A stretch of DNA of 64,000 nt from Fictibacillus terranigra. Its GTDB lineage: Bacteria; Bacillota; Bacilli; Bacillales; Fictibacillaceae. Position 1 is the first letter of the stretch. Each line of letters begins with the position of its first letter. The stretch spans positions 124,001-188,000 of the forward strand of contig NZ_JAUHLN010000003.1 of the NCBI RefSeq assembly GCF_030412265.1, written 5' to 3'. Of the stretch, positions 1 through 64,000 are shown piece by piece. Both the position numbers and the translations under genes were made by a program. The notes below the pieces were generated by a model. The model had not been told where the DNA came from and made no database searches. It was given only the letters and a program-made list of their open reading frames with translations.

Positions 1-313
1 AATCCACTGTCCCGCCTTTTACGAAATAATACAGTTCCACAGCCCTGTCCCAGTTGCTCGAAAAGGGTCCGACTGCAGAGGTATAGGTCTTAAAGCCTTT
101 TTGGTTTAGATCGTGTTCGATGTCTTTTAGTCCTCCCCAATAAAGGTAACCTGCCAATTCCCCTTTTCCCCAGCCGGCCAAGCCGTGGACAAGCACAATG
201 GGTTCATTATTTTTAATTGGTGCAGACGGGCTCGCAGCCGCCTGATCGGGAAGTGCAAAATTCCCCATCCACAAACATACAGCCAATATAGCTCCAATTA
301 AGATTTTCTTCAT
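1..313 (-). CDS. Secreted lipase, family I.5 (N-terminal part)
   Basis: The visible 104 codons begin with a signal peptide (KK, hydrophobic stretch, a possible AAA cleavage region), followed by PIVLVHGLAGWGKGEL and a YWGG segment, then AVGPFSSNWDRAVELYY. These are hallmarks of the thermostable triacylglycerol lipases of Geobacillus type (family I.5), which are secreted serine hydrolases. The catalytic Ser, Asp and His lie beyond the window edge and cannot be checked. The ATG overlaps the TGA of the upstream aldehyde dehydrogenase gene (ATGA), so translation is probably coupled and the lipase is the last visible gene of the TetR-controlled operon. Confidence 0.85.
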   Translation of the reverse strand, partial: MKKILIGAILAVCLWMGNFALPDQAAASPSAPIKNNEPIVLVHGLAGWGKGELAGYLYWGGLKDIEHDLNQKGFKTYTSAVGPFSSNWDRAVELYYFVKGGTVD

Positions 314-1863
314 TTCATCCCTCTTTCAATAGAGGATTTTTTCAACAGCTTCAGGAAAGACCCGAGAAAGCGCATCCAATTTTTCCGTTTGCCGTAATAG
401 GCCAGAATAAGATCATAAAAAAGAGGAAATTTCCCTCTATACGGGAACCAGTTCACCTCTGACTTCTTCCAGCCATGATCCACAAGAACCGCCTTGGGTT
501 CTGTGAATATCTCAATGCCGATATCACCGTGATATCGGCCCATGCCGCTTCCCTTCACACCCCCAAACGGGAGGTAAGGATTGGCAAAAGATATGATCAC
601 TTCGTTTATGCAGACGGCACCTGATTCCAGCCTGGCTGCGGTTCGTTTTGCTTTCTTCAGGTCACGGGTAAAGATGCTGGCATTCAATCCATACGGTGAA
701 TCATTGGCAAGCCGGATTGCCTCTTCTTCGCCTTTAAACGGCAGGACACAGATCACCGGACCAAACGTTTCCTCTTGCATGACCTTCATTTGCTGAGTCA
801 GATTAGAAAGGATGAGAGGCTCCAACTTAAAGTTTTTTTCTTTTGGCCATTTTTCCGGAAGGCTCCCCATCTCAAGAACCGCGCCATTATCAACGGCGTC
901 CTTTACGTGTTCTTTCACGATCTCTACCTGAGGTTCAAACGTCATGAAACCGAGGTCGCTGTCGACACTTCCGTCATGTAAAAGTTTTTCCGCTTCACTT
1001 TTTAATAATTTCATAAACTTCCTGTAAACATTGGCTTCTACGTAAATTCTCTCGATCGACATACACACCTGGCCGCTGTTGGTGAGTGCTCCCCACAATG
1101 CTCCCTTTGCAGCACGCTCGAGATTCGCATCCTCATAAACGATCATCGGGTCTTTGCCGCTAAGTTCAAGAGTAGTAGGAATTAACAATTGAGCTGCTGC
1201 CCTTTGAATAATTTTTCCGGTTTTTGCTGAACCCGTAAACAAAATATAATCCGGTTTTTCTTCAATTAACTTCGCGCCGAGGTCTCCCTTCCCATGTGCC
1301 ACCTGGACGGTACCAGACGGAAAACCAGCCTTTAAAAAAAGTGATTCCATCAGCCTTCCGATCATCGGTGTCACTTCCGACGGCTTTAAAATCACACAGT
1401 TTCCTGAAACGAGTGCACTTAGAACAGGAATCATGGCGAGAGAAAAAGGATAGTTCCACGGCGAGATGACGAGCACTGTTCCCCTCGGTTCATAAGATAT
1501 ATAGGATCTCTTCCCGAGGAGTGTGATCGGGGTTTTTACTCTTTTTGTTTTTAATAGCTTTTCAGCGTGCTTCTCAAGGTGTTTAATGGATTCTGCTGTC
1601 GTCAGGATTTCTGCAGTAATGACTTCCACTTTCGGCTTACCCGCATCCTTAGCAATGACATCCACACAATGGTCAAGAGAGTCAAGCATCGTTAAACGAA
1701 GAGCTTTAAAATAGCTTACTCTTTGTGAAACACTAAGATTTTTCCACGATCTAAAAGCCAGCCGAGCATCTGCCATTATGGATCCGGCTGATTCAAGCGG
1801 GGTAGCCTCCATTTCACTGATTGTTTCCCCTGTTGCTGGGTTAACGGCCGTTAGTGTACCCAT
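310..1863 (-). CDS. Aldehyde dehydrogenase, fatty/aryl-aldehyde type
   Basis: NAD(P)-dependent aldehyde dehydrogenase of 517 residues. Seen: FTGS near 209-212, the general base in ELSGKDP (about 234-240), and the catalytic cysteine at about 267 in SGQVCMS. The C-terminal ~60 residues extend beyond the usual catalytic domain and are rich in aromatic and basic residues, which may attach the enzyme to the membrane as in fatty-aldehyde dehydrogenases. The start has AGGAGG 7 bases upstream. It lies 10 bases after the SDR gene and overlaps the lipase start by 4 bases. Substrate is inferred: long-chain aldehydes are likely from the neighbouring lipase and acyl-reductase-like SDR, but an aromatic aldehyde is possible. 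Confidence 0.85.
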   Translation of the reverse strand: MGTLTAVNPATGETISEMEATPLESAGSIMADARLAFRSWKNLSVSQRVSYFKALRLTMLDSLDHCVDVIAKDAGKPKVEVITAEILTTAESIKHLEKHAEKLLKTKRVKTPITLLGKRSYISYEPRGTVLVISPWNYPFSLAMIPVLSALVSGNCVILKPSEVTPMIGRLMESLFLKAGFPSGTVQVAHGKGDLGAKLIEEKPDYILFTGSAKTGKIIQRAAAQLLIPTTLELSGKDPMIVYEDANLERAAKGALWGALTNSGQVCMSIERIYVEANVYRKFMKLLKSEAEKLLHDGSVDSDLGFMTFEPQVEIVKEHVKDAVDNGAVLEMGSLPEKWPKEKNFKLEPLILSNLTQQMKVMQEETFGPVICVLPFKGEEEAIRLANDSPYGLNASIFTRDLKKAKRTAARLESGAVCINEVIISFANPYLPFGGVKGSGMGRYHGDIGIEIFTEPKAVLVDHGWKKSEVNWFPYRGKFPLFYDLILAYYGKRKNWMRFLGSFLKLLKKSSIERGMK

Positions 1864-1873
1864 AACGAACCTC

Positions 1874-2935
1874 CTATTTGACGTTGATTAGTTTTTCAGA
1901 ATCCATTCGATGATTTTTATAATACTGTACCAAGTTCGCTACATAATCTTTAAAGTCCGGACAGCGGACACCCCGCTTTTCCAGCACTTCTTTGGCCTGG
2001 CTTGCGTCATATTGCGAGGTGCAGCGAAAATATTCAAGGGCTTCTTTTTCTACTTTAAATAAACGCCGGATGGCAGAAAATGAGAGGGCAAATTCAACAA
2101 ATGCAGGTGAGATCGTCCAGGATGGTTTTTTGCCTAGTAATTCTTCGCAAATCATGCGATAGAGCTCTCGGCTTTCGTATGGTGAGGGGTCTGTGAGGTG
2201 AAAAGCCCGGTTAACAGCTTCTTCGGATTCGGAAAGACACAGGGTCGCGTTAATGATGTAATCGGCGGGCACCACATTAAACAAAGCTTCTGATTTACCT
2301 AGATAAGGGATCGGCATATAACGGATACGGTCTAAAAACCGCATAATAAAGTATGGGCCATCAAACTTTATGGTCTCCCCAGTAAGTGAATGTCCCACCA
2401 CCACTCCGGGGCGTATAATCGTGTAGGTAACTCCTGTGAGCTCTGCAACCAGTCTTTCAGCGGCGAATTTGGTAGATTCATAATGATTTTTAAAGGTCTG
2501 GCCCGCGTCCAATTCATCTTCCTTAATAAGTCCCGTCCTTTGTCCGGATACATACGCCGTACTAAAATAGATATATCGTTTCAAATTGGTAAGGGATTGA
2601 ACGAACCGGTTGACATTGTCCGTCCCAGTCACGTTAACAGCTTCTGCAATTTGTTTTGGCACAGCTAGGTCATAGACCGCGGCGAGGTGGAAGACATAAG
2701 CAGTATTTTCCCGGAGCCATTCTGCCTGTTCAAAAGTCAAATTCAAACCCTTTTTTGTAATATCACCTGGAAACAGTTCAACATTGCGTTTATTCACCGT
2801 TAGTTTTTTTGCTTTTTCAAATTGACTGGGATGGACAAGCAATGCGTAATGATCCCCTTCATGTCTCTCCATCAACTCCTCAAGCAGCCTCGAAGCTAAA
2901 AAACCCGGATAGCCTGTCAGTAAATACGTTTGCAT
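1874..2935 (-). CDS. Extended SDR, fatty acyl/thioester-reductase-like
   Basis: NAD(P)-binding extended short-chain dehydrogenase of 353 residues, related to the male-sterility/thioester-reductase NAD-binding group. The N-terminus has the Rossmann signature GYPGFLASR, an STAYVSG segment and the YxxxK pair in YESTKFAAE. I chose the ATG at 2935 because GGAGGAGG lies 10 bases before it; an in-frame ATG 24 bases further upstream would put that ribosome site inside the gene. The gene follows the TetR gene and has a TetR-type inverted repeat in front. Likely role: interconversion of acyl thioester, aldehyde and alcohol, or sterol-like epimerase activity. The substrate is not readable from sequence. 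Confidence 0.75.
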   Translation of the reverse strand: MQTYLLTGYPGFLASRLLEELMERHEGDHYALLVHPSQFEKAKKLTVNKRNVELFPGDITKKGLNLTFEQAEWLRENTAYVFHLAAVYDLAVPKQIAEAVNVTGTDNVNRFVQSLTNLKRYIYFSTAYVSGQRTGLIKEDELDAGQTFKNHYESTKFAAERLVAELTGVTYTIIRPGVVVGHSLTGETIKFDGPYFIMRFLDRIRYMPIPYLGKSEALFNVVPADYIINATLCLSESEEAVNRAFHLTDPSPYESRELYRMICEELLGKKPSWTISPAFVEFALSFSAIRRLFKVEKEALEYFRCTSQYDASQAKEVLEKRGVRCPDFKDYVANLVQYYKNHRMDSEKLINVK

Positions 2936-2960
2936 GATGACAAATCCCTCCTCCATCAAT

Positions 2961-2986
2961 TTAATACGGATACGTACTGGTATTAA
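2961..2986. promoter_or_regulatory. Candidate TetR operator before the SDR gene
   Basis: Inverted repeat TTAATAC-N12-GTATTAA directly upstream of the SDR ribosome site. Its core ATACGTACTGGTA matches the core ATACGTACTAGTA of the repeat in front of the TetR gene in all but one base. Two matching sites flanking the regulator gene suggest that this TetR protein controls both itself and the SDR-ALDH-lipase genes. Confidence 0.55.
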
Positions 2987-3016
2987 TAGCCTAAAAAAAT
3001 CGGCAAACTACCGATC

Positions 3017-3622
3017 TTATAGAGATAGATTTACATAAGCACCGACCACAATGCGATTTAGTAACCGGGCAATACGATCCAGATCCATCGTTGATTCTGA
3101 TTCAAAAAGGTTTTGAATCACTACTTCGTTAATGGCTCCAACCATTGCCTGGGAAACGACCACAACCTCCTGGTCAGGTACTGAGGCCGGCATGGCTCCC
3201 TGCACCGTTTGATAAAGCAAAACAGCAAAGCGGTGGTAGGCTTCTCTGCGAACTTTTTCAACCGTCTGGCTTACCCCTACAGAATCAATTAATAATAATT
3301 TGGCCGCCGTTTTCCAAATTTCACATATTTCGATATAACGGCGAATTCCCACATATGCTTTTTCACTGATTTTGTCTTCACGCTTTACCGTTTCCTCGAC
3401 ATCTTCAATGATTTCCTCAGCCAGCTGCCTGCACAGGGCGGCAAGCATCTCCTCTTTGCTGCCATAGGTCTGATAAAAGGTAGTTTTTGAGACCCGTGCC
3501 TTTTCTACAATTTCAAGAACCGAAGTTTCCTTGAACCCTTTGGACGTAAAAAGATGGAGGGCAGCATATAGCATCTTGTCCCGAGCTTCTATCGGCATTT
3601 CTGTTACAAAAAGCAAATTCAT
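3017..3622 (-). CDS. TetR family transcriptional regulator
   Basis: Regulator of 201 residues with an N-terminal TetR helix-turn-helix (ALHLFTSKGFKETSV, then VSKTTFYQTYGSKEEML) and an unrecognised C-terminal ligand domain. It is the first gene before the SDR-ALDH-lipase set, all on the same strand, and is flanked by two similar inverted repeats. By analogy with FadR-like TetR repressors it may sense an acyl-CoA or fatty acid; this is inference. The ribosome site is weak, so the start could instead be the ATG 24 bases downstream. Confidence 0.85.
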   Translation of the reverse strand: MNLLFVTEMPIEARDKMLYAALHLFTSKGFKETSVLEIVEKARVSKTTFYQTYGSKEEMLAALCRQLAEEIIEDVEETVKREDKISEKAYVGIRRYIEICEIWKTAAKLLLIDSVGVSQTVEKVRREAYHRFAVLLYQTVQGAMPASVPDQEVVVVSQAMVGAINEVVIQNLFESESTMDLDRIARLLNRIVVGAYVNLSL

Positions 3623-3640
3623 CAGTCCATTCTTCAGATT

Positions 3641-3660
3641 GTACTAGTACGTATTAGTAT
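3641..3660. promoter_or_regulatory. Candidate TetR operator before the tetR gene
   Basis: Imperfect palindrome with arms TACTAGTAC and GTATTAGTA (one mismatched pair), 18 bases upstream of the TetR start. It shares its core with the site at 2961-2986, which supports autoregulation. Confidence 0.55.
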
Positions 3661-3925
3661 TTTACGAATCTTTAGCCATCAATGTCAAGAATTTCAGAAA
3701 AAAATCCGATGGCTTCATACGTATCCCATTATTCGATTGTATGTAAAATCAGTCTCTTTATATCCTTTATTCTTACTGCTCCATATTTCTTCCTGTTTAA
3801 TAAACGGACAGTGCAAGTAGGTCCAACAACTTAGCTTTCTGCAGCCAGTTCTTTGGTAAATCTCCTCCATTTTCTTGATCACTTAAGATGAAAGGTGTTA
3901 ATAGCCTGATTCGCAGGCAGCTGGG
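3661..3925. other. Intergenic region, no confident gene
   Basis: Holds a short hairpin (GCCTG/CAGGC near the NUDIX stop) and two overlapping minus-strand open frames of about 50 and 30 codons without convincing ribosome sites. It may be the worn end of a former gene; no function is supportable. Confidence 0.4.
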
Positions 3926-4543
3926 TCAATCAAAATAAGCGGGTTCATGCGGATGATGCAATTGCCTGAAAGCCATCTCAATTTGAGATCTCGTATTCCT
4001 GTCTATTGATAATGCCGGGAGTTCCTCTTGAGAAAAAAAGTCCACTGCGGTCGTTTCAATTCCAGTGAGTGCCTGTCCACCTACTATTTCACATTTGATA
4101 AAAATTTTATAAGTGTGATAAGGAGAAGGAGGATGCGGGTGACACTTTTTATCGAGTACTCCTAACAGCTTGATTGCTCTTACATCAAACCCAGATTCCT
4201 CTTTTACTTCGTTAACAGCTACTTCACTTGGTGACAGTCCTATATCACCCCAGCCTCCGGGTAATGACCAGCCTCCATCCGTTTTTTCTTTGACCATTAA
4301 TAATTTTTTGTTCCTAAATACAACAGCCCTAATATCCACTTTAGGTGTTGCATAACCAGTTTCATTGGCAAACAAATCGCTTATGGCTGACTCATCTAAA
4401 TCAGTAAAGGACGACAATATTTCAACACTGATTTTTCTGATCGATTCAAATCTTTCCAAGTCGTAAACATCTTTGGAGTAGGTTAATCCAGCCTGGGCAA
4501 TAGATTGAAGCTGCTTCGACCATTCAAGCCATTTGGGTTCCAT
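3926..4543 (-). CDS. NUDIX hydrolase (YjhB-like, with N-terminal domain)
   Basis: Hydrolase of nucleoside-diphosphate derivatives, 205 residues. The first ~65 residues resemble the N-terminal Nudix_N_2 domain (WLEWSKQLQSIAQAGLTY). The NUDIX box follows in the middle (GGWGDIGLSPSE, then NEVKEESGFD), giving the metal-binding EVKEE glutamates. I start at the ATG preceded by GGTGGTGAG rather than the upstream one. A TATAAT hexamer sits about 20 bases upstream. Substrate (ADP-ribose or another NDP-X) cannot be assigned. Confidence 0.85.
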   Translation of the reverse strand: MEPKWLEWSKQLQSIAQAGLTYSKDVYDLERFESIRKISVEILSSFTDLDESAISDLFANETGYATPKVDIRAVVFRNKKLLMVKEKTDGGWSLPGGWGDIGLSPSEVAVNEVKEESGFDVRAIKLLGVLDKKCHPHPPSPYHTYKIFIKCEIVGGQALTGIETTAVDFFSQEELPALSIDRNTRSQIEMAFRQLHHPHEPAYFD

Positions 4544-4648
4544 ATATCTCACCACCAATACCATTATACCTAAATATTACCATATGTTTCTCTTAAAAGT
4601 CTGTAAAAGAAGAAAATTGACTGTGAATGATCAAAGCCGTCATTTATA

Positions 4649-4685
4649 AAAAACGAGGCTCCAATTTCGGAGCCTCGTTTTTTAT
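4649..4685. terminator. Strong bidirectional terminator
   Basis: Twelve-pair stem AACGAGGCTCC/GGAGCCTCGTT with a short loop, A-run before and T-run after. It ends the small gene just upstream on the minus strand and insulates the NUDIX gene. Confidence 0.9.
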
Positions 4686-4909
4686 TACCTTAGTACATGG
4701 ACATAACTGATCTGGTCGTTCCACCCGTCACCGACGTAGGCAATATCCTGTCCTGGAGGAAAAGTCTTGCATGGTTCCCCTCTAAAACTGTTATAACATA
4801 CTTCAGTACCACTGCTTTCACCAGCTGTTTTCAATGAAGAGATGACGTCGCAAAAATTGCAAAAATGAACAAGCCAATACTCTGTGTCTTTACACACTCG
4901 GTGGCTCAT
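4685..4909 (-). CDS. Small cysteine-containing protein, function unknown
   Basis: Open frame of 74 codons ending directly on a strong terminator. GAGG lies 9 bases before the chosen ATG. The C-terminal half (CYNSFRGEPC, FPPGQD, GDGWNDQIS) faintly resembles a beta/gamma-crystallin or I36 inhibitor motif, but I do not recognise the protein. It may be the remaining piece of a longer gene. Confidence 0.4.
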   Translation of the reverse strand: MSHRVCKDTEYWLVHFCNFCDVISSLKTAGESSGTEVCYNSFRGEPCKTFPPGQDIAYVGDGWNDQISYVHVLR

Positions 4910-5075
4910 AACTATCAGCCTCATTAAGGTACTATGCAGCTAGGATACACCTTTTCGATACCAATTAACTATTGTAGATTTTCAACACACAGAATGATGA
5001 GACCAATGAAATCGGACGATGGTATTCCTAACTATTTACAAATGTGTGGATACAGAATTTTTTTACAATATGAAT

Positions 5076-6005
5076 TTAAGCGATTCCTCTTGGCGGGTTA
5101 TTCCTATTCTTAGTTAAAGCGTTCAGCTGTCGCTTGAAATGAAGGGTCTGCAGCCAAAGCCTATAAATGAGAGCTGCTTCAAACAGTATCATGATAATAG
5201 AGCTGAGGATTACTCCTTCTTTTATGAAGCCGATTAGTGGAGCGATGATAAAAATGGACATTTGGTATTCAATTCCGCTCATGAGATGCAAGCGAACCCT
5301 TCTTTTTAAAAAGAACGATCTTATTTTTATATAGGAGGGAAACCGGTAGACGACTTCCCCTAAAAACTTCTCTTGTATACGCAGGTCTTCCTTGGCGGCC
5401 TTTCTGCAGCACAATGATGGCTTGCCTTTAAACATTTGGACCAACTTGAGGCGCGAAGTCATTACACGTTTTTTTTCATTTATAAATGTGCTCTTTGCCT
5501 TGTCTATTTTTTTTCGCATTTCATTCAGCGATTTGTAGGCTAGCAACGAATTCATGTATCGTGTACTATCCAAAAAGCAAACGATCGCAGCTAAATAAAA
5601 ATAAACGGCTTGTCCTGTCTGGTGATATTGACCAAGCATCAATGAAAAAGCACAGATAGCAACACGGGTACGATCCAAAATATAGTCTAACCACGCCCCG
5701 AAGATGGAACCGGTTCCTTTAAGGCGGGATATTTTCCCATCCATGCAATCTAAAGAAAAACTGATATGATATAAAACAGCACCAATGATTATCGCAGAAT
5801 AGGTACCCTGATAAAACTGATAGGCGGCTAATAGACCAGTGAAGAATGCTAATAGCGTAAGTTGATTGGGGGTAACCTTCGTGTAATTGGCTAGTGGGAA
5901 CATCAATCGGGATGCGACTGGATCCACCAAAAAAACGGTCCACCAGGCATCTTTCTGTTTATAAGAATTCTTAATATCTTCCATTGAATATTTGTTGGGT
6001 GTCAA
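5076..6005 (-). CDS. CDP-alcohol phosphatidyltransferase family protein
   Basis: Integral membrane enzyme that would transfer a phospho-alcohol from a CDP-activated donor to an acceptor hydroxyl. The family signature DGx2ARx8Gx3Dx3D is present as DGKISR-x8-G-x3-D-x3-D (in CMDGKISR...GAWLDYILD), with Ser replacing the usual Ala; all acidic ligands are kept. About six hydrophobic segments are visible, plus a basic central cytoplasmic stretch (KKIDKAKSTFINEKKR). The frame is open further upstream into the preceding gene, but AAGGAG lies 10 bases before a TTG at 6005, which I take as the start; the ATG at 5984 is the alternative. Last gene of the four-gene kinase/NTP-transferase/dehydrogenase/CDP-alcohol operon. 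Products and acceptor unknown. Confidence 0.85.
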   Translation of the reverse strand: MTPNKYSMEDIKNSYKQKDAWWTVFLVDPVASRLMFPLANYTKVTPNQLTLLAFFTGLLAAYQFYQGTYSAIIIGAVLYHISFSLDCMDGKISRLKGTGSIFGAWLDYILDRTRVAICAFSLMLGQYHQTGQAVYFYLAAIVCFLDSTRYMNSLLAYKSLNEMRKKIDKAKSTFINEKKRVMTSRLKLVQMFKGKPSLCCRKAAKEDLRIQEKFLGEVVYRFPSYIKIRSFFLKRRVRLHLMSGIEYQMSIFIIAPLIGFIKEGVILSSIIMILFEAALIYRLWLQTLHFKRQLNALTKNRNNPPRGIA

Positions 6006-6027
6006 ATAAACCACACTCCTTATTATC

Positions 6028-7095
6028 TTATGGTGAGAGAGGAAATACCTCATCTAAAACATGGCTAATGTGTTTAGCCGTTAGCTCCGTTTCATTTAAA
6101 ATAGTGTAACGATTCCGTATGGTAGCGGCATTCTGAATCGCCAGGCACATCTCCTCCTTCGTATAACCCAGCTCTCTGTAATGGAGAGGAAGACCTAATC
6201 GCTTAAAATATTGTCTCATGTTGTTCTCTGAGTTGTGATTACCTTGCAAATATTCAGAAACTAACATCCCCAAGGCAACCTGTTCCCCATGGAGTGCTTT
6301 TCCTCCACAGTAATAATCCAGGGCGTGGCTGATTAAGTGTTCCGAACCACTGCACGGTCTGCTCGAACCCGCGATCGCCATCGCCATTCCACTCATGATC
6401 AGTGATTCGGCAGCCACCTGCATCAAAACTTCATTGCTTTTGTTTTTTTGATTGATTTTATTCAAAAAAGCTTCTGTCGCTTTATCGGCAATTAAACTAG
6501 CAAAGCCATTCATTTTTTCTTTCTTCACTTGATGCGCCAGTTTCCAATCTTCAAGCGCCGTCTTATTGGATAGCAAGTCTCCGATTCCAGAAGAAAATAA
6601 CCGTGCGGGTGAACGGGCCACGGTGTCAAAGTCTATCACGACAGCCCGAGGCATTCTAACTTCAATGCTAATATTCTTGGTTTGGCTTACGCGGATCGAG
6701 GCTACGGGTGAACAGATTGCATCACTGGATAATGCTGTCGGTACAAGTATGACAGGCAAATTCATTCTCGTACCGACGACCTTAGATACATCCAATACCT
6801 TACCGCCTCCAACTCCGATGATCATTTCTGCAAAAACCTGCTGTGCTTCATTTTCTAACTCATCAACCGTCTGAAGCGTGTTGTCTTTGCAGTACAGTGC
6901 CTTCACCTGTGTCGGCTGCAGGTTCAGGCCGGTGATCAGCTGTTCACCTATTTGACGAGTGGGACCTCTCCCACTCATTACAACCACTCTCCGTTCAGCC
7001 AAAAATTCAACAATTTCACTTCCATGCAAATGTTCGAATGCTTTGGACTGAAGAATTAAATGAGTCGGGAGTTCCACCTTTACCTTCTTCGACAT
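6028..7095 (-). CDS. Glycerol-1-phosphate dehydrogenase-like enzyme
   Basis: Polyol-phosphate dehydrogenase of the iron-alcohol-dehydrogenase/dehydroquinate-synthase superfamily, 355 residues. The NAD-binding motif GVGGGKVLDVSK (94-105), VPTALSSDAICSP (118-130), GDLLSNKTALEDW (172-184), SGSEHLISHALD (249-260) and HGEQ (269-272) match the archaeal G1P dehydrogenase/AraM pattern, giving metal ligands D173, H253 and H269. AraM in Bacillus makes sn-glycerol-1-phosphate for archaeal-type lipids. Here the gene sits between a nucleotidyltransferase and a CDP-alcohol transferase, so its product is probably the alcohol phosphate or acceptor of a CDP-alcohol pathway. The exact substrate is inference. 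Confidence 0.85.
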   Translation of the reverse strand: MSKKVKVELPTHLILQSKAFEHLHGSEIVEFLAERRVVVMSGRGPTRQIGEQLITGLNLQPTQVKALYCKDNTLQTVDELENEAQQVFAEMIIGVGGGKVLDVSKVVGTRMNLPVILVPTALSSDAICSPVASIRVSQTKNISIEVRMPRAVVIDFDTVARSPARLFSSGIGDLLSNKTALEDWKLAHQVKKEKMNGFASLIADKATEAFLNKINQKNKSNEVLMQVAAESLIMSGMAMAIAGSSRPCSGSEHLISHALDYYCGGKALHGEQVALGMLVSEYLQGNHNSENNMRQYFKRLGLPLHYRELGYTKEEMCLAIQNAATIRNRYTILNETELTAKHISHVLDEVFPLSP

Positions 7096-7107
7096 TTTAC
7101 CCCCCCT

Positions 7108-7824
7108 TTAAGATGGCCACATGGCAGTAATAAGCTGTTTCGCGCAATTCAAATCTTGCACATCGTCTATTTCAATCCATGGGTATCCATCCGTATTAAC
7201 AACCATAATCGGCACGTCTGCAGCACAAGCTTCATACACGTTTTCATACCAGTACCGTGCTCCCCCAGCTTCAATCATCTCTGTAGCTTTTTGGTATAAA
7301 ATTTTCAGATCATCTAGAGCCAATTTAGAAATCCCAATATATTCGCCATCCGTACCATCCTTATTCAATTGCTTATTGATGAACCGCAAGCGTTTGTCAT
7401 TCAGCTTTACCTTCATCGCTTCATCCGTTAGTTTTTTTTCCCGGTCTACCAAAATACAAGTGGGAAACTGTGATTTCAAGATCAATGAAATTAATCGATG
7501 GTCGAAAATGACATCTGAATTGACCAGCAATAAATCATCATCCACAGCTTGGGAAAGTAAAAATGAATAAATGTTGTTCATTGATTCATAGTGTGGATTG
7601 TATATAAAATGGACTCCTGTTCCTGTTAAATACTCTTCAATTCTCTTAAACATATAGCCGCCTACGATATAGATATCTTCATAGGCAAAACCGGAGTTTA
7701 TCACACTTTCTACCTGGTACTGCACTAAAGGTTTTCCATTAATTCTAACCATTGCTTTTGGGTTGTTCATCGTATAAGGATGTAACCGGCTTCCAACTCC
7801 AGCAGCCAATATCACTACTTTCAT
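7108..7824 (-). CDS. LicC-like nucleotidyltransferase
   Basis: Sugar- or alcohol-phosphate nucleotidyltransferase of 238 residues. The N-terminal nucleotide-binding signature AAGVGSRLHP with the downstream PKAM lysine is intact, followed by NPHYESMNNIYS and an NSDV metal site. The NNIYS motif and length are typical of LicC/CTP:phosphocholine cytidylyltransferases. GGAGGG precedes the ATG. The gene is sandwiched between a CotS-family kinase and a G1P-dehydrogenase-like gene, with a CDP-alcohol transferase last in the operon, so CTP use and a CDP-linked product are likely but not proven. Confidence 0.85.
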   Translation of the reverse strand: MKVVILAAGVGSRLHPYTMNNPKAMVRINGKPLVQYQVESVINSGFAYEDIYIVGGYMFKRIEEYLTGTGVHFIYNPHYESMNNIYSFLLSQAVDDDLLLVNSDVIFDHRLISLILKSQFPTCILVDREKKLTDEAMKVKLNDKRLRFINKQLNKDGTDGEYIGISKLALDDLKILYQKATEMIEAGGARYWYENVYEACAADVPIMVVNTDGYPWIEIDDVQDLNCAKQLITAMWPS

Positions 7825-7849
7825 ACGTAACCCTCCTATCTATAACCGT

Positions 7850-8851
7850 TTATGACATTGGCCCCATCCCAAGGTCGGTTAGTTTTTGTTCGTCGATCGC
7901 AATGCAGCGTTCCAATTCATTTAATAGTTTCGGGTTTCTTGAATCGTTGAAATACTTATGTGCGTATCGAATCGCTTTATGGGGAAAAATTTGGTCAAGC
8001 AGAAGAAGATCATATTCCTCAGCAGAAAGTGGGCGAATTTGCTGGTATGCATCCACAATGAATTGGAATCTTTCCCCGGACCATGCTCCTAGAGCATGAT
8101 TGATCCAAGTAATGAGATGGGATATATCCCTCATGGGAAGAGCGATGCTTACGGTATCAAAATCGATGACGGTTAATTCGTTACTGTTACTGCATAGCAG
8201 ATTAAGAGGGGAATAATCGCCATGTGCGAGATGTGGATCAAGCCTTGCGGCAGCCAACAGATGACTTAAAGCCGTATGGGGAAGCTGATCAAGTACCCAG
8301 TTGACACGGGATTGAAGCCAAGGCAGATGGCACAAATAAACCTTTGAGAACGGATCCCCGCTAATATTGGCCTTTACTTGGCATTTTGCCATCTTTTTAA
8401 CCTTTCTTTTATAGATTTCATTCCAATCGAGACGGGTATCAAAAATCGGATGTCCTGCAGCAGCATACCCTTCGGAGGCAACATGGAATTTTGCAAGCAG
8501 CATAGCCATTCTTTCTATCATTTCTGACTCTGCATATCCGGGCTGCTCCCCTTCCAACCATTGAAACAGCAGGAAACAGCCTTTATTGACGTTTACGAAC
8601 GAAGTTCCATCCAAAGTTGATAGAACAGTCGTGACCGGAACCCCTTTTTCGCGCATATACCCATTGACTGCAGCGATGATCGGGGCTCTTTCGCATTTAG
8701 TCAGGTATTTTAGTGCATAGACACCTTTGTTTATATCGGTAATCTTCCATAACTCTCTATCCGATTTTCGTCTTATTAGGACCATCTTATCCGGCTGGAT
8801 CCCATAATTTTTTTGTAAGATTTCAGCAACAGCTTTCTCTGTTATCTCCAT
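7850..8851 (-). CDS. CotS-family kinase-fold protein (spore coat)
   Basis: Aminoglycoside-phosphotransferase/choline-kinase fold protein of 333 residues. The catalytic loop HGDYSPLN and metal-binding VIDFDTVS are intact, and the following LPMRDISHLI matches the CotS/YutH/CotI group of Bacillus spore coat proteins. It is the first gene of the operon and has a sigma-K-like promoter about 35 bases upstream of its GAGGTGATG ribosome site. An intact catalytic centre suggests it phosphorylates a small alcohol or amine that the next gene would activate with a nucleotide. A purely structural coat role, as for CotS, remains possible. Confidence 0.85.
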   Translation of the reverse strand: MEITEKAVAEILQKNYGIQPDKMVLIRRKSDRELWKITDINKGVYALKYLTKCERAPIIAAVNGYMREKGVPVTTVLSTLDGTSFVNVNKGCFLLFQWLEGEQPGYAESEMIERMAMLLAKFHVASEGYAAAGHPIFDTRLDWNEIYKRKVKKMAKCQVKANISGDPFSKVYLCHLPWLQSRVNWVLDQLPHTALSHLLAAARLDPHLAHGDYSPLNLLCSNSNELTVIDFDTVSIALPMRDISHLITWINHALGAWSGERFQFIVDAYQQIRPLSAEEYDLLLLDQIFPHKAIRYAHKYFNDSRNPKLLNELERCIAIDEQKLTDLGMGPMS

Positions 8852-8884
8852 CTATCATCACCTCTTAGATTCTAGCGGTTCTTT

Positions 8885-8912
8885 TAATATATGAATCTCT
8901 TTAGAAAATGGT
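8885..8912 (-). promoter_or_regulatory. Sigma-K-like promoter of the CotS/CDP-alcohol operon
   Basis: Reading on the minus strand, ACC is followed after 16 bases by CATATATTA, an exact match to the sigma-K -10 consensus CATAnnnTA with a proper -35 AC. This predicts late mother-cell expression, matching the coat-protein-like first gene. Confidence 0.6.
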
Positions 8913-8956
8913 ATGGACGTAAAACTTTGAAAGATTAAAAGATTTAATGTTTGAAC

Positions 8957-8990
8957 ATAAAAAACCGATCCTATCTTCTAAAGGATCGGT
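8957..8990 (-). terminator. Terminator after the first CotB-like gene
   Basis: Nine-pair stem ACCGATCCT/AGGATCGGT followed on the minus strand by six T. It separates the CotB-like gene from the kinase operon promoter. Confidence 0.9.
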
Positions 8991-9015
8991 GATACAAGTT
9001 AACCTTTGCTCTCCA

Positions 9016-9669
9016 TTAGGGAACATATACCGATTTGACATGGGCCGGATTTAAGATCACCGTTTCACCATTGGCCGTTATAAGTTCGATGAGGTTGTTT
9101 TCTATTTTTTTCAGTAATCCAATCTTGTCCTGATCTTCACCCAAGTCAAACACGACTAAATTATCCTCCAATTTCTTTAATTGTTCTTCAAAAGAACGGC
9201 TTAGATTTTGCGTCTGTATGGGCAAACTGGTAATGGTATAAGGCGTTGCATTTTGATCGTGCAAGGTTAACCATTTTAAATGCGTTAGCGGTATATACAC
9301 GGTTTGATAAATGGGTGAATTAAATACAAAATAATCGCTTAACACACCTGTGACATATCCATACAATGGCTGTTTACCGCTCACCTGGATCTCGATAAAA
9401 AGTCCTTTCGCATTGGTTAGAATGGAACGATAAGAAATCTCCTTTTCTTGCTGAATTAAAGAATTTCCGGTTGGCTGGCTTATCTCCTCTTCTTCTTGGC
9501 TGCTAAGCTTTATTTTATGGACATGTATCAAAGGAATATAACGATACCTTTGTCCATCAAATAAAACTAAAATGTCATTTCCTATATCTGTGAAAATCCC
9601 TTGGATGAAATTCCCTCCTGTGACTTTCACCATGATTTGCTGATTGATTAGTTGCATTACGCTTTTCAA
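9016..9669 (-). CDS. CotB-like three-repeat spore coat protein
   Basis: Protein of about 217 residues built of three SH3/LSm-like repeats. The first reads LINQQIMVKVTGGNF...IPLIHVHKI, the second spans the middle (GYVTGVLSDYFVF...IPLTHLKWL), and the third is C-terminal (VILNPAHVKSV). This pattern, one short beta barrel per repeat ending in xHVKxI, matches the N-terminal part of B. subtilis CotB and DUF2642 proteins, but the Ser-rich CotB tail is absent. AAGGAG lies 9 bases before a TTG at 9669, which I prefer to the ATG at 9690. A paralogue lies at 11436-12098, across a permease gene. Spore coat location is inferred. Confidence 0.7.
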   Translation of the reverse strand: MKSVMQLINQQIMVKVTGGNFIQGIFTDIGNDILVLFDGQRYRYIPLIHVHKIKLSSQEEEEISQPTGNSLIQQEKEISYRSILTNAKGLFIEIQVSGKQPLYGYVTGVLSDYFVFNSPIYQTVYIPLTHLKWLTLHDQNATPYTITSLPIQTQNLSRSFEEQLKKLEDNLVVFDLGEDQDKIGLLKKIENNLIELITANGETVILNPAHVKSVYVP

Positions 9670-9739
9670 AAACATTCTCTCCTTTTTCATTTAAATGCAG
9701 TAAACCTGCTCGTCGTTTCATCTATTATCAGATACGCGA

Positions 9740-11095
9740 TCACGTAAAGATGAATTGGATCCAATAATAGAGTAAAAATAGCGTTACGATTAACGTTAGC
9801 GGCACGGCGATCAATGAAACCTTCAAGTAATCTTTCCAATGCACCTTGATCTTATTTTGCCGTAATATGTGCATCCAAATTAAAGAGGCTAGTGTCCCGA
9901 TAGGCAGTAACAATGACCCGATATCGCTGCCAATAATACTGGCAAGATACATTGTCTTCATCGTTACGGGATCGAGATTCATTTCTGTTAACGTAATCGT
10001 TCCTATTAACAAGGCTGGATGATTGTTAAAGAAGTTAGATAATAAGGAAACCAATCCCCCCATTAGAAAGCTAGCTTCGAATAAGCCCTGATGTACGATA
10101 GGTTCACAAATTTTCAGCAGCAGGTCTGTAAGCCCCGAGTTATGAAGACCATAAATGATCACATACATTGAAAATGCGAAAACCAATATTTGCCACGGGG
10201 TTTTTTTCAATATATCCACTGGATTGGTGCGTAAGTGATACCATCTCCATACGAGTAAAACAAGAGATCCGAATACAGCAACAATCTCTATGGGAATCGC
10301 AAGAAAAGAGGCAACAAAGAGTGAACAGCGCATAATAAAGACAAACAGCAATATTTTCAGCATCAATTTGGTGCGCTGGCTTTTGGTTTCGACGGTAATC
10401 TGCCCTTTTAACGGATGGAAGTTTCTGGTAAAAAATATTTGTTCAATATCATATGCGGAGTTTGGCAGTTGTTTCGGCAGCTTTCTTTTGACTAATATAT
10501 ACATCAACCATGACATAAACACCAATCCAACCATTGCGGGCAGAAACATCATCGCAGTATGCATATATAGCGTCATATGGACAATTTTCAATGCAATTAA
10601 ATTCACAATGTTGCTGACCCCAATCGGCGCGCTTGATGCTGTCGCGATCAGTGCCCCAGTTAATAGATAGGGGATTTGTTGATGGGGCTTCATTTGAAGA
10701 TTTCTAAGAAGTAATATTAGAATCGGAGTTGTAATAAGTATACTGCCATCGTTATTAAACAAAAGTGTCATCAAAAAACACAGCAACTGAATGTTCCAAT
10801 AGAGACGATAACCCGAACCCCTAGATAAGCTTGCCAGCCGTGCCGCTGCCCAATGAAAAAAACCGAAGCTTTCCAATATAACAGCCATTACAATCGTTGC
10901 GATAATGGTGATCGAGGCACCGCCAATTTTTTGGATAATGTCCACAATATTCGCTTGTGATACCACGCCGGTCAGTAAAATGATCGCTGCGCCTACAGCG
11001 GCCGGCCAGGCTTCATTGATCCCCCTCGGTCTCCAAAATATAACTAAAGTGGTCATTAGGAACACGAAAACTGAAATCATGATATGAATATCCAT
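9740..11095 (-). CDS. ArsB/NhaD-type anion permease
   Basis: Polytopic membrane protein of about 451 residues with roughly eleven hydrophobic segments, typical of the ArsB/NhaD ion transporter superfamily (conserved FNNDGSILITTP and the later SNFFNNHPALL repeat, the duplicated re-entrant motif). No ars regulator, reductase or arsenate gene is adjacent; the neighbours are two CotB-like genes. The ion carried is therefore unknown. The ATG at 11095 is chosen because the preceding in-frame ATG has no ribosome site; AAGGGA precedes it at a rather long distance. Confidence 0.75.
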   Translation of the reverse strand: MDIHIMISVFVFLMTTLVIFWRPRGINEAWPAAVGAAIILLTGVVSQANIVDIIQKIGGASITIIATIVMAVILESFGFFHWAAARLASLSRGSGYRLYWNIQLLCFLMTLLFNNDGSILITTPILILLLRNLQMKPHQQIPYLLTGALIATASSAPIGVSNIVNLIALKIVHMTLYMHTAMMFLPAMVGLVFMSWLMYILVKRKLPKQLPNSAYDIEQIFFTRNFHPLKGQITVETKSQRTKLMLKILLFVFIMRCSLFVASFLAIPIEIVAVFGSLVLLVWRWYHLRTNPVDILKKTPWQILVFAFSMYVIIYGLHNSGLTDLLLKICEPIVHQGLFEASFLMGGLVSLLSNFFNNHPALLIGTITLTEMNLDPVTMKTMYLASIIGSDIGSLLLPIGTLASLIWMHILRQNKIKVHWKDYLKVSLIAVPLTLIVTLFLLYYWIQFIFT

Positions 11096-11362
11096 CGTCG
11101 TTTTTTGTCCCTTCTTTCTTTTACAAAATATAAGCAATGTAACTTTTTTGCTTGTCCTATAGCATATGTAAATCTATAAAGAAGGAACTAGATACGAGAC
11201 TAGAAAGGCAAAAATGGTTGTTTGCCATAATGGGTTTTTGATTCACTCTATATTTAGTAGATGTTTGCCTGTAACCATCGTTATTTATCCTTTAAGAGTT
11301 AGACAGGTGACTATTCCATAAATACGGAAATGGTTTGACTATGGGTGTATGCCTAGAAGAAT

Positions 11363-11402
11363 ACAAAAAAAAAGGACCTCACCGTGGGAAACAGGCGGTC
11401 CC
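11363..11402 (-). terminator. Terminator after the second CotB-like gene
   Basis: Imperfect stem GGACC/GGTCC with inner CC/GG pairs followed on the minus strand by nine T. Confidence 0.75.
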
Positions 11403-11435
11403 GTAATTCGACTACTTATTTAAATTTAAGAAAAA

Positions 11436-12098
11436 TTAAGGTAAATGCGCCGATTTAATATGAGAGAGCTTTAAGTATATGACCTCGCCACTGGCATCAA
11501 CAAGCTCAATCATTGCCTCACTGACTTTTTTTATTAATCCTATCTTCGTTGAATTATGGCCCATATCGAAAACCACAAGCTCCCCCTCCCATTTCTTGAT
11601 TTGATCTTCAAATGAACTAAGTAAGGGGATGTTGGAGGGGATCACTGGAACCTTTTCATGACTAAGATTGTACGGAGGGTTTTTTAAATGATAGGGAATC
11701 AGCCATTTCAAATGATGCAATGAAATGAGCACTGTTTTGTAGACAGGTGAGTAAAACGCAAAATAGTCACTGCGAACATTCATAATATACCCATGTATGG
11801 AGACGTTGCCTGTCACATAAACCTCGGTGAACAGACCTTTTGCGTTGGTTAGAATCTTACGATAGGAAATGGATTCTTTATCTTTTGCTAAAGAGGTTTC
11901 ATTTGGCGCACTTATATCATCATTGTTAATGGAACTCACATTTATTCTATGAACGTGTAATAATGGGATATAAACAAATTTTCGGCCATCAAATAATACA
12001 AGAATATCTTTACCGGTCTCAATAAGTATCCCTTGAAAAAACGTGTTTCCCGAAATCACGACATCAACTTGCTTTCCGCATAATACTGAAATGCCCAA
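11436..12098 (-). CDS. CotB-like three-repeat spore coat protein (paralogue)
   Basis: About 220 residues with the same three-repeat plan as the protein at 9016-9669: GKQVDVVISGNTFFQ...IPLLHVHRI, a middle repeat ending ISLHHLKWL, and a C-terminal repeat ending LKLSHIKS. Aligned by eye the two proteins share long blocks (LFDGRKF/LFDGQRY, SYRKILTNAKGLF/SYRSILTNAKGLF), so they arose by duplication. GGGGGAG precedes a TTG at 12098, which I take as the start. A CATATATAT stretch upstream resembles a sporulation -10 element but has no good -35. Confidence 0.7.
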   Translation of the reverse strand: MGISVLCGKQVDVVISGNTFFQGILIETGKDILVLFDGRKFVYIPLLHVHRINVSSINNDDISAPNETSLAKDKESISYRKILTNAKGLFTEVYVTGNVSIHGYIMNVRSDYFAFYSPVYKTVLISLHHLKWLIPYHLKNPPYNLSHEKVPVIPSNIPLLSSFEDQIKKWEGELVVFDMGHNSTKIGLIKKVSEAMIELVDASGEVIYLKLSHIKSAHLP

Positions 12099-12217
12099 GT
12101 AAACTCCCCCTACCATGAAAACAGGATAGTATTACAATATATATGTACAAACTGAACACTTTAGAAAAGAAAATTACAATGAATGGATTAAAAAGGGGCG
12201 GCTTTATAGATAAAATT

Positions 12218-12619
12218 TTACAATAAACACCATTTACTGGATAAGGTCGGCAACCGGACTGCAGATAAGTCTGTAAAGTGCTCAATAAATCTCGTCGCAT
12301 CGATATCGACTGCTACAATTAGCGGGCAGCTTTTTGGGGATGGTTCTGTCTTGTCTTATTAATAAATCACGCGGTATGAGTGTTTGTGCGTATGCTGCAG
12401 CAGCATGCAGCAGTGTTTCAGTAATAAAGGTCTGTTAAACGCTAAAGCTATGGTTCCCGGATCATGCAGCCAAAGTCCGGTATGCTCTGTCGGAGTTCTT
12501 ACACTTAAGTAGATTTGCCTTTCTTGTTCAGGCCAAACTTCCAAAATACCGTTTACTAATCTTGCAATCTCGGTTTTTCTGTCCCTGATCGTTTCGACTT
12601 GAGTATCTGGGAGGAGAAC
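12218..12619 (-). pseudogene. Nucleoside hydrolase remnant (C-terminal part)
   Basis: Three minus-strand reading frames must be joined to recover a protein. The first frame has VETIRDRKTEIARLVNGIL and then TGLWLHDPGTIALAFNRPLL, like the HDPlAvA motif of inosine-uridine nucleoside hydrolases. A second frame reads TETLLHAAAAYAQTLIPRD, and a third ends with VAVDIDATRFIEHF, like the family's C-terminal VALdVDxxRF. The N-terminal catalytic Asp cluster is missing, and a plus-strand gene remnant begins where it should be. So this is a truncated, frameshifted fossil next to the pyrimidine catabolic genes. Confidence 0.55.
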
Positions 12620-12622
12620 CTA

Positions 12623-12908
12623 TTGAAACACGCAGTAATCCAAAATGAAAAAACACATTATTGTATTTCTAACTTTTTTCTTATAACAGTTGTCCAACTT
12701 GTAATACTAAAATGCGATATATGCAGTTGGTCGTTTTATTAAATTTATTTTAGGCCTTTCTGTTTTAGGTTTAATGGAAATCTTTTTTACTCGGAAAATT
12801 AAAGGGGCTTCACTTAAACTTAATTGGATTGTTTTATTAGCGGTATTAACGGTGACCGTTTTACTTGGATTTTCTCTTCCATTGGGCATTTATATTCAAT
12901 GGTCATAA
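12623..12908 (+). pseudogene. Frameshifted small membrane protein
   Basis: GGGAGGAG lies 6 bases before a TTG. The first frame gives about 30 residues including NFFLITVVQLVILK, then hits a stop; shifting frame near 12710 continues as AIYAVGRFIKFILGLSVLGL with a second helix (WIVLLAVLTVTVLLGFSLP) and ends before a terminator. One indel would restore a protein of about 95 residues with three hydrophobic helices. I do not recognise the family. Confidence 0.5.
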
Positions 12909-12950
12909 AGTTTAATCTTTAGCAGCAAATCGTCACTATTTATTTAAAAC

Positions 12951-12992
12951 GAAAAAACCTAGGGCTCAAAATGAGGGGACCTAGGTTTTTTT
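12951..12992. terminator. Bidirectional terminator
   Basis: Stem ACCTAGG/CCTAGGT extended by A/T pairs, with A-run before and T-run after. It ends the plus-strand remnant and the minus-strand pyrimidine catabolic operon. Confidence 0.85.
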
Positions 12993-13034
12993 GGTATTTA
13001 ATGAAACAAACGAAATGGCAATCTGAACAAACGT

Positions 13035-14282
13035 TTATATCAGCATTCTCCTCATCGTACGATAAAGCAGTTCCGTACCCTTCGCAAGATCTTCCGGCGT
13101 GGAATATTCTGCTGGATTGTGGCTGATACCGTCTTTGCAGCGGACAAAGATCATACCGTAATCACATGCATATGAGAGCATTAAGGCATCATGGAAAGGA
13201 CCGCTCATGAGCTCCGGTGTTTTCAGCCCCATCTGTCCGCTCTCGCTGTGCATGATCTTCTTAATCCAGTCGGCACAATAGCGAGGCTCGCTGTTCGTAT
13301 CTTCCTGAATCTCGTAGTTCAGCTGATACTTTTCGCAGATCTTCTCTATTTCCCGCCTCAGCTGTTTCTCATAACGGTCGCGCCGGTTTTGATCAATATC
13401 ACGGAGGTCCACAGTAAACGTGACTTCTTCAGCAATAATGTTTCGTGAGTTAGGAAAGACCTGGACGTGGCCAACGGTTCCAACCGTTGGTGCGTCTGGT
13501 TCCTGCTGTACAATCCGATTGAGAGCCAGTGTGATCTCAGAAGCTCCAAGCATGGCGTCCTGGCGCATTGCCATCGGAACGGATCCCGCATGCCCGGCAA
13601 ATCCCTTCAGCTTAACCGTCCACCATAAAGGACCAGAAATTCCGGCCACCACACCAAGTGGAAGATTCGATTTATCCAGTACCGGACCTTGCTCAATGTG
13701 AAGTTCCAAGAAAGCGTGAATGCTGCCGGGCTTATACTGCGACTCATGAAATTTTCCGGGATCACATCCGAAGTCACGCAGTGCCTGTTCTCTACTAATC
13801 CCGTCCTGATCTTTACGCGTTAAATCCCCTTCATCCAGCTTGCCCAAGATTCCTCTTGACCCAAATAAACCCCGGTTGAACCTCCAACCTTCTTCATCAC
13901 AAAATGATACGACTTCGATTGGCCGATCTGGGGTTATCCCTTGTTCCTTGAGTGTGGCAACGGCTTCAATTCCTGCCAGTACACCTGCAGGTCCGTCATA
14001 ACGCCCTCCATATGGCTGTGAATCCAGGTGAGAGCCAATCATGAGGACGGGGGCTTTATTGTCCTTGCCTTCCATTCTGCCGATCAAATTTCCAAAATGA
14101 TCGATCCTGACCGACATCCCTGCTTCTTTCATCCAGGTTCCAACAAGTGTAAATGCTTCTTTTTCAATTGAAGAAAGGGCCGGCCGGCATACACCCGTCT
14201 CACCGATCTTTCCGATTTCAGCCAGCGCTTGCAAATGGGTATTCAGCCGTTCACTATTGATCTTCAACTGTTCTACTTTCAT
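13035..14282 (-). CDS. M20-family N-carbamoyl amino acid amidohydrolase
   Basis: Zinc-dependent amidohydrolase of the M20 hydantoinase/carbamylase group, 415 residues. Metal-binding motifs are intact: GSHLDSQPYGG (His and Asp), DEEGWRFN (EE), and ELHIEQGP (His). The family includes allantoate amidohydrolase, L-carbamoylase and bacterial beta-ureidopropionase. Here it closes a pyrimidine-degrading operon, so hydrolysis of N-carbamoyl-beta-alanine to beta-alanine, CO2 and ammonia is likely. AAAGGAGG precedes the ATG. A second, unrelated candidate for this step lies at 18762-19655. An attenuator-like hairpin stands just upstream. Confidence 0.85.
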   Translation of the reverse strand: MKVEQLKINSERLNTHLQALAEIGKIGETGVCRPALSSIEKEAFTLVGTWMKEAGMSVRIDHFGNLIGRMEGKDNKAPVLMIGSHLDSQPYGGRYDGPAGVLAGIEAVATLKEQGITPDRPIEVVSFCDEEGWRFNRGLFGSRGILGKLDEGDLTRKDQDGISREQALRDFGCDPGKFHESQYKPGSIHAFLELHIEQGPVLDKSNLPLGVVAGISGPLWWTVKLKGFAGHAGSVPMAMRQDAMLGASEITLALNRIVQQEPDAPTVGTVGHVQVFPNSRNIIAEEVTFTVDLRDIDQNRRDRYEKQLRREIEKICEKYQLNYEIQEDTNSEPRYCADWIKKIMHSESGQMGLKTPELMSGPFHDALMLSYACDYGMIFVRCKDGISHNPAEYSTPEDLAKGTELLYRTMRRMLI

Positions 14283-14305
14283 CGTACGCGCCTCCTTTAA
14301 TAACG

Positions 14306-14339
14306 AACAAAAGGCTGCTGTTACTGACTCAGCAGCCTT
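14306..14339 (-). terminator. Intra-operon hairpin
   Basis: Ten-pair stem AAGGCTGCTG/CAGCAGCCTT followed on the minus strand by TTTT, between the 77-codon gene and the M20 hydrolase gene. A partial terminator or attenuator would lower expression of the last gene. Confidence 0.65.
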
Positions 14340-14348
14340 GTTGCTTTG

Positions 14349-14582
14349 TTACTCTGCAGGTGTCAGGTTTCTTTGCTGATGAAACAGGATGGAAGAGAAA
14401 TACTTTCTGGCATCTGCCGTTTGAAGATGCAAAACTTCTTTTTCCTGCCCTGCAGCCCCTGTTCGCTCAAATTCTACCGCAGCGCCATCCAGGTTCTCAG
14501 TCACTCTCGTCACCCTGAATCCCCGATAGAACAAAAAATCTATTTTTTCTTTTTCCTCAAAATATTCTTGTGACGCTGACAT
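14349..14582 (-). CDS. Small protein in pyrimidine operon, unknown
   Basis: Protein of 77 residues with GAGGAGG correctly spaced before its ATG, lying 35 bases after the dihydropyrimidinase gene on the same strand. It is acidic and mixed alpha/beta in appearance (FYRGFRVTRVTENLDGAAVEF, then VLHLQTADARKYF); no membrane segment, no cysteines. I do not recognise it. Position suggests a helper or regulatory protein for pyrimidine catabolism. Confidence 0.65.
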   Translation of the reverse strand: MSASQEYFEEKEKIDFLFYRGFRVTRVTENLDGAAVEFERTGAAGQEKEVLHLQTADARKYFSSILFHQQRNLTPAE

Positions 14583-14616
14583 TGAACAGCCTCCTCTTTA
14601 TGAATATTCCTATTTA

Positions 14617-16032
14617 TTATTTTGACAGGACTGCCAGTTGTTTCTGTCCTTCCGCATTGAATCGTTTCCGTTTAATGTAGCGGCCCTTCCCGAGCTCCCC
14701 TACAAATGCTTTATCTTTGATGACAAACTCACCTCTGGATAAAACTGAAACCGGTTCGCCCGTGATTTTCATTCCTTCAAACGCATTATAGTCAACGGCC
14801 ATATGATGTGTTTTTTCTGAAATCGTGCGTTCTGCTGCAGGATCGAAAATGACAAGATCCGCATCGCTTCCGACAGCGATCGTTCCTTTTTCAGGGAACA
14901 GCCCAAACAGCTTGGCGGAACGGGTTGAAACAATATCTACAAATTGGTTCAGCGTGATCCTTCCTTTTTTTACGCCTTCAGAAAAGAGGACTGAAAACCG
15001 GTCTTCAATAAAAGGACCGCCGTTAGGTATCTTCGTGAAATCTCCTTTCCCGAGGTCCTTCTGCCCTTTAAAATCAAACGAACATTGGTCAGAGCCAAGC
15101 GTTTGAAGCTGCCCATTTTTCAACGCATTCCATAATGGTTCTTGATGTTTCTTTTCCCGGAGTGGAGGAGACCAGACATATTTAGCCCCTTCAAAATTCG
15201 GCCTCTCCATTTCGGATTGGTCCAGCACAAGGTATTGTGGACAAGTTTCTCCATAGACGTTGAAGCCTTTTTTTCTCGCCTCTGCAATCTTTTCCACCGC
15301 TTCCTGACAGGAAACATGAACTACATACAGCTGAGAGCCAGAAAGGCCGGTCATCATGCAGGCTCGTCCAGTAGCTTCGCCTTCCAGTTCAGGCGGCCTC
15401 GTTAAGCCGTGATAGATGGGATCCGTTTTGCCTTCTTCCAGAGCTTTTTTCGTCAGAAAATCGATCACATCCCCGTTTTCTGCATGGACCATAACGAGTG
15501 CTCCCTGCTCCCTAGCCATAACCAGTGTCTTAAACAAGGTCTCATCATCTGCCTGAAGCACGTTCTTATACGCCATGAATACTTTAAACGACGTTATTCC
15601 TTCTTCTTCAATAACCTGCGGAATCTCCCTCATCACATCGTCGTTGATTTCGCCGATCATAAGGTGAAAGGAATAATCGATGACCGCTTTATCCCTTGAT
15701 TTCTTGTGCCATGTTTCAATGGAATTCTTAAGCGGAACCCCTTTGTCGGTTAAACAAAAATCAATGACTGTGGTCGTTCCTCCATATGCTGCAGCAATTG
15801 TACCTGTCTCAAAATCATCCCTGCTAACCGTCCCGCCGAACGGCATCTCCAAATGGGTATGGGGATCGATGCCGCCCGGAAAAATATAACACCCTTCTGC
15901 ATCGATGACCTCCATGCCCTCGCTTGGAAGGTTCTTTGCGATCATTGCGATTTTGCCGTCCTCTACGAGGACATCTGCTACATAGGTATCAGATGCGGTA
16001 ACAATCGTACCGTTCTTTATTACTTTTTTCAT
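14617..16032 (-). CDS. Dihydropyrimidinase / hydantoinase
   Basis: Cyclic amidohydrolase of 471 residues that opens 5,6-dihydrouracil or dihydrothymine to the N-carbamoyl beta-amino acid. Seen: the metal-binding HTHLEMPF, the lysine to be carboxylated in SFKVFMAYKN, HAENGD, HVSC and the late GSDQCSFD aspartate. The length is normal for the cytosolic D-hydantoinase/dihydropyrimidinase group. Its ATG overlaps the stop of preA by 4 bases, so it is translated together with the dehydrogenase that supplies its substrate. Confidence 0.92.
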   Translation of the reverse strand: MKKVIKNGTIVTASDTYVADVLVEDGKIAMIAKNLPSEGMEVIDAEGCYIFPGGIDPHTHLEMPFGGTVSRDDFETGTIAAAYGGTTTVIDFCLTDKGVPLKNSIETWHKKSRDKAVIDYSFHLMIGEINDDVMREIPQVIEEEGITSFKVFMAYKNVLQADDETLFKTLVMAREQGALVMVHAENGDVIDFLTKKALEEGKTDPIYHGLTRPPELEGEATGRACMMTGLSGSQLYVVHVSCQEAVEKIAEARKKGFNVYGETCPQYLVLDQSEMERPNFEGAKYVWSPPLREKKHQEPLWNALKNGQLQTLGSDQCSFDFKGQKDLGKGDFTKIPNGGPFIEDRFSVLFSEGVKKGRITLNQFVDIVSTRSAKLFGLFPEKGTIAVGSDADLVIFDPAAERTISEKTHHMAVDYNAFEGMKITGEPVSVLSRGEFVIKDKAFVGELGKGRYIKRKRFNAEGQKQLAVLSK

Positions 16033-17315
16033 TTTGCTGCCTCCCTCTCATTATCTTTATATCCAGCCAGTACAGCCTGGCGTTCGTTCCAAGTCATCGG
16101 CGGCTGCTCCTGAGGTAGTTCGATCATGTCGATCGCACCGTCCTCCGGACATACAATCGAGCAGAGGTTGCAGCCAACACAATCATCTTCACGAACTTCC
16201 AAATACTTTTGTCCGTTAGGATCTGTCAGCATGTCAATACATTGATGGGAAGTGTCCTCACAGGCAATATGGCATTTGTTGCAATTGATGCAAACGTCAT
16301 TGTTGATGCGGGCCACAATTCTGTAGTTCAGATCCAGGTTGCCCCAGTCTGAATAGCGTTCTACTGATTTTCCGATGATTTCCTGAACAGAGGAGATTCC
16401 TTTCTCGTCCAAATAATTGCTTAATCCGTCGATCATATCTTCCACGATGCTGAACCCGTGGTGCATGGCTGCTGTACATACTTGAACCCCGCCTGCACCC
16501 ATAAGCATAAATTCCACTGCATCCCGCCAAGCAGAGATGCCCCCAATACCCGAGATGGGCACATTGATATGCGGGTTCCTTGCGCATTCGGCCACCATAT
16601 TAAGAGCGATTGGTTTCACGGCCGGACCGCAATATCCACCGTGCGCTCCTTTCCCGGCCACATGAGGGATGGTGTTCCACGTGTCGATGTCCACACCAGC
16701 CAGGCTGTTAATGGTATTAATCATGCTGATCGCATCGGCTCCGCCTTGAACAGCTGCTCTGGCTGTAACCGTAATATCCGTTATGTTTGGGGTCAATTTA
16801 ACGATAACCGGTGTTTTTGCCGCTTCCTTCACCCACATCGTCTGTGCTTCAACAAGATCGGGCTGCTGGCCTGACGCCGCTCCCATTCCTCGTTCAGCCA
16901 TACCGTGTGGACAGCCAAAATTCAGTTCAAGGCCATCGACACCAACATCCTCCACCCGCTTGACGATTTCATGCCATTTCTCTCTATTCGGCTCTACCAT
17001 CAAAGATGCGATGATGGCGTGGTTTGGAAACCTCTTCTTAGTTTCATAGATTTCTTTTAAGTTCACTTCCAGCGGGCGGTCCGTAATCAATTCTATATTA
17101 TTGAACCCTGCCACTTTTTTTCCGTTAAAACCGACGGCCGCAAAACGTGCTGTCGTATTGATGATCGGCTCACCAAGTGTTTTCCATACCGCTCCACCCC
17201 AGCCTGCTTCGAATGCCCGCTGAACCTGATAACCCGAGTTCGTCGGTGGAGCAGAAGCCAGCCAATATGGATTGGGCGATTCAATCCCTGCAAGGTTTAT
17301 ACGCAAATCTGCCAT
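16029..17315 (-). CDS. preA: NAD-dependent dihydropyrimidine dehydrogenase, PreA subunit
   Basis: Reduces uracil or thymine to the dihydro form as the FMN-containing partner of PreT. The first ~310 residues form a dihydroorotate-dehydrogenase-like barrel (NFGCPHGMAERGMG, then KLTPNITDI). The last ~100 carry two 4Fe-4S ferredoxin clusters (CINCNKCHIAC and CVGCNLCSIVC). At the position of the catalytic cysteine of mammalian DPD (ACGQ) this protein has Ser148 in AASGQ. GGAGGG precedes the ATG. The gene follows preT by about 40 bases. Confidence 0.93.
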   Translation of the reverse strand: MADLRINLAGIESPNPYWLASAPPTNSGYQVQRAFEAGWGGAVWKTLGEPIINTTARFAAVGFNGKKVAGFNNIELITDRPLEVNLKEIYETKKRFPNHAIIASLMVEPNREKWHEIVKRVEDVGVDGLELNFGCPHGMAERGMGAASGQQPDLVEAQTMWVKEAAKTPVIVKLTPNITDITVTARAAVQGGADAISMINTINSLAGVDIDTWNTIPHVAGKGAHGGYCGPAVKPIALNMVAECARNPHINVPISGIGGISAWRDAVEFMLMGAGGVQVCTAAMHHGFSIVEDMIDGLSNYLDEKGISSVQEIIGKSVERYSDWGNLDLNYRIVARINNDVCINCNKCHIACEDTSHQCIDMLTDPNGQKYLEVREDDCVGCNLCSIVCPEDGAIDMIELPQEQPPMTWNERQAVLAGYKDNEREAAK

Positions 17316-17358
17316 ATAAAGGCCCTCCTAAATGATTTTTGAAAAACAGAGTGGATGG

Positions 17359-18732
17359 CTACGCGGTCTCAATAATGGAATTCTTTAATGCCTGATGGAT
17401 GGCATAAGCTGTCTTTTTCCCTTGTTGGGCTGCTGTTACAACCATCGCTTCACCTTGTCCGTCACCAAAAATAACATCACCCGCAGCGAAGACCTTTTCA
17501 TTGGAAGTTTGATATGTTTCGAGATTGACTTTGACCGTTCCCCATTGATGTTCGAGGCCAAAGGACTCAATCAGATCGGTAAATCTTGTCTGCCCGATGG
17601 CTTTAATCACAACATCAACTTCCAACAGGAATTCAGACCCTTCAATCGGAGCAGGTCCTCTTCGCCCGTCGGCGCCAGGTTCGCCAAGCTGCATACGGAT
17701 GCATTCCAACTGCTTTACATGTCCTTTTTCATCTCCAATGATTCTTTTCGGGGCGGTCAACCACCGAAATTCCACATTATCCTGCTTGGCAAATTCAAAC
17801 TCAAAATCGTAGGCGGTCATTTCCTCCTGTGTCCGGCGATAAAGGATTTTAACATTTTCCGCACCCAGCCGGACGGAACACGTCGCTGCATCAATGGCTG
17901 TGTTGCCGGCGCCGATCACCGCTACCCTTTTGCCAATATAAGCTTCAGAAAGTTCTTTTGTCTTTGTTTCTTCAACAAACTGAATCGCATCATGAACACC
18001 AACCAGATCCTCTCCATCAATCCGGAGCATCGGAACCTTGGACATGCCCACTGCAAGGACGACAGCATCATAGTTTGCAAGTATTTCTTCAGGTTGTATA
18101 TCTCGGCCGATCATCGTATTCGTTTTTATTTTCACACCGAGTTTTTCAACTTGCTGGACTTCCCAAAGCGAGACCTTTTGCGGCAGGCGGAATGAAACAA
18201 TACCATACGTATTTAGTCCTCCTGCCTTTTCCTTTGCTTCGAAAATGGTAACTTCATAACCGAGAAGAGCAAGTTCACGGGCGGAAGACAAGCCGGCAGG
18301 GCCTCCACCGATCACTGCCACTTTTAAGCCGTTTTTCTCTCCAGCCTTAAACAATGTCTGTTCGTTCTTAATCGCCCAATCGGTAGCATACCGCTGAAGG
18401 TCACCGATCATGATCGGTTTAGTGGAGTCATTAAGTACACAAGCTCCTTCACAGAGCTCCTCAGTCGGACAAACCCTTGCACAGCTAGCTCCGACGGGGT
18501 TGGACTCCATGATGGTCCTCGCTGAACCTTTTAAGTTTCCGGAAGCGATTTTTTTAATAAACGATGGGATATTGATTCCCGTCGGACAGGCTTGAATGCA
18601 TGGAGCGTCATAACAGTAAAGGCATCTGTTCGATTCATCCCTTGCCTCTGCAGGAGTTAATCCTGATTTTACCTCGTCAAAATTTCGCTGAAGATCCTGA
18701 AGTGATATAAACGCTCGGTTTCCGTTACTCAT
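17359..18732 (-). CDS. preT: NAD-dependent dihydropyrimidine dehydrogenase, PreT subunit
   Basis: GltD-like flavoprotein that takes electrons from NAD(P)H and passes them to PreA. The N-terminal region has two cysteine clusters for 4Fe-4S centres (CLYCYDAPCIQACP and SCARVCPTEELCEGAC). The FAD site GGGPAGLSSA follows near residue 150 and an NAD site GAGNTAIDAA near 285. The chosen ATG has AGGGGG 10 bases upstream; a second in-frame ATG 24 bases earlier lacks a ribosome site. It lies about 30 bases after the nitrilase-family gene. Confidence 0.92.
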   Translation of the reverse strand: MSNGNRAFISLQDLQRNFDEVKSGLTPAEARDESNRCLYCYDAPCIQACPTGINIPSFIKKIASGNLKGSARTIMESNPVGASCARVCPTEELCEGACVLNDSTKPIMIGDLQRYATDWAIKNEQTLFKAGEKNGLKVAVIGGGPAGLSSARELALLGYEVTIFEAKEKAGGLNTYGIVSFRLPQKVSLWEVQQVEKLGVKIKTNTMIGRDIQPEEILANYDAVVLAVGMSKVPMLRIDGEDLVGVHDAIQFVEETKTKELSEAYIGKRVAVIGAGNTAIDAATCSVRLGAENVKILYRRTQEEMTAYDFEFEFAKQDNVEFRWLTAPKRIIGDEKGHVKQLECIRMQLGEPGADGRRGPAPIEGSEFLLEVDVVIKAIGQTRFTDLIESFGLEHQWGTVKVNLETYQTSNEKVFAAGDVIFGDGQGEAMVVTAAQQGKKTAYAIHQALKNSIIETA

Positions 18733-18761
18733 CTCTCGTGCGCCCCCTCTATTCATTGGAA

Positions 18762-19655
18762 TTAAGGCAAAAGTGTGGTCATTTCCTGATAGGTTTCAGG
18801 TCGCCGGTCTCTGAAAAATTGCCATGTGTTTCTTATTTCGCGGATCAATTCCTTGTTCATCTCACCAATGACAACTTCGTCCTGATCACGGCTTCCCATG
18901 GCCACAAAGCTTCCACGCGGGTCACAAAGGTACGACTGACCGTAAAATTCCCCAAGGTTCCATGGGCCTTCTGTACCGACTCGATTGATCGCAGCGACGT
19001 AATATCCATTAGCCACCGCATGAGCCGGCTGCTCGAGCTTCCATAAGTATTCTGAAAGGCCAGCGACTGTGGCAGAAGGATTAAACACGATTTCAGCTCC
19101 GTTTAACCCCAGCAGTCTGGCCCCCTCCGGAAAATGGCGGTCATAGCAAATATAAACCCCTACCTTGGCAAACGCAGTGTCAAATACCGGGTATCCCAGA
19201 TTACCGGGCTTAAAGTAATATTTTTCCCAGAATCCGTTGCCTTCATGGCCAACATTCACTTGCGGAATATGATGTTTTCGATATTTGCCAAGGTAGGAGC
19301 CGTCTGCATCAATCACTGCAGCAGTATTGTAATAGGTTGCAATGCCTTCTCTTTCATAGATTGGAAGAACGATGACGGTACCCAGTTCACGAGCCAATGC
19401 CTGAAAGCGGCTGGTCGTTGGGCCGTTCGGAATTTCCTCCGCGGCATCATACCACTTGGAATTTTGCTCCGTACAAAAATAAGGACCATAAAAAATCTCC
19501 TGCAAACAGATGATTTGAGCTCCTTTTTGTGCGGCTTCCTTTACGAGTCTGATGTGCTTCTCAATCGCCTGTTCTTTGTGTACCGAAACGGATTCATTTC
19601 CATCTGCTTCGTTGGAAGCTTGAATGAGACCAATCTTAACCACGTTTGACATCAT
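18762..19655 (-). CDS. Nitrilase-family beta-ureidopropionase-like amidase
   Basis: Carbon-nitrogen hydrolase of 297 residues. The Glu-Lys-Cys triad is intact: E in LQEIFYGPYFC, K in YRKHHIPQV, and C in VYICYDRHFPEG. The closest known functions are beta-ureidopropionase and N-carbamoylputrescine amidase. As first gene of the preTA-hydantoinase operon it probably hydrolyses N-carbamoyl-beta-alanine. Start: GGGGAG then two successive ATGs; either could be used. A 313-base leader region with a palindrome lies upstream. Confidence 0.88.
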   Translation of the reverse strand: MMSNVVKIGLIQASNEADGNESVSVHKEQAIEKHIRLVKEAAQKGAQIICLQEIFYGPYFCTEQNSKWYDAAEEIPNGPTTSRFQALARELGTVIVLPIYEREGIATYYNTAAVIDADGSYLGKYRKHHIPQVNVGHEGNGFWEKYYFKPGNLGYPVFDTAFAKVGVYICYDRHFPEGARLLGLNGAEIVFNPSATVAGLSEYLWKLEQPAHAVANGYYVAAINRVGTEGPWNLGEFYGQSYLCDPRGSFVAMGSRDQDEVVIGEMNKELIREIRNTWQFFRDRRPETYQEMTTLLP

Positions 19656-19734
19656 ATCTCCCCTTTATTAAATTGGATGGTGAACTGGAAATAATACAAA
19701 TCGAATGTGAGAGCGCAACCGATGCAAAGTGAGG

Positions 19735-19755
19735 CATGAAACAAAAAATTTCATG
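19735..19755. promoter_or_regulatory. Palindrome, candidate regulator site
   Basis: Perfect inverted repeat CATGAAA-N7-TTTCATG about 80 bases upstream of the nitrilase-family start. It could be a PucR operator for the pyrimidine catabolic operon; there is no second copy that I can see. Confidence 0.35.
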
Positions 19756-19927
19756 TAAGTGGAAGGGTAGTTCGTCTTACTTACTATCATTCGCCATGAA
19801 CACTATGTAATCATTCTAAATTTTTGAATATTTTTACTATACTTGCATTAAAATAATTTTTCATCATACATACCGTCAAATTGTAAAGCACGATTTTGTT
19901 ACACCTCGTTAAATTCAGTATGAGGGA

Positions 19928-19964
19928 AACATCATGGCTCTTGTGAAGTGGGAGCCATGATGTT
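19928..19964 (-). terminator. Hairpin after the aminotransferase gene
   Basis: Perfect 13-pair stem AACATCATGGCTC/GAGCCATGATGTT just past the aminotransferase stop. It lacks a T-run, so it may stabilise the 3' end or act as a Rho-type or processing signal rather than an intrinsic terminator. Confidence 0.55.
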
Positions 19965-19968
19965 CGAT

Positions 19969-21312
19969 CTAAAGGGTATAAATAGCTTCTTTCAATGTTT
20001 TTACAAGAAAAGCTCCATCCTCATCTGTTATATTCAGAGGCGGCGCAAGAGTCAGCACATTATTAAATCCTGAGACTGTATCGCCATTTTTGCCGATCAG
20101 CAGCCCTTTCGCTTTGCACGCGCCGATTACTGCATTCACTTGGTCTGCAGGCAACGGCTCTTTCGTTTTTTTATCTTGAACAAGCTCAATGCCGAACAAC
20201 AACCCTTTTCCACGGACGTTTCCAACAAGAGGATGTGCTTCCAGATCAATGAGCGCTTTTAAAAGGTCTTCTCCCTTCTCTCGAGAGCGCTCTATCAAGT
20301 TTTCCTTCTCCATGATCTCCAAGTTCTTCAGTGCAACCGCACAACAAGCGGGGTTGCCGCCGAATGTATTCACATGTCGAAAGTGATCATACTCCCCTTC
20401 TCCTTTAAATGATTCATAAATCTCACGTTTTACGGCAGTTGCTGACAGCGGAAGGTAGGAACTTGTAATCCCTTTTGCCATAGTGACGATATCAGGCTGT
20501 ACGCCATAGTTCATAAAACCGAACGCTTTACCCGTTCGCCCAAACCCGTTGATGACTTCATCAGAGATCAGCAGCGCCCCGTGTTTTTCACAGATGTTTT
20601 TTACTTTTTTCATATAGGAATCATGCGGTATGAGAACACCGCCTCCTGTGATGATCGGTTCCATGATAACACCGGCAATGGTCTCAGAAAGCTCCCATGT
20701 CATCACACGGTCAATTTCTGAAGCACAATGTTCACTGTAAGACTCCGCATTATGGTAATCCGGAAACCGGTAACTGTCAGGCGGAGCAACATGAATAAAC
20801 CCCTGTCCGAGCGGTTCATATTTGTATTTTCGCTGAGCCTGCCCGGTCGCGGCGAGAGCTCCCATCGAGTTTCCATGGTATCCCCGGTAGCGCGCGATGA
20901 ATTTATATCTACCTTGCTCGCCTTTCTGCTGATGGTACTGCCTGGCGATCTTAAAAGCGGCCTCATTTGCTTCTGAACCGCTGTTTGAGAAGAAAATAAC
21001 ATAATCTCCACCAAGCCACTGGTTCAGTTTTTCACCAAGTTCAATGGCTGGCTGATGGCTTTGGGTCAGGGGATAATACGGCAGCTCTTTTAATTGGGCG
21101 TAGGCTGCTTCCGCAAGTTCTTTTCTGCCATAGCCAACATTCACAGACCATAGCCCAGCCATACCGTCCAGGTATTTTTTCCCTTCATTATCGACGATCC
21201 ATGATCCGTCAGCGGATTTTACGACCATGGTTGAAGGATTATACCGTTTCATCGAATGCCAGATGTACTGTTCATCTTTTTGCTGCAGTTGATCCTTCTG
21301 CTCGATTTGCAT
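19969..21312 (-). CDS. Class III omega-aminotransferase (beta-alanine type)
   Basis: PLP-dependent aminotransferase of 447 residues. Visible signatures: SNSGSEANEAAFK, ISDEVINGFGRTG for the PLP aspartate region, and the lysine in TMAKGITSSYLP that binds PLP. In this neighbourhood it most likely converts beta-alanine (or beta-aminoisobutyrate) to malonate semialdehyde (or its methyl form). The chosen ATG follows AAAGGAG by 9 bases; the longer frame lacks such a site. It lies about 20 bases after the semialdehyde dehydrogenase gene. Confidence 0.88.
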   Translation of the reverse strand: MQIEQKDQLQQKDEQYIWHSMKRYNPSTMVVKSADGSWIVDNEGKKYLDGMAGLWSVNVGYGRKELAEAAYAQLKELPYYPLTQSHQPAIELGEKLNQWLGGDYVIFFSNSGSEANEAAFKIARQYHQQKGEQGRYKFIARYRGYHGNSMGALAATGQAQRKYKYEPLGQGFIHVAPPDSYRFPDYHNAESYSEHCASEIDRVMTWELSETIAGVIMEPIITGGGVLIPHDSYMKKVKNICEKHGALLISDEVINGFGRTGKAFGFMNYGVQPDIVTMAKGITSSYLPLSATAVKREIYESFKGEGEYDHFRHVNTFGGNPACCAVALKNLEIMEKENLIERSREKGEDLLKALIDLEAHPLVGNVRGKGLLFGIELVQDKKTKEPLPADQVNAVIGACKAKGLLIGKNGDTVSGFNNVLTLAPPLNITDEDGAFLVKTLKEAIYTL

Positions 21313-21331
21313 CACAGTCTCTCCTTTCAGA

Positions 21332-22795
21332 TTATACAAAACGGGAGGTGATCATCTTTTTTCTAGTGAAAAAGTTAAGTCCGTCCTTGCCGTTTGCATG
21401 AAGATCTCCATAGAACGAATCCTTTGCACCGGAGAACGGAAAGAAAGCCATTGGTGCCGGCACCCCGACATTCACGCCGAGCATGCCCGGCTCTGCCTCC
21501 TCACGGAACTGCCGAACGGCCTTTGCATCCTGTGAATATAGGGTTGCAGAGTTTCCAAACCTTGATTTGTTAACGATCTCCAAAGCTTCCTCCAAATCCG
21601 CAGCACGAAGAATACTCAGAACGGGAGCAAACAGTTCTTCCCTTGCAATCGTCATGTCTGCTGTTACTCTGTCGAAAATCGTTGCTCCAAGGAAGGTTCC
21701 ATCTGCATGATTTCCCATATCCTCCCTTCCATCCCGAACTAAAACTGCACCTTCTTCCTTGCCCTTTTCAATCAATCCTAATACTTTTTCACGATGGCTA
21801 TGGCGGATAACCGGAGTCAGCAACACATCATCGTCTAAACCGGACTCCATCTTCATTTCGTCGGCTTTTTCCTTTAACGCCTGAACAAAAGTATCCTGAT
21901 GTCCGACTAAAACGACAGCACTGCACGCCATACAGCGCTGGCCCGCACTCCCGAACGAGGAACTGAGTATATTTTGGACAGCTTTGTCGAGTTCAGCATC
22001 CGGCATGACGATGTGATGATTCTTTGCCCCTGATAATGCCTGAACACGTTTCCCTTGAGCTGCTGCTTTTTCATAGACATACTTCGCCACCGGCTGGGAT
22101 CCAACAAATGAAACCGCTTTCACTTCTTCGTGCTCGATCAGTCCATTAACGACATCATGGGCCCCATGGACAATATTAAAAACTCCTTCCGGCAATCCTG
22201 CCTCAGAAAGCAGCTCTGCCAGACGGTTAGCCAGAATTGGAGTACGTTCTGAAGGCTTCAGCACAAACGTATTTCCGCATGCGATCGCCAGCGGGAACAT
22301 CCAGCATGGAACCATCATCGGGAAGTTAAACGGAGTGATCCCTCCTACAACCCCGAGCGGGTAACGGAACATCTCAGAATCAATATCTTCAGCAATGCTT
22401 CCAAGGGATTCACCCATCATCAGAGAAGGTGCCCCACAGGCGAACTCAACACATTCGATGCCGCGAAGCACTTCGCCATGTGCTTCTTTAAAGCTTTTCC
22501 CGTTTTCCATCACAACGAGCTGAGCCAGCTTCTCATGATTTTCTGTTAACAGCTGCTGATATTTAAACAATATTCTGGCGCGCTTCGGCACGGGAACCTT
22601 CTTCCAGGTTTTGAACGCTTCTTTTGCGGCCTGAACTGCCTGTCCTACCTCTTCCTTTGTTGAGATTGGGACACTCGCCAGCACTTCTCCAGTAGCCGGG
22701 TTAGGGACATCAAGGAATTCAGAGGCTGAGGAATCCACCCACTTGCCCTTTACAAAATTTTTGAGCGTTTGGGCTTTATTCGTCGTCACTGTCAC
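21332..22795 (-). CDS. mmsA: (Methyl)malonate-semialdehyde dehydrogenase, CoA-acylating
   Basis: CoA-dependent aldehyde dehydrogenase of 487 residues that turns malonate semialdehyde into acetyl-CoA, or methylmalonate semialdehyde into propionyl-CoA. The active cysteine lies in GQRCMACS; the family-typical [12 protein letters not shown] and SGAKNHH segments are present. It starts at GTG, 8 bases after GGGAGG. First gene before the aminotransferase; together they complete pyrimidine carbon recovery. The B. subtilis relative IolA works in inositol catabolism, but no iol genes are here. Confidence 0.92.
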
Positions 22796-22929
22796 AATAA
22801 AAACCTCCCGTATCCATTTTTTAAATATTCTAAACTTTCTCTATTCCATTATAACCCGATAACTGCGGACATTCATTAGACATATCGTAAAATCATTTAC
22901 CTGATACGTATACATAACGGTAAATAAAA

Positions 22930-22973
22930 GAGGCTGAGCCCCAATCTCTATGTGGATTTGGGGTTCAGCCTCT
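22930..22973 (-). terminator. Terminator of the pucR-like gene
   Basis: Fifteen-pair stem GAGGCTGAACCCCAA/TTGGGGCTCAGCCTC (minus strand) with TTTTATTT after it. It overlaps the pucR stop codon and isolates the regulator from the dehydrogenase gene. Confidence 0.88.
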
Positions 22974-24537
22974 AAGGCAGTTCCAGGTATTCATGTGCCA
23001 TTGCTGCAAATTCCACAGCCTGGCGCTTTCCGGGTTCCATAAAATCTTTGCCGAGCAGCTCCTCCAGCTGCTTAATCCTGTGGTACAAGGTCTGCCTGAC
23101 AATATATAGCTGACCTGCTGTTTCTTGTTTGGATCCACCGCACATCAGAAAGACCTTCAGTGTGGTCAGAAGCCTTGTATTATTTTTTGCGTCGTACTCA
23201 ATCACCGGTCTGAGATAATCTTGAATAAAATCTTCGAGCTCGTGCTTGTCCTGAATCATGGAAATCAGGCGGTACATATGGAGGTCATCGTATAGCGGAC
23301 TGCTTTTCCCGTTCGGCAGTTTGGTTTGAACCATTAAAGCGTTCAGGGCTGTATTATAGCTTTTATCGAGTGCTCCGAGCCTGTTTATCCGTTTGCCGAC
23401 CGCCATAAAGAGGGATGGTAGCTTTTGATTTTCCCTTGCCAGAAGAATCCCTTGGCGCACCCTTTCTTTGTAAGACATGACTTCCCTTAGGTTAATGAGG
23501 ATAAAAATGAGATGGTCGCTTTTTACATAGGGGAGAATATAAAAACCGAGCGGTTCGAAAATGGACCTGATAACAATCTGTATATATGGATATTGTGTTT
23601 CAGAGACACCTGCCTCTCTATTTTCCATTTCTACACAAAAAACAGATGCTCCTTGATGCCGGCCCTTCATCCCCAAGTAACTGAGATGTTTTTCAATCTC
23701 ATCGTCACGATGACGGCCTTCCAGCCACTCTTGCATCCAGGTGTTTTCTTCCGCCCTCTTTTTTTCAGCAGCATACATCTCCCGCAGAAGCTGGTTGGCC
23801 AATGCGGTCGCTGTCCTGTCTGCCAACAGGACGTGCAGATCAGTCATGGGCCGATCTTTCGAACAGAGAATCAACTCTGCAAATGGATGGTCCAGCACCT
23901 GAATGGGCTGCCTTACTACAAAAGAGGTTTCCTGTTCCTGTTCAATAAAAACAAGCAAATTTTCCTGTTCTGAGGAATCCAGGGCAGGGACTAGTGTCAC
24001 ATTTTTCTGGCTATGTATAAAAACCACCTGCATGTTAATGGAATTGTGAAGAAGATTCAGTATGTTTTCCTGAGGATTTGGGCTCAGCAGAATCTGATTC
24101 AACGCTTGTGAAAAACTCTCAAGCTTTGTGATCATCTCATAATGCTGCTGGATGAGATAGGTATGCAGGTCTTGGGTAATATCAATGAAACGGACTTCTT
24201 CTTCAAACAGGATAATGGGAAACCCGTGCTTTTCAGCTGTTTCAAGAATGCATGAAGGCACAGCCGAGAGCTGGGTTCCAAGTTCGATGCACAAACCAGA
24301 AACATTTAATTCAATAAGCTCCAGCACAAAAGAAAGAAAGACTTGCTCGTTGTCTTTCCATGCCATGCCCGTCGAAAGGATCAGCTCATTTCCGTTCAGG
24401 AGATTTCCGATCTGTGTGACCTCCATCACATGAACCCATTTGACCAGACGGTTCAGTCCCTTGCTGCCGGCAGCTATTTTCGCCTTGGAAAAGGTGTTTC
24501 TCTTCAAAACATCATTCATCGTAATATTCAGATGCAA
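22972..24537 (-). CDS. PucR family transcriptional regulator
   Basis: Regulator of 521 residues. The N-terminal PucR domain (NDVLKRNTFSKAKIAAGS, then GNELILSTGM) is followed by a GGDEF-like/CdaR middle part and the C-terminal PucR helix-turn-helix (QLYIVRQTLYHRIKQLEELLG). PucR in B. subtilis activates purine catabolism. Here the gene stands immediately upstream of the pyrimidine catabolic genes, so it probably senses uracil or an intermediate and activates them. The frame begins with TTG at 24537; an ATG 18 bases downstream is also possible and neither has a strong ribosome site. Confidence 0.88.
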   Translation of the reverse strand: MHLNITMNDVLKRNTFSKAKIAAGSKGLNRLVKWVHVMEVTQIGNLLNGNELILSTGMAWKDNEQVFLSFVLELIELNVSGLCIELGTQLSAVPSCILETAEKHGFPIILFEEEVRFIDITQDLHTYLIQQHYEMITKLESFSQALNQILLSPNPQENILNLLHNSINMQVVFIHSQKNVTLVPALDSSEQENLLVFIEQEQETSFVVRQPIQVLDHPFAELILCSKDRPMTDLHVLLADRTATALANQLLREMYAAEKKRAEENTWMQEWLEGRHRDDEIEKHLSYLGMKGRHQGASVFCVEMENREAGVSETQYPYIQIVIRSIFEPLGFYILPYVKSDHLIFILINLREVMSYKERVRQGILLARENQKLPSLFMAVGKRINRLGALDKSYNTALNALMVQTKLPNGKSSPLYDDLHMYRLISMIQDKHELEDFIQDYLRPVIEYDAKNNTRLLTTLKVFLMCGGSKQETAGQLYIVRQTLYHRIKQLEELLGKDFMEPGKRQAVEFAAMAHEYLELP

Positions 24538-24635
24538 AACGATACCGGCACCCCATTTCTGTCGGAATTTACTTATTATTCATTCTTTTATTTTACAACA
24601 GTCCTTGCTGGGAGGCACTTTCTTTTCAAAAAGAA

Positions 24636-24662
24636 AAGACCTCTTGTTCTAAAAGAGGCCTT
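24636..24662 (-). terminator. Terminator of the NucA/NucB-type gene
   Basis: Eight-pair stem GGCCTCTT/AAGAGGTC on the minus strand followed by TTTTCTTTTT. Confidence 0.85.
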
Positions 24663-24673
24663 TAGGCTTTGCT

Positions 24674-26353
24674 TTAGGGAATGGCATAGATTTCTACGGT
24701 AAATTCTTGATCGTTTGTTTTTTCCGGGTTTGCAAGGTAGATGTCGTCCACAGTTTTTATATCCGTTGTAGATCCGTCTCTCAGATCATTAAAAATGGTC
24801 TCATCGAAGCCGAATTTGTCATCATGCATTACATCAAACTGTGCGCCTGCCGGACCTGAGGTGACTTTCCATTGGAGTTTGCTGGCATAGGCAGGAATGT
24901 TTTTCAGTGAAAAATTATCGCTGGATCTATGATCCTGTCCGGGCTTGGGAGTACCATAGGATGAAATGGTCCCCACTTTTACAGGAGCTTTTACTTGTAC
25001 GTAAAACGGATCATTGTCCAAAATCCGGTCATACGCATACCATGCCGCCAGCCATCTTCCTGCCGCATTATTGGATTCCTTTGGAATAAGTCTTACCGAA
25101 AACCAATCCTGCCCATTGGTTGATGACCCTTCCCAAGTTGAGGCAAAAGGAAATTCATCGCACTCCTTTCCCGTCCGATCTTCATCCTTAAATTCCTTGT
25201 TGCAGACGGATCTCGTCTTCGCCCGGTTTTGTGCATATTCCTCAGGATGCCTTTTCGTATACATACGTGTCAGCGGGCGGTCCCCCAATGCTCCAGGTAT
25301 TTTTTTCCCCAGCTTATAAGGTTTCGTCTTCTCTGGTTGATCCATGGCAAACTTCCAATGTTCACCCGCTTCTTTTAATGGAGCGAACTCTGGCTGGGTG
25401 ACGGGTACATTCAATACCGCATCTGTTTTACTGAATATAGCCCCCTGCCAAAAATGCTGGTCGGGAAAAGCAAACATGTATTTTGCTGAATCAAACCGGA
25501 CTCTCTGTTTGATTCCATCGATCGTTTTAGTAAATTTCCTGGGTGCATGCTTTATAGTGAGTTTGGGCCAGAAATCCATGTATCCGATTCGATCCGGGTT
25601 ATTATCAGTGGCCGGGGGAGCGTCTGAAAGGAAAGTTTTCAAACCATAATTTGTGTTTTTCCACTGGGCGATCGTACGTTCTATGGCTGGGGTCTTTGAA
25701 TCGGGTTTGCAATCACCTGGATTGATTTTAGCCTGACAAACGAGGTCGATTTTCAGTTTTGCACCGTTTAATGAAGGGTTGGTAACAAGAATATCATCAA
25801 TGCTGTAATAGACTCTCATTTTCCGGCTCTGATTGGATCCGTATCCGATTTCAGTAAACTGAATTTGCACACCGTCATACGTACAAATACCAAAGCGGCA
25901 TGACCTTGGTATCTGGTATGTAGCCACATGGGACCAGCAGAAAGAGTAATGATTTTTAATATAACCTGTTTCTGATCCGCTGGATGGGTTGTTTCTGCAC
26001 TCTTCCACGGTACTGATATGATCATAATCGAATGCCGGCGGCTCCCAGCCCAATGCAGTGTACCTTGGCGGTCCCATCTTTGATTCATAAACAGAACTGC
26101 TTTGCTTGTCTTCGTTTCTAAGATCCTCTAACGTCTGAACCTCTTTTTCTGTTTTTTCCTTTATTGATTTCTCGCTGTACCTTTCAACAGATTTCCCTTC
26201 CTTCATGAGCTTTGTTGCCTTTACCGTGTTTGCTCCTCGAAGCCAATAACCGCCTCCTTCTGGATTGGATTGTGCCTCTGCTGGTGTAATAAGGCCCATG
26301 ATCAAAAATAACATGAGTGAAGCGGAAACGATCAGCCTGTACGATCTGGACAT
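24674..26353 (-). CDS. Large secreted protein with NucA/NucB-like DNase domain
   Basis: Protein of 559 residues with a signal peptide ending AEA-Q. After a charged linker come about 270 residues of unrecognised beta-rich sequence with paired cysteines (RSCRFGICTYDG, CQAKINPGDC). Then a segment CNKEFKDEDRTGKECDEFPFAST and WLAAWYAYDRILDNDPFYV resembles the NucA/NucB secreted deoxyribonuclease domain, with its DE-PFAST motif. A ~90-residue C-terminal extension follows. Such large proteins are better known from actinomycetes than from Bacillus, where NucA/NucB are about 140 residues. GAGGAGG precedes the ATG; it stands alone between terminators. Extracellular DNA cleavage is inferred. Confidence 0.65.
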   Translation of the reverse strand: MSRSYRLIVSASLMLFLIMGLITPAEAQSNPEGGGYWLRGANTVKATKLMKEGKSVERYSEKSIKEKTEKEVQTLEDLRNEDKQSSSVYESKMGPPRYTALGWEPPAFDYDHISTVEECRNNPSSGSETGYIKNHYSFCWSHVATYQIPRSCRFGICTYDGVQIQFTEIGYGSNQSRKMRVYYSIDDILVTNPSLNGAKLKIDLVCQAKINPGDCKPDSKTPAIERTIAQWKNTNYGLKTFLSDAPPATDNNPDRIGYMDFWPKLTIKHAPRKFTKTIDGIKQRVRFDSAKYMFAFPDQHFWQGAIFSKTDAVLNVPVTQPEFAPLKEAGEHWKFAMDQPEKTKPYKLGKKIPGALGDRPLTRMYTKRHPEEYAQNRAKTRSVCNKEFKDEDRTGKECDEFPFASTWEGSSTNGQDWFSVRLIPKESNNAAGRWLAAWYAYDRILDNDPFYVQVKAPVKVGTISSYGTPKPGQDHRSSDNFSLKNIPAYASKLQWKVTSGPAGAQFDVMHDDKFGFDETIFNDLRDGSTTDIKTVDDIYLANPEKTNDQEFTVEIYAIP

Positions 26354-26573
26354 TTCATAACCTCCTCTATTATTTTGATTTGGAAATTAGGATTTAATAG
26401 TTCCTCCACATATCGGCCTATTGTTTCCTTTTTTACATCCCCCAAATCGGAGACATGTTACTATACAAATCTATCATTTACAATACATCCCATAGAAAAT
26501 ACTTCCAAAATACTAATGGAGTATTTTAAGATATAAGGAACTGGGTAGATAGGTGAACGGCAAATGTCATACT

Positions 26574-26610
26574 TAAAAAGCATTCTCCAATAGAAAGGGA
26601 GAATGCTTTG
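26574..26610 (-). terminator. Terminator of the DUF4870-like gene
   Basis: Stem AAGCATTCTCC/GGAGAATGCTT followed by five T on the minus strand. Confidence 0.85.
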
Positions 26611-26618
26611 CTGAAAAA

Positions 26619-26927
26619 TTATTTGACCCATGAACCAACAATGGGGTATCGGTATGGCCGCTCATTTAAAGCTCGCACAATGCCCATTAAAGGCGCAATG
26701 ATAGCCATTAATCCAAAAACAATAAGGAATGGCAAGCCGATGAGCACCCATGAGAAAAACGCCGAGATACCGATTAACAACCCGATAACAATGTGGAAGA
26801 GCGCAGCTTGCAGTGCCAGGCTTTTAACCTCCCGATCGGATATGAGCAGGTAAACGATGAGCGGAACCAGCAACGGCGCAAACCAAGTACTGGCGTGAAT
26901 AAGAATTCGAAGTCCTTTATGTTCCAA
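26619..26927 (-). CDS. DUF4870-like small membrane protein
   Basis: Protein of 102 residues with three hydrophobic helices (TWFAPLLVPLIVYLLIS; ALFHIVIGLLIGISAFF; IGLPFLIVFGLMAIIAPLMG) and the ALNERPYRYP ending typical of DUF4870/Tic20-like proteins. It starts at TTG, 10 bases after AGGGAG. Function unknown. Confidence 0.8.
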   Translation of the reverse strand: MEHKGLRILIHASTWFAPLLVPLIVYLLISDREVKSLALQAALFHIVIGLLIGISAFFSWVLIGLPFLIVFGLMAIIAPLMGIVRALNERPYRYPIVGSWVK

Positions 26928-27026
26928 TTATCAAAATCTCCCTTTTCAACAGTAATAGAGTATATGGTTAGTTTATAGGAATTTTTCCCTTTTGCAACTC
27001 GCCTTGAGTCCAATTTTATGTACGCC

Positions 27027-28079
27027 TCAAGACCTAGGGCTATAAGCAGCATTAGCCTGCTGCTGCCAGGACTGCAGCTGCTCCAGCCCTTTGCGGTCGT
27101 TCAAAAGCTGTTCCGCAAGAGCTGTTCCTTTGGCTACGGACTGGGTATGCCCAAGTATATAGAAACGGAGCCCGGCGTTTAGAACGACCTGATTTCGATA
27201 TGGAATAAGCTTCTCTGACCTTTCGCCTGCCAGTACACTTTCGATGATTGTAGTTTGCTCAGCTGGAGTAAGTCTCTCTTTGTTTATTTCCTTTGCATGC
27301 TTTATTCCATAGTCTTCCGGATTAATAATGATCGATTCACTTTTCTCCCTGGTTACTTCATATATAAAGCTGCTTCTGTGTACAGGAAGATCTTCTGAAC
27401 CTTCCGCCCCTTGTACGATAAAGGCTTTTTCATAGTTTAACCGCTGAAGACTCGGTATGATTTTATTGACTGCGGTTCGATGAAAGACACCAAGGATAAT
27501 GTATGCTGCACTCGAAATATCCAGGAGCTTCTCAACCGTATTCATAATTGTCCTCACGCCGATTTCTTTGCGTATATCCCTTAATGAACCGAGCGGTGGA
27601 CAAAGCTTTTCCGTCCATCCAAACCCGATCGCTGTTCGATCAAGCGAAGACTCTATTTCTTTTAAATTCTGAGCGACCGGAACTTTTAGATGCTCCAGTA
27701 TGGTTTTTAATGAAGTTCCGTGTTTGGGAGGAAGCGATTCATCAGCATGCAAAAATACCGGCAAACCCTGCTGCGATAAAAGAATGCTCACAGGAATTGT
27801 CGCCGCAAATGAGTTTCTGCCGTTATAAGGTCCTGCACAGTCAAGTATCTTTCGGGTATTCCGAGTTAAATGCCCGGTATGGTTTCGGAACTCGTGAATA
27901 AAAGCGAGAAGTTCATCCGGAGTTTCCATTTTTATGCGTTCAGCCATGAAAAATGCGGCGATTTGGGCATCTGTTGCCTCCCCTTCAGTAATACAGGCAG
28001 CCGCTTTCAGCGCTTCTTCATACGTCAGGTCTTTAGCCCCCCGCTTGCCTCGTCCAACTTCTTTAATCCATTGCTGCAT
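27027..28079 (-). CDS. TrpD-like phosphoribosyltransferase family protein
   Basis: About 350 residues with the fold of anthranilate phosphoribosyltransferase/glycosyltransferase family 3: an N-terminal helical domain (LTYEEALKAAACITEGEATDAQIAAFFMA) and a nucleotide-binding part (DCAGPYNGRNSFAATIPV, then HADESLPPKHGTS). The canonical KHGN and GTGGD motifs are altered, and there are no trp genes nearby, so it is probably a TrpD2/YbiB-type protein whose activity is not tryptophan synthesis. The ATG at 28079 is spaced 10 bases from AGGAG; a GTG 9 bases earlier is too close. Confidence 0.75.
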   Translation of the reverse strand: MQQWIKEVGRGKRGAKDLTYEEALKAAACITEGEATDAQIAAFFMAERIKMETPDELLAFIHEFRNHTGHLTRNTRKILDCAGPYNGRNSFAATIPVSILLSQQGLPVFLHADESLPPKHGTSLKTILEHLKVPVAQNLKEIESSLDRTAIGFGWTEKLCPPLGSLRDIRKEIGVRTIMNTVEKLLDISSAAYIILGVFHRTAVNKIIPSLQRLNYEKAFIVQGAEGSEDLPVHRSSFIYEVTREKSESIIINPEDYGIKHAKEINKERLTPAEQTTIIESVLAGERSEKLIPYRNQVVLNAGLRFYILGHTQSVAKGTALAEQLLNDRKGLEQLQSWQQQANAAYSPRS

Positions 28080-28185
28080 ATCCGACACCTCTCCTATCTG
28101 TTAATTTTAGAATTATCTCATTTTTCACCGTGAAAATAAACCCTAATAAATCTCCAATGAATTTGGCTGAAACAGGGTTAAATAT

Positions 28186-28214
28186 AAAAGAGATTCTTAT
28201 AAAGAATCTCTTTT
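28186..28214. terminator. Terminator of the L,D-transpeptidase gene
   Basis: Thirteen-pair A/T-flanked stem AAAAGAGATTCTT/AAGAATCTCTTTT directly past the transpeptidase stop. Confidence 0.85.
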
Positions 28215-28224
28215 GTGTTTCCTG

Positions 28225-28959
28225 TTATAGCATTCCGAGCATCTTTTTGGTTGCCGGACCCACAATCCCGTCAACTTTCAGTTTCTTTGCTTTCTGGAAC
28301 TTGCGGACAGCCGTATCGGTATTCTTCCCGAAGATGCCGTCGATTCCCTTCGTGCTGTATCCTTTATTGGTAAGAGTTCTCTGCAGCTCTTTCACTTCAG
28401 TTCCTTTGCTGCCTAGCTTGAGGTTTACAGAAGAGTTCGCAGGAAGTGACGATGATTTCAGACCGTATGCAGCGGCGATGGAGTCATAAGATTTGCTCGA
28501 ACTTACGATAACAACAGGTGTATTGACTTTCACTTTGCTGAAAAGCCACTGTACTTCGTTGTTGTACATTCGGATGCATCCGGCACTCGCATAGGTTCCA
28601 ATGGAGCCCGGGTTGTTGTTCCCGTGAATAGCATAAGTGGTCCCCCATGTCCCTCTGGCATTCAGTCCGAGCCAGCGGTTTCCAAGCGGGTTCCTCGGAT
28701 CTCCACCAGGAATATGGCCCGAATAGTATGGCCTGTTGACGATTTTGTTTACAATTTTAAACTTACCTTCAGGCGTAAATGATTTTTGCCGGCCTGTAGC
28801 TACTTTGAACACACTGTTCAGCCTGCTGTTTTCATAGTATGCCAGCTGATTCTTCGATTTGTTGATGATAATGAATTGGCTTGCTCCGGCTGCACGGGCA
28901 GGCTGGGCAAAAAAAAGCACAAAACTGAACGTTAAGAGGAGCACTAAAAGTTTCTTCAT
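28225..28959 (-). CDS. L,D-transpeptidase with peptidoglycan-binding domain
   Basis: Secreted YkuD-type enzyme of 244 residues that crosslinks or edits peptidoglycan stem peptides. A signal peptide (hydrophobic stretch ending ARA) is followed by the catalytic domain, with H112 in AIHGNNNPGSIG and C128 in SAGCIRM, the family's HxnSxGCxR signature. The last ~65 residues form a PG_binding_1 repeat (LKLGSKGTEVKELQRTL, then GIFGKNTDTAVRKFQ). Good ribosome site GGAAGGGAA. In Bacillus such enzymes act on the cell wall or spore cortex; which applies here is not evident. Confidence 0.92.
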   Translation of the reverse strand: MKKLLVLLLTFSFVLFFAQPARAAGASQFIIINKSKNQLAYYENSRLNSVFKVATGRQKSFTPEGKFKIVNKIVNRPYYSGHIPGGDPRNPLGNRWLGLNARGTWGTTYAIHGNNNPGSIGTYASAGCIRMYNNEVQWLFSKVKVNTPVVIVSSSKSYDSIAAAYGLKSSSLPANSSVNLKLGSKGTEVKELQRTLTNKGYSTKGIDGIFGKNTDTAVRKFQKAKKLKVDGIVGPATKKMLGML

Positions 28960-29164
28960 CTGTTCCCTTCCTTACTTTAAATTTACGTTTGTCGCCAAAC
29001 AATAAATCATATGCTCCTCAGCAGGAAGAAGATTACATTTTTTACAATTTTATTTCATTTTAATTAAATTCAAATGGCGGTCACTTATTTCATTTGGAAA
29101 GAAGTCATTGATAATCTGGGGAAATGAACTTATCCTTAGATAAACAAGAGGTTGAAAGGAGAAA

Positions 29165-31255
29165 ATGATGAGCAACTATACGAAACAGCAGAACGGCATC
29201 TTCCCCTCCGTCTGCCCTCTGGATTGTCCGGATCAATGCGGTCTGATTCTCCATAAAACAGATGGAAAAATAATAAAAGTTCAGGGAGATCCAAACCATC
29301 CGGTTACAAAAGGGAACATTTGCAACAAGGTAAGAAATATGCCGGAACGAATCTATGATTCTAACCGGCTTACCACTCCTTTAAAACGGAGCGGCCCTAA
29401 AGGTTCCGGTCAATTTGAGCCCATTACCTGGGAAGAGGCGATTGGCTCCATCACCTCCAAATGGAAGAATCTGATAGAAACTGAAGGCGCTGAAAGCATC
29501 CTGCCCTACAGTTTTTATGGCAACATGGGAATTTTGAGCGCTGAAGGTATGGACAGGCGTTTTTTTCACCGGCTGGGTGCCAGCCGTCTGGACCAGACCA
29601 TCTGTTCTGTCGCAGGTTCTGTCGGCTACAATTACACCATGGGCGGCAGTTTTGGAATGGATCCTGAAGACACCATTCATTCCAAGTTAATCATCTTTTG
29701 GGGAATCAATGCGGTCAGCACCAACATGCATCAGGTCGCGTTGGCACAGAAGGCACGAAAAAAAGGAGCAAAAATTGTCGTGATCGATGTGCATAAAAAC
29801 CGGACCGGTATTCTGGCAGACTGGTTTATTCCCATCCTTCCGGGCACCGACAGTGCACTCGCCCTAGGCTTAATGAACATTCTTTTCGAAAAGCGGTTTG
29901 CCGACCTCGGATTTTTGCGTAAATATACAGTAGGCTATGAAGAGCTTCAGGAGCATGTTAAACAGTATGATCCCCATACCGTATCTGCCATCACCGGTGT
30001 CTCTGTGGAAGAGCTCCAAGAACTTGCAGCATTGTATGGCGGAATTTCACCGTCATTCATACGCATCGGAAACGGTCTGCAGCATCATGACAACGGAGGC
30101 ATGGCTGTGCGTACCATCGCATGCCTTCCAGCCATAACGGGGCAATGGCTAAAAAAAGGAGGAGGCGCGATAAAAGGAAACTCAGGCTACCTTGCTCATA
30201 ATAAAGCTGCGGTTCAACGGCCAGATCTGCTAAAAGATAAAGAGACACGCGTCATCAACATGAACCAGATCGGAAATGCTCTGCTTGACACAAAGCCTCC
30301 CATTTCCTCGATGTTTGTATACAATTCCAATCCGGCGGTTGTAGCTCCAGAGGGCCAGAAAGTACGCAAAGGACTGGAAAGGGAAGATCTTTTTTTAGTG
30401 GTTCACGATCTCTTTCTGACCGAAACGGCAGCTTATGCAGACATCGTACTGCCTGCTACCTCATCGTTCGAGAACACGGATTTTTACACGTCCTACTGGC
30501 ACAAATATACACAGATTCAGCTGCCGGTGATCGAACCCTTCGGAGAAAGTAAATCCAATCCCGATGTCTTCCGCCTTCTGGCCGGAGCGATGTGCTTTGA
30601 GGAGGATGTGTTCAAGGACTCGGATGAGGATATGATTGATCAGGCATTCAACCATCCAGCCAATCCCTGCCTTTCGGACATCGATCTCCAAATGTTAAAG
30701 ACAAATCAGTATGCTAAAGCAAAGGACTCATCCCTATTTTCAGGGCCATTACCGACACCGAGTTGTAAAATAGAGCTCTTATCCAAAAGGATGGAGGAAG
30801 ATGGCTATCCGGCACTGCCGACATATATCCCGCTGATATCCGACGGTGATCATCCCTTCTTGTTCGTACCGGGGCCAAACCATACTTTCTTAAATTCGAC
30901 GTTCAACAATAACGAAAAACATATACACCTAGAAAGAACACCTCAACTTCATCTTAATTCAAAGGATGCCCAAGAGTTGAAGGTTGAAAATGGAGAAATG
31001 GTTCGGATTTGGAATGACCGCGGAGAATGTTTCCTTCAGGCAGCCGTTGGTGACAATGTATTGCCTGGTGTGGCCGTTACCCAGGGCCTGTGGGCCGATC
31101 TGCCGGGGACAAAACAACTCGTCAACACGCTGACCCCGGACCGAATTGCGGATATGGGCGGCGGGGCAACCTTCTTCTCTGGCCGCATCAGCATTGAAAA
31201 AATGAGACTAATAGGAGGAACCGATGTATCAGAGCAGCATCCGGCCAAAAAATGA
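29165..31255 (+). CDS. Molybdopterin oxidoreductase (YoaE-like)
   Basis: Cytoplasmic molybdopterin enzyme of 696 residues, with no signal peptide. The N-terminal 4Fe-4S cysteines CPLDCPDQCG plus the later CNK are intact. Segments typical of the formate dehydrogenase/DMSO reductase family follow: FEPITWEEAI, WGINAVSTNMHQ, GNGLQHHDNGG, and the C-terminal molydopterin dinucleotide-binding domain (ARTPQLHLNS-like region, then GVAVTQGLWAD). B. subtilis YoaE is a close type. Substrate and electron partner are unknown. AAAGGAG precedes two consecutive ATGs. It overlaps the next small gene. Confidence 0.88.
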   Translation: MMSNYTKQQNGIFPSVCPLDCPDQCGLILHKTDGKIIKVQGDPNHPVTKGNICNKVRNMPERIYDSNRLTTPLKRSGPKGSGQFEPITWEEAIGSITSKWKNLIETEGAESILPYSFYGNMGILSAEGMDRRFFHRLGASRLDQTICSVAGSVGYNYTMGGSFGMDPEDTIHSKLIIFWGINAVSTNMHQVALAQKARKKGAKIVVIDVHKNRTGILADWFIPILPGTDSALALGLMNILFEKRFADLGFLRKYTVGYEELQEHVKQYDPHTVSAITGVSVEELQELAALYGGISPSFIRIGNGLQHHDNGGMAVRTIACLPAITGQWLKKGGGAIKGNSGYLAHNKAAVQRPDLLKDKETRVINMNQIGNALLDTKPPISSMFVYNSNPAVVAPEGQKVRKGLEREDLFLVVHDLFLTETAAYADIVLPATSSFENTDFYTSYWHKYTQIQLPVIEPFGESKSNPDVFRLLAGAMCFEEDVFKDSDEDMIDQAFNHPANPCLSDIDLQMLKTNQYAKAKDSSLFSGPLPTPSCKIELLSKRMEEDGYPALPTYIPLISDGDHPFLFVPGPNHTFLNSTFNNNEKHIHLERTPQLHLNSKDAQELKVENGEMVRIWNDRGECFLQAAVGDNVLPGVAVTQGLWADLPGTKQLVNTLTPDRIADMGGGATFFSGRISIEKMRLIGGTDVSEQHPAKK

Positions 31256-31409
31256 TGACCGAAAGAACGTCAATACGACCTTGAGCCAGTCACTGTATAA
31301 AGAATTAAAAGCATTGGCAGCAAAGCTTGACAGACCTGCAAACGATCTTTTAGAAGAAGGCATGCGGCATGTACTTGAAAAATATAAAAGTCAAAGGATT
31401 CCAAAATAA
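31224..31409 (+). CDS. Small ribbon-helix-helix-like protein
   Basis: Protein of 61 residues overlapping the oxidoreductase 3' end by 32 bases in another frame, with TAGGAGG correctly spaced before its ATG. The core NVNTTLSQSLYKELKALAAKLDRPANDLLEEG has the beta-strand plus two helices of CopG/Arc-type DNA-binding proteins. It could regulate the molybdoenzyme operon or form an accessory; not known. Confidence 0.7.
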   Translation: MYQSSIRPKNDDRKNVNTTLSQSLYKELKALAAKLDRPANDLLEEGMRHVLEKYKSQRIPK

Positions 31410-31414
31410 GATAA

Positions 31415-31450
31415 AAAGGATGTACGCCCCAGGTGAGGTGTACATCCTTT
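31415..31450. terminator. Bidirectional terminator
   Basis: Stem AAAGGATGTAC/GTACATCCTTT between the convergent RHH-like and ABC genes; TTTTT follows on the minus strand. Confidence 0.75.
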
Positions 31451-31525
31451 AACTTGCTTTTGGCCGATGAAATATATAATGAGAGGTTGAATTCCTGAAT
31501 TCCTCGTGTATTTTTGCTCGTGATT

Positions 31526-32419
31526 CTACACTGTCTGCGTCTGCAGGAGCTGATAATAATCTCCTTCACCGGCGACCAGCATTTCATGGCTGCCTTCTTC
31601 CTGAATTTTTCCTTCTTTCACCACAATGATTTTATCGGCGTTTCGAATAGTCGATAAACGATGAGCGATGATGATGGTTGTGCGGTCTGTTGATAACTTA
31701 TCCAGTGCAGCTTGTATGGCGTACTCAGTTTTAGTGTCCAAAGCGGATGTCGCTTCATCCAAAATTAAAATCGCCGGGTCCTTTAAGAACATGCGGGCAA
31801 TGGAGATTCGCTGCTTTTGCCCTCCGGATAACTTCACGCCCCGTTCCCCAATCATCGTATCAAGCCCTTCCGGAAGGCTCTCAATCAATTCTTCAAGCTG
31901 CGCACTTAGGATCGCATCAAAAAGCACCTCTTCACTTGCTTCAAAGTCACCATACATGATGTTGTCGCGAATGGTTCCATCAAATAAGTAAATATCCTGC
32001 TGCACGATTCCGATATGGCTTCGTAAAGATTGTAACGTTAAATCGCGGACATCCATCCCATCGATGGTGATCTTTCCTTCTGCTACATCATAAAAGCGGG
32101 GGATTAAACTGCACAGCGTCGTTTTTCCCCCTCCTGAAGGACCGACCAGTGCCAGTGTTTCTCCAGCTCGTACATTGAAAGAAATATCTTGAAGTACATG
32201 CTGATCTGTTTCGTAGTCAAAGCATACATCTTGAAAGGTAATATCTCCACGGAGGCTTTCCACTTCAATTGCATTTTTCCTATCTTTGATGGACGGCTCC
32301 AGATCAAGCACTTCAATATAACGCTTAAACCCGGCATAGCCTTTCGGCAGCAATTCCAAAATCTGGTTGATATGCTTGATCGGCGCTATGAAGACATTCG
32401 ACAGCATCACAAACGCCAC
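31526..32419 (-). CDS. ABC exporter, ATPase half after a nonsense codon (YwjA-like)
   Basis: The frame continues directly from the upstream exporter half after a TAA at 32429-32431. It carries the rest of the last transmembrane helix and a complete nucleotide-binding domain: Walker A GPSGGGKTT, Q-loop VQQD, signature LSGGQKQR, Walker B ILILDEATSALD and the H-loop IIIAHRLS. The stop codon and the bases after it read TAAGGAGAATTCGTG, so a Shine-Dalgarno sequence and GTG start are available for re-initiation. Whether a working ATPase subunit is made is uncertain; without the stop the two halves form one normal exporter of about 570 residues. Confidence 0.75.
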   Translation of the reverse strand: MAFVMLSNVFIAPIKHINQILELLPKGYAGFKRYIEVLDLEPSIKDRKNAIEVESLRGDITFQDVCFDYETDQHVLQDISFNVRAGETLALVGPSGGGKTTLCSLIPRFYDVAEGKITIDGMDVRDLTLQSLRSHIGIVQQDIYLFDGTIRDNIMYGDFEASEEVLFDAILSAQLEELIESLPEGLDTMIGERGVKLSGGQKQRISIARMFLKDPAILILDEATSALDTKTEYAIQAALDKLSTDRTTIIIAHRLSTIRNADKIIVVKEGKIQEEGSHEMLVAGEGDYYQLLQTQTV

Positions 32420-32428
32420 GAATTCTCC

Positions 32429-33244
32429 TTATGTCATTTGGTTGTTAATGACATACCAGGAGCCGCACCCTAGGACGAGTATAAGGATCACTTTCATCAA
32501 GGCAAAGTTGATCGAACTGCTCCAAGCCATAATTTTATATGCCACCAGTTTGGCAATCCGGAAACCTGCGTTTGTATCTTTGAATAAATTAATTTCGTGC
32601 TCTTCTTTGGTAAACGATTGCACAATACGGATTCCGCCGATATTGTTTTCAATCCGGGCATTGTAGCCTGCAATCTTTTCATACATCGTGCGGAAGGATT
32701 GCGACATCTTTTTGCTGTAAAACAAAGAAACAAAAATGATAATCGGGATCGCTACGGCTAAAACAAGCGCAAGCTGCCAATTGATGTTGAACATAATGGC
32801 AAACGAACCAAGAATCGTCATCAACGCGATGAAGAGATCTTCCGGTCCATGGTGGGCTACCTCTCCAATGTCCATCAAGTCATTCGTCAGACCGGAGACA
32901 AGGTGACCGGTTTTATTATTGTCAAAAAACGAGAAAGACTGCCTTTGCAGCTTGGCAAACAAATCTCTTCGCATATCCGTCTCAATACCAACACCGAGCT
33001 TATGGCCGAAGTAGGTAACCACATAGTTCATAAATGTACTGAGGATAAAAACAAACAGCAGTACAATACACGCAATCGAAATCCATTTCCAATTATTGGT
33101 CGGCAAAAGCTCGTTAATGACGCGGTTCATCGCTAGCGGAAAGGCCAGCTCCAGCAAGGCCACAAAGACCGCACAACTAAAATCTAAAACAAACAGCCCT
33201 TTATATGGCTTATAGTACGAGGCAAATCGTTTAATCGTATCGAT
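32429..33244 (-). pseudogene. ABC exporter, membrane half, ends at nonsense codon (YwjA-like)
   Basis: Encodes the ABC_membrane domain (five to six helices, FDNNKTGHLVSGLTNDLMDI, AGYNARIENNIGGIRIVQSF) up to NNQMT, where TAA interrupts the gene in frame. The normal start also looks lost: AGGAGG stands 8 bases before ATC-GAT-ACG-ATT (ATC at 33242-33244), where relatives would begin with a Met. An in-frame ATG and TTG lie further upstream (33319 and 33346) with poor ribosome sites. Both defects point to inactivation, unless ATC initiation and re-initiation occur. Confidence 0.75.
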
Positions 33245-33330
33245 GGATGCCCCCTCCTTCTTGCTGAAAATAGGAATCTCAAAAAAATGAGAAGGAGAAA
33301 ATTCTGCTTCTACTATCATCCTATCCAGAT

Positions 33331-33345
33331 TGAGAATAATAATCA
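33331..33345. promoter_or_regulatory. Fur box at the exporter promoter
   Basis: TGAGAATAATAATCA matches the 7-1-7 Fur consensus TGATAATnATTATCA at 12 of 14 defined bases. It adjoins the -10 hexamer on its downstream side, a repressing position. In B. subtilis the ywjBA genes belong to the Fur regulon, which fits. Confidence 0.6.
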
Positions 33346-33374
33346 ATTATAAGATTCAAAAACAACCTTTACAA
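33346..33374 (-). promoter_or_regulatory. Sigma-A-type promoter of the exporter
   Basis: TTGTAA, 17-base spacer, TATAAT on the minus strand, directly before the Fur box. Confidence 0.6.
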
Positions 33375-33412
33375 TAGTCCGCCTTCTCTTGAAGTATAGA
33401 TTCTCACGCTGC

Positions 33413-33442
33413 AAACCCCTCCTTCTGGCTAAGGAGGGGTTT
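33413..33442. terminator. Intergenic terminator-like hairpin
   Basis: Twelve-pair stem AAACCCCTCCTT/AAGGAGGGGTTT between the BASS transporter 3' end and the exporter promoter. The T-run is short. Confidence 0.65.
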
Positions 33443-33549
33443 ACGCTTTTTATACCTACTAAGCAGTACATCTATCAGCTTAAATTTTGCTGATAAGGGG
33501 CTAGGGGCAAATAAACAGCCTCCATGCCTTCCCCACCTTGCATAGAAGA

Positions 33550-34512
33550 TCATTTGTTAATTGTAAAGTTTGATATGTTCTCTTTTTTGTCTCCCAGACG
33601 GCTGAAAATAAATGCGAGAATAGAACCAGATATATTGTGCCATACACTAAAAATCGCACTCGGTACAGCAGCTAATGGCGAGAAATTAGCTGTTGCAATG
33701 GCTACACCCAATCCGGAGTTCTGCATCCCTACTTCCATGGCCACAGCCTTTTGTTTTGCTAAATTCATTCCAAAAAGACGGGAGAGGAAAAAACCAAGCA
33801 AAAAGCCCAATACATTATGCAGGATAACGACAGCAAAAATAAGCGGCCCTGTGGTGGCTAGCTTAGCCTGACTGCCTGCTACTACACCAGCAACAATCAA
33901 AACAATAGCGACGGTAGATACAAGGGGCAATACCTTTACACTCGCTTCCGCCTGTCTGCCAAAGAATTTCTTAATGAGAAACCCGAGGGCTAACGGAATG
34001 ATGACCACTTGAAGAATAGAAACAAGTAATGACCACATATTGATGTCCACCCACTTACTTGCTAGCAGCAATATAAGCAGCGGAGTCACTATGGGTGCAA
34101 GAATGGTTGAAACCGATGCAATGGACACAGCAAGGGCCACATCCCCTCTTGCCAGAAAAACCATAACATTCGATGCCGTTCCACTTGGACAGCATCCTAC
34201 CAGGATGACGCCAACAGCCACTTCCGGCGGCAGGTCCAGCCCCCAAGCCAATAAGAACGCCAATCCCGGCATGATGATATAGTGACAGACCACACCTATC
34301 GCTACATCCTTTGGCCGCCGGAAAACTTCTTTAAAATCTGCCGCGGACAATGTAAGTCCCATCCCAAACATTACAATTCCTAACAAGGGAACTACATAGC
34401 CTCCAATCCAATTGAAATTGGCGGGGAACATATAGGCAATAATTGAAAAAAGAATAACCCAAAACGTAAATGTTTTCCCTGCAAAAGAACTGATCTTTTC
34501 GATAATCATCAT
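33550..34512 (-). CDS. BASS family sodium:organic anion symporter
   Basis: Membrane transporter of 320 residues with nine to ten hydrophobic helices and family-typical segments (GMGLTLSAADFKEVFRRPK, VGCCPSGTASNVMVFLARGD, EVGMQNSGLGVAIA). Family members move bile acids, pantoate or 2-keto acids with sodium. The ribosome site GAGGGG precedes ATG-ATG. A complete SAM riboswitch and terminator lie upstream on the same strand, so expression should rise when S-adenosylmethionine is low. This points to a sulfur-amino-acid-related substrate, for example a methionine-derived keto acid; the substrate is inference. Confidence 0.88.
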   Translation of the reverse strand: MMIIEKISSFAGKTFTFWVILFSIIAYMFPANFNWIGGYVVPLLGIVMFGMGLTLSAADFKEVFRRPKDVAIGVVCHYIIMPGLAFLLAWGLDLPPEVAVGVILVGCCPSGTASNVMVFLARGDVALAVSIASVSTILAPIVTPLLILLLASKWVDINMWSLLVSILQVVIIPLALGFLIKKFFGRQAEASVKVLPLVSTVAIVLIVAGVVAGSQAKLATTGPLIFAVVILHNVLGFLLGFFLSRLFGMNLAKQKAVAMEVGMQNSGLGVAIATANFSPLAAVPSAIFSVWHNISGSILAFIFSRLGDKKENISNFTINK

Positions 34513-34626
34513 GAAGTCCCCTCACTATTATGTTCTGTTCTTCCCTGTTCGTTGGATGGAGCTGTCATCAATACTGTCATTCAAAATACACCCTTTTCCC
34601 ACGTTTTAAATGTGTCGTCTATTCCA

Positions 34627-34655
34627 TAAAAAACTCTTTCCTCAAAGGAAAGAGT
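34627..34655 (-). terminator. Riboswitch-controlled terminator
   Basis: Ten-pair stem ACTCTTTCCT/AGGAAAGAGT with a three-base loop and six T on the minus strand. Its 5' arm can alternatively pair with AGGAAAGA at the 3' end of the SAM aptamer, forming the antiterminator. Confidence 0.9.
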
Positions 34656-34691
34656 AAATGATTTTTTTCATAAAAGATCATGTGATTCTTT

Positions 34692-34790
34692 CCTATCTTT
34701 GATTTCAAGCCTCAGCTTGCTGGATTTGGCAAAATAAAATGTGTTGCCAAGGCTTCAAACGGCCAGTCCCTCCACCTCTCTTGATAGATA
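34692..34790 (-). ncRNA. SAM (S-box) riboswitch
   Basis: On the minus strand the S-box core is present in order: P1 5' strand CTATC, AAGAGAGGTGGAGGGACTGG, GAAGCC, GGCAAC, TGCCAAATCC-GC, and the closing P1 3' strand GATAG. The downstream sequence AGGAAAGA, overlapping the P1 3' strand, is complementary to the 5' arm of the terminator at 34627-34655. This gives the usual S-box switch: SAM binding stabilises P1 and allows termination. It controls the BASS transporter gene. Confidence 0.92.
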
Positions 34791-34834
34791 AATCAAACAT
34801 ATGGAATTTTCTTAACATTTTAAATATAGCAATC

Positions 34835-34863
34835 ATATTAAAGAACTTAAAACCTGTTGTCAA
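34835..34863 (-). promoter_or_regulatory. Promoter of the SAM-riboswitch transcript
   Basis: TTGACA, 17-base spacer, TAATAT on the minus strand, about 40 bases before the aptamer. Confidence 0.75.
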
Positions 34864-35229
34864 TACCATTGATCCGGCGCTTGATCGTTAGCAACCTCAG
34901 CTTCGAGTTTCCCAACCTCTTCCTCACCTTTCTCCTACAGGATGAGAAGGTCAGCAGAAGGGGCGGAAACGAGGTGCAGCACCAGTTCATGCAATGACCT
35001 CATGTTTTCTCTTGGCCGGTAATCCTAGTGGTTGGTTGATAGTTTACCGATTAAATTTGTTGAAGTTCATACAATCAGCTCCAACTCTTCCAGAAGCAAC
35101 TCTTTCTTTTCTTTTATTCCCTGCATTTTGCCCACTCCCATTCAGTTATTTGATTTCTAGCTGCGCTTATGTACTTGCTGTCGTTTTGTGACAGATAAAT
35201 AAAATAAATAAAAATTCGGGAAAAATAAG
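34864..35229. other. Intergenic region, nothing recognised
   Basis: Between the riboswitch promoter and the gutted regulator gene. Only very short open frames are seen, and no repeat or RNA motif that I recognise. Confidence 0.5.
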
Positions 35230-35532
35230 ATGTCAAAATCGAAACGTATCCTGGAACTAATGCTGACTGCCAACCGAAACCAGCCTGGGGAAAAACTTGA
35301 ACTGAGCAAAGAATGTGTCCAGCAGTGTGAATCTGAGATTTGGACGTCGCCCGAGCTAAAGACACGAAACGATGGCACTGGATGGCTGGAGTGCTCCATT
35401 CCTAACACCGACCTAGACTACTTTACGGAATTTTTTATAGGAATGGGCAGAAAAGCGACTGTTAAACGGCCTCATGAGCTGTTGGATCCCCTAAGGAAAC
35501 GGCTGACAGAATTATCGGACGTTTACAGATGA
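35230..35532 (+). pseudogene. WYL/YafY-type regulator with internal deletion
   Basis: Open frame of 100 codons. The first ~15 residues (MSKSKRILELMLTANRN) look like the very start of an HTH_11/DeoR-type regulator, and the last ~50 (WLECSIPNTDLDYFTEFF, then LDPLRKRLTELSDVY) like the end of the C-terminal WYL domain. The helix-turn-helix and most of the ligand domain are missing between them. Such regulators are about 300 residues, so roughly 200 codons appear to have been lost in frame. It is unlikely to bind DNA. Confidence 0.6.
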
Positions 35533-35570
35533 AAAAAAACCAGGGTCACAAAGGGAGCCCGGTTTTTGGC
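35531..35570. terminator. Bidirectional terminator
   Basis: Stem AAAACC-GGG/CCCGGTTTT with one bulge, T-runs on both strands, between the regulator remnant and splB. Confidence 0.8.
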
Positions 35571-35571
35571 T

Positions 35572-36600
35572 TTACGTAAAATATTCAATTTTCGCGTTAG
35601 GAAAAAATCGGTCGATATCAGACTCCAAGCTCTCCCGCAGTGCATGTTCCTCTTCCTTGCTGTAGATATATTTTCCGATTCCGTAACGCCCCCATTTATA
35701 CCTCCGCTCTTCTTCGTTCATCTCAAGCTTTGTTTTTGGGTAGTTTTTCTCGATTACGCGTTTGGCAGGCTTTGTGAAGCGGTGCTGAATCATCTCGAAC
35801 GTAATATCATCCCTGGCGCTTTGCGGAAGTGCCGCATCAAGCTTTTCAAACAGCTCGCGATAGCCTTCCTGCCAGCCTTCATGAATATAGATGGGGGCGA
35901 CAATAAAACCTAGCGGATATCCGGCCTCGGCGACCTTTTTCGCAGCCTCGATCCGCATGTCGAGGGGTGATGTTCCCGGTTCAAAATATTTGATCACATA
36001 ATCCGCATTCACACTAAAACGGAACCGTGTGCGGCCGTTATGCTCTGCATCGAGCAGATGATCGACATGATGAAATTTTGTAACAAACCTTAGCCGGCCG
36101 AGATCGGACTGTCCGAAATATTCAATCGCGTGCTTCAATGTATGAGTCAGATGGTCGATCCCAACAATATCAGATGTACAGGAAGCTTCAAAACGTGTGA
36201 TCTGGGGGGCACGTTCTTCCATGTATTTTTGAGCCTGATCCAATATTTCTTCGACGTTTACATAGGTGCGGATATATGGTTTGCTTCCCATCGTTGTCTG
36301 CAGATAACAGTAGTGGCAATGCCCCATGCAGCCAGTGGCAAACGGAATGGCATATTCCGCAGATGGTTTGGACGAGTCAAATTTCAAAGTCTTCCGGACG
36401 CCGACCACAAGGGTTGATTTGGCATTCCTGTATTTTTGCAGGTCGTTATCTCCCGGAATATTACGTACCTGATTATGTGAAGTTGTTTCCCGGATCTCGA
36501 GTCCCATATTTTCAAATTTCTGTTTCAGCTGGACTCCTAGACGGTACTCCAGCGCCCTGGGTTCAATGTAAACCAGCTGCGGGACAAAAGGTTTTATCAA
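35572..36600 (-). CDS. splB: Spore photoproduct lyase
   Basis: Radical SAM enzyme of 342 residues that repairs the spore photoproduct (thymine dimer formed by UV in spores) during germination. The 4Fe-4S cysteines are C91, C95 and C98 in GCMGHCHYC, and the conserved catalytic C141 lies in EASCTSDIVG. It starts at TTG after GGAGAG. splA lies just upstream on the same strand, as in B. subtilis. Confidence 0.96.
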   Translation of the reverse strand: MIKPFVPQLVYIEPRALEYRLGVQLKQKFENMGLEIRETTSHNQVRNIPGDNDLQKYRNAKSTLVVGVRKTLKFDSSKPSAEYAIPFATGCMGHCHYCYLQTTMGSKPYIRTYVNVEEILDQAQKYMEERAPQITRFEASCTSDIVGIDHLTHTLKHAIEYFGQSDLGRLRFVTKFHHVDHLLDAEHNGRTRFRFSVNADYVIKYFEPGTSPLDMRIEAAKKVAEAGYPLGFIVAPIYIHEGWQEGYRELFEKLDAALPQSARDDITFEMIQHRFTKPAKRVIEKNYPKTKLEMNEEERRYKWGRYGIGKYIYSKEEEHALRESLESDIDRFFPNAKIEYFT

Positions 36601-36615
36601 AAGTACACTCTCCTT

Positions 36616-36858
36616 TTACTGGTATTGGTCATAATCAAAGATTTTTTTATAGTGCTGTTCCGCTTCTTCAAATGTGTCATAGACGGCATCATCATCAGCC
36701 AGAAGATGATAGGACTCGTGCAAAAACAGAGCCACCTGATTTTCATGTTCAGGGTGCTCTACGATTTCAGCCTCTGTGATATTAGCTACATTTGGCGTAT
36801 GCGGGTTTCTATAAATAACAAAGACTTGATCCCCCGCTTGATATTCCCTTTTTCCCAT
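36616..36858 (-). CDS. splA: Spl operon transcriptional regulator
   Basis: Protein of 80 residues matching SplA: QAGDQVFVIYRNPHTPNVAN, AEIVEHP, and DDAVYDTFEEAEQHY. In B. subtilis SplA negatively regulates the splAB operon in the forespore. The chosen ATG gives the usual family length and has AGGAAGG upstream; an ATG ten codons earlier is in frame. It is 15 bases from splB. Confidence 0.9.
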   Translation of the reverse strand: MGKREYQAGDQVFVIYRNPHTPNVANITEAEIVEHPEHENQVALFLHESYHLLADDDAVYDTFEEAEQHYKKIFDYDQYQ

Positions 36859-36965
36859 GTTGGCCCATTCCTTCCTGATAAATTGCACTCCGTTACTATC
36901 CTTGCCTCTGTCTCCTCATTTTATGTTAAGAGGCCCATTAAAAAAGACTCTCCCATTGGAAAGCC

Positions 36966-37508
36966 CTATTCATCGTGAGGGTTTATGATGGCCAGTACCT
37001 GGTGATCCTCCCATTTGCCATTGATTTTTATATTCTTGATGGCCAGGCCTTCTTTATGAAAACCTGCCTTTTCCAAAACTCTGATCGATCCAATGTTATG
37101 CGGCATAACACCCTGTTCGATGCGGTGAAGTTTAAGTTCGTCAAATGCATACTGTACGATCAGCTTGGCCGCTTCTGTCATGTAGCCTTTCCCGTTAAGC
37201 TCCTGATCCAGAAAATAGCCGATGAACGCACTTTGAAGGTAGCCTCGCAAAACTTGAAAGAGATTAATGGTGCCGATTAACTCATGCTTGTCCATGGTAA
37301 ATATCCCAAACTGATAGTCAGGATCATTTTTTTTCATTTCTCATAATCGCTGATCCTCTTCTTCTGGCCTTCTAAACTGTAAAAATCGTCCCGGCGCCCC
37401 ATTGAAAATTCTTCGAAAAAAGCTCGGTTCTTCTCCTGCAATTGAAGGAGCACCTCTGCATCCTTTAACTCGAACGGCCTGATGTATTACTCTCTTACCT
37501 ATCAACAT
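36966..37508 (-). pseudogene. RimJ-type GNAT acetyltransferase with two frameshifts
   Basis: GGGGAG precedes an ATG at 37508 that reads MLIGKRV and then leaves frame. Removing one A restores YIRPFELKDAEVLLQLQEKN, DDFYSLEGQKKRISDYEK, which then meets TGA. Adding one A in the following A-rich stretch restores the downstream frame KKNDPDYQFGIF, with the acetyl-CoA site and the ending (RIEQGVMPHNIGSIRVLEKAGF) intact. With both repairs the protein is a normal ~180-residue ribosomal-protein-alanine-acetyltransferase-like enzyme. The two one-base indels make a functional product unlikely; sequencing error should be excluded. Confidence 0.7.
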
Positions 37509-37575
37509 TGATCTCCCCTTTTACTGCTTTACCTCTATTAACAACCACTAAACATTACCACGAAAGGATATTTTT

Positions 37576-37857
37576 TCACACTGGAGCTTGTTTACTCCTT
37601 TTCCTGAACACTGCGGCTCCTATGAACCCGATGCAGCAGACGGCCGATGCCGACACCAAGATACCTGCCCAGATTCCAAACGGTGGAACGGCGTGAATCG
37701 ATTTATATAAAAGCAGTACACTGAAAGAAAAAATAAATAAGGTCATTGAAAACAGAAAGAGGAAGACATAATGCACGATATAAAAGACCGTGAACCGGCT
37801 TGCAGGCAGATGTTGAAGCGTCAGCCCCTCCCAAACAAAATCAATTAATCTTTTCAT
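37576..37857 (-). CDS. Small two-helix membrane protein, unknown
   Basis: Protein of 93 residues with two hydrophobic helices (YIVHYVFLFLFSMTLFIFSF and WAGILVSASAVCCIGFIGAA) and a basic tail. AAGGAGG precedes the ATG. No family recognised. Confidence 0.7.
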   Translation of the reverse strand: MKRLIDFVWEGLTLQHLPASRFTVFYIVHYVFLFLFSMTLFIFSFSVLLLYKSIHAVPPFGIWAGILVSASAVCCIGFIGAAVFRKRSKQAPV

Positions 37858-37994
37858 TTTGATCCTCCTTTATAACCATCATAGACGTTCATAGGAATAA
37901 TTATTCGTCTATTTCGTATATTCTTACTTTCAGTGTCTTTTACTTAACAAATTCGCTATAATAGGTTTATTCCAATCAGAAAGGTCGGATAAAC

Positions 37995-38423
37995 ATGCGC
38001 AAGCCTCCGTTTTCTGTCCCTCGTCCATTAGTCCGGCTTAATCAGTGGTTTATCGTATTGTCAGTGGCAGCCGAATGGATCACAAGTGCCGAGTGGCTCC
38101 TTCTTCTCCCGTTAGCTGCTGGACTGTCTGGACTTTTGTTCAGGTTTAATCCTGTCATGCAGTTTGGGAAGCTGTTTCTTCAGAAGCCGTCTTCTTCTTA
38201 TATTCCGGAAGAATGGAAACAGCAGCAGTTTAACCAAGTGATTGCTGTAGCGTGCCTTTTCCTGGCTTATCTTTCTTACTTTTTTCATTACTCAATCGCG
38301 GCGTATGTTTTTTCAATCATGGTTTTCTCCGCAGCGCTTGTCGCGATCCTCGGATTTTGCGTCGGTTGTTTTATCCGATTTCAGTGGCAGCAGTTCCAAT
38401 ACCGCAGATCATCCAGCCGTTAA
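37995..38423 (+). CDS. DUF4395-like membrane protein
   Basis: Protein of 142 residues with four hydrophobic segments. VPRPLVRLNQWFIV near the start, the FNPVMQFGKLF segment and the GFCVGCF motif near the end fit DUF4395 membrane proteins. Function unknown. It ends on a terminator shared with the convergent neighbour. Confidence 0.75.
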   Translation: MRKPPFSVPRPLVRLNQWFIVLSVAAEWITSAEWLLLLPLAAGLSGLLFRFNPVMQFGKLFLQKPSSSYIPEEWKQQQFNQVIAVACLFLAYLSYFFHYSIAAYVFSIMVFSAALVAILGFCVGCFIRFQWQQFQYRRSSSR

Positions 38424-38462
38424 AAAAGCAGTGCTCCTATGAAGGGAACACTGCTTTTTTTG
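38421..38462. terminator. Bidirectional terminator
   Basis: Twelve-pair stem AAAAAAGCAGTG/CACTGCTTTTTT between convergent genes. Confidence 0.92.
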
Positions 38463-38963
38463 TTATATGTTAAAGATATGCTGTTTCGCCAATAAAAGCA
38501 GAGCTGCAATCATTAAGATACCTGAAACAGCGGTTTCTGTACTTGATCCCGTCTTGGTGTACAGCGGAGACCGAAACCGCAAAGGAACGGGATACAAAAA
38601 TTGTATGCCTCTTGATGTGCAGGCATCCAGTATGAGATGGCTGATCGCACCAGACAGCAATCCATACTTTAGATTCAAACTGTATGCTGAATGAAGAGAA
38701 TTGGTCAGCCAGATCACAGCTGCGATGAACAGCCAGCTGTGAGTAACTGTCCGGTGCCCGAATGCTTTGCTAACAAACTTTGAAAATAGCTTTGTTTTCC
38801 GCCCCGCCCAAGAATTTGGATGGCACAGGTCTGGAAGCAGGCTGCCTAATAGTCCAGCTCCATAAAAAACGAGTTGGTGGTCAAGTGATGCCGGTCCATC
38901 CACCCATTCGTTTACGAGGGCAGCCGAAGCCAATCCTCCCATTAAATGTGTGTTTCCTTTCAT
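38463..38963 (-). CDS. YdjM-type membrane-bound metal-dependent hydrolase
   Basis: Membrane protein of 166 residues with the conserved polar motifs of the YdjM/LexA-regulated hydrolase-like family: MKGNTHLMGG at the start, LLPDLCHPNS, GHRTVTHSW and LDACTSRGIQFLYP. Four helices are visible. Family members are predicted metal-dependent hydrolases of unknown substrate, some with roles in phospholipid turnover. AAGGTGA precedes the ATG. Confidence 0.85.
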   Translation of the reverse strand: MKGNTHLMGGLASAALVNEWVDGPASLDHQLVFYGAGLLGSLLPDLCHPNSWAGRKTKLFSKFVSKAFGHRTVTHSWLFIAAVIWLTNSLHSAYSLNLKYGLLSGAISHLILDACTSRGIQFLYPVPLRFRSPLYTKTGSSTETAVSGILMIAALLLLAKQHIFNI

Positions 38964-39040
38964 CGTTCACCTTTTTCCTTGATGTTAGTTTACATAATGT
39001 TATGTAGGTTAACTAGTTTGAAAACAAAGAGCAGCCAGTG

Positions 39041-41479
39041 CTACTCCTTGTTTTCTTCCGTGCTGATGTGTTCCCAAACTTCCGTCACTTCTCCAGTATC
39101 ACTGATATCTACCACATACGAACCATTATTATACCTATCTGCATTTTTCAGCTTTGCCGGATCAACAAGTACGATACTGTTGTTCTTTGTCTTCACTTCA
39201 TAAGTTACACCGGTGCTTGCCAGCTCCAGATCAATAATCCGGTGAGGATTGCTCTTCAGTTCCCTAAGCATCACAAGCCCCCGCTTCGCCCTTGAGGATT
39301 TGTCAAACTCAGTAATCTTCATCTTCTTTACGGAACCTCGATGGGTGATTAAGACGAGCTGGCTGGCCTCTTTGTCATGCAGTGCTTTTCCGCTTACTAC
39401 ATAATCCCCGTCTTTCAGGTTGATCCCTTTCACTCCTGCAGCCCGCTGTCCGACCACGTTGATTTCTTCCTCGCTGAACCAGAGGCCATATCCGTAGTGA
39501 GTAGCAATGAATACATCCCCACCGCCATTCGTCAGGTGAACATCGACAACTTCATCGTCACCTTTAAGCTTAAGAGCCATGAGCATCTTGTTATACCGCT
39601 GTGCTTTATACTGCATTAATTCGGTTTTCTTTACCATCCCCTGCTTCGTGAAGAAGAGGAGGAATTGATGCTCTTGAAATTCTTTCACAGGTATCACTTT
39701 AATCAGTTCTTCGTCCCGGTCCAATCCTACCAAACTCGCCAAGTGCTGGCCCGAATCCTTCCAGCGGGCTTCTGGAAGTTCGTATACCGGCATGAAGATG
39801 TAGTTCCCTTTGCTCGTGAAAATCAGGATGGTATCCGTTGTGTTCAGCTGAGAAGCCATGAGCAGCCGGTCTGACTCCTTCATACCAGGCGCTTCACCGT
39901 TCGAAGCAGAATAAGAACGAATGGAGGAACGCTTGGAATATCCATCCTTCGTAACTGTAACCATTACGTCCTCTGATGGGATCATAACTTCCATATTGAT
40001 CTTAATTTCTTCAATTTCATCTTCAATTTTCGATCGCCGTTCATCACTGTATTTCTTTTTGATCTCGGCCAATTCTTTCTTGATGACATTGAAGAGCTTA
40101 GCCTCACTGTTCAGGATGCCCGATAAATGGGAAATTTTCTTTTCAAGCTCAGAAGCTTCGTTTTCAAGAGTCGTTACGTCTGTATTCGTCAGCCTGTATA
40201 GCTGCAAGGTAACGATTGCCTCCGCTTGTGCTTCTGTGAAAGAATACTGCTGGATCAGATTGTCTTTGGCATTGCGTTTGTCTTTCGAACCTCGGATGAT
40301 CGCAATGACTTCATCAAGGATCGAGATCGCTTTAATGAGCCCTTCCACCACGTGCTGCCGTTCTTTCGCTTTGTTCAAATCATATTGCGAACGCTTCGTG
40401 ACAACTTCTTTCTGATGCTCGATATAAGCCGAAATGATCTGCTTGAGTCCCATTAACTTTGGCGTTTTATTGTGAATAGCGACCATGTTGTAGTTGAATG
40501 AAATTTGAAGATCTGTGTTCTTGAACAAGTAGGCCAATACTCCTTCACCATGGCCATCCTTTTTCAGTTCAATGACAATGCGCAAACCCGTACGGTCGGT
40601 CTCATCCCTGACCTCGGAAATTCCCTCGACCTTCCTATCCAGACGGAGCTCATCAATTCGCTTGACCAGGTTGGCTTTGTTTACCTCATACGGGATCTCG
40701 GTAATGACGATCTGCTGCCTTCCGACCTTTAGATCTTCAATCTGAGTCTTTGCACGTACGATCACGCGTCCCTTTCCTGTTTCAAACGCTTTTCGAATAC
40801 CTTCTTTACCTTGAACGATCCCACCTGTAGGAAAATCAGGTCCTTTCATCACTGTCATCAAATCATCAAGGCTTACATCAGGATCCACGATCTGCATCGT
40901 GACCGCATCAATGACTTCTCCAAGGTGATGCGGAGGAATATCTGTTGCATAACCCGCGGAGATGCCTGTAGAACCGTTCACTAGAAGATTCGGATACCTC
41001 GCTGGCAGAACAACGGGTTCATCAATCGTATCATCAAAGTTTGGCGCAAACTCCACGGTATTCTTTTCAATATCACGAAGCAATTCAGAAGCAATGGAAG
41101 CAAGCCTTGCCTCGGTATAACGCATCGCAGCTGCCGGGTCCCCATCAACACTGCCGTTATTGCCGTGCATCTGAATAAGGACATTTCTTACTTTCCAGTC
41201 CTGGCTCATCCGCACCATTGCTTCATAAACCGAGGAATCACCATGCGGATGGTAGTTACCGATTACGTTACCGACGGTCTTTGCCGATTTTCGGTACGGT
41301 TTATCCGAGGTGTTTCCTTCCTGAAACATTGCATACAGAATTCGGCGTTGAACCGGCTTCAATCCGTCCCTCGCGTCAGGCAGTGCACGGTCCTGAATAA
41401 TGTATTTACTATACCTCCCAAAGCGGTCTCCGATGACCTCCTCGAGCGGCAGATCCATAAATCGTTCTAATAATGACAA
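39041..41479 (-). CDS. parC: DNA topoisomerase IV subunit A
   Basis: Breaks and rejoins DNA to decatenate daughter chromosomes together with ParE. The active tyrosine is Y121 in AMRYTEARL. The quinolone-determining segment reads HPHGDSSVYEAM, with the wild-type Ser and Glu. The coiled-coil tower (LETLENEASELEKKISHLSG-like region) and the C-terminal beta-pinwheel repeats are present; 812 residues is normal. It begins with TTG, 3 bases after the parE stop, with GAGGAGG inside the parE end. Confidence 0.97.
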   Translation of the reverse strand: MSLLERFMDLPLEEVIGDRFGRYSKYIIQDRALPDARDGLKPVQRRILYAMFQEGNTSDKPYRKSAKTVGNVIGNYHPHGDSSVYEAMVRMSQDWKVRNVLIQMHGNNGSVDGDPAAAMRYTEARLASIASELLRDIEKNTVEFAPNFDDTIDEPVVLPARYPNLLVNGSTGISAGYATDIPPHHLGEVIDAVTMQIVDPDVSLDDLMTVMKGPDFPTGGIVQGKEGIRKAFETGKGRVIVRAKTQIEDLKVGRQQIVITEIPYEVNKANLVKRIDELRLDRKVEGISEVRDETDRTGLRIVIELKKDGHGEGVLAYLFKNTDLQISFNYNMVAIHNKTPKLMGLKQIISAYIEHQKEVVTKRSQYDLNKAKERQHVVEGLIKAISILDEVIAIIRGSKDKRNAKDNLIQQYSFTEAQAEAIVTLQLYRLTNTDVTTLENEASELEKKISHLSGILNSEAKLFNVIKKELAEIKKKYSDERRSKIEDEIEEIKINMEVMIPSEDVMVTVTKDGYSKRSSIRSYSASNGEAPGMKESDRLLMASQLNTTDTILIFTSKGNYIFMPVYELPEARWKDSGQHLASLVGLDRDEELIKVIPVKEFQEHQFLLFFTKQGMVKKTELMQYKAQRYNKMLMALKLKGDDEVVDVHLTNGGGDVFIATHYGYGLWFSEEEINVVGQRAAGVKGINLKDGDYVVSGKALHDKEASQLVLITHRGSVKKMKITEFDKSSRAKRGLVMLRELKSNPHRIIDLELASTGVTYEVKTKNNSIVLVDPAKLKNADRYNNGSYVVDISDTGEVTEVWEHISTEENKE

Positions 41480-41482
41480 AAT

Positions 41483-43459
41483 CTAAACCTCCTCGGAATA
41501 CTGCTGATCTGATAAATTTTCATTATCCAGAATGTTCGTATCCTCGTTTAACCCAAACTCAACATGCTCTTCGATCCATTTTCTGCGGGGCTCTACTTTA
41601 TCTCCCATCAGGACGGAAACCCTCTTTTCCGCTCGAGCAGCATCATCAATTTTCACACGGATCAACGTCCGTGTCTCAGGATCCATCGTTGTTTCCCACA
41701 GCTGGTCGGCATTCATCTCTCCCAGACCTTTATAGCGCTGGATCACGTAACCTTTGCCGACTTTTTTCATTGCCGTTTTCAGTTCATCATCATCCCAAGC
41801 GTATTCGATAATTTCTTTCTTTCCGCTGCCTTTGCTGACTTTATAGAGCGGCGGAAGAGCGATATAGACTTTTCCGTTCTCGATCAGCGGTTTCATATAT
41901 CGGTAAAAGAACGTCAGCAGCAGAACTTGAATGTGGGCGCCATCCGTATCCGCATCAGTCATGATGATCACTTTTTCGTAGTTAAGGTCTGCAACCGCAA
42001 AATCAGAACCTACTCCTGCTCCCAGAGCATGGATGATCGTATTGATCTCTTCATTCTTGAAGATGTCTGCAAGCTTCGCTTTTTCCGTATTGATCACCTT
42101 ACCCCTGAGCGGCAGGATCGCCTGAAAACGCCGGTCGCGCCCCTGTTTGGCCGAACCGCCAGCAGAATCACCCTCTACGAGATACAATTCGTTCTTGGCG
42201 GGGTTCTTTGAAGTTGCCGGGGTTAATTTTCCACTCAGCATCGTGTCTTTTCGTTTGTTCTTCTTGCCGTTTCGCGCATCCTCCCTCGCCTTGCGTGCCG
42301 CTTCGCGCGCCTGGGCGGCTTTTATGGCCTTCCTTATCAGCATTTCACTGATCTGAGGGTTCTCCTCCAGGAAGTACGAGAGATTGCCTGAAACGACGCT
42401 GTCGACGCTTGATCGTGCATCACTGCTGCCCAGCTTGCTTTTCGTTTGGCCTTCAAATTGAAGCTTTTCTTCCGGAATACGGACCGAGATTATGGCAGTC
42501 AATCCTTCACGGATGTCGGATCCGTCAAGGTTTTTATCGCGCTCTTTTAAAAGAGATACCTTGCGGGCGTAATCATTCATGATCCGTGTAATCGCGGTTC
42601 TTGCTCCTGATTCATGTGTGCCTCCATCCTTTGTCCGGACGTTATTAACGAATGAAAGAACATTTTCTGCGTATCCGTCATTAAACTGAAACGCAAAGTC
42701 GACTTCGATGTCATTCTGCGAACCTTCGAAGCTGACGACAGGATGCAGTACATCTTTATCCTCGTTCAAGTAGGTCACAAAGGCTTCAATGCCTGACTCA
42801 TACTGATACGTATCGCTCTGTCCGCTCCTTTTGTCTGTCAGTTCTATCTTTACGCCTTTTAGGAGGAATGCCGCTTCTCTTAACCGCTCGCTCAGCGTTT
42901 CATAGTTATAACTCGTCGTGCTGAAGATCGAGGCATCCGGTTTGAAATGGATGATTGTTCCGGTCTTTCTGGTCGTACCGATCTCCTCGAGCGTTGTTAC
43001 CGGCTTCCCTCCGAATTCAAAACGCTGCTGATAAACGGTTCCGTGCCTGTGGATGGTTACTTCGAGCCATTCAGACAACGCGTTCACGACTGATGCGCCT
43101 ACCCCATGGAGTCCGCCGGACGTCTTGTATCCGCCCTGTCCGAACTTACCTCCCGCATGGAGAACTGTCAGGATAACTTCCGGTGTGGGCTTCCCCATTC
43201 TGTGCATACCCGTCGGCATCCCCCGTCCTTCGTCCCTGACGCTTACACTGTTGTCTTTATGTATCGTGACATATATATTATTGCCGTGGCCCGCCAGCGC
43301 TTCATCTACGGCATTATCTACGATTTCATAAACAAGATGATGCAATCCCCGGCTATCGGTGCTGCCGATATACATACCAGGACGTTTTCTGACCGCTTCA
43401 AGGCCTTCTAATACCTGTATGGCATCATCGTTATAATCTAATTGTGGTTTACTAGCCAA
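41483..43459 (-). CDS. parE: DNA topoisomerase IV subunit B
   Basis: ATPase subunit of topoisomerase IV, 658 residues. The GHKL ATP site (EIVDNAVDEALAGHG, GRGMPTGMH, GGLHGVGASVVNALS), the TOPRIM metal site (LVEGDSAGGSAKQGRDR, DADTDGAHI) and a normal C-terminus are present. I start at the TTG at 43459, 8 bases after AGGGAG, which aligns with the usual MA-K-Q-DY-DAIQVLEG start; the frame is open further upstream without support. An SOS-box-like site lies about 45 bases upstream. Confidence 0.96.
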   Translation of the reverse strand: MASKPQLDYNDDAIQVLEGLEAVRKRPGMYIGSTDSRGLHHLVYEIVDNAVDEALAGHGNNIYVTIHKDNSVSVRDEGRGMPTGMHRMGKPTPEVILTVLHAGGKFGQGGYKTSGGLHGVGASVVNALSEWLEVTIHRHGTVYQQRFEFGGKPVTTLEEIGTTRKTGTIIHFKPDASIFSTTSYNYETLSERLREAAFLLKGVKIELTDKRSGQSDTYQYESGIEAFVTYLNEDKDVLHPVVSFEGSQNDIEVDFAFQFNDGYAENVLSFVNNVRTKDGGTHESGARTAITRIMNDYARKVSLLKERDKNLDGSDIREGLTAIISVRIPEEKLQFEGQTKSKLGSSDARSSVDSVVSGNLSYFLEENPQISEMLIRKAIKAAQAREAARKAREDARNGKKNKRKDTMLSGKLTPATSKNPAKNELYLVEGDSAGGSAKQGRDRRFQAILPLRGKVINTEKAKLADIFKNEEINTIIHALGAGVGSDFAVADLNYEKVIIMTDADTDGAHIQVLLLTFFYRYMKPLIENGKVYIALPPLYKVSKGSGKKEIIEYAWDDDELKTAMKKVGKGYVIQRYKGLGEMNADQLWETTMDPETRTLIRVKIDDAARAEKRVSVLMGDKVEPRRKWIEEHVEFGLNEDTNILDNENLSDQQYSEEV

Positions 43460-43504
43460 AACACTTTCTCCCTTCAAAAAACTTGCAGTATAACTAATCA
43501 TATC

Positions 43505-43518
43505 AGAACATTTGTTTC
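43505..43518. promoter_or_regulatory. LexA-box-like site before parE
   Basis: AGAACATTTGTTTC fits the Bacillus LexA consensus CGAACRNRYGTTYC at 12 of 14 positions. parEC has been reported in the LexA regulon of B. subtilis, so the site is plausible. Confidence 0.45.
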
Positions 43519-43602
43519 TATTCCACAAAACAAAAAAAGAGTAGACCGCTTTCTATTTTATCTTTTCTGCTTCAATCGTGCAAAAACCTTTTGATTCTAC
43601 AC

Positions 43603-43632
43603 AAAAAACCACCCCCTGAGAGCGGGTGGTCC
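43603..43632 (-). terminator. Terminator of the CoA-binding protein gene
   Basis: Stem ACCACCC/GGGTGGT with six T on the minus strand. Confidence 0.88.
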
Positions 43633-43636
43633 AAGC

Positions 43637-44053
43637 TTATCTGACTAACCTTGCGTACTCGACTTTGATGCATTTGTCCATGATGGAAACCGTATCATGC
43701 GCCTTAAGATAATCGTATGCTTCATCGTTCGCAAGTCCCAGCTGTGCCCAGAAAACATCAGCTCCAATCGCAACAGCATCCTTCGCGACTTCAGGAAGAT
43801 ACTCGCTTCTGCGGAAAACATTCACAATATCCACGTGCCCGTCGATATCCTGCAAGGTCTTTACCGCTTTCACTCCGAGGACTTCATCAGCTGACGGATT
43901 TACCGGAATGATCTCAAAGCCGGCATCCTGCATAACAGCGGAAACCATGTAAGATGTTTTCATCGGGTTATCTGAAAGCCCTACAACTGCGATTCTTTTT
44001 TTTGAGGTAAGAATTTCTTTGATTTCTTCATCCGTCGGATTTTTAAAATGCAT
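43637..44053 (-). CDS. CoA-binding domain protein (YneT/YccU-like)
   Basis: Protein of 138 residues forming a single Rossmann CoA-binding domain: KKRIAVVGLSDNPMKTSYM, then IIPVNPSADEVLGVKAVKTL and DVFWAQLGL. Its biochemical role is unknown. AAGGGGG precedes the ATG. In B. subtilis yneT also lies next to parEC, together with plsY; no plsY is present between the two here. Confidence 0.88.
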   Translation of the reverse strand: MHFKNPTDEEIKEILTSKKRIAVVGLSDNPMKTSYMVSAVMQDAGFEIIPVNPSADEVLGVKAVKTLQDIDGHVDIVNVFRRSEYLPEVAKDAVAIGADVFWAQLGLANDEAYDYLKAHDTVSIMDKCIKVEYARLVR

Positions 44054-44123
44054 GTTGATTTCCCCCTTGAGATATCGTCTACTACTCTATATATGGACCT
44101 AAAATCGGATTTTCAAACACCTG

Positions 44124-44150
44124 AAAAAGCCAGCCGTTATCCGGCTGGCA
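44124..44150 (-). terminator. Terminator of the carboxypeptidase gene
   Basis: Stem GCCAGCC/GGCTGGC, then TTTTT on the minus strand. Confidence 0.85.
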
Positions 44151-44160
44151 CGTTAAACGA

Positions 44161-45678
44161 CTAATTCAGCTGATAGATGGAGGAATACTTCTCTTCAAAA
44201 TATTGGATCAGATAGTCCGGATTCAAGCCCTCGCCTGTCACATCTTGAAGAATTTCCATCGGTTTTTTCATTTTTCCATATTGGTGAATATTTTTGCTGA
44301 GCCACTCCTGAACCGGTTTAAGATTCCCTTTTTCAACAAGCTGATCAAATTCAGGAAGGTCACGCACAAGAGCTTGTTTGAGCTGGGCGGCATAGATATA
44401 ACCCAGTGCATAGGAAGGGAAATAACCAAAGCTTCCCCCTGACCAGTGAACATCCTGAAGGACACCTTCGCTGTCTTTCTCAGGTGTTACTCCCAAGTAC
44501 TCCTGCATTTTCTCATTCCATATGCGTGGCAGGTCTTTCACTTCTATTTCGTCATTGAACAAGCCTTTTTCAATTTCATACCGAACAATCACATGAAGGG
44601 GATATGTCATCTCGTCCGCCTCAATACGGATCAAGGAAGGTTCTACAATATTGATCGCCTTATAGAAGCTTTCAAGGTCTACACTTTCAAACTGGCATCC
44701 AGCACATTGTTTGAGCGAAGCATAATGATGGTTCCAGAACCCTATATGGCGTCCCACAAAGTTTTCCCAGAACAGGGACTGTGACTCATGGATACCCATG
44801 GAGGTACCTGTGCAAAGAGGCGTACCTACAAGATCTTCTGACAGGTTTTGTTCATAAAGAGCATGGCCGCCCTCATGGATGGTGCCAAAAACCGCAGTGC
44901 GGAAATCATTTTCCACATAGCGGGTCGTCACACGGACATCTCTGGGGTTTAATCCGATAGCGAACGGATGAACCGTTTCATCCAGACGGCCGGATTCAAA
45001 ATCATAACCCATCTCTTTTAAAACGTGAAGGCTGAACTCTTTCTGTTTCTCTTTAGGGAACGGCTCAAACAAGAATGACGTCTCGGGCTTGCCTGCGTCC
45101 GTCACCTTCTGAAGAAGAGGTACGATGCGGTCCCGGAGTTTAGCGAACGTTTCATCCAGGATTTCTACTGTTACTCCCGGCTCATACATATCTAAGAGGG
45201 TGTTGTACTTGTTGCCTTCATACCCCCAGTACTCAATGAAACGTTTATTGAACTCTACAAGCTTTTCCAAGAAGGGCTGGAACATAGCAAAGTCTGACTT
45301 CGCTCTCGCTTCTTCCCAGATGCTTTCTGCTTTGGACTGCAGGATCACGTATTCCTTAAATTCATCAGCCGGAATCTTTGTATTGCGGTCATATTCTTTT
45401 TTAACCTCTTCCAGCGTTTTTTTCGTTACTTCCGCAAGTGAATCGAAAACGGACGGTTCAGAAAGTTCTTCTATGTATTTTTTCATTTCTTCCGATGTGG
45501 ACATGGCGAATACGTCTGCAGACAGAGTGCCGATGACTTCGGAACGCTGGCTGACACCCTTTTTAGGCGCACCTGTACGGAGATCCCAATACATTAATCC
45601 GATGGCTTCATTCAAATGCGCCATTTTTTTCAAATAATCAAGAAATTTCTTTTCCACCGATTGCAAGGTTTGTGACAT
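44161..45678 (-). CDS. ypwA: M32 metallocarboxypeptidase (Taq type)
   Basis: Zinc carboxypeptidase of 505 residues. The HExxH motif is intact in IHEGGHALYEQ, with the downstream IHESQSLFWEN glutamate and the family-specific DVRVTTRY and SYALGYIYAAQ segments. Releases C-terminal amino acids with broad specificity. GAGAGGAAG precedes the chosen ATG; the frame is open 42 bases further upstream. It corresponds to B. subtilis YpwA, located near ypsC there too. Confidence 0.94.
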   Translation of the reverse strand: MSQTLQSVEKKFLDYLKKMAHLNEAIGLMYWDLRTGAPKKGVSQRSEVIGTLSADVFAMSTSEEMKKYIEELSEPSVFDSLAEVTKKTLEEVKKEYDRNTKIPADEFKEYVILQSKAESIWEEARAKSDFAMFQPFLEKLVEFNKRFIEYWGYEGNKYNTLLDMYEPGVTVEILDETFAKLRDRIVPLLQKVTDAGKPETSFLFEPFPKEKQKEFSLHVLKEMGYDFESGRLDETVHPFAIGLNPRDVRVTTRYVENDFRTAVFGTIHEGGHALYEQNLSEDLVGTPLCTGTSMGIHESQSLFWENFVGRHIGFWNHHYASLKQCAGCQFESVDLESFYKAINIVEPSLIRIEADEMTYPLHVIVRYEIEKGLFNDEIEVKDLPRIWNEKMQEYLGVTPEKDSEGVLQDVHWSGGSFGYFPSYALGYIYAAQLKQALVRDLPEFDQLVEKGNLKPVQEWLSKNIHQYGKMKKPMEILQDVTGEGLNPDYLIQYFEEKYSSIYQLN

Positions 45679-45780
45679 TATGTTCTTCCTCTCTAACTTA
45701 ACGTAATTTAACCATACCACCTCACTATTCGGCAGAAAACAGAAAACTCCTTCAAAGGAAGAAAAGCCCCAACAATGCCC

Positions 45781-45975
45781 TTAATGCAGCCGGTCCAGAA
45801 AAGAGCAGGTTCCATGTTCTCCCCTGATGCCAAATTCGTAAGACAGCGCCTGTTTTAATGCATGATCCGCTTCTATTAAAGCGTGTTGATACCGTTCGCC
45901 GTATTGTTCATTCAATGCCTTTATCGTTTCATATGCATGTTTCAGCTGCAGGATATATTCCGTTTTTTCATCCAT
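45781..45975 (-). CDS. Small helical protein, unknown
   Basis: Protein of 64 residues, largely helical (EYILQLKHAYETIKALNEQY, then ALIEADHALKQAL), with AGAGGTGATG before its ATG. No family recognised. Confidence 0.6.
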   Translation of the reverse strand: MDEKTEYILQLKHAYETIKALNEQYGERYQHALIEADHALKQALSYEFGIRGEHGTCSFLDRLH

Positions 45976-46033
45976 TGTCCATCACCTCTGCTCACAGTAT
46001 GGCCGGTTCACACGTTCCTCATTACTTGCCGAA

Positions 46034-46070
46034 CAAAAAAAGGATCTCCCTCATCTGGAGGGAGATCCTT
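46034..46070 (-). terminator. Terminator of the ypsC gene
   Basis: Thirteen-pair stem AAGGATCTCCCTC/GAGGGAGATCCTT followed by seven T on the minus strand. Confidence 0.93.
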
Positions 46071-46073
46071 AGT

Positions 46074-47210
46074 TTAGCTCCGTGGCGGTTTTTTGCCGAA
46101 GTACTGGTAATAATCGGTCTTAATATGCCCATTATACAGTTTTCTTTTTTTTGTTGCTGCTTTGCCGTAGAGCTGCTCAAATTGCTCATTGGAGGTAATG
46201 ACATATACCGACCAAGTATCGAGCGGGCGGAAGACCTCACCCATGTCTTTATATAGCTGTTTTACTTCTTCTTTTTCACCAAGCCGTTCCCCGTAAGGCG
46301 GGTTGCTGACCACATAGCCGTACTCTTTTCTTGTGGTAAAGTCTCTGACCTGCATCTGTTTAAACGTAATAAAATCGCCAAAACCCGCTTCTTCAGCATT
46401 ATTGATCGAAAGGTCGATCATTTTATGGTCAATATCAGAGCCCTGTATATCAAGCGGTGTATCATATTTTGCGAGATCATTCGCTTCTTCTACAGCCCCG
46501 TACCATACTTTTTTATCGATCCAGTTCCAATTTTCAGAAGCAAATTCCCGGTTTAGTCCCGGTGCCACATTCTGCCCGATCATCGCTGCCTCGATCGGTA
46601 TGGTTCCCGATCCGCAGAACGGGTCGGCGAAAGGCTTGTCCGGCGTCCAGTTCGTTAATTTGATCAAAGCGGAAGCCATCGTTTCTTTTAAAGGCGCTTC
46701 ACTGTGGAGGGCACGGTAACCGCGTTTATGGAGGCCTGTCCCGCTTGTATCGATCGTCAAAGTAGCCACGTCTTTCAATAGAGCGACTTCAATACGGTAA
46801 AGAGCACCGTCTTCCGGAAACCACGTTTCTCTTTGATAAGCGTTCTTCATTTGGTCAACTACCGCTTTTTTTACGATGGCCTGACAGTCGGATACACTGA
46901 ATAATTTGGACTTCACCGATTTTCCGATAACAGGGAATTCCCCATCTTCAGGGATAAAATCTGACCAAGGCAAAGCTTTTGTCTTTTCAAACAGTTCATC
47001 AAAAGTTTCTGCTTTAAATTCACCGACAAGCAGTTTTACACGGTCTGCAGTCCTCAGCCAAAGATTGGAGCGGCAGAGAGCAGATTCATCACCCTTAAAA
47101 ATAATCTTGCCGTTTTCAACTTTTACATCCTCATAGCCGAGCTCCCGTACTTCCTGTGCGACGATGGATTCCAGGCCCATGGCCGCTGTTGCAATATACG
47201 TCAGATTCAT
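46074..47210 (-). CDS. ypsC: THUMP-domain rRNA methyltransferase (RlmL-like)
   Basis: SAM-dependent N2-guanine methyltransferase of 378 residues. An N-terminal THUMP RNA-binding domain (residues ~1-160) is followed by a Rossmann methyltransferase with DPFCGSGTIPIEAA and the catalytic NPPY motif in VVSNPPYGERLG. It matches B. subtilis YpsC in sequence and position beside rnpB and gpsB. AAGGAG precedes the ATG. Confidence 0.94.
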   Translation of the reverse strand: MNLTYIATAAMGLESIVAQEVRELGYEDVKVENGKIIFKGDESALCRSNLWLRTADRVKLLVGEFKAETFDELFEKTKALPWSDFIPEDGEFPVIGKSVKSKLFSVSDCQAIVKKAVVDQMKNAYQRETWFPEDGALYRIEVALLKDVATLTIDTSGTGLHKRGYRALHSEAPLKETMASALIKLTNWTPDKPFADPFCGSGTIPIEAAMIGQNVAPGLNREFASENWNWIDKKVWYGAVEEANDLAKYDTPLDIQGSDIDHKMIDLSINNAEEAGFGDFITFKQMQVRDFTTRKEYGYVVSNPPYGERLGEKEEVKQLYKDMGEVFRPLDTWSVYVITSNEQFEQLYGKAATKKRKLYNGHIKTDYYQYFGKKPPRS

Positions 47211-47269
47211 AAGTGATCTCCTTATGTTTGTTTTCCAGTATTAATATACCCAAAATAACTTATGTAAAA

Positions 47270-47293
47270 AGAAAAAAGGCCACTAGGGCCTCT
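47270..47293 (-). terminator. Terminator of rnpB
   Basis: Stem AGGCC/GGCCT with six T on the minus strand, just past the RNase P RNA. Confidence 0.8.
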
Positions 47294-47309
47294 CACATTC
47301 TCAAGTGTC

Positions 47310-47716
47310 ACCAATAACGTTCTGTAAGCCATGTTCTGTTCCATTGTACTGCATTCGGCTTCCGCCTCGTACTCCGGTGGTAATCATCTATCTACAGATG
47401 AATGATCATCTGTTCTTCTTCGCGTTCAATTCCGCTCAGAAAACTCCCCTACCATAATTTGGGTTTCTCGCTCGTGGGGTTTACCGCGTTCCACTCTTGC
47501 CGTTTCCGGAAAGACTACGTCACTGTGGCACTTTAAAGGTAGTGTCACCATATCCGAAGACTTAGGTGAGTTCCCTGCCGTTAATCCAGTCGAAACCGGA
47601 ATACCCTGGCTTATCTTTTCGCCAGGCACGAACACTACGGCCATCTCAGACCGTGCGAGCATGGACTTTCCTCAACATCCTTAAAAAGATGCCGCGATTA
47701 CCCGAACGTTATTAGT
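47310..47716 (-). ncRNA. rnpB: RNase P RNA, class B
   Basis: The minus strand contains the B-type RNase P RNA landmarks in order: AACGTTCGGGTAATCGC at the start, GAGGAAAGTCCATGCTCGC, GTGCCACAGTGACG, GGAACGCGGTAAACCCC, GCGAGAAACCCAAAT, and the 3' end ACAGAACGTT pairing with the 5' end. RNase P RNA removes the 5' leader of pre-tRNAs. Ends are estimated to within a few bases. The frame at 47426-47662 inside it is not a gene. Same position as in B. subtilis between ypsC and gpsB. Confidence 0.97.
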
Positions 47717-47788
47717 TTTTAATTTGTCAAAGCAAAATTCAGTATAACAGGAAGCTGTTTAAAAATCAAATGGATAATAATGACTAAA

Positions 47789-48097
47789 TCAGTCGTACAG
47801 CTTGCTTCCGAATACGTGCTTTTCGAGATTGGACAAACGCTGAAGAATGTCGGAATTAATGTTCATAGAAGAAGCAGGAACTCTTCTTGTTTGTTCAGAT
47901 GTGTTTTGAACTTCTTTGCGGAGCCTGTTGTTCTCCTGAATCACTTTGTCAAATTCCTTCTGGAAGTTCTCATAATCTTTGATGATTAAATCAAGGAATT
48001 TATCTACTTCATCCTGATCATAACCTCGAAAACCCTGTTTAAAATCTTTTTCAAGAATTTCTTTTGCAGTCAGATTCAATCGTTTTTCTCCATTCAT
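47789..48097 (-). CDS. gpsB: Cell cycle protein GpsB
   Basis: DivIVA-like coiled-coil protein of about 102 residues that brings PBP1 to the division site. The N-terminal lipid-binding motif (KEILEKDFKQGFRGYDQDE, VDKFLDLIIKDYE) and the C-terminal trimerisation end (DILQRLSNLEKHVFGSKLY) are very close to B. subtilis GpsB. The ATG at 48097, after GAGGTG, is preferred to the GTG 9 bases upstream. Confidence 0.96.
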   Translation of the reverse strand: MNGEKRLNLTAKEILEKDFKQGFRGYDQDEVDKFLDLIIKDYENFQKEFDKVIQENNRLRKEVQNTSEQTRRVPASSMNINSDILQRLSNLEKHVFGSKLYD

Positions 48098-48249
48098 CGG
48101 GCTCACCTCAATGTTTAACTTCTTTTTTACTGCATTCGCTGCACGGTTAAAACCAAAACACCGTTCTTCATTTATACTTGATGACTTTTAACTTAAATCT
48201 AGCCTATATTTTTTCAAATTCAATAGAAAAAGTCAATTTCTTATCCTTT

Positions 48250-48822
48250 TTATTCCCAAAATTCCCCGTTGGCTTCCTGCTCATCCTGATAGATCAGTTC
48301 AAGGTCATACGGTGTGATATATATTACTTCGTATGAAGGGTCTTTTTCTTGCCTTAATTGAGCAGGGTCAAGATAAAAACGCGGGGTTCCCGGTGTATCT
48401 TCATCATATACAATGAGCATTCCGTCCGTTTTCTGCACAAGGAACCCATTTTTGGCAGCGAGCTGCTTGGGGCTGAAATAAGGCCTATCGGAGATCGATT
48501 GTACAAAGTCCGCCTGTGCCAGCAGTTCATGATACTGCTCTTGCCGTGCCGCGTTCCAATTCGCCTCCTGATCCAAAAACGGCGTAAGCACAGCCAGTTT
48601 CAGCTCCGGGAACCTTTCTTCTCTCATCTCAACCGCTACTTCTCCTGCCCAAATTTCAACACCGGGCTGACCGCTGATGATCACCCATTCCAATCCTTCT
48701 TCCAGGAGGGCCGTCAGCTGCTTCTCGATGGCTTTTTTTATATAGTGTACCCCCGGATCCTTCTCTTTAAAAATCCCGAGTTCATGGGATTTATATCCAG
48801 TAACCAGCAAGTTTTTCACCAT
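48250..48822 (-). CDS. ypsA: DUF1273 protein YpsA
   Basis: Protein of 190 residues in the SLOG/Rossmann-like superfamily, with LLVTGYKSHELGIF and WVIISGQPGVEIWAGEVA as signature segments. YpsA of B. subtilis affects cell division when overproduced and is linked to oxidative stress protection. The ATG at 48822 with GGGAG 8 bases upstream is chosen over the longer frame. gpsB follows on the same strand. Confidence 0.93.
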   Translation of the reverse strand: MVKNLLVTGYKSHELGIFKEKDPGVHYIKKAIEKQLTALLEEGLEWVIISGQPGVEIWAGEVAVEMREERFPELKLAVLTPFLDQEANWNAARQEQYHELLAQADFVQSISDRPYFSPKQLAAKNGFLVQKTDGMLIVYDEDTPGTPRFYLDPAQLRQEKDPSYEVIYITPYDLELIYQDEQEANGEFWE

Positions 48823-48853
48823 GAATTTCGCTCCCAGCATTTCGATTACTTCG

Positions 48854-48884
48854 AAAAAAGGAACCAATCAAAATGATCAGTTCC
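48854..48884 (-). terminator. Terminator after the 27-aa peptide gene
   Basis: Ten-pair stem (GGAACTGATC with GATTGGTTCC, two G-T pairs) followed by six T on the minus strand, two bases after the TGA of the small ORF at 48886-48969. Confidence 0.85.
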
Positions 48885-48885
48885 C

Positions 48886-48969
48886 TCACGTCACATGACT
48901 AAATTCACTTGCAATAAAAAACGTCAGACCCAAAACAAGAAAAAATGCAAATACTACCCATTGCCTCAC
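48886..48969 (-). CDS. Candidate 27-residue membrane peptide
   Basis: GTG start 8 bases after GGAGAG; the peptide reads MRQWVVFAFFLVLGLTFF and ends IASEFSHVT, a single transmembrane helix. It lies alone between mrfB and ypsA, and a strong terminator starts two bases past the stop, so it forms its own short transcription unit. A TATATT box lies about 30 bases upstream. I do not recognise it; it could be a regulatory or sporulation micropeptide. Confidence 0.5.
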   Translation of the reverse strand: MRQWVVFAFFLVLGLTFFIASEFSHVT

Positions 48970-49198
48970 GGTTACATCTCTCCATCGCTTAATATACTAG
49001 CATATTTTTACAGGAAAATGGCCAATTCCCCAAAATTCTACAGCACCTGTAACCTAATAGCGACTATCGTCAAAGCGGCGCACATTTTGCGCTTGCCTGG
49101 GGAATAAATTATGATTTTCCTATGAAAAATCTCCTTTTTCATTCTACACAAAAAGTGTTCAAAATTAAATACATTTATCGGCCAAAATTTATATTTTT
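48970..49198. other. Intergenic region between mrfB and the small ORF
   Basis: AT-rich, holds the likely promoter of the 27-residue peptide. No mrfB terminator hairpin with a good stem was found. Confidence 0.4.
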
Positions 49199-50458
49199 TT
49201 AGGTGATTTCACATTTTTTTCTTAATCTCTGAATTCTCTTGTCAAACGCGGCTTTTTCCTTAACCTCCGTCCTTTTCAAAAGCCTTTTTTTCCTCTTCCA
49301 GATCCCATAAGCGGCTTCCGCATAATAAAGTGCTCTTTCAAAATCTTTTTCCTGATGTTCATGCCATTTTGCCAACTCGACGAAAGGTTCTTCATCATTT
49401 TCCATCGAGCTGTTTTGACAAAGTTCCTGCCAGAGCGGAACAGCGAGATGTTCCTGCTTCATTTTTTTGTAAAGAGCGGCGGCAGCCTTCTTGGCCATTT
49501 TGCTTGGACTGCCTTCCCCATTCATCATTTCCGTGTATTTTTGGAGAGCGACGCCAAACTGCCCGGCAGATTCATACCACCTGGCCGACTCATATTGTTC
49601 GATACTCGTCACGGCTGATGAACCCTGAAGGATCTTGGAAATGTGAATATACAGGGTGATCAGCGATAGAACATCCCACTCATTATGAATCATGACCCCC
49701 TTTACGAGTTCCGGATCATTTTCTTTTAAGTATTGAAAATAGAGCATCGGTGCAAGATAACCAGGAGTATCATGCTCCCGCTCCACACCAAGGATCTCTT
49801 TTTCAACGACAGAGAGCCTCACGGATTCAAGACTCTGTTTCCACAGCCTCCTGGAGCCGTGGAGAAGATCAAAATGGCCGAACGCTGGCAGTGACGGTAC
49901 AAAATCCCGGATCAGTGTATGTCTCGTTTTGACTTGAGGCCAGTCAAACGATTTTCCGTTGTACGTGACCAGGTTCTTCAGTTCCTTCACTTGTGTTAGA
50001 AAATAGTGGTACATCGCGATCTCGGAGCCCGGTCCGGGAAGAAAATATTGTTTTACTTTAACTTGCTCTTCTTCCACTTGGCTGTGCCCGAGCAGAAAGA
50101 TCGTATTACCCGCTCCACCGCTTAATCCTGTCGTTTCTGTATCAAAGAACAGTAAATCTGCTGGGGAAAGGTTATGAGAAGATAGAGGATGGATGTCCCC
50201 AGACTTCATCCATGCCTCCATGACACTCTCGAGTTCTTTAAAGGAATAGTTCCCCCAGCGCTGATCTACTGGATAGTGGACTTCCCTGACGAGGCAATAC
50301 TCCTCATCATAAAAATAAGGGGCAGTCTGAAGACTTTTCCAAGCTTCATGATGCTGAATGGCCTGACGTTGCGGAGTGAATTCGACCAAAGGTTCCGCCT
50401 TGTTTTTCTCGGTGACGAGATGCTTTTTAAAGCGATTCAGTTTGGATTGCATCGACAT
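49199..50458 (-). CDS. mrfB: DEDD exonuclease, mitomycin repair factor B
   Basis: RNase-H-fold exonuclease of 419 residues, working with the MrfA helicase to remove mitomycin C lesions in B. subtilis (formerly YprB). The first acidic motif is FFDTETTGLSGG; others are YNGKSFDWPQV and HNEWDVLSL. The C-terminal ~140 residues look like helical TPR-type repeats (ARWYESAGQFGVALQKYTEM). It overlaps mrfA by 32 bases. The ATG at 50458 is 6 bases from GGAGAG; two other ATGs are close. Confidence 0.93.
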   Translation of the reverse strand: MSMQSKLNRFKKHLVTEKNKAEPLVEFTPQRQAIQHHEAWKSLQTAPYFYDEEYCLVREVHYPVDQRWGNYSFKELESVMEAWMKSGDIHPLSSHNLSPADLLFFDTETTGLSGGAGNTIFLLGHSQVEEEQVKVKQYFLPGPGSEIAMYHYFLTQVKELKNLVTYNGKSFDWPQVKTRHTLIRDFVPSLPAFGHFDLLHGSRRLWKQSLESVRLSVVEKEILGVEREHDTPGYLAPMLYFQYLKENDPELVKGVMIHNEWDVLSLITLYIHISKILQGSSAVTSIEQYESARWYESAGQFGVALQKYTEMMNGEGSPSKMAKKAAAALYKKMKQEHLAVPLWQELCQNSSMENDEEPFVELAKWHEHQEKDFERALYYAEAAYGIWKRKKRLLKRTEVKEKAAFDKRIQRLRKKCEIT

Positions 50459-52733
50459 GTTCATCTCTCCTGACTGCATCCAGCAGCTTTAATGCAAGAA
50501 CCTTCGCATTCTCACCTTCCAGCATCGTCCCTGTGCAAGAAGGGCACCCAGCTTCACAAGGACATGATTGAATTACATGATAGGCTTCATGAATGACCGT
50601 ATCCCATATTTTATACACATTCTCACTCAATCCGATGCCGCCTGGATAGCGATCATAAAGGAAAATCGCCGGCTTGCCGGAATGGACTGCTTTGATCTGT
50701 GGAACGACATGCAAATCACTGGGGTCACACATGACAAAAAGCGGTGCCACATGACGAAACACATTCGCCACCCCGATCAGCCCCTGTTCAATGGAGCTCT
50801 CACTTACATTGTGAAGCTGTTCTCTTTCAAATTCAAGCCAGGTAGCCGACGTGTGAAGCTCTTCTTCAGGGAGATGAATCGGCCCTGACCCTACGTTCTC
50901 GTGCGTTTCAAATTTGATCTTCTTGAAAATGGTAGCCATCGCATTTACCGTTACTTCCCCATACGCTCGTTCCTGATCTTTCATCTTCGTATTTTTGTCA
51001 ATTTCAAGCACCTTTAAAGAAACAGCAAGATTGGCATCGGTAAAATAGTCCACATCCACTTCCCGAACGAAGGCCTTCTTCTCTTCATAATCCAGTTTTT
51101 CGACCTGATACTGTATGCCCTGATGAAGATAAATCGCTTCCTCATGCAGAAGGGTCATCGAGCTGAAACGGTCCATTTCCCCAATGATTTTGACATTTGC
51201 CACATCACTTTGGTCAACGATTACCACATTTTCCTGTGATGCGGACCGCAATGAGATGTTATGTGCAGGGAATGAGTCGTTCATCCAGAAATATCGTTTT
51301 CCCTGGTGATGAAGAACCTGTTCGTCTGTCAGAAATTCAAGAATCTCTTCAAGCTCTACTCCGCCGAATGAATCCCCCTCTTGAAAAGGAAGCTCATACG
51401 CCCCACATTTGACATGATCGACAAGGATGATCAAGTTATCCGGATTGATCCGTGCAGATTCAGGAGAACGGTCAAAAAAGTATTCCGGCTGCTGGATGAT
51501 ATATTGATCCATCGGACTGGAGCTTGCAACCATGATCACGACTGATTCGTCCTGACGGCGTCCCGCTCTCCCCGCTTGCTGCCACGCACTAGCAATCGAA
51601 CCAGGATACCCTGTTAAAATACAAGCGTGGAGCTGTCCGATATCGACACCAAGCTCAAGGGCATTCGTACTCACTACACCCATGATCTCTCCATTTCGCA
51701 AGCCCTTCTCGATGGCTCTCCGCTGAGTTGGAAGATAGCCCCCCCTGTACCCTTGAATGGATTTCATGCCGAATTCCTTTTTGGCCAGTTCCTGCAGATA
51801 TGTCAGCAGGATTTCAACTCTTACACGGCTTCTTGCAAACACAATGGTCTGTATCTTGTTTTTGAGAAACTGGCTGGCGAGGTCTCTCGCCTCAAGAGTC
51901 GCTGATTTTCTCACGTTTAATGGCTTGTTCACGATTGGAGGGTTATAGAAGATAAAGTGCTTCTTCCCGCTCGGAGCGCCGTTGTTGTTAATGAGTTCCA
52001 TAGCGCTTCCCGTCAGCTTTTCCGCAAGCTCTTTCGGATTCGCGATGGTCGCAGATGTACAGATGAAGATCGGCTGGCTTCCATAAAAGGAACAGATTCT
52101 CTTTAAACGGCGGATGACATTTGCAACATGGCTGCCGAACACCCCTCTATATGTATGGAGCTCGTCGATGACGATGTATTTCAGGTTCTCGAACAGGGAC
52201 ACCCATTTCGTATGATGAGGCAGAATCGCTGAATGCAGCATATCTGGATTCGTCATAACAACATTTCCGGCTTTTCGTACGACCTGCCGGATGTTTGCCG
52301 GTGTGTCGCCATCATACGTATAGCTCTTGATATCGAGACCAATCGCATCAATAAACTCATTGATTTCTGCTTTTTGGTCCTGTGCGAGCGCTTTGGTCGG
52401 AAATAAATATAGTGCCCTGCTGTCCGGGTTGTGAGCGATTTCCTGAAGGACCGGCAAGTTGTAGCATAGGGTTTTCCCTGATGCCGTCGGTGTGACTGCG
52501 ACAAAGCTATGGCTGTGTTGAGCTGTCTGAAACGCGGACAGCTGATGGGAGTAGAGAGAAGATACCCCCCTGTCCTGCAGAGCTTGTTTTATATGTGGAT
52601 GAAGCGTTTCAGGGATCGGCCCTGTCACCGCATCTTTTTCTTCAATCGTTTTCCAGTGAACTATCTGTTCGTTGATGGAAGGTTCCGTTCTTAATAATGC
52701 AAGCAGTTCCTGCATCGTTTTTTTCGTTTCCAT
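50427..52733 (-). CDS. mrfA: DEAD/DEAH-box helicase, mitomycin repair factor A
   Basis: Superfamily 2 helicase of 768 residues (formerly YprA). Visible: Walker A TPTASGKTLC, DELH box VIDELHTYRG, SATI, helicase motif VI in GRAGRRQDE, and the C-terminal DUF1998 zinc-like cysteines CPCEAGCPSC. It acts in a UvrABC-independent repair of mitomycin damage in B. subtilis. GAGGTGA precedes the ATG at 52733, while the frame is open 144 bases further up. An SOS-box-like palindrome sits in its promoter. Confidence 0.95.
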   Translation of the reverse strand: METKKTMQELLALLRTEPSINEQIVHWKTIEEKDAVTGPIPETLHPHIKQALQDRGVSSLYSHQLSAFQTAQHSHSFVAVTPTASGKTLCYNLPVLQEIAHNPDSRALYLFPTKALAQDQKAEINEFIDAIGLDIKSYTYDGDTPANIRQVVRKAGNVVMTNPDMLHSAILPHHTKWVSLFENLKYIVIDELHTYRGVFGSHVANVIRRLKRICSFYGSQPIFICTSATIANPKELAEKLTGSAMELINNNGAPSGKKHFIFYNPPIVNKPLNVRKSATLEARDLASQFLKNKIQTIVFARSRVRVEILLTYLQELAKKEFGMKSIQGYRGGYLPTQRRAIEKGLRNGEIMGVVSTNALELGVDIGQLHACILTGYPGSIASAWQQAGRAGRRQDESVVIMVASSSPMDQYIIQQPEYFFDRSPESARINPDNLIILVDHVKCGAYELPFQEGDSFGGVELEEILEFLTDEQVLHHQGKRYFWMNDSFPAHNISLRSASQENVVIVDQSDVANVKIIGEMDRFSSMTLLHEEAIYLHQGIQYQVEKLDYEEKKAFVREVDVDYFTDANLAVSLKVLEIDKNTKMKDQERAYGEVTVNAMATIFKKIKFETHENVGSGPIHLPEEELHTSATWLEFEREQLHNVSESSIEQGLIGVANVFRHVAPLFVMCDPSDLHVVPQIKAVHSGKPAIFLYDRYPGGIGLSENVYKIWDTVIHEAYHVIQSCPCEAGCPSCTGTMLEGENAKVLALKLLDAVRRDEHVDAIQTESL

Positions 52734-52759
52734 ATCCGTCACCTCACCCCCTATTTTAT

Positions 52760-52773
52760 CGAATAAACGTTCG
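52760..52773. promoter_or_regulatory. LexA-box-like site in the mrfA promoter
   Basis: CGAATAAACGTTCG fits the consensus CGAACRNRYGTTYC at 12 of 14 positions, with one perfect CGAAC half-site on the minus strand. It lies within the 17-base spacer between TTTTCT and TAAAAT, 27 bases upstream of the mrfA start. Confidence 0.5.
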
Positions 52774-52839
52774 TAAGAAAACAAATATCTCGCGTGAAAG
52801 GGGTTGATGTACGAAAAACCGCGGTGCCTGGCACCAAAA

Positions 52840-52915
52840 AAAGAAAAAACAGCATACCCGCGGGCTTGCTGTTCCACTTTGGTCCTCGTCGAAAAAAGGC
52901 CTTCAGCCCTTTTTT
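52840..52915 (-). terminator. Tandem terminators after the LbH protein gene
   Basis: First hairpin at the gene end (AAGGGC/GGCCTT plus six T), then a second with stem AACAGCA/TGCTGTT enclosing CCCGCGGG and followed by six T, both on the minus strand. Confidence 0.8.
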
Positions 52916-53600
52916 AATCATTCTGCTCCTCTTTACTGCGGCTGTCATATGCAACTCCACAGGAGCAGCGGCTTTCACCGAATAATAAATTATAAGAAGC
53001 TGGAAATTCCTGATTGACTCGCTGCACTTCTCTGGCAAATTCTTTGCTGTCAGAAGGTACTCTAGAAAGGGCATCCGCTTTTTTTTGAGAATCAATATAA
53101 GCCCCTGGAGGAACGAACCTATTCATAGCAATATGAACACCATTGGTCACCACCGCATTATTGGAAATAAATACTCCGCTTTGTACGATTGCGTTATATA
53201 CAATGGCTTTAAATCCAACAAACACCTTCTTACCTATATAACAAGGACCATGGACAAGAGCTCCATGAGCTATGGTGACTTCCTTGCTGATGAAGATGGA
53301 ATATCCCTTTCCACCTACAGAAATCCGTTTATTTAATAAACCATGTAAAATAACTCCATCCTGAAGATTTGTATTGGACCCTATATAAAATGGGGTTCCT
53401 TCATCCGCACGTATACTGACATTCGGTGCGACATACACATTATTTCTTATGGCTACATCCCCAATCACACTTGAGAAAGGACTGAGGAATGATGTTTTGT
53501 CAATCCTCGGGAAACTTTGAACCGGATTAAAGGAAGTAATGGGATTAGGACTGATAAATGGTTTAAAACAATTACCTGCTGATTCATCGTTGCTTTTCAA
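52914..53600 (-). CDS. Gamma-carbonic-anhydrase-like LbH protein
   Basis: Left-handed beta-helix protein of about 228 residues. Seen are RADEGTPFYIGSNTNLQDGV with the following His, and AHGALVHGPCYIG, supplying the three histidines of the gamma-class carbonic anhydrase zinc site, then a C-terminal helix (KEFAREVQRVNQEF). It resembles CcmM/Cam-type enzymes that hydrate CO2. GGGGTGAT stands 6 bases before a TTG at 53600, which I prefer over the ATG 30 bases upstream without a ribosome site. Two cysteines lie near the C-terminus. Confidence 0.8.
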   Translation of the reverse strand: MKSNDESAGNCFKPFISPNPITSFNPVQSFPRIDKTSFLSPFSSVIGDVAIRNNVYVAPNVSIRADEGTPFYIGSNTNLQDGVILHGLLNKRISVGGKGYSIFISKEVTIAHGALVHGPCYIGKKVFVGFKAIVYNAIVQSGVFISNNAVVTNGVHIAMNRFVPPGAYIDSQKKADALSRVPSDSKEFAREVQRVNQEFPASYNLLFGESRCSCGVAYDSRSKEEQND

Positions 53601-53788
53601 ACAGATCACCCCTTTGTTCACTTTATCCATTCAAATTATGCAAGATGGGGATATCCGCAACATGGCCATTTTATAAAAATACAGTCAGACACATGAAAAA
53701 AGGAGAAACCACACCTTTTATCGAATACCTAGTGCAATCCCCCTATATTTTAAAAACCGATTTAAATTTTGGTTAAGGAGTGCACAGT

Positions 53789-54352
53789 ATGAATATCGTT
53801 GATCTGGTTCAGTCACAAGTCATTGCTTCGATTAAAAGTGAAGGAGATATTGAAAAAGCGATATCGAGTAAATCCAATATCGTATTTCTTTTAACGGGAA
53901 ACTTGCTGAATATGACGGAATATCTTGATAAATTAAAAGAGGCTCAAAAAAGTATTTTTATCCATATTGATTTTATTGAAGGCCTTTCCAATACAAAAAG
54001 TGCCATAAAATATATTGCTCAAAAATGGAATCCTGCAGGCATCATTACTACAAAAAGCTCCTTGATTAAGTTTGCAAAAGACGAAGGATTAATGGTCATT
54101 CAACGAATGTTTCTCATTGATCACAGTGCCATTAAAAAAGGAATCAACATCTGCCAGTCTTATTATCCAGATGCAATTGAGGTTCTCCCGGGACTGATGC
54201 CAAAAGTGATCGATCATCTTACACGACAGGTTAACCTGCCCATCATTGCAGGAGGCTTAATCAGTTCAAAAGAAGATATTATAAAAGGACTGGAAGCGGG
54301 TGCCCTTGCTATGTCCACAGGAGATTCTTCCCTATGGAATTTTGATATCTAA
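53789..54352 (+). CDS. glpP: Glycerol-3-phosphate-responsive antiterminator GlpP
   Basis: Protein of 187 residues that, in B. subtilis, binds the leaders of glpF, glpD and glpTQ when glycerol-3-phosphate is present and stops transcription termination. Family segments seen: FIHIDFIEGLSNTKSAI, IKYIAQKWNPAGIITTK, EVLPGLMPKVIDHL and PIIAGGLISSKEDI. AAGGAG lies 8 bases before the ATG. No glpFKD genes are in the window; instead a transporter/isomerase/phosphatase cluster converges on it, and that transporter has a leader terminator. Confidence 0.92.
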   Translation: MNIVDLVQSQVIASIKSEGDIEKAISSKSNIVFLLTGNLLNMTEYLDKLKEAQKSIFIHIDFIEGLSNTKSAIKYIAQKWNPAGIITTKSSLIKFAKDEGLMVIQRMFLIDHSAIKKGINICQSYYPDAIEVLPGLMPKVIDHLTRQVNLPIIAGGLISSKEDIIKGLEAGALAMSTGDSSLWNFDI

Positions 54353-54385
54353 AGTGCACAGAACACCCCCCTTTTTTGTATGATA

Positions 54386-55090
54386 TTAACCGCTGATTTC
54401 TGTCCGGTATATTTTGTTTATCTCAGTTATGCCTCTGTATATATCATAGATTGTGTGTTTGTTAAGGACTGTTACTTTTAGCTCCAGGAGAAGTGAACAG
54501 TCCTCTAAATCCTGGATATGGACATGGTCGATTCTAAGCCCTTGTTTCTGTACTTCAGAGATCACCTCACCGATTTCTTCTCTATACTTTAAGTTAAGTT
54601 TAATGGAGATTTCCTTCGCATGTACTTTTCTCCAAAAACCAAGTTTATTCAAAAAAATCGGAAGGAGCTCGACGCTAATCATTAATAGGATGACACCTGC
54701 AACAGCTTCGATATAAAAACCAGCACCTGTCGCAATACCAATCCCTGCCGCTCCCCATATCATTGCAGCCGTTGTTAAACCAGTAATGGTATCATCCTCT
54801 TTCCTTAAAATAACTCCCGCTCCCAGAAATCCAATTCCCGAAACAATTTGTGCCGCTAATCGAAGCGGATCCATTTGTATTTTTATCAGATCAGATGATG
54901 GAAATGAATAGGAGGATTGTATGGAAACGATGGTTAACAGGCAGCTAATAATGGATATGACCAAGCTTGTTTTTAACCCCAACGGTTTCCTCTTTAATTG
55001 TCTTTCCAAGCCGATTGCCAGCCCCAATATGGCAGATATGAACAGCTTCAACAGCATCCCTTCGTCAAAGTTTTTTGCCCATTCCATCAT
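54386..55090 (-). CDS. MgtC/SapB family membrane protein
   Basis: Protein of 234 residues. The N-terminal membrane part has family motifs (LGLAIGLERQLKRKPLGLKT, GIGFLGAGVIL) and about five helices; the C-terminal ~80 residues form a soluble ACT-like domain. MgtC proteins aid growth at low magnesium and influence phosphate/ATP balance. AAGGAGG stands 9 bases before the chosen ATG. The HAD phosphatase gene ends 20 bases upstream, so they are probably co-transcribed. Confidence 0.9.
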   Translation of the reverse strand: MMEWAKNFDEGMLLKLFISAILGLAIGLERQLKRKPLGLKTSLVISIISCLLTIVSIQSSYSFPSSDLIKIQMDPLRLAAQIVSGIGFLGAGVILRKEDDTITGLTTAAMIWGAAGIGIATGAGFYIEAVAGVILLMISVELLPIFLNKLGFWRKVHAKEISIKLNLKYREEIGEVISEVQKQGLRIDHVHIQDLEDCSLLLELKVTVLNKHTIYDIYRGITEINKIYRTEISG

Positions 55091-55110
55091 TTCGATCAAC
55101 CTCCTTCACT

Positions 55111-55923
55111 TCAATTACTCGTTATTGGCAAATGGCTGTTAAATTGTAATTGGTGGATATCTTTGATGCTTTGAAGAATATAGGAGGGTTTGTGCACAGA
55201 TTCCTTCAACATTGCTTTTGTTGAAATTCCAGATAGCACAAGAACCGTTTGTATCCCATTATCATTTCCCATTCGAATATCAGTCTCTAAACGGTCTCCG
55301 ATGATGTAGCATTCTTCAGGTTTTAATTTTAGAACATCTCTTATAACGATATCCGCCGCTAATTTAGAAGGTTTGCCCATTATATAATCAATTGGCCGGC
55401 CAATCGTTCCTTCCATGGCTCCAATTATTGACCCGCAATCAGGAAGCTGACCGTCAATTACCGGACATGTGCGATCCGGGTTGGTGGCCAGAATCGTAGC
55501 CCTGTTTTTTGCCCAAGCTTGGTAGGCAAGGTTCAGTTTCATATAATTAAATTGCCGATCCCAGCCTAAAACGACATAAGTAGCCAGATTGGGATCCTCT
55601 GTAAGTCTTATTCCTTCAATTATTAACTCTTCGAATAATGCGTGCTCCCCAATGACATAGACTGCATCATTACTATTCATGTTTTGCTTTAGAAACTTGG
55701 CGGTAATGTAATTTGAGTTGATCACTTCTTCTATCGACACGTCAATACCCAATCGCTGCAGTTTTTTCACATAGTCATTACGAGTAGAAATGGATTTATT
55801 CGTAAAAAAAACAACCTTATGCCCACCATCTCGTAAATATTGAATCGCTTCCTTTCCCCCATCAATAATCTGGTCTTCTACATAAACGGTTCCGTCCAAA
55901 TCAAATATAAAGCCTTTCACCAT
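55111..55923 (-). CDS. HAD-IIA phosphatase (NagD/AraL-like)
   Basis: Phosphatase of 270 residues. Nucleophile DxD motif in FDLDGTVYV, motif II FFTNKS, and the final acidic motif in IIGDRLETDIRMG. NagD/AraL/glycerol-phosphate phosphatases have this layout. With GlpP and a transporter nearby, a glycerol-phosphate or sugar-phosphate substrate is likely. TGGAGG precedes the ATG. Confidence 0.9.
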   Translation of the reverse strand: MVKGFIFDLDGTVYVEDQIIDGGKEAIQYLRDGGHKVVFFTNKSISTRNDYVKKLQRLGIDVSIEEVINSNYITAKFLKQNMNSNDAVYVIGEHALFEELIIEGIRLTEDPNLATYVVLGWDRQFNYMKLNLAYQAWAKNRATILATNPDRTCPVIDGQLPDCGSIIGAMEGTIGRPIDYIMGKPSKLAADIVIRDVLKLKPEECYIIGDRLETDIRMGNDNGIQTVLVLSGISTKAMLKESVHKPSYILQSIKDIHQLQFNSHLPITSN

Positions 55924-55958
55924 TCGAATACCTCCATTTTGGATCCAACTGAATGAAT

Positions 55959-56012
55959 AAAACCCCCAGCTATAGAAGCCTTATTCGCAAAGGCAAAAAT
56001 AGCTAGGGGTTT
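55959..56012 (-). terminator. Hairpin between TIM-barrel and HAD genes
   Basis: Outer stem AAACCCC-TAGCT/AGCT-GGGGTTT with an inner hairpin GCCTT/AAGGC, followed on the minus strand by TTTTATT. It ends the upstream transcript or acts as a second conditional terminator in front of the HAD gene; its two-storey design is like the transporter leader at 58232-58288. Confidence 0.7.
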
Positions 56013-56061
56013 CTCTTATTCTCTTCCCGCTCATATTCATTTGTACAAGTGCAGATGCCTG

Positions 56062-56838
56062 CTATCTTACTGTAGAATTATTGTTCGATAGATGATTGAC
56101 AATGTCCTGGATTGAATATTGATAAGGATTAATTTCATAGATGATCGGTCCGCCAAAGTGACGATCCTCTAAATAGCTCTCCAGCCCCACCGTGAATTGA
56201 TTCCCATCACCAGGAAGCAAATGAAGATCCGATCTCCCATCATTCTCTGAGACATGGACAGCTCCTAATGTTCCAGCCAGCTTATCAATGGCTGCTTTCA
56301 AATCATTCCCCATCAAATCCAAATGACCGAGATCCAAGCACGCCTTTATATTTGCAGCAGTGATTAGATCGATCCATTCTTCTAGATTCGAAGCAATGTG
56401 ATGGCAATAGTTTAGTTTATCGGGTATCAGGTTTTCTAATAACAATTCTATTCCATGGTGCTTCGCCACTTCATTTAACTTAATAATGCGCTCTTCGACC
56501 CTGAACAGGGACTCATTTCTTTCTTCGGAAAACCAGGCATATCCACCATGAAAGGTGGCATGCGTCCCATCATATTCAGCGAGATTTGCAATCCATTCGG
56601 TTAATACAGACAATGTCCTTTCGTATACAGCCGCATCAGGAGTAGCCAGATTTAGATCGTGGAATGGGAGATGCAATCCAACTTTTAGATCCAAATCACT
56701 GGCATACTTTAAGTATTGAACAGCATTCTTCTGTTCTGCCAATATTTCGATGCCCTCAAACCCAGCTTTTTTAATCATCGTAAAGTCGTTTAAATCAGCG
56801 GATAGTCCCAGGGACCAGCTATTAAGCCATTTTTCCAT
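56062..56838 (-). CDS. Sugar phosphate isomerase/epimerase-type TIM barrel
   Basis: Xylose-isomerase-like (AP endonuclease 2 superfamily) protein of 258 residues. Candidate metal-site segments along the barrel: HLPFHD, TFHGGY, LLLENL, CLDLGHLD, AVHVSENDG and a final YEIN. The ATG is 6 bases from GGAG and overlaps the transporter 3' end by 17 bases, so it is translationally coupled. Function unknown: isomerase, epimerase or a phosphodiester-cleaving enzyme are all possible. Confidence 0.82.
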   Translation of the reverse strand: MEKWLNSWSLGLSADLNDFTMIKKAGFEGIEILAEQKNAVQYLKYASDLDLKVGLHLPFHDLNLATPDAAVYERTLSVLTEWIANLAEYDGTHATFHGGYAWFSEERNESLFRVEERIIKLNEVAKHHGIELLLENLIPDKLNYCHHIASNLEEWIDLITAANIKACLDLGHLDLMGNDLKAAIDKLAGTLGAVHVSENDGRSDLHLLPGDGNQFTVGLESYLEDRHFGGPIIYEINPYQYSIQDIVNHLSNNNSTVR

Positions 56839-58186
56839 GATTTTCTCCATTCGGTGAATGATCAAAATTTGAAGTTGATTCATTATTTAGGTCTTCTAAT
56901 CTTTTCCCTTTTGTTTCAGGGGCTAATAAAGCAGATATAATTAAGCCTATTAAACTAATAACGGCAAAAAACCACAGTGCTTTGCTATTCCCCCATGCCG
57001 CAACCAGATTAGGGAAGACTAAAATACCCATGATCGAACCGATCCGGCTGACACCTGTTGCCAAACCGGAAGCACTCGCCCGAATACTTGTCGGGAACAA
57101 TTCTGTCGGATAAACAAAATTAAGAATTCCTCCACCCATATTCGCAAACAGCACAGCCAAACTGAAAAGTATGACTAAAAATGACAGCGTTGGGGTGGGA
57201 TTGAGGGCCAGAATAATCAGTGCTATTGATAAGCCTGTAAATGAAGTGATAATAAGCGGCCTTCTCCCTATCCTTTCAACAAGATTTGTTCCAACGATGG
57301 CCCCCAGTAAACCCAATAGACTAACTGTTCCGGATCCCATGTAAACCATCATTTGTGATCCATCGGTAAAGGGTTTTAATATCGTTGGTGTATACATGGA
57401 AATCCCATAATAGGCAACCGCATAGCAGAACCAGAATCCGCAAACAAAGAACGTGCGCTTAAACAGTGTCTTTGAAAAGACATGACTGAATTTTGTTTTC
57501 GAAGCAGAGGCCAGAGGAATCGCCACTTTTTGACCTGTAATTTTCAGCATGATCTCTTCCGCTTCTTTCTCACGCCCTCTTGAAGCTAACCATCTCGGAG
57601 ATTCCGGAAGTGTGACTCTGAAAAAGAAAACGATCAATGCAAATACAGCGCCTACCATAAGCATGTATCTCCAGGCGCTCGGACCAACCGGCACTAACAA
57701 TATCCCCACGAGGTAGGCTGTAACAGCCCCGACAAACCACATGGCTCCAAGAGAAGTACTATGTTTTCCCCGGCTTTTCGTAGAACTGAATTCCGATACT
57801 AGAGTAGCAGAAATAGGATAATCTGCACCGATTCCTATTCCCAATAAGAAGCGGAATAAAATCAGCTGCCATGGAGCCTGTGCAAATGCAGTTAAGGCTG
57901 CAAAAACAACAAACGCTAATAGATCAACGACGTACATCGCTTTTCTGCCAAACTTATCTGTTAAATTACCAAGCCATAAGGCACCGATTAATGAACCAAT
58001 GACGGCTGATGATGTAATTAACCCCTGTAGCCCTGGTCCTATGTCCCACTGGTTTAAAATTAAAGGCATGGCAACAGCAATAACAGTTAAATCAAAGCCA
58101 TCAAGAAACGTACCGGCCGCGGACAAGAGTGTGACCTTCCTTTGAAAGCGCTTTAATTCCGGAGAATCCAAATGCTCAAAACTCAT
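56822..58186 (-). CDS. MFS transporter, phosphate/glycerophosphate-like
   Basis: Twelve-helix transporter of 454 residues with MFS motifs (GNLTDKFGRKAMY, RFLLGIGIGADYPISATLVS, LPESPRWLASRG, ERIGRRPL). The GADYPISATLVSEFSSTKSRG segment resembles the phosphate/glycerophosphodiester permease group more than simple sugar porters. The ATG follows GGGGAAAGGG. It is the first gene of the MFS-TIM pair, behind a 5' leader with a palindrome and terminator, and glpP is close by. Substrate is inferred to release or resemble glycerol-3-phosphate. Confidence 0.88.
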   Translation of the reverse strand: MSFEHLDSPELKRFQRKVTLLSAAGTFLDGFDLTVIAVAMPLILNQWDIGPGLQGLITSSAVIGSLIGALWLGNLTDKFGRKAMYVVDLLAFVVFAALTAFAQAPWQLILFRFLLGIGIGADYPISATLVSEFSSTKSRGKHSTSLGAMWFVGAVTAYLVGILLVPVGPSAWRYMLMVGAVFALIVFFFRVTLPESPRWLASRGREKEAEEIMLKITGQKVAIPLASASKTKFSHVFSKTLFKRTFFVCGFWFCYAVAYYGISMYTPTILKPFTDGSQMMVYMGSGTVSLLGLLGAIVGTNLVERIGRRPLIITSFTGLSIALIILALNPTPTLSFLVILFSLAVLFANMGGGILNFVYPTELFPTSIRASASGLATGVSRIGSIMGILVFPNLVAAWGNSKALWFFAVISLIGLIISALLAPETKGKRLEDLNNESTSNFDHSPNGENHGKMA

Positions 58187-58231
58187 AACCCTTTCCCCTT
58201 CCCTTTTGATTACGTAACAATTATGGGAGCA

Positions 58232-58288
58232 GAAAAAATAAAAGCCATAGCCAAAAAACATGTACCATGTTTTTAATGACTATGGCTT
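58232..58288 (-). terminator. Leader terminator of the MFS gene
   Basis: Long hairpin on the minus strand: AAGCCATAG/CTATGGCTT outside, AAAAACATG/CATGTTTTT inside, then TTTTATTTTTT, placed within the 5' leader about 45 bases before the transporter ATG and some 50 bases after its promoter. The arrangement fits conditional termination, for example by GlpP. Confidence 0.8.
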
Positions 58289-58330
58289 CTCTTCATCTCC
58301 GGCCATAAAGCTACACAACTTGATATTTTT

Positions 58331-58345
58331 TTGTTTGCTAAACAA
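58331..58345. promoter_or_regulatory. Palindromic operator at the MFS promoter
   Basis: TTGTTT-GCT-AAACAA, a perfect inverted repeat adjoining the -10 box on its downstream side, placed to block transcription. The binding protein is unknown. Confidence 0.5.
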
Positions 58346-58374
58346 TTTATACAATATTCAAATGATTCTGTCAA
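58346..58374 (-). promoter_or_regulatory. Sigma-A promoter of the MFS operon
   Basis: TTGACA, 17-base spacer, TATAAA on the minus strand: nearly ideal. Confidence 0.8.
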
Positions 58375-58495
58375 CTGGTTTTTGTAAGACTGATCAGCTG
58401 ACTGTCACAGCGAATATTGGCAAATCATTCAGGAGTCAATATAAAAATATTCTGTAGACCTTCGGAATATGTTCCAGTTTTTATTTCCAATACCA

Positions 58496-58524
58496 TTGCT
58501 ATCCTTCCGGAATTTATGTATTAT
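58496..58524 (+). promoter_or_regulatory. Possible promoter of the lamin-tail-domain gene
   Basis: TTGCTA, 17-base spacer, TATTAT, leaving an unusually long leader of about 165 bases without other recognised elements. Confidence 0.45.
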
Positions 58525-58694
58525 TAAAAATAATCAGATAATTCAAACCTGCTTTATGGGTAGAGATATGGAGAACCCTGTGCACATAGTTTGTACTGCA
58601 TTTGCAGTATATGTTATGTCATGGGGTTTTTTGTTTTTCTATGATCTATAACAGTCATCTGAGAAACAAAAATAGTTTAGGGGGAGGAGAAAAA

Positions 58695-60635
58695 ATGAAA
58701 GATTTTAATGGCAATAAGTGGCTGATCTATGCTGTATCGCTGATTTTGGCAATATCCAGCGATGTGTTATTCATTGCTTTTCCATCCAGTGCAGCCGAAA
58801 ATACGGTACCCCGATTACTGATCACAGAGGTGGTCCCAGATACCGATAACTATGCCGGTTATGATGCGTTTGAGTATATCGAAATTTATAATAACAGCGA
58901 TCAAGAGATCAATCTGCAAGGCTATCACATTCAATCCGGTGGATGGAACGCCGCCATTGAAAATTCAGCCAGGATCGGCCCGTGGGATTCGATGCTGTTA
59001 TGGACACGACGGCAGGAAACTCAGCCGATGACATTGGAAGGCTTTAATCACCTCTACCTTTCCTCTTACACTAGTAAATACATTGAGGAAGATCATATCC
59101 AAAGATTAGAAAATGTGGGCGGCTTGGTGAACAGCAAAAATCAGACCGTGTCCGTATTGGATCCGAACGGAAAAGAAATCGTCAAAGCAAATTACACCGG
59201 TGACCAGGTACGCGTGAATAGGTCGATTACTTTCAGCTTTCCAGCCGATGGAAGCAACACGATGAAAACGTTATCCGGCAATCAAAATGCAACGCCCGGC
59301 TGGACCGAACCAGGACAAGTACCTCCAAGACCAAAACAAGATGATGCAGCACCTGAAATACCAGCCAATGTAAGAGTGGATGCTGGTAACGGGGAAGTCT
59401 TGTTATCGTGGGATCCAAATTCCGAATCAGACCTTTATCGTTATAATATCTACAAGAATGGGAATTTAGAGTTCTCTGTTACAACCTCCAAGCATGAATT
59501 CAGGTTATCTTCTCTTATCGGCAATCTCAATTTTAATCTGCAAATGACAGCCGTAGATACTTCAGGAAATGAATCCGCAAAATCTCCCCCTTTTACTGTT
59601 AGACCTGGACATCAACTTATTACACAGGCAGAAAGGTCTTTAAACGATAGAAATCCGAAATATCAAAGTCTATGGGATATCAGCAAGGATGGCCCCATTA
59701 TCCCCGGATTGGTGCAGGATCTTGTCCCGCAAGGATTGGGTTATTATAAGAAAAAGGATTGGTTATTTACCATAAATTATTTGGATGACGGACGACCTGG
59801 AACGTTATGCGTTATTGATGCGGAGACTGAACAATTAATTAAATCCATTGTATTATACAACCAAGATGGAACACCCTACACCGGCCACGCGGGAGGCGTT
59901 ACGGTAAGCCGCGACCACGTTTGGATCTCCTCTGAACAATTCCTCTTCACATTAAACATCAGTGACATCGTCGCAGCGAATAATAATGAGGAGCTTGCGT
60001 TTACGAACCAGATTCCTGTCCCCGTTGAGGCTGCTTATGATGTCTACGACGATGATAAAGGCATTCTTTGGGTAGGTGAATTTTATGAACCCACCAGTTA
60101 TCCAACCGATCCATCACACCACCTCGTGAATCGTGCCGGTGAAATGCAATACGCCTGGATGGTCGGTTATAAGCTTAAAACGAATACTGATATGCTTACA
60201 AATGAGCAATGGGAGGAAGGATCAAGTGAGCCTGCAACTCCTGATTATGTCTTTTCAACCATTGGGAAAGTTCAGGGAGCCATTGTTCAAAAGAAGGGAA
60301 TCTCATTAGTTACCTCCTATGGCCGTGCGAACGATAGTGTTCTCTATCGATATGAGGATCCGCAAAAGGAGGAACCTAATGAATACGTCAGGATTGGGCA
60401 AAAAGAAGCTCCACTCTGGTTCCTGGATGGCGAAACAGCGAAACCAATAGAAAGTATCACCGCTATTCCAATGAACGAAGGAGCCGTGTTAGTAAAAAGT
60501 GATCTTTACGTCTCCTTTGAATCCGGAGCTAACAAATATCGTTATACCGGGTCATATCCTAGAGATCGCATGCTAAGAATTGATATGAAGACATTAATGA
60601 AAGATGACAGGAATACAGAGAAAGAAGAACGGTGA
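58695..60635 (+). CDS. Secreted lamin-tail-domain protein
   Basis: Protein of 646 residues with a signal peptide (hydrophobic core, ends SSAAE). Then a lamin tail domain (RLLITEVVPDT, DAFEYIEIYNNSDQEINLQGY), a proline-rich linker, a fibronectin-III-like domain (PEIPANVRVDAGNGEVLLSW), and a ~350-residue C-terminal region with repeated WVGEF/WISSEQ-like strands that suggest a beta-propeller. No catalytic motif recognised. GGGGGAGGAG precedes the ATG; the frame is open upstream but that region belongs to the leader. It is probably extracellular or wall-attached, perhaps binding a polymer. Confidence 0.75.
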   Translation: MKDFNGNKWLIYAVSLILAISSDVLFIAFPSSAAENTVPRLLITEVVPDTDNYAGYDAFEYIEIYNNSDQEINLQGYHIQSGGWNAAIENSARIGPWDSMLLWTRRQETQPMTLEGFNHLYLSSYTSKYIEEDHIQRLENVGGLVNSKNQTVSVLDPNGKEIVKANYTGDQVRVNRSITFSFPADGSNTMKTLSGNQNATPGWTEPGQVPPRPKQDDAAPEIPANVRVDAGNGEVLLSWDPNSESDLYRYNIYKNGNLEFSVTTSKHEFRLSSLIGNLNFNLQMTAVDTSGNESAKSPPFTVRPGHQLITQAERSLNDRNPKYQSLWDISKDGPIIPGLVQDLVPQGLGYYKKKDWLFTINYLDDGRPGTLCVIDAETEQLIKSIVLYNQDGTPYTGHAGGVTVSRDHVWISSEQFLFTLNISDIVAANNNEELAFTNQIPVPVEAAYDVYDDDKGILWVGEFYEPTSYPTDPSHHLVNRAGEMQYAWMVGYKLKTNTDMLTNEQWEEGSSEPATPDYVFSTIGKVQGAIVQKKGISLVTSYGRANDSVLYRYEDPQKEEPNEYVRIGQKEAPLWFLDGETAKPIESITAIPMNEGAVLVKSDLYVSFESGANKYRYTGSYPRDRMLRIDMKTLMKDDRNTEKEER

Positions 60636-60640
60636 GAAGG

Positions 60641-60674
60641 AAAAAAGGCTGCTGGTGTACCTGCAGCCTTTTCG
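60641..60674. terminator. Bidirectional terminator
   Basis: Ten-pair stem AAAAGGCTGC/GCAGCCTTTT between convergent genes. Confidence 0.88.
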
Positions 60675-60681
60675 TTTTATT

Positions 60682-61815
60682 TTATTGTAGGATTTTATCT
60701 GTTTGAACGGATGGGTCTAAATCTTTCTCTTCTTCGTCGAAATAAACCGCCTTGCCCGTTTTGGCAGATTCATAGATTGCTTCCAGGATCTCCGTAACAA
60801 CAAGCGCTTGTTCAGGCTTAACGACCGGTTCTTTATCATTCAGAAGAGCGTCGACCCACAGTCTCGCTTCGTGATCGGCATCGCTCTCTTCATCCGCATC
60901 GTAAAAGGCGACTCCCTTTCCATCCACCTGGATTTTATTGGAATACAGCTTGCCGAAGTCTTCCCCATTTATTCTGAGGCCGTCCATCATGTCGGCTCCG
61001 CCTTCCGTTCCGCAAAGGGTACACATTGCTTCACCTGTCTGTAAAGTATTCAGTGCCCAGCTCGTCTCCAGAGAAATCGTGGCTCCGTTCTTCATGGTGA
61101 TCATGCCGAACGCTGAATCTTCCACCGTAAACTTATCAGGATCCCATGAACCCCAGGCATTTGCAGCATCCTTCTTTTTCCCGAGTTTATGGAAAGTGGT
61201 CCCTAACACCGCCTTTGGCTCGTAATTGTTCATCATCCATAATGTCATGTCGAGGGAATGTGTGCCTATATCAATCAGAGATCCTCCACCCTGCTTTTCT
61301 TCATCTAAAAACACTCCCCAAGTTGGTACGGCCCGACGGCGGATGGCGTGTGCTTTCGCATAATAAATCTCTCCAAAATCTCCGCGCTCACAAAGTTTGT
61401 GAAGATGCCAGCTGTCGGCGCGGTAACGGTACTGATACCCAATCGTCAGCTTCTTGCCTGTTCTTTTGGCGGTATCAACCATGCGGCGTGCATCTTTTAC
61501 TGTCTTGGCCATTGGTTTTTCACACATGACGTGCTTATCCGCCTCGAGTGCATCAACCGTTATGTCTGCATGTGAGTCATTCGGAGTACAAACATGAACG
61601 ACATTAAGACTTTTATCTTCCAGCAGTTCTTTATAATCGGTAAACACTTTTGCATCCGGTGTTCCAAATTCCTGAGCAGCTTTTCGTGCCTTTTCTTCCT
61701 CCAAGTCACAAAAGGCAGCCAGTTCCACTTCGTCAATCTTTGAAAGGCTTGGCATATGCTTTCCGTTGGCGATTCCGCCGCATCCGATAATTCCGATTCG
61801 TATTTTCTTAGGCAT
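60682..61815 (-). CDS. Gfo/Idh/MocA family oxidoreductase
   Basis: NAD(P)-dependent dehydrogenase of 377 residues. Rossmann motif GIIGCGGIANGKHMP, the EKPMAKT lysine, YQYRYR, and GGGSLIDIGTHSLDM. Relatives act on cyclitols and sugars (inositol, glucose, 1,5-anhydrofructose types). It is downstream of a second family member and a GntR/LacI-type regulator, in what looks like a sugar or cyclitol utilisation operon truncated by the window. AAGGGGG precedes the ATG. Confidence 0.9.
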   Translation of the reverse strand: MPKKIRIGIIGCGGIANGKHMPSLSKIDEVELAAFCDLEEEKARKAAQEFGTPDAKVFTDYKELLEDKSLNVVHVCTPNDSHADITVDALEADKHVMCEKPMAKTVKDARRMVDTAKRTGKKLTIGYQYRYRADSWHLHKLCERGDFGEIYYAKAHAIRRRAVPTWGVFLDEEKQGGGSLIDIGTHSLDMTLWMMNNYEPKAVLGTTFHKLGKKKDAANAWGSWDPDKFTVEDSAFGMITMKNGATISLETSWALNTLQTGEAMCTLCGTEGGADMMDGLRINGEDFGKLYSNKIQVDGKGVAFYDADEESDADHEARLWVDALLNDKEPVVKPEQALVVTEILEAIYESAKTGKAVYFDEEEKDLDPSVQTDKILQ

Positions 61816-61834
61816 TTGAAAGTTTCCCCCTTGA

Positions 61835-62857
61835 TTATTGGTTTAAGAGAACTTCTTTTACTTCAGAAATCAAGACCTTTCTTCCTTCAGCATGTGATAG
61901 CGCAGCTGCTTCGTTGATCAAGGTCAGGCTGCAAACGTCTTCTTTCCTAATCGTCGTTTCTTTTCCCTTTACAATCGATTCCACCCATTGCTCCATCGGC
62001 ATCGGGAGGGCTTTCGGCAATACCTCAGGGATAATCCAGCCCTCTTGCTCTAGCTGACTGCTATTTAGACGGATCTCGTTTTCTTCTATAAGCAGCGCTC
62101 CTTTCGTCCCGTAGAGTTCCAGCTGAAAGGGACTTCCATACGATAAAAATCCGGTTTCCACTGTTCCGAGTGCACCTGATCCATATTCGACAAGAACCAC
62201 TGCATTCTCTTCAACCGTCCTTTGATCATTCTTTTGAAAAATGGACGTTACCGCAGATGCCGCACCCGCCAGCCGGTTGGTTAAATAGATGGGATGGGCA
62301 CCAAGGTCGATCAACGCTCCCCCTCCGCACTGTTCCTTGTCAAAAAAATGCGGGGGTAGCCAGCCATTGACACTGCCGCTTACGGGGACCGCTCCATTAT
62401 GCGCGAGACGGCACCGGATGGAGGTTAAGTCACCGAGCCATCCCTTATCGAGAGCATGCTGTGCATATAAATAGTAGTTGGCCGTCAATCTTGGCAAGGA
62501 GACGGTAAGCTTGACTCCATTTTTTTCCGCAGCTTCATAAATTTCTTCACACTCGGCAGTGGTAAACGCCAGAACCTTCTCTGTAAAAACATGTTTTTTA
62601 TGTTCAACAGCTGCCAGGATTACTTCTCTATGCCGATTGGTTGGTGTGTTGACAATGACTCCATCAATCTGTGGATCTCGCAGAACTGTTTCAAGTTCCC
62701 GTATAAAAGGAACACCGAGCTCACTGGACCACTTTTCTCCTCTCGCTGTATCCTCATCCCAGATGCATTTGATCGACAGATCTGGGTGTTTCCCAGCCTC
62801 ACGGGCATAATCATCCGCATGGACATGCCATCTGCTTAAAAGTGCCACTTTCATCAT
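61835..62857 (-). CDS. Gfo/Idh/MocA family oxidoreductase, second copy
   Basis: Protein of 340 residues, more divergent than its neighbour. The N-terminal nucleotide fold (VALLSRWHVHADDYAREA) lacks the usual GxGxxG; downstream TEKVLAFTTAECEEI and GGGALIDLGAHPIYL follow the family. GAGGAG is 7 bases before the ATG; 19 bases separate it from the following family member. Substrate unknown. Confidence 0.85.
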   Translation of the reverse strand: MMKVALLSRWHVHADDYAREAGKHPDLSIKCIWDEDTARGEKWSSELGVPFIRELETVLRDPQIDGVIVNTPTNRHREVILAAVEHKKHVFTEKVLAFTTAECEEIYEAAEKNGVKLTVSLPRLTANYYLYAQHALDKGWLGDLTSIRCRLAHNGAVPVSGSVNGWLPPHFFDKEQCGGGALIDLGAHPIYLTNRLAGAASAVTSIFQKNDQRTVEENAVVLVEYGSGALGTVETGFLSYGSPFQLELYGTKGALLIEENEIRLNSSQLEQEGWIIPEVLPKALPMPMEQWVESIVKGKETTIRKEDVCSLTLINEAAALSHAEGRKVLISEVKEVLLNQ

Positions 62858-62880
62858 TTCATCACTCCTCAAGAGTTTGA

Positions 62881-64000
62881 TTATTTTACATACGGTTTTA
62901 CATTTAGAGGACTTGTTGAATCTCCTTCAACTAAAGTTACGTCTAAAAACTCCCTCTTTATCGAAGAATGGCCGTTGATCATTTCAAGCAGCCTTGTGAC
63001 GGCAAGCCGGCCCATCTCTTTTTCATTTTGGCGGAGGTGGGTAAACTCCCAGCCGCTCAGATTATTATCATGGGCATCAAAACACAGGATGGAAAGATCT
63101 TCTGGAACACGCAGCCCTAACTGTTCGGCTGCACGTTTCGCCAGAACAGCGATATTGTGTTCAATGGCAAATAGTGCTGTCATCTCAGGGTGCTGTATCA
63201 GGTGTTTTTTTATCGTTTCGATATCTTGCTCGGGTTTCGTTCGCGTCTCAAGCGGCGACGGAATGGAATTCCTTAATTCCTTGCACCAGAGCTGGCGGTT
63301 AACGATTTTGTTCTGATCTTCATATGCCCGCAGGATTCCTGTAAAACGGTCTACAACAGTTGTAGTATCACTTGCGGGAGACAGGACTCCAATATTTTCA
63401 TGGCCCAAGCTAAACAAATAGTCCATTCCTTCCTTCGCAGCCTTAATGTTGTCCGTAGAGACGAAGGCTGCTGCAACACCCCTGAACGTCCGGTCGATCA
63501 AGACGAACGGGTACTCGGCGATAATCAGCTTCAGTAATTCAGACCCATAATGCTCGGCTTTTGCTGGATAGAGAATCAGACCGTCCACATTAAAGTCGAT
63601 GAGCTGTCTGATCGCTTCCGCCTCTTTTCCAGGAAGCCCTTTCGTGCGTTTTAATATGATAAAACACCGCCCGTTTGAAGCTTCTTCAATGCTCGCAATT
63701 ACTTTAGAGACATAGCTGTCATCAAGATCCGGAACGATGAGTCCGACTAGACATTTATTCGTTTTTACTTCGTGGAGGCCAGGTTCTTGTGACGGTTTCG
63801 CAGACACGAACGTCCCCTTCCCCCGCTGCCTGAAAACAAGTCCCTCATCTACTAATAGATCCAGTGCTTTTTTACTTGTAATTCGGCTCACTTGAAAGGT
63901 ATCAGACAGTTCTTTTTCAGAAGGCACACGGTCTCCCTCTGTATATTCTCCGCTGACAATATTATTTTTGATTGATTGGTAAACTTGTCTGTATAAAGGA
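62881..64000 (-). CDS. GntR-type regulator with LacI-like sensor (AraR-like, partial)
   Basis: The gene runs in from beyond the window: before the first Met-like codon the frame continues as PLYRQVYQSIKNNIVSGEYT, the normal start of a GntR wHTH. After the HTH (PSEKELSDTFQVSRITSKKAL, GKGTFVS) comes a periplasmic-binding-protein-like sensor (CLVGLIVPDLDDSYVSKVI, ENIGVLSPASDTTTVVDRF). This is the AraR architecture, usually a sugar-responsive repressor. It probably regulates the two dehydrogenase genes that follow at short distance. Confidence 0.9.
   Translation of the reverse strand, partial: PLYRQVYQSIKNNIVSGEYTEGDRVPSEKELSDTFQVSRITSKKALDLLVDEGLVFRQRGKGTFVSAKPSQEPGLHEVKTNKCLVGLIVPDLDDSYVSKVIASIEEASNGRCFIILKRTKGLPGKEAEAIRQLIDFNVDGLILYPAKAEHYGSELLKLIIAEYPFVLIDRTFRGVAAAFVSTDNIKAAKEGMDYLFSLGHENIGVLSPASDTTTVVDRFTGILRAYEDQNKIVNRQLWCKELRNSIPSPLETRTKPEQDIETIKKHLIQHPEMTALFAIEHNIAVLAKRAAEQLGLRVPEDLSILCFDAHDNNLSGWEFTHLRQNEKEMGRLAVTRLLEMINGHSSIKREFLDVTLVEGDSTSPLNVKPYVK

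What the first reader, a model, noticed from the sequence alone, without database searches (positions are those of the whole stretch)
5076..8912. Sigma-K-linked CDP-alcohol locus of likely spore-surface function
A CotS-family kinase with intact catalytic residues, a LicC-like nucleotidyltransferase, a G1P-dehydrogenase-like enzyme and a membrane CDP-alcohol phosphatidyltransferase are arranged tandemly behind one sigma-K-like promoter. The order kinase, nucleotidyltransferase, alcohol-phosphate maker, phosphatidyltransferase is what a complete pathway from free alcohol to CDP-alcohol to a phosphodiester-linked product would need. I know of no described coat pathway with this set; it could make an unusual lipid or coat-linked phospho-polyol.
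Basis: partly seen in the sequence, partly recalled or inferred. Interest (0 to 1): 0.85.

Follow-up and report, generated by a model that had tools for sequence, protein, structure and literature searches.

The report
Mobile glycerol-phosphate gene set, possibly for spores
Four neighbouring genes in a probably spore-forming bacterium look like a small, transferable pathway that makes and transfers an activated glycerol phosphate, of the mirror-image form used in archaeal lipids, and that has gained a spore-type kinase; what it builds has not been tested.

Summary
The four genes and the promoter-like element are really there. The set (CotS-type kinase, nucleotidyltransferase NT, glycerol-1-phosphate-dehydrogenase-like DH, CDP-alcohol phosphotransferase PT) recurs in the same order in Peribacillus saganii and Paenibacillus prosopidis with unrelated flanks; among 34 genomes of the host's family only the host has the NT (E 1e-30). 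It is a conserved, patchily spread cassette. Streptomyces has a similar region that a 2026 synteny paper links to teichoic acid. No kinase match was found in those loci. So DH, NT and PT most likely run from DHAP to sn-glycerol-1-phosphate to CDP-glycerol to a phosphodiester; the kinase, whose predicted pocket is basic, is an add-on acting on acceptor or product rather than the first step. With no exporter, a conserved sigma-K-like promoter and a CotS-type kinase, assembly in the mother cell (coat side) is plausible but not shown. Substrates, product and timing are inference. Verdict: real, a new variant of a known kind, interest 0.58.

The parts
8885..8912 (-). sigma-K/sigma-E-like promoter element (AC-N17-CATATATTA), -10 part conserved in three cassettes
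   Evidence: the sigma-70-type scan lists no site here
7850..8851 (-). CotS/CotI-type (bacterial spore kinase) small-molecule kinase, catalytic residues intact, several YtaA pocket residues replaced by basic ones
   Evidence: orthologues 70% (L005) and 68% (L006) identical
7108..7824 (-). LicC/IPCT-type nucleotidyltransferase, predicted CTP:glycerol-1-phosphate cytidylyltransferase
   Evidence: 57-63% identical to the NT of 14 larger clusters
6028..7095 (-). sn-glycerol-1-phosphate dehydrogenase-like enzyme, the only match of its kind in this genome at E 1e-5
5076..6005 (-). class I CDP-alcohol phosphotransferase (membrane enzyme), probable TTG start; the longest ORF starts at 6053
   Evidence: start inferred from AAGGAG and the orthologue frames

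Best explanation
The locus is a mobile four-gene cassette. DH reduces dihydroxyacetone phosphate to sn-glycerol-1-phosphate; NT couples it to CTP, giving CDP-glycerol of sn-1 (archaeal, opposite to TagD) configuration; PT, in the membrane, transfers the glycerol-1-phosphoryl group to a hydroxyl acceptor, forming a phosphodiester. The kinase phosphorylates the acceptor or the product. NT, DH and PT come from the core of a TagGH-linked teichoic-acid-like envelope system. The cassette has no glycosyltransferase, second PT or exporter. If the sigma-K-like promoter is real, the enzymes act in the mother cell, on the outer forespore membrane or the coat, where no export is needed. Shown: gene content, conservation, cluster relationship, catalytic motifs. 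Inferred: every substrate, the direction of the pathway, horizontal spread, timing and product.
For: Same four genes, same order, unrelated flanks in two other genera; proteins 62-77% identical between the three, with near-equal distances between the two Bacillaceae and the Paenibacillus. NT 57-63%, DH 52-57% and PT 40-49% identical to the members of the cluster GT2-PT'-NT-DH-ABC2-ATPase-PT, found in that order in 14 of 15 genomes with a strong PT hit; its ATPase, tested in one locus (L080), scores best with teichoic-acid-export models, below their cut-offs. Two other Bacillota genomes have Wzy_C, PF04464 (CDP-glycerol glycerophosphotransferase), NT, DH, MurJ and PT together, which points to CDP-glycerol as the NT product. 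DH on its own matches G1PDH entries at 155 and 149 bits (recalled as archaeal), another entry titled G1PDH at 88 and, 3ce9 apart, glycerol dehydrogenases at 83 or less, and keeps SRPxSGSEHxxSH. PT's best PDB relative is AF2299 (113 bits; next 78, 47), whose donor is CDP-glycerol (PMC4634129, passages). The host also has YsxE and YutH spore kinases above cut-off.
Against: No activity of any of the four enzymes is known. DH's very best PDB match (3ce9, 163 bits; 351 with the profile) is titled glycerol dehydrogenase. DH scores below the curated G1PDH cut-off (289 of 413) and NT reaches the cut-off of none of the 25 curated families listed. The nearest wider clusters are presumably vegetative envelope genes, so the core does not itself argue for spores. 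A -35 'AC' at this spacing is in the window copy only (read). No coat genes were recognised next to the cassette in the three loci.
Confidence: 0.45

Rival explanations
1. One reading: the kinase phosphorylates a free alcohol X, NT makes CDP-X, and DH supplies glycerol-1-phosphate as the acceptor (as inositol-1-phosphate is in PIP and DIPP synthases); PT joins them into X-phospho-glycerol-phosphate.
For: Kinase, LicC-like NT and PT together resemble a CDP-choline-type route. PIP synthases, relatives of PT, use a phosphorylated acceptor (PMC4634129, passages); R252 of PT is kept in at least 90% of 14 rows.
Against: No kinase match in the larger NT-DH-PT clusters, where a donor must still be made; two such clusters carry a PF04464 (CDP-glycerol-using) family member.
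Confidence: 0.22
2. Soluble phosphodiester solute, like diglycerol phosphate or glyceryl-inositol phosphate (both recalled): PT joins glycerol-1-phosphate to a soluble phosphorylated polyol, giving a stabilising compound in spores or cells.
For: PT's closest solved relatives (AF2299, DIPPS) do not process lipids (PMC4634129, passages); no exporter or glycosyltransferase of the larger cluster's kind at the cassette.
Against: The closest gene clusters are envelope-polymer-like clusters with glycosyltransferase and exporter, not solute loci.
Confidence: 0.13
3. Kennedy-type phospholipid synthesis: PT transfers the phospho-alcohol to diacylglycerol or another lipid alcohol.
For: PT is a membrane enzyme with weak similarity to cholinephosphotransferase (40 bits).
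Against: Lipid-acceptor enzymes typically carry three or four extra helices at the C terminus (PMC4634129, passages); PT has hydrophobic peaks only up to about residue 291 of 325 and is far closer to AF2299.
Confidence: 0.1
4. The DH simply supplies glycerol-1-phosphate for PcrB (heptaprenylglyceryl phosphate), since it is the genome's only G1PDH-like gene.
For: One DH match in the genome at E 1e-5 and one PcrB.
Against: 28 of 34 genomes of the family have no such DH at E 1e-20, so the family at large does not need one (PcrB was looked for only in the host and the tool's control genomes); DH stands with NT and PT in the three cassettes and in all 14 seven-gene clusters.
Confidence: 0.05

Closest known systems
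TagGH-linked CDP-alcohol/G1PDH region of Streptomyces (crtB, araM, tagG, tagH, CDP-alcohol phosphatidyltransferase, GT2, NT; PMC13118837, passages)
   Same: NT-DH-PT in the same order, G1PDH-type DH, LicC-type NT
   Different: Has glycosyltransferase, ABC exporter and a DUF5941-fused second PT; no kinase match; NT only 27-28% identical to the cassette NT
   Same: Nearest relatives of NT, DH and PT outside the cassettes in what was searched
   Different: Exporter, GT2 and second PT present; no kinase match; cassette keeps only three of the seven
Bacterial spore kinases (YtaA/CotI, CotS; PMC2860764)
   Same: Family, catalytic motifs, 162 bits with the CotS model
   Different: Below the CotS cut-off; YtaA pocket residues Q238, R271, K272, Y318, E319, Y321, D322 replaced, R268 kept (my reading)
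AF2299 / DIPP synthase / PIP synthase (class I CDP-alcohol phosphotransferases)
   Same: Signature motif; AF2299 is the closest solved relative
   Different: Separate NT instead of the cytidylyltransferase or cytidylyltransferase-like domain fused in DIPPS and AF2299; hydrophilic insert at about 175-255
TagD/TagF wall teichoic acid route (PMC7086022)
   Same: CDP-glycerol as predicted donor
   Different: Predicted sn-1 glycerol phosphate instead of sn-3; the transferase is of another family
CpgD route to ceramide diphosphoglycerate (PMC12275187)
   Same: IPCT-like cytidylyltransferase plus a kinase in one lipid pathway
   Different: Uses phosphoglycerate, not glycerol-1-phosphate; no G1PDH mentioned in the part read

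Membership tests
Bacterial spore kinase (CotS subfamily, TIGR02906) | Score over curated cut-off 172.7 | tested here: not met
   161.6 bits; the host's YsxE (126) and YutH (99) also miss this cut-off while passing their own
Bacterial spore kinase (CotS subfamily, TIGR02906) | Intact catalytic Asp/Asn and metal Asp | tested here: met
   HGDYSPLN and IDFDT
Bacterial spore kinase (CotS subfamily, TIGR02906) | Present in the spore coat, mother-cell expression | not testable with these tools
   needs transcription and proteome data
sn-Glycerol-1-phosphate dehydrogenase | Metal ligands Asp/His/His and SRPxSGSEHxxSH motif | tested here: met
   D173, H253, H269 invariant in 11 rows; motif
sn-Glycerol-1-phosphate dehydrogenase | Score over the NCBIfam G1PDH cut-off (413) | tested here: not met
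   289 bits
sn-Glycerol-1-phosphate dehydrogenase | Reduces DHAP to sn-glycerol-1-phosphate | not testable with these tools
   enzyme assay needed
CTP:alcohol-phosphate cytidylyltransferase (LicC/IPCT) | LAAGxGxRL...PK signature and best match to cytidylyltransferases | tested here: met
   signature; LicC (1jyk) best for the single sequence, PntC-type 6pd1 and LicC best for the profile (PntC name recalled)
CTP:alcohol-phosphate cytidylyltransferase (LicC/IPCT) | Uses CTP | not testable with these tools
   assay needed
Class I CDP-alcohol phosphotransferase | D..DG..AR x8 G...D...D | tested here: met
   met with S in place of A
Class I CDP-alcohol phosphotransferase | Six transmembrane helices | tested here: inconclusive
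   hydropathy peaks merge into about five regions; AlphaFold model too poor, pLDDT 56
TagGH-linked teichoic-acid-like system | Exporter and glycosyltransferase in the locus | tested here: not met
   no match to the cluster's GT2, permease or ATPase in the whole window or in the L005 and L006 loci at E 1e-8; no relative of the G019 PT' in the host genome at E 1e-15
Sigma-K regulon | mACm-N16-CATANNNTA promoter (recalled) | tested here: inconclusive
   window copy fits AC-N17-CATANNNTA; the -10 is kept in all three, the AC is not

The most novel reading that the evidence does not exclude
A horizontally moving cassette that makes CDP-sn-1-glycerol, an activated glycerol phosphate of archaeal handedness, in the mother cell and attaches it, with a dedicated spore-type kinase, to the coat or outer forespore membrane: an export-free, teichoic-acid-like phosphodiester layer of spores.
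Probability: 0.28. Interest if true: 0.82.

Novelty: new variant of a known kind. Interest (0 to 1): 0.58.

Why it matters
As far as I know (recalled; PMC2860764 names none in the sections read) the substrates of spore-coat kinases of the CotS/YtaA type are unknown. Here one stands with three enzymes whose chemistry can be assayed directly, so its substrate becomes testable. It would also give bacteria a route to activated sn-glycerol-1-phosphate outside ether lipids, and it links an uncharacterised TagGH-like cluster, seen in Streptomyces and in 14 genomes of this class, to a minimal version with three of its enzymes.

Tried and rejected
Structure prediction of PT (4 rows) and NT (3 rows) gave mean pLDDT 56 and 45; no fold search was run and nothing rests on them. 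Viral contigs: no relative of PT. Plasmid tblastn with PT, DH and NT gave distant members only, at most 41% identical for PT among the rows listed, among them the Streptomyces, Nonomuraea and Sulfitobacter loci. The Nitratidesulfovibrio and Cytobacillus DH relatives have no NT or PT annotated within 8 kb. Considered and set aside: a phosphonolipid module (Sulfitobacter L018 looks like one, with an aminotransferase; I saw no such gene next to the cassette); DH as supplier of PcrB only; a sigma-70 promoter. The promoter match alone was rejected as evidence (4 seen, 1.2 expected). A GerE or SpoIIID reading of the conserved GTCCA was considered from recalled motifs and dropped as too weak. Paper searches in which I saw no description of the four-gene set (listings only, except the papers named); the Streptomyces region turned up. 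First kinase test weak: tblastn at E 1e-5 misses even the host's other spore kinases, so I repeated it with a profile and those as controls. Rows dropped: the P. prosopidis PT fell out of the PT tree because the script ended its frame early; L097 (PT in two pieces) and three DUF5941-type proteins were left out of the tree. The DH tree has poor support in its centre, and the NT grouping (93/95) is not fully supported.
Full report
WHAT IS THERE. The window has four minus-strand genes in tandem at 5076-8851: a kinase (7850-8851), a nucleotidyltransferase (NT, 7108-7824), an iron-containing-alcohol-dehydrogenase-type enzyme (DH, 6028-7095) and a CDP-alcohol phosphotransferase (PT, 5076-6053). By sequence the best solved relatives are YtaA/CotI for the kinase, the LicC phosphocholine cytidylyltransferase for NT, an entry titled glycerol dehydrogenase (3ce9) closely followed by glycerol-1-phosphate dehydrogenases for DH, and AF2299 for PT. 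I read the PT start as TTG 6005 rather than ATG 6053: AAGGAG ends 10 nt before it, and the orthologue frames start at about the matching place. This removes the overlap with DH; the gap is 22 nt.

ACTIVE SITES. The kinase has HGDYSPLN and IDFDT; the three orthologues keep HGDYSxLN and ID[FL]DT. DH has SSRPCSGSEHLISH and HGEQ. PT has DCMDGKISRLKGTGSIFGAWLDYILD, the CDP-alcohol-phosphotransferase signature with S for A. In an 11-row DH alignment D173, H253 and H269 are invariant; that they are the metal ligands is recalled. Against YtaA (my reading of the alignment with the residue list of PMC2860764 section 20, numbering shifted by 11), R268 is kept (R241), but Q238, R271, K272, Y318, E319, Y321 and D322 become G211, S244, H245, H291, K292, I294 and R295; these are invariant in the three cassette kinases. 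So the substrate is probably not YtaA's, and the pocket looks basic, which suggests an anionic substrate. This is inference.

CONSERVATION OF THE FOUR. One scan of named genomes found PT relatives in three records. In Peribacillus saganii (L005) and Paenibacillus prosopidis (L006) the same four genes stand in the same order, with different flanking genes. Protein identities between the three cassettes are 62-77%, and blastn between the three loci gives one aligned piece each, inside the four genes. PT at E 1e-20 is in 2 of 397 genomes of the order (the host, and G341, whose stretch is the P. saganii locus). In the 34 genomes of the family, at E 1e-10, there is the host's own match plus one partial 26% match in G019. 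The NT is in 1 of 34 family genomes at E 1e-30, the host. A close relative of the kinase (E 1e-60, up to five candidates scored per genome) is in 1 of 396 genomes of the class, the host. The picture is a rare, probably horizontally spread unit whose kinase was not met apart from it.

THE WIDER CLUSTER. The class-wide draw found PT in 54 of 398 genomes, 27 of 146 genera; in 15 of them, the host aside, the match is strong (best match about 285 bits or more). The other genomes' matches are weak (about 75-100 bits); of those I looked only at four short loci (L074-L077), which show no NT or DH match. I fetched 20 stretches from the 15 strong genomes. In 14 of 15 a seven-gene cluster stands in one order: glycosyltransferase GT2, a second CDP-OH phosphotransferase (PT'), NT, DH, ABC-2 permease, ABC ATPase, PT (Pfam checked on the GT2, PT', permease and ATPase of L080 only). 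The exception is G1249, where only a PT in two pieces was seen in the stretch taken; a second PT place there was not fetched. The G1218 PT match holds a stop. Window NT is 57-63%, DH 52-57% and PT 40-49% identical to those members. The ATPase of L080 scores best with teichoic-acid-export models, 245 and 223 bits, below their cut-offs of 538 and 320. Five of the 20 stretches carry a PT without NT or DH.

NO KINASE THERE. A profile of the three cassette kinases, run over stop-to-stop frames at E 0.01, finds nothing in the 14 cluster loci, the 6 other stretches, or 11 further loci with related genes, but finds 4 of 4 of the host's other CotS-type genes given as controls. Among 100 loci held, tblastn finds the kinase only in copies of the window locus and in L005, L006 and L022, L022 being the P. 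saganii place again.

OTHER FORMS. Two high-GC Bacillota genomes (G596, G508) have Wzy_C, PF04464 (CDP-glycerol glycerophosphotransferase family), NT, DH, MurJ and PT in one run. G504 has two glycosyltransferases, MurJ, NT, DH, PT. Streptomyces fungicidicus has a DUF5941 protein with a CDP-OH domain, NT, DH, PT, GT2, ABC permease and ATPase beside hopanoid genes. [quoted passage not shown]). The wider cluster is thus noted in print in Streptomyces, without biochemistry in the passages seen. The closest actinomycete PTs (36-43%; L003, L004, L007) stand without NT or DH matches in the stretches held.

TREES. PT of the window and P. saganii falls in one clade of 23 rows with the PTs of the seven-gene clusters and the lone PTs (100/97), apart from PT' and the Streptomyces PT. 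The cassette NTs join the cluster NTs (17 rows, 93/95, short of full support). The three cassette DHs form a clade (100/100) next to the cluster DHs, far from the four AraM-like DHs of the family (AraM-like is my label). The P. prosopidis PT is missing from the PT tree because of a script fault.

HOW IT PROBABLY WORKS. The shared core is NT-DH-PT, with no match to this kinase outside the cassettes. DH alone scores 155 and 149 bits with G1PDH entries recalled as archaeal, 88 with another entry titled G1PDH, and 83 or less with the other glycerol dehydrogenases; but its top match, 3ce9 (163 bits), is titled glycerol dehydrogenase. In G596 and G508 a CDP-glycerol-using family neighbours NT. PT's best PDB relative, AF2299, has CDP-glycerol as donor and does not process lipids (PMC4634129, passages). 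The simplest route is DHAP, sn-glycerol-1-phosphate, CDP-sn-1-glycerol, phosphodiester. Wall teichoic acid uses the sn-3 form and lipoteichoic acid the sn-1 form from phosphatidylglycerol (PMC7086022, passages), so an activated sn-1 donor would be unusual. The kinase then acts on acceptor or product. The reverse (kinase product activated, G1P as acceptor) remains possible; PIP synthases take a phosphorylated acceptor (PMC4634129).

SPORE LINK. In a three-way alignment the block GTCC to -10 has 20 of 33 gap-free columns identical, the -10 8 of 9, GTCCA 5 of 5, against 13 of 87 upstream and 4 of 18 in the leader; the ribosome-binding stretch has 7 of 10. Against: one such match is near chance; the -35 AC is in the window copy only; the GTCCA spacing differs by one base between window and the other two; sigma-E and sigma-K -10 elements are alike (recalled). 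Absence of an exporter fits a mother-cell product, because the coat is assembled inside the mother cell (recalled); it also fits a soluble product.

LIMITS. No enzyme, product or expression was tested. The genome collections were drawn samples; the phylum draw (4 of 398 with PT) did not show the seven-gene clusters that the class draw did, so absences in such draws mean little. The named-genome search was one scan with exact peptide patterns. Structure models were too poor to use.

PAPERS SEEN. PMC2860764: abstract, outline, passages, sections 15 and 20. PMC12275187: part 1 of 4. PMC4634129, PMC7086022, PMC5059525, PMC13118837: passages. Others: listings only.

Noticed in passing
L078, L080, L095, L013, L023 and others: The second phosphotransferase PT' of the larger clusters (13 rows) and of L023, and the NT-DH-linked PT of L013, L014 and L017, fail the full CDP-alcohol-phosphotransferase signature: 17 of 51 rows, all of these kinds. 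In L013 and L023 the fourth Asp, the presumed catalytic base, is replaced; the other rows were not looked at one by one.
   Followed up: partly
G000 (window genome), L052 and window 6028-7095: The genome has PcrB but only one G1PDH-like gene, the one in the cassette; 28 of 34 family genomes have no G1PDH-like match at E 1e-20, so where PcrB gets glycerol-1-phosphate in this family is open.
   Followed up: partly
L018 (Sulfitobacter plasmid) 4775-7590: Aminotransferase, CDP-alcohol phosphotransferase and phosphocholine-cytidylyltransferase-type NT in a row, like a PntC-type phosphonate head-group module (recalled).
   Followed up: no
L095 8103-8837 and L023 6024-6770: A glycerophosphodiester phosphodiesterase (GDPD) next to the envelope cluster in both, which fits a glycerol phosphodiester product; not checked in the other clusters.
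   Followed up: partly
window 9016-9690 and 11436-12116: Two look-alike proteins with weak DUF2642/RimP-C/DUF6897 similarity on either side of an ArsB-like transporter.
   Followed up: no
window 4685-4924, minus strand: Small cysteine-containing ORF (79 aa) between the cassette and an inverted repeat with T-run at about 4655-4685 (read), no Pfam match.
   Followed up: no
window 3926-4564, minus strand: The Nudix gene downstream also has an AC-N16-18-CATANNNTA element within 150 nt upstream.
   Followed up: no
L019, L020: Wzy_C, PF04464 glycerophosphotransferase, NT, G1PDH-like DH, MurJ-type flippase and PT in one run in both: a possible sn-1 teichoic-acid-like pathway with a MurJ-type flippase instead of an ABC exporter.
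   Followed up: partly
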